Below are positions 1-5,126 of a stretch of DNA of 5,126 nucleotides, piece after piece. Origin of the DNA: Victivallales bacterium (GTDB lineage: Bacteria; Verrucomicrobiota; Lentisphaeria; Oligosphaerales; Oligosphaeraceae); NCBI GenBank assembly GCA_017615955.1, contig JAFZZD010000722.1, forward strand, positions 1-5,126, in the 5' to 3' direction. The notes under the pieces are model-generated. The model was given only the letters and a program-made list of their open reading frames with translations, was not told the DNA's origin and ran no database searches. Positions within the stretch are counted from its first letter, which is position 1, and the number at the start of each line of letters is the position of its first letter. The translations under genes and the position numbers were made by a program.

Positions 1-3
1 GAC

Positions 4-134
4 AGTGGACTGTGGACTTTGGACAGTGGACAGTGGGGTGTGCGGGGCGAAAGCCACGCGTTTTGAAGGCACAGTTCCACTGGCGGCTTTTCGAGGCAGA
101 CAGTCCACTGTCCACTGTCCACTGTCCACTTTTT
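4..134 (+). terminator. Possible rightward terminator formed by the 7-bp array
   Basis: Read on the plus strand, the long stem (4-34 with 100-130) is followed at once by TTTTT (130-134). This is the layout of an intrinsic terminator for a transcript entering from the left. For the leftward acyltransferase transcript the T-run lies on the wrong side, so there the stem would act only as a 3' structure. The long 65-nt loop and large stem are not typical of intrinsic terminators, so this is a weak inference. Confidence 0.25.
42..59. other. Small GNRA-type hairpin in the loop of the 7-bp array
   Basis: Within the loop of the large inverted repeat, GGC-GAAA-GCC (46-55) forms a three-pair stem with a GNRA-type tetraloop. 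After one G/A mismatch it is extended by GCG (42-44) pairing with CGC (57-59). It could form in RNA read from the plus strand. It is short enough to occur by chance, so no function is claimed. Confidence 0.3.
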
Positions 135-137
135 CTC

Positions 138-1367
138 CTACAAGCAATAGTTGCGTCTGTAATAAGAAGTACCGAAATGCGGCATGTCCTCCTTGAAGAG
201 CAGCATTCCGCCGCAGTGCAGTTTCCTGCCGGATTCCAGTATATGCAGCAGTGCCCGTCTTTGTGACGTGTCATGGGGATATTCCTGCCAGGATGCGTAA
301 TTGTTGTCTCGGAATAGAAAGTACATTCCGTCTGTGCCAGTGGAGCGCCATGGGTGGACATAGCATTCCCGCATGAGCCTGGCTATGTTTGAATCGGGGA
401 GCAGTGGCTCAAGGTCCCTGTTGAATATCCATGAATGGCAGCGTATGATTGGCAGCGTCTGGCCTGGCAGGTATTTCTCAAAGAAGTCGAAGGCATCGAG
501 GAATGACTGTTTGCAAAGCTCCAAGGTCATGCCCCCACCTGAAGGGATGTGCATGTCAATCAGTGGCTGGCGGGGACGGATGGCGACCTCCCATTCTGTC
601 AGCGGGTATGTGCGGCATTGCAGTTCCACGTAGCCCTTTGGGTTTACAGGATAGCCTCTTACGAAATATGGCGTCTCCACGAATGGAGATATGCTGTCGT
701 CTTCGCTTTCATTGCCAGGAATGGCGAAAAGTCCGTCCTTGTCCAGTTTGATGCCTGGACCGCATACCATCATCTTGCGTCCGTCATGCCTGTTTTTCAG
801 CGTTAGACCGCTGTGATTGTTGAGATAGACCATGAACTGGAAGCGCCCTATTCTGTATATTTCAGCTTTTAGGTAATGGCGCGACCATGCCAGGCTTCTT
901 GGATTGAAGACTGCGCTTGCGGGACCAAGGTACAATGTATTGCGCACAATGTCCATTGGAATGCCCTTTTGCGTGTAATTCTCGATGGCCGCTGGCATTA
1001 TGGCCAGGGAGACCAGCCTGTAGAAATGCCTTCCCATTCCATCTGGAAGATGCGGAATGGGAAAGCCTGTGAAGCTGCCATAGCCAGGGTCATTTGGGAT
1101 TGCGGGATGCAGGGCGAGCCTGTCGTAAACATGCCAGGCGAATGCCTTCAGCGCAGGCGAGGCGTTGATTATTTCTGCGGCATGGAGGAGTTCATCGCGC
1201 AATGCTTCCCCTGTCTGGCAGAAATCGCAGCATTGGCGGATTTGCCCTAAATAAAGGAATGGGATGTCCGTAGGCATTTCCGCCGAGGTGACGTCCCATC
1301 CCGCGAAAATCAAATCATGCTGGCTTTCGTCAAAGCCAAGTTCCTTCTGGACTTGCGTTTGATTCAT
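138..1367 (-). CDS. GNAT-like acyltransferase domain protein (NAT_N / GNAT_C, DUF5596 type)
   Basis: This 409-residue soluble protein has no signal peptide or membrane segment. It matches, from memory, the family annotated 'acyltransferase domain-containing protein', with an N-terminal N-acyltransferase-like domain (about residues 1-165) and a C-terminal GNAT-like domain (about 170-405). Family-like stretches are GIPMDIVRNTL (135-145), GRFQF (174-178), DMHIPSGGGMTLELC (271-285), SWIFNRDLEPLLPDSNI (312-328) and the end segment RALLHILESGRKLHCGGMLL (371-390). The family presumably transfers an acyl group from acyl-CoA, but I know of no substrate. The start at 1367 is favoured by a perfect AGGAGG ten bases upstream. 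The next Met (residue 31) would cut into the N-terminal domain. It overlaps the upstream regulator gene by 38 bp in another frame, so the two are almost certainly co-transcribed and may be translationally coupled. The family assignment is fairly sure; the activity is inferred. Confidence 0.75.
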   Translation of the reverse strand: MNQTQVQKELGFDESQHDLIFAGWDVTSAEMPTDIPFLYLGQIRQCCDFCQTGEALRDELLHAAEIINASPALKAFAWHVYDRLALHPAIPNDPGYGSFTGFPIPHLPDGMGRHFYRLVSLAIMPAAIENYTQKGIPMDIVRNTLYLGPASAVFNPRSLAWSRHYLKAEIYRIGRFQFMVYLNNHSGLTLKNRHDGRKMMVCGPGIKLDKDGLFAIPGNESEDDSISPFVETPYFVRGYPVNPKGYVELQCRTYPLTEWEVAIRPRQPLIDMHIPSGGGMTLELCKQSFLDAFDFFEKYLPGQTLPIIRCHSWIFNRDLEPLLPDSNIARLMRECYVHPWRSTGTDGMYFLFRDNNYASWQEYPHDTSQRRALLHILESGRKLHCGGMLLFKEDMPHFGTSYYRRNYCL

Positions 1368-2421
1368 GTTGCTTTGGCCTCCTGGAGAACGCCGATTGCC
1401 GAATCTTCAGCACGGCGGGGATCTTTGCTATGTTGATGAAGTTGTTTTCCTTATGGGCTATTGCATTGTATAGCATCTCAATGAGCTTTATGAACATGTC
1501 CTCCCGCCTGAAGTCAATGGATGTCATGCGCGGGACAGGAAATGGATTGAAGCCGTAGCTCTCCCAGTTGTTGCAGCTGATCAGGTCATATTCTTCTGGA
1601 GGAACGCCACGCTCATCCAATGCGCGGATTATGCCCGCCGAGCGGAAGTCCGATGTGGAGAAAATCACTGCGTTTCTGGGGTCTGGTATTTCCTTGCCGA
1701 AATTGTAGCCAATCTGGTCTGCCGTCATGTCTTTGTTGGAGGACTCTATTGAGATTTGCATTGAACTGGAGGGTATGCCATGGTGTTTTGCGAACATTAT
1801 GAACTTCTCTCCGAAAAGACGGATGTTGGTGTTTCCCGTCATAGATATGTAGTATTGCCTAGATAGTTTGTCGCTTATACTGCGGAATATGTCGTTCATG
1901 ACAGCGGTCAAGTCAGGCACCACTTGTATGAAGGGACGGTCAATCATTCTGTAGTCCCTGAAATACGCTATGGGCACCTTGGGCAGATTGGATGGGTTCA
2001 GGTTTACAGATGTGAGAATCCCGTCCGCCTTGCGGCCAATGGGGGAATTCAGTGAATAGACGTGCTGAAGCTGCATTCCCCTGGCTGCGCATTCACGGGT
2101 GATTATGGGGTATGTGTTCTGTTCGTAGATGACCTGGTCCTTGCGGCTTAATGCGCCTGTCTTGTTGTCCAGCAACGCGATTGTGAACTTCTTTTTGGCG
2201 GGAAGGATTCTTGTGCCTTGCCCCTTTGTGCGCACTATCAGCCCTTCCGCCGCAAGTTGCTTCAGCGCATGGTCGGCAGTCATCATTGACACGCCATATT
2301 CACGCGCAATCTCCATTGAGGTGGCAAGGCGCTGTTCAGGAGAAATCTCCCCCGAAAGAATCTTCTTGCGAAGTTCCGCTGCCACAAAGTCGATTTTGTT
2401 CTTGTACTGGTGGTATATCAT
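1330..2421 (-). CDS. GntR-family transcriptional regulator with LacI/GalR-like sensor domain
   Basis: This is a 363-residue cytoplasmic DNA-binding regulator. Residues about 4-73 are a GntR winged helix: EIAREYGV (37-44), SMMTADHALKQLAAEG (45-60) and the wing LIVRTKGQGTRI (61-72). Residues about 79-345 resemble a periplasmic-binding-protein fold of the LacI/GalR type. Landmarks are FTIALLD (79-85), KADGILTS (131-138), AVIFSTSDFRSAGIIRALDE (251-270) and RMTSIDFRREDM (298-309). This is the AraR-like layout, in which a small ligand, often a sugar, controls DNA binding. The start at 2421 keeps the whole winged helix, although no Shine-Dalgarno sequence is visible; the next Met (residue 36) would destroy the domain. 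It is the first gene of a leftward unit with the acyltransferase, so autoregulation and control of that gene are likely. It could also act on the divergent uronate genes. The ligand is unknown. Confidence 0.88.
   Translation of the reverse strand: MIYHQYKNKIDFVAAELRKKILSGEISPEQRLATSMEIAREYGVSMMTADHALKQLAAEGLIVRTKGQGTRILPAKKKFTIALLDNKTGALSRKDQVIYEQNTYPIITRECAARGMQLQHVYSLNSPIGRKADGILTSVNLNPSNLPKVPIAYFRDYRMIDRPFIQVVPDLTAVMNDIFRSISDKLSRQYYISMTGNTNIRLFGEKFIMFAKHHGIPSSSMQISIESSNKDMTADQIGYNFGKEIPDPRNAVIFSTSDFRSAGIIRALDERGVPPEEYDLISCNNWESYGFNPFPVPRMTSIDFRREDMFIKLIEMLYNAIAHKENNFINIAKIPAVLKIRQSAFSRRPKQHESNASPEGTWL
1378..1383 (-). promoter_or_regulatory. Ribosome binding site of the acyltransferase gene
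   Basis: The minus strand reads AGGAGG here, a full match to the anti-Shine-Dalgarno core, followed by ten bases and then the ATG at 1365-1367. It lies inside the 3' end of the regulator gene and decides the start of the downstream gene. Confidence 0.8.
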
Positions 2422-2441
2422 GTTGCTTGTGCCGTGCCCGC

Positions 2442-2470
2442 AATATACAGCATGCTCCCGAAATTGAAAA
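2442..2470 (-). promoter_or_regulatory. Candidate sigma70 promoter of the regulator-acyltransferase unit
   Basis: On the minus strand a -35 TTTTCA (2470-2465) and a -10 TATATT (2447-2442, five of six consensus bases) are separated by exactly 17 bp. Transcription would start near 2435, leaving a leader of about 14 nt before the ATG at 2421. The spacer contains the perfect 8-bp palindrome AGCATGCT (2449-2456), a possible operator for autoregulation. Prediction by eye only. Confidence 0.5.
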
Positions 2471-2477
2471 TCGCCCG

Positions 2478-2503
2478 AATAAAATATATAGATTTTATAT
2501 AAA
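2478..2503. promoter_or_regulatory. AT-rich tract with palindromes, UP-element-like or operator
   Basis: A run of almost pure A and T lies about 43 to 68 bases upstream of the predicted leftward start site, where an UP element would sit. It holds the inverted repeat ATAAAAT (2479-2485) / ATTTTAT (2492-2498) and the perfect palindrome TTTATATAAA (2494-2503). A role as UP element or as binding site for the GntR-type regulator is inferred from position and symmetry alone. Confidence 0.35.
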
Positions 2504-2533
2504 CCCAGTTCCCCATGAGGGCAGCACTTTGCT

Positions 2534-2701
2534 GGGACTTATGCGACTTATGCGACTTATGGGACTTATGCGACTTATGGGACTTATGGGACTTATGCGA
2601 CTGATGCGACTTATGCGACTGATGCGACTTATGCGACTGATGGGACTTATGCGATGCAATTTCCCATTAGTCGCATAAGTCCCATAAGTCCCATCAGTCC
2701 C
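2534..2701. repeat. Inverted array of 9-bp tandem units (13 direct, 4 inverted)
   Basis: Thirteen uninterrupted 9-bp units fitting GSGACTKAT run from 2534 to 2650. They alternate between GGGACTTAT, GCGACTTAT and GCGACTGAT. After 15 bases come four units in reverse orientation: ATTAGTCGC (2666-2674), ATAAGTCCC (2675-2683), ATAAGTCCC (2684-2692) and ATCAGTCCC (2693-2701). Positions 2624-2654 pair with 2671-2701, giving 27 pairs in 31 positions. The inner 15 pairs (2640-2654 with 2671-2685) are perfect, around a 16-nt loop. About ten direct units stay outside the stem. Variation is confined to two positions of the unit. No T-run follows on either strand, so it is not a standard terminator. Function unknown. 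Confidence 0.95.
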
Positions 2702-2762
2702 AGGGAGGAGTGACCGATTACCCTCCATACGGAATAACTGTGGTTGTTTTATCTGGCAATTG

Positions 2763-2790
2763 TTGCGGGAAGGGCAATCTATGGTATATT
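2763..2790 (+). promoter_or_regulatory. Candidate extended -10 promoter of the epimerase-kinase operon
   Basis: TGGTATATT (2782-2790) has the form of an extended -10 element (TGn followed by TATATT). A weak -35, TTGCGG (2763-2768), lies 16 bp upstream. Transcription would begin near 2797, giving a leader of about 39 nt before the ATG at 2836. It lies beyond the 9-bp array, so the array is not in this transcript. Prediction by eye. Confidence 0.4.
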
Positions 2791-2827
2791 TTCGCAATAT
2801 TCATGACAAAGCAAACAAACTGGAAAA

Positions 2828-2833
2828 AGGAAG
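2828..2833 (+). promoter_or_regulatory. Ribosome binding site deciding the epimerase start
   Basis: The purine-rich AGGAAG lies just before the ATG at 2836, with AGGA ending four bases from it. The spacing is slightly short, but this is the only Shine-Dalgarno-like sequence at a usable distance. The in-frame ATG at 2803 has none. Confidence 0.55.
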
Positions 2834-2835
2834 AA

Positions 2836-3873
2836 ATGAGCGACACTCCTGTTTGCCAAAACGGCAATAAACCCAGAAGACTGCTGCTGACTGGCGCGGC
2901 GGGCTTCATTGGATTCCATACATTCAAGAAAATGCGCTCCCTGGGATGGGACGTGCTGGGCATTGACAATGTAAACGACTACTACGATGTTTCCCTGAAA
3001 AAGGCACGTCTGGCGCAGCTGGGCTTCAAGGAGGACTATGCCACAGGCAAGATGCTGACATCGGCAGACGGCGGGCGCTTCATGATGATGTTCCTTGAAG
3101 ACAAAGACGCCCTGCCCTCGCTGTTCAAGCAGGAGGGCGGCTTCGACGTGGTGTGCAACCTGGCCGCGCAAGCAGGCGTGCGCTACAGTCTGGAGGCCCC
3201 GTTCACATACGTGGACAGCAATGTGACCGGCTTCCTGAACATCCTGGAATGCTGCCGCAACTATGGCGTGCAGCACCTGGTATATGCATCAAGTTCCAGC
3301 GTCTATGGCGAAAGCGGCAAGCCCCCATTCTCCACGGATCAGAAATGCGACGCACCAGCAAGCCTCTACGCAGCCACCAAGAAGTGCAACGAACTAATGG
3401 CGCACTGCTATACATCCCTGTTCGGCTTCCCGACCACAGGCCTCCGCTTCTTCACTGTCTATGGTCCTTGGGGACGCCCAGACATGGCGTTGTTCAAATT
3501 CACGCGTGGCATGCTGGAAGGCAAGGAAATCAGCGTCTATAACAACGGCCAGATGAAACGGGACTTCACATACGTCGATGACATAGTGGAAGGCGTTTCC
3601 CGAATTCTGGAACGCCCCGCGCTGGGCGGCGCCCGTGTCTATAACATCGGGCATGGCTCGCCAGTTGAACTGCTGGACTTCATCAAGGCAATTGAGGAAT
3701 GCACTGGCCGCAGCGCCAGGATGAAGATGATGCCAATGCAGCCAGGCGATGTGCTCACCACCTGGGCGGACACCACCGCACTGCAAAACGACTATGGCTA
3801 CACACCGACCACTGGCATCAGGGAAGGCGTCGCCTCCTTCGTAAAGTGGTATAGGGAATACTACAATATCTGA
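2836..3873 (+). CDS. UDP-glucuronate 4-epimerase (CapI-type, extended SDR)
   Basis: This cytoplasmic NAD-dependent enzyme would interconvert UDP-glucuronate and UDP-galacturonate, a precursor of capsule, O-antigen or other acidic polysaccharide. The 345 residues fit the family length (about 335-350). Visible elements are the Rossmann motif LLLTGAAGFIGFH (16-28), the NAD-ribose acid in GIDN (42-45), NLAAQAGVRYSLEAP (108-122), the catalytic serine segment YASSSSVYGES (150-160), the YAATK motif with Tyr178 and Lys182, LRFFTVYGPWGRPDMA (203-218), RDFTYVDDI (242-250) and PMQPGDV (300-306). Retention of RYS and YGPWGRPDMA favours the uronate epimerases over GalE. I chose ATG 2836 for its Shine-Dalgarno and family-like N-terminus. 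Upstream in-frame GTG 2710 and ATG 2803 would add an unrelated tail. It is first in an operon with a uronic-acid-type kinase 10 bp downstream. Family is near certain; substrate is likely. Confidence 0.9.
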   Translation: MSDTPVCQNGNKPRRLLLTGAAGFIGFHTFKKMRSLGWDVLGIDNVNDYYDVSLKKARLAQLGFKEDYATGKMLTSADGGRFMMMFLEDKDALPSLFKQEGGFDVVCNLAAQAGVRYSLEAPFTYVDSNVTGFLNILECCRNYGVQHLVYASSSSVYGESGKPPFSTDQKCDAPASLYAATKKCNELMAHCYTSLFGFPTTGLRFFTVYGPWGRPDMALFKFTRGMLEGKEISVYNNGQMKRDFTYVDDIVEGVSRILERPALGGARVYNIGHGSPVELLDFIKAIEECTGRSARMKMMPMQPGDVLTTWADTTALQNDYGYTPTTGIREGVASFVKWYREYYNI

Positions 3874-3883
3874 GGCAAGGCAA

Positions 3884-5059
3884 ATGAGAAAATGCGAAAT
3901 AATATTTGAGAAGATCTACGAGCGCCCAGCGGAAAACACTGGCTTCTGTCCATACAGAATTTGTCCTCTTGGCGCACATGTGGACCACCAGCTGGGCAAG
4001 GTTACAGGCCTGGCCCTTGACAAGGGCATCTACTTCGCCTACACTGTAAAGCACAATGGCATCGTGGAACTGCGCTCGATGAACTTCTCAAAGCGGGCAC
4101 AGTTCAGCATCAATGCAATAGAGGAACACAAGACTGGCGACTGGGCGGACTATATGCGCGGCGTCACATTGGCTCTTCAGGAGAGATTCCCCCTGCGCAG
4201 TGGCGTGGCCGGCGTGTTTGAAGGCGAACTGCCCATAGGCGGTCTTTCCTCCTCCGCTGCAGTCACCCTGGTCTATCTGGATGCGCTTTGCAAGGTCAAT
4301 GGCATCAATCTCACTGCGCAGGAAATGCTTACATTGGCAAAGAGTGCCGAAAACAAGTACGTGGGCGTGAACTGCGGTAAACTGGACCAGAGCTGCGAAC
4401 TTCTCTGCCGCAAGGAGCAGCTGCTGTATCTGGACACGAAAGACGACAGCTACGAGCTGATCCCGCAGGCAGCCAACATGCCGCCTTGGCAGATCGCGAT
4501 ATTCTTCTCTGGTCTGGAACGTTCGCTGGCAGGAACGAAATTCAATATGAGGGTGGACGAATGCCGCGCCGCCGCATACGCGCTGGAGGCATTCTCAAAC
4601 GTGGAATACGGGCGCTTTGATGAGACATTCCTCCGCAACGTGCCAAGAGCCGTGTTCGAAGAGCACAAGGAACATCTGCCCCTGAATTGGAGGAAGCGTG
4701 CCCTGCATTTCTACACAGAGCAGGACCGGGTGGAGAAGGGGGCGCAGCTTTGGCGTCAAGGTGATTTGCAAGGCTTCGGCCAGTTGATGTTCCAAAGCGG
4801 AGAATCCTCCATCGTGAACTACCAGACTGGCTCGCCCGAATTGAAAGCCCTTTACGAAATCATGCTTGAGACGCCAGGCATCTACGGCGGGCGCTTCTCA
4901 GGTGCTGGCTTCAAGGGCTGCTGCTGCGCCCTTGTAAACCCAGCATACACCCAGGAAATCGAAGCCACCGTAACCGAAAAATACCTGGCAGCCTTCCCCG
5001 AAATGAAAGGACGCTACCAGGTGACATTCTGCAACACCAGTGACGGACTTAGATCGTAG
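3884..5059 (+). CDS. GHMP sugar kinase, probable galacturonokinase-like (galactokinase superfamily)
   Basis: This 391-residue soluble kinase would phosphorylate C1 of a hexuronic acid, most likely galacturonate to galacturonate 1-phosphate, using ATP. The sugar-binding motif is YRICPLGAHVDHQ (24-36). Arg25, His32 and Asp34 are kept, but the Glu of the galactokinase GEHTDY signature is Ala31. The ATP loop is PIGGLSSSAA (117-126), the catalytic Asp is Asp168 in CGKLDQS (164-170), and the third GHMP motif is RFSGAGFKGCC (337-347). Plant galacturonokinase (Arabidopsis GalAK) carries YRICPLGAHIDHQ, GLSSSAAV, LDQS and FSGAGFRGCC as I recall them, so the match is close along the whole length. The start ATG 3884 follows the epimerase stop by 10 bp, with weak GAGG/AAGG signals, suggesting coupled translation. 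Its neighbour, a UDP-glucuronate epimerase, supports a uronic acid substrate. Glucuronate or galactose remain possible substrates. Kinase family sure; substrate inferred. Confidence 0.85.
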   Translation: MRKCEIIFEKIYERPAENTGFCPYRICPLGAHVDHQLGKVTGLALDKGIYFAYTVKHNGIVELRSMNFSKRAQFSINAIEEHKTGDWADYMRGVTLALQERFPLRSGVAGVFEGELPIGGLSSSAAVTLVYLDALCKVNGINLTAQEMLTLAKSAENKYVGVNCGKLDQSCELLCRKEQLLYLDTKDDSYELIPQAANMPPWQIAIFFSGLERSLAGTKFNMRVDECRAAAYALEAFSNVEYGRFDETFLRNVPRAVFEEHKEHLPLNWRKRALHFYTEQDRVEKGAQLWRQGDLQGFGQLMFQSGESSIVNYQTGSPELKALYEIMLETPGIYGGRFSGAGFKGCCCALVNPAYTQEIEATVTEKYLAAFPEMKGRYQVTFCNTSDGLRS

Positions 5060-5079
5060 CGCTGGGCTTCAGCCCCGCG
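5060..5079. repeat. GC-rich hairpin directly after the kinase stop
   Basis: GGGC-TTCA-GCCC (5064-5075) forms a perfect four-pair stem. After one mismatch it is extended by CGC (5060-5062) pairing with GCG (5077-5079). It begins on the base after the TAG at 5057-5059. No T-run follows, so it is not a classical intrinsic terminator. It may protect the mRNA 3' end, help Rho-dependent termination, or be a copy of an interspersed palindromic repeat. The remaining 47 bases of the window hold nothing I can identify. Confidence 0.55.
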
Positions 5080-5126
5080 ATTATCCCGCCGCCCAAGCGA
5101 CGGATTCCAAAACAAACATCCCCCTC

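What the first reader, a model, noticed from the sequence alone, without database searches (positions are those of the whole stretch)
3953..4000. Bacterial kinase with the plant galacturonokinase signature
The sugar-binding motif reads YRICPLGAHVDHQ. In galactokinases the corresponding GEHTDY Glu contacts the sugar C6 hydroxyl. Here it is Ala31, which would remove a negative charge facing a C6 carboxylate. The flanking YRICP and DHQ residues, and the FSGAGFKGCC motif, follow plant galacturonokinase rather than GalK. Automatic annotation would probably say galactokinase. If the reassignment holds, this is a bacterial uronic acid 1-kinase.
Basis: partly seen in the sequence, partly recalled or inferred. 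Interest (0 to 1): 0.7.

Follow-up and report, generated by a model that had tools for sequence, protein, structure and literature searches.

The report
Bacterial relative of plant galacturonokinase
A bacterial gene that looks like a galactose kinase belongs instead to the family of the plant enzyme that activates galacturonic acid (the acid sugar of pectin), and its neighbours suggest that bacteria recycle this sugar into nucleotide sugars; the activity itself is untested.

Summary
In detail: ORF 3884-5059 (+, 391 aa) reads YRICPLGAHVDHQ at residues 24-36 (Ala31) and FSGAGFKGCC at 338-347. It is not GalK by sequence: it misses the cut-offs of all five NCBIfam GalK models it matches, a 59-row tree splits signature-bearing kinases (plant galacturonokinase included) from GalK (100/98), and grouping the window's clade with classical GalK is rejected (AU p 8e-6). 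Plant enzymes nest inside the bacterial family (p 0.005 against). Context fits a uronate route. A short sugar-1-phosphate nucleotidyltransferase follows the kinase in 74 of the 80 best-matching loci (0 of 39 GalK loci). The window's kinase lies 10 bp after an epimerase with UDP-glucuronate 4-epimerase carboxylate residues. Best reading: galacturonate 1-kinase of a UDP-GalA/UDP-GlcA salvage route. Against or open: no assay; no nucleotidyltransferase in the window; a different epimerase (GalE in the one scanned) beside 10 of 80; 7 of 20 carriers lack GalK above cut-off; deep branching unresolved; Phe220 where plants have Tyr. The family is large, and IMG already names some members 'galactokinase/galacturonokinase'. 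New bacterial variant of a known kind.

The parts
3884..5059 (+). GHMP kinase of the galacturonokinase family (391 aa), proposed galacturonate 1-kinase
3953..3991 (+). Sugar-binding signature YRICPLGAHVDHQ (residues 24-36), Ala31 in place of the GalK Glu
4895..4924 (+). FSGAGFKGCC motif (residues 338-347)
2836..3873 (+). NAD-dependent epimerase, likely UDP-glucuronate 4-epimerase (345 aa from the ATG at 2836; start chosen here), ends 10 bp before the kinase ATG
   Evidence: keeps the Thr126-Ser127-Ser128, Thr178 and Arg185 positions of the B. cereus enzyme, with Ser for Thr126
3445..3486 (+). Epimerase motif RFFTVYGPWGRPDM holding the Thr178 and Arg185 equivalents
5060..5126 (+). 67 bp to the window end; the nucleotidyltransferase that usually follows the kinase in relatives is not seen here

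Best explanation
The gene encodes a bacterial galacturonokinase. It phosphorylates the anomeric carbon of free D-galacturonic acid with ATP. In most close relatives the product is then activated by the short nucleotidyltransferase encoded next door, probably to UDP-GalA. The UDP-glucuronate 4-epimerase encoded beside it in the window interconverts UDP-GalA and UDP-GlcA for glycan synthesis. Shown here: motif, family membership by tree, conserved gene neighbourhood, epimerase residues. Inferred: substrate of the kinase, nucleotide and sugar of the nucleotidyltransferase, direction of flow, end use, and that the window's organism has a nucleotidyltransferase elsewhere.
For: 38% identity over 392 columns to plant galacturonokinase P0121; all 7 plant rows score 199-224 bits against the window, the best of 20 GalK rows 194. 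Tree and AU tests. Residues Y24, C27, P28, A31, H35, W290, G306, G316, Y324, F338 shared by bacteria and plants and absent from the 11 classical GalKs. Nucleotidyltransferase within 200 bp downstream in 74 of 80 loci (the best-matching ones, so not independent), against 0 of 29 and 0 of 13 GalK loci, 3 places being in both sets. UDP-GlcA 4-epimerase-type gene within 2.5 kb in 31 of 80, UDP-glucose dehydrogenase within 3.5 kb in 12 of 80. The window's epimerase keeps the carboxylate-binding positions of the B. cereus enzyme (PMC7984243 and PMC12338863, passages). 13 of 20 carrier genomes have a second kinase above the GalK cut-off, and 19 of 20 have uronate isomerase UxaC (background 34 of 119 and 66 of 117).
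Against: No biochemical assay. In 10 of 80 loci the gene just upstream is a different SDR; the one scanned, L001, is GalE at 465 bits, which would also suit galactose salvage, although 9 of those 10 genomes carry the UDP-GlcA 4-epimerase type elsewhere. 7 of 20 carrier genomes have no GalK above cut-off, only weaker homologues or fragments. The window shows no nucleotidyltransferase in its last 67 bp, and none was found near the divergent L120-L122. Residue 220 is Phe in the window and 25 of 31 bacterial members but Tyr in 7 of 7 plants and 20 of 20 GalK rows. A tree in which the window's main clade branches with GalK, apart from plant and divergent members, is not rejected (p 0.18). Only the plant member is known to be characterised, so the substrate is carried over at 38% identity.
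Confidence: 0.68

Rival explanations
1. It is an unusual galactokinase: Ala31 only loosens the pocket, and kinase, nucleotidyltransferase and GalE form a GalT-free route from galactose to UDP-Gal.
For: GalE directly upstream in L001 and a similar SDR (24-27% identical to the window's) in 9 more of 80 loci, 6 of which were seen to share L001's motifs. Fold closest to GalK. 7 of 20 carrier genomes lack a GalK above cut-off. Some members may use galactose even if others do not.
Against: Tree separation 100/98 and AU rejection. 13 of 20 carrier genomes have a second kinase above the GalK cut-off, 11 of them read with a GEH motif; of the 10 GalE-type genomes 9 have one and the tenth has two fragments. 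The window's own epimerase carries uronate-binding residues.
Confidence: 0.12
2. It is a 1-kinase for a different uronic acid, chiefly D-glucuronate, feeding UDP-GlcA first.
For: The same neighbours would serve. Phe220 replaces the Tyr of plant galacturonokinase in the window and 25 of 31 bacterial members. A glucuronokinase with a nucleotidyltransferase-like domain is known in zebrafish (PMC3938481, passages).
Against: The family's characterised plant member acts on galacturonate (PMC8636097 and PMC3938481, passages); glucuronokinases are described as very different from it in sequence (PMC3938481, passage).
Confidence: 0.12
3. It phosphorylates a galacto-configured sugar with no charged or hydroxylated C6, such as L-arabinose or D-fucose, where Ala31 simply fills less space.
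For: Ala removes a polar contact without adding an obvious carboxylate ligand; no ligand residue was identified here.
Against: Residues shared with a plant enzyme characterised on galacturonate; uronate-type epimerase next door.
Confidence: 0.06

Closest known systems
Plant galacturonokinase GalAK (Arabidopsis At3g10700, EC 2.7.1.44)
   Same: PYRICPLGAHxDHQ and FSGAGF(K/R)GCC motifs, Ala at the same site, same side of the tree; Km for GalA 71 uM for the plant enzyme as given in PMC3938481 (passages)
   Different: 38% identity; Phe220 instead of Tyr; bacterial gene usually paired with a short PF00483 nucleotidyltransferase, whereas plants use a broad UDP-sugar pyrophosphorylase (PMC8636097, passages); activity unproven
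Galactokinase GalK (EC 2.7.1.6)
   Same: GHMP fold and Pfam domains; best PDB matches are GalKs
   Different: GEHTDY motif absent; below the NCBIfam GalK cut-offs; separate clade; best-scoring of 20 GalK rows 33.6% identical, worst-scoring 25.6%
UDP-glucuronate 4-epimerase (B. cereus UGAepi)
   Same: Window epimerase shares TVYGPxxRPDM with the Thr178 and Arg185 positions, the S/T-S-S patch and YxxxK
   Different: Only a 160.8-bit match to the B. cereus chain; much closer (401.7 bits) to PDB 5u4q, labelled dTDP-glucose 4,6-dehydratase
Zebrafish glucuronokinase/putative pyrophosphorylase
   Same: Uronic-acid 1-kinase coupled to a roughly 260-aa nucleotidyltransferase-like domain (PMC3938481, passages)
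   Different: Fused in one chain, glucuronate-specific, very different from GalAK in sequence (same passages)

Membership tests
Galacturonokinase (EC 2.7.1.44) | PYR(I/V)CP(L/I)GAHxDHQ with Ala at the GalK Glu site | tested here: met
Galacturonokinase (EC 2.7.1.44) | Same side of the tree as the plant enzyme, apart from GalK | tested here: met
   100/98; p 8.3e-6 against grouping with classical GalK; order of the deepest branches unresolved (p 0.18)
Galacturonokinase (EC 2.7.1.44) | Phosphorylates D-galacturonate at C1 | not testable with these tools
   needs an enzyme assay
Galactokinase GalK (EC 2.7.1.6) | GEHTDY galactose signature | tested here: not met
   N, L, E, Y in 11 of 11 classical GalKs where the window has C, P, A, H
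Galactokinase GalK (EC 2.7.1.6) | Score above curated GalK model cut-offs | tested here: not met
   217.8 of 385, 205 of 226.65, 202.2 of 443, 185.6 of 499, 117.3 of 509
Galactokinase GalK (EC 2.7.1.6) | Position inside the GalK clade | tested here: not met
UDP-glucuronate 4-epimerase (window 2836-3873) | Carboxylate-binding T/S-S-S patch, Thr178 and Arg185 equivalents | tested here: met
   alignment; residue roles from PMC7984243 and PMC12338863 passages
UDP-glucuronate 4-epimerase (window 2836-3873) | Interconverts UDP-GlcA and UDP-GalA | not testable with these tools
   needs an enzyme assay

The most novel reading that the evidence does not exclude
Herbivore-gut bacteria capture free galacturonic acid and build it directly into surface-glycan precursors through a kinase, a dedicated new GalA-1-phosphate uridylyltransferase (the PF00483 partner) and a UDP-uronate epimerase. 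The gene set is scattered patchily across Bacillota, Bacteroidota, Verrucomicrobiota and Planctomycetota, and plant galacturonokinase descends from this bacterial family.
Probability: 0.4. Interest if true: 0.65.

Novelty: new variant of a known kind. Interest (0 to 1): 0.5.

Why it matters
Free galacturonic acid is usually thought of in bacteria as a carbon source (UxaC route; recalled). A kinase route would let them recycle it straight into nucleotide sugars, as plants do. It would also correct galactokinase labels in a large bacterial family. A stable bacterial GalA kinase would be a useful tool: one group reported that the plant enzyme was unstable and too weak for making UDP-GalA (PMC7984243, passage).

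Tried and rejected

Kinase-nucleotidyltransferase fusion: a joined L006 kinase plus nucleotidyltransferase query returned, among the 120 listed, one apparent fusion, P0253 (617 aa). Its nucleotidyltransferase part starts at TENFPKPLL and lacks the preceding LAAGYATRLYPL stretch seen in L006, so it is probably a deletion or assembly artefact and is not counted as support.

Lys47 as carboxylate ligand: considered and rejected; other members have Arg or Ala there, and the Asn-type GalK homologue L097 has Lys.

Uronate isomerase enrichment: kept as soft support only. Fisher p is 6e-5 for 10 of 11 Bacteroidales carriers against 33 of 118, and 0.02 for 7 of 7 Clostridia carriers against 65 of 116; counting the 10 similar GalE-type genomes as one gives p 0.08. 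Background genomes were not screened for the kinase. In one search a regex tally of the Ala31 site failed ('?' for all 80) and was not used; the count is. One search also used 42 GalK loci in a Fisher test; 3 of them are the same places twice, so 39 is right, and that p is not used.

One of three proteins (L129) was given wrong coordinates and was kinase, not nucleotidyltransferase; it is not used.

Naming the organism: not achieved; no own genome is held, and the nearest proteins P0001, P0002 and P0004 carry no source name.

Full report
What is there. On the minus strand the window holds an NAT_N/GNAT_C acyltransferase (138-1367) and a GntR-type regulator (1330-2421). On the plus strand it holds an NAD-dependent epimerase (2836-3873 from the chosen ATG) and, 10 bp later, the kinase (3884-5059).

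Family. The kinase has the three GalK-type Pfam domains but falls below the cut-off of all five NCBIfam galactokinase models that it matches. The homologue search scores at most 8,000 candidates; all 8,000 passed E 0.001, and with the longer L006 query 7,920 of 8,000 passed E 1e-150, so the family is large. Of the 120 listed, four are 73-94% identical and the rest 62-66%; 9 are named: 4 galactokinase, 3 galactokinase/galacturonokinase (JGI), 2 GHMP kinase. Against plant galacturonokinase P0121 it is 38% identical over 392 columns.

Tree. 59 proteins: 32 bacterial members, 7 plant galacturonokinases, 20 GalK homologues (IQ-TREE, LG+C20). GalK is one side of a 100/98 branch. Plants are sister to the bacterial L092/L093 (100/95) inside the signature-bearing group. 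The window groups with P0001, P0002 and P0004 (100/100). AU tests, on groups named after the tree was seen: window clade with classical GalK rejected (p 8.3e-6); all bacterial members as one clade without plants rejected (p 0.0046); the window's main clade held with GalK against plants and divergent members not rejected (p 0.18). So separation from GalK is firm, but the order of the deepest branches is not. No glucuronokinase was in the tree.

Residues. Positions conserved in at least 90% of both bacterial (31 rows; L122 left out) and plant (7) members, and rare or absent in 11 classical GalKs, include Y24, C27, P28, A31, H35, Q36, S170, V224, W290, G306, G316, Y324 and F338. Residue 220 speaks the other way: Phe in 25 of 31 bacterial members, Tyr in 7 of 7 plants and 20 of 20 GalK rows. 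The structure model (mean pLDDT 89.7) matches GalK structures best (human GALK1 6gr2, E 3.4e-31, 26% identity); this shows the fold, not the substrate. I found no residue that clearly binds a C6 carboxylate.

Neighbours. In 74 of 80 a roughly 245-aa PF00483 nucleotidyltransferase starts within 200 bp downstream on the same strand; L040 has it 1,360 bp away; L015, L036, L056, L073 and L080 show none. It also directly follows the kinase of the more distant L090, L091, L092 and L093, and lies about 580 bp from that of L119, with one small ORF between. It was not found among the ORFs called in 17-kb loci around L120-L122. GalK controls: 0 of 29 GalK homologues and 0 of 13 GalK-scoring loci from carrier genomes, flanks up to 1.5 kb; 3 places are in both sets, so 39 distinct. 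None of the 25 NCBIfam models listed for it was reached at cut-off, so its nucleotide and sugar are unknown.

Epimerase. The window's epimerase aligns with the B. cereus UDP-glucuronate 4-epimerase chain (query 15-343). It keeps the S/T-S-S patch and the Thr178 and Arg185 positions that papers tie to carboxylate binding (PMC7984243 and PMC12338863, passages). A relative at 44% identity or more lies within 2.5 kb of the kinase in 31 of 80 loci; UDP-glucose dehydrogenase within 3.5 kb in 12 of 80; either in 34 of 80. Polysaccharide-type genes (UDP-glucose dehydrogenase, UDP-GlcNAc 2-epimerase, Polysacc_synt_C enzyme, glycosyltransferase 2, TupA-like ATP-grasp, pyruvyl transferase; Pfam) lie within six genes in 23 of 73 loci whose kinase the ORF caller kept, window included: a minority. 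On a Lactococcus garvieae plasmid the epimerase, a kinase annotated as two ORFs, the nucleotidyltransferase and a nucleotide-sugar dehydrogenase lie inside a polysaccharide cluster.

Evidence that cuts the other way. In 10 of 80 loci the upstream gene is a different SDR (24-27% identical to the window's); the one scanned, L001, is GalE at 465 bits against a cut-off of 262, and six more were seen to share its motifs. Nine of those ten genomes hold the UDP-GlcA 4-epimerase type elsewhere; over all 20 carriers examined it is 17. Of 20 carriers, 13 have a second kinase above the GalK cut-off (11 of these were read with a GEH motif, one with GNH, one not read). The other 7 have only weaker homologues, two of them partial: a GalK in two fragments in one genome and a short stretch in another. 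The galacturonokinase-type copy is below the cut-off in all 20.

Distribution and lifestyle. Relatives at E 1e-60 or better: 5 of 387 Verrucomicrobiota (read), 1 of 345 Bacteroidota, 2 of 348 Bacillota, 4 of 294 Planctomycetota (one of them L122 at 35% identity), the centre genome counted in each: rare and patchy. Phylum names follow the titles of the centre loci. Uronate isomerase is in 19 of 20 carriers, against 34 of 119 and 66 of 117 genomes of two carrier orders, over the cut-off; relatedness and habitat weaken this.

Literature. Seven searches of open-licence PMC showed, by their listings, no paper on a bacterial galacturonokinase; most subscription journals are not in that library and full texts were not read through. 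One paper reports that the plant enzyme was unstable and too weak for synthesis (PMC7984243, passage).

Verdict. A bacterial member of the galacturonokinase family, most likely a galacturonate 1-kinase acting before a nucleotidyltransferase and a UDP-uronate epimerase. Family and context are shown; substrate is inferred.

Noticed in passing
L086, L089, L094-L118: 27 of 29 GalK-homologue loci (25 from the Verrucomicrobiota search, 2 of 4 from carrier genomes G001-G004) read G-N-H, not G-E-H, at the same sugar-contact site: another group near GalK whose substrate may differ.
   Followed up: no
window 2533-2702: Tandem array of a 9-bp unit (GACTTATGC) followed by its inverted copies, able to form long hairpins, between the divergent regulator and epimerase genes.
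   Followed up: partly
window 1-36 and 103-130: 7-bp tandem repeats (GACAGTG / GTCCACT) that are inverted copies of each other.
   Followed up: no
window 1330-2421 (-): Regulator with a GntR DNA-binding domain and weak LacI-type (RbsR, EbgR) matches in its C-terminal part.
   Followed up: no
L081 8998-10174: Lactococcus garvieae plasmid copy of the kinase is annotated as two ORFs inside a polysaccharide cluster.
   Followed up: no
PDB 5u4q, against window 2836-3870: Labelled dTDP-glucose 4,6-dehydratase but carries the UDP-glucuronate 4-epimerase motif TVYGPWGRPDM; the label may be wrong.
   Followed up: no
L092, L093: Bacterial kinases that are the sister group of plant galacturonokinase in the 59-row tree (100/95), suggesting that the plant gene came from bacteria.
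   Followed up: partly
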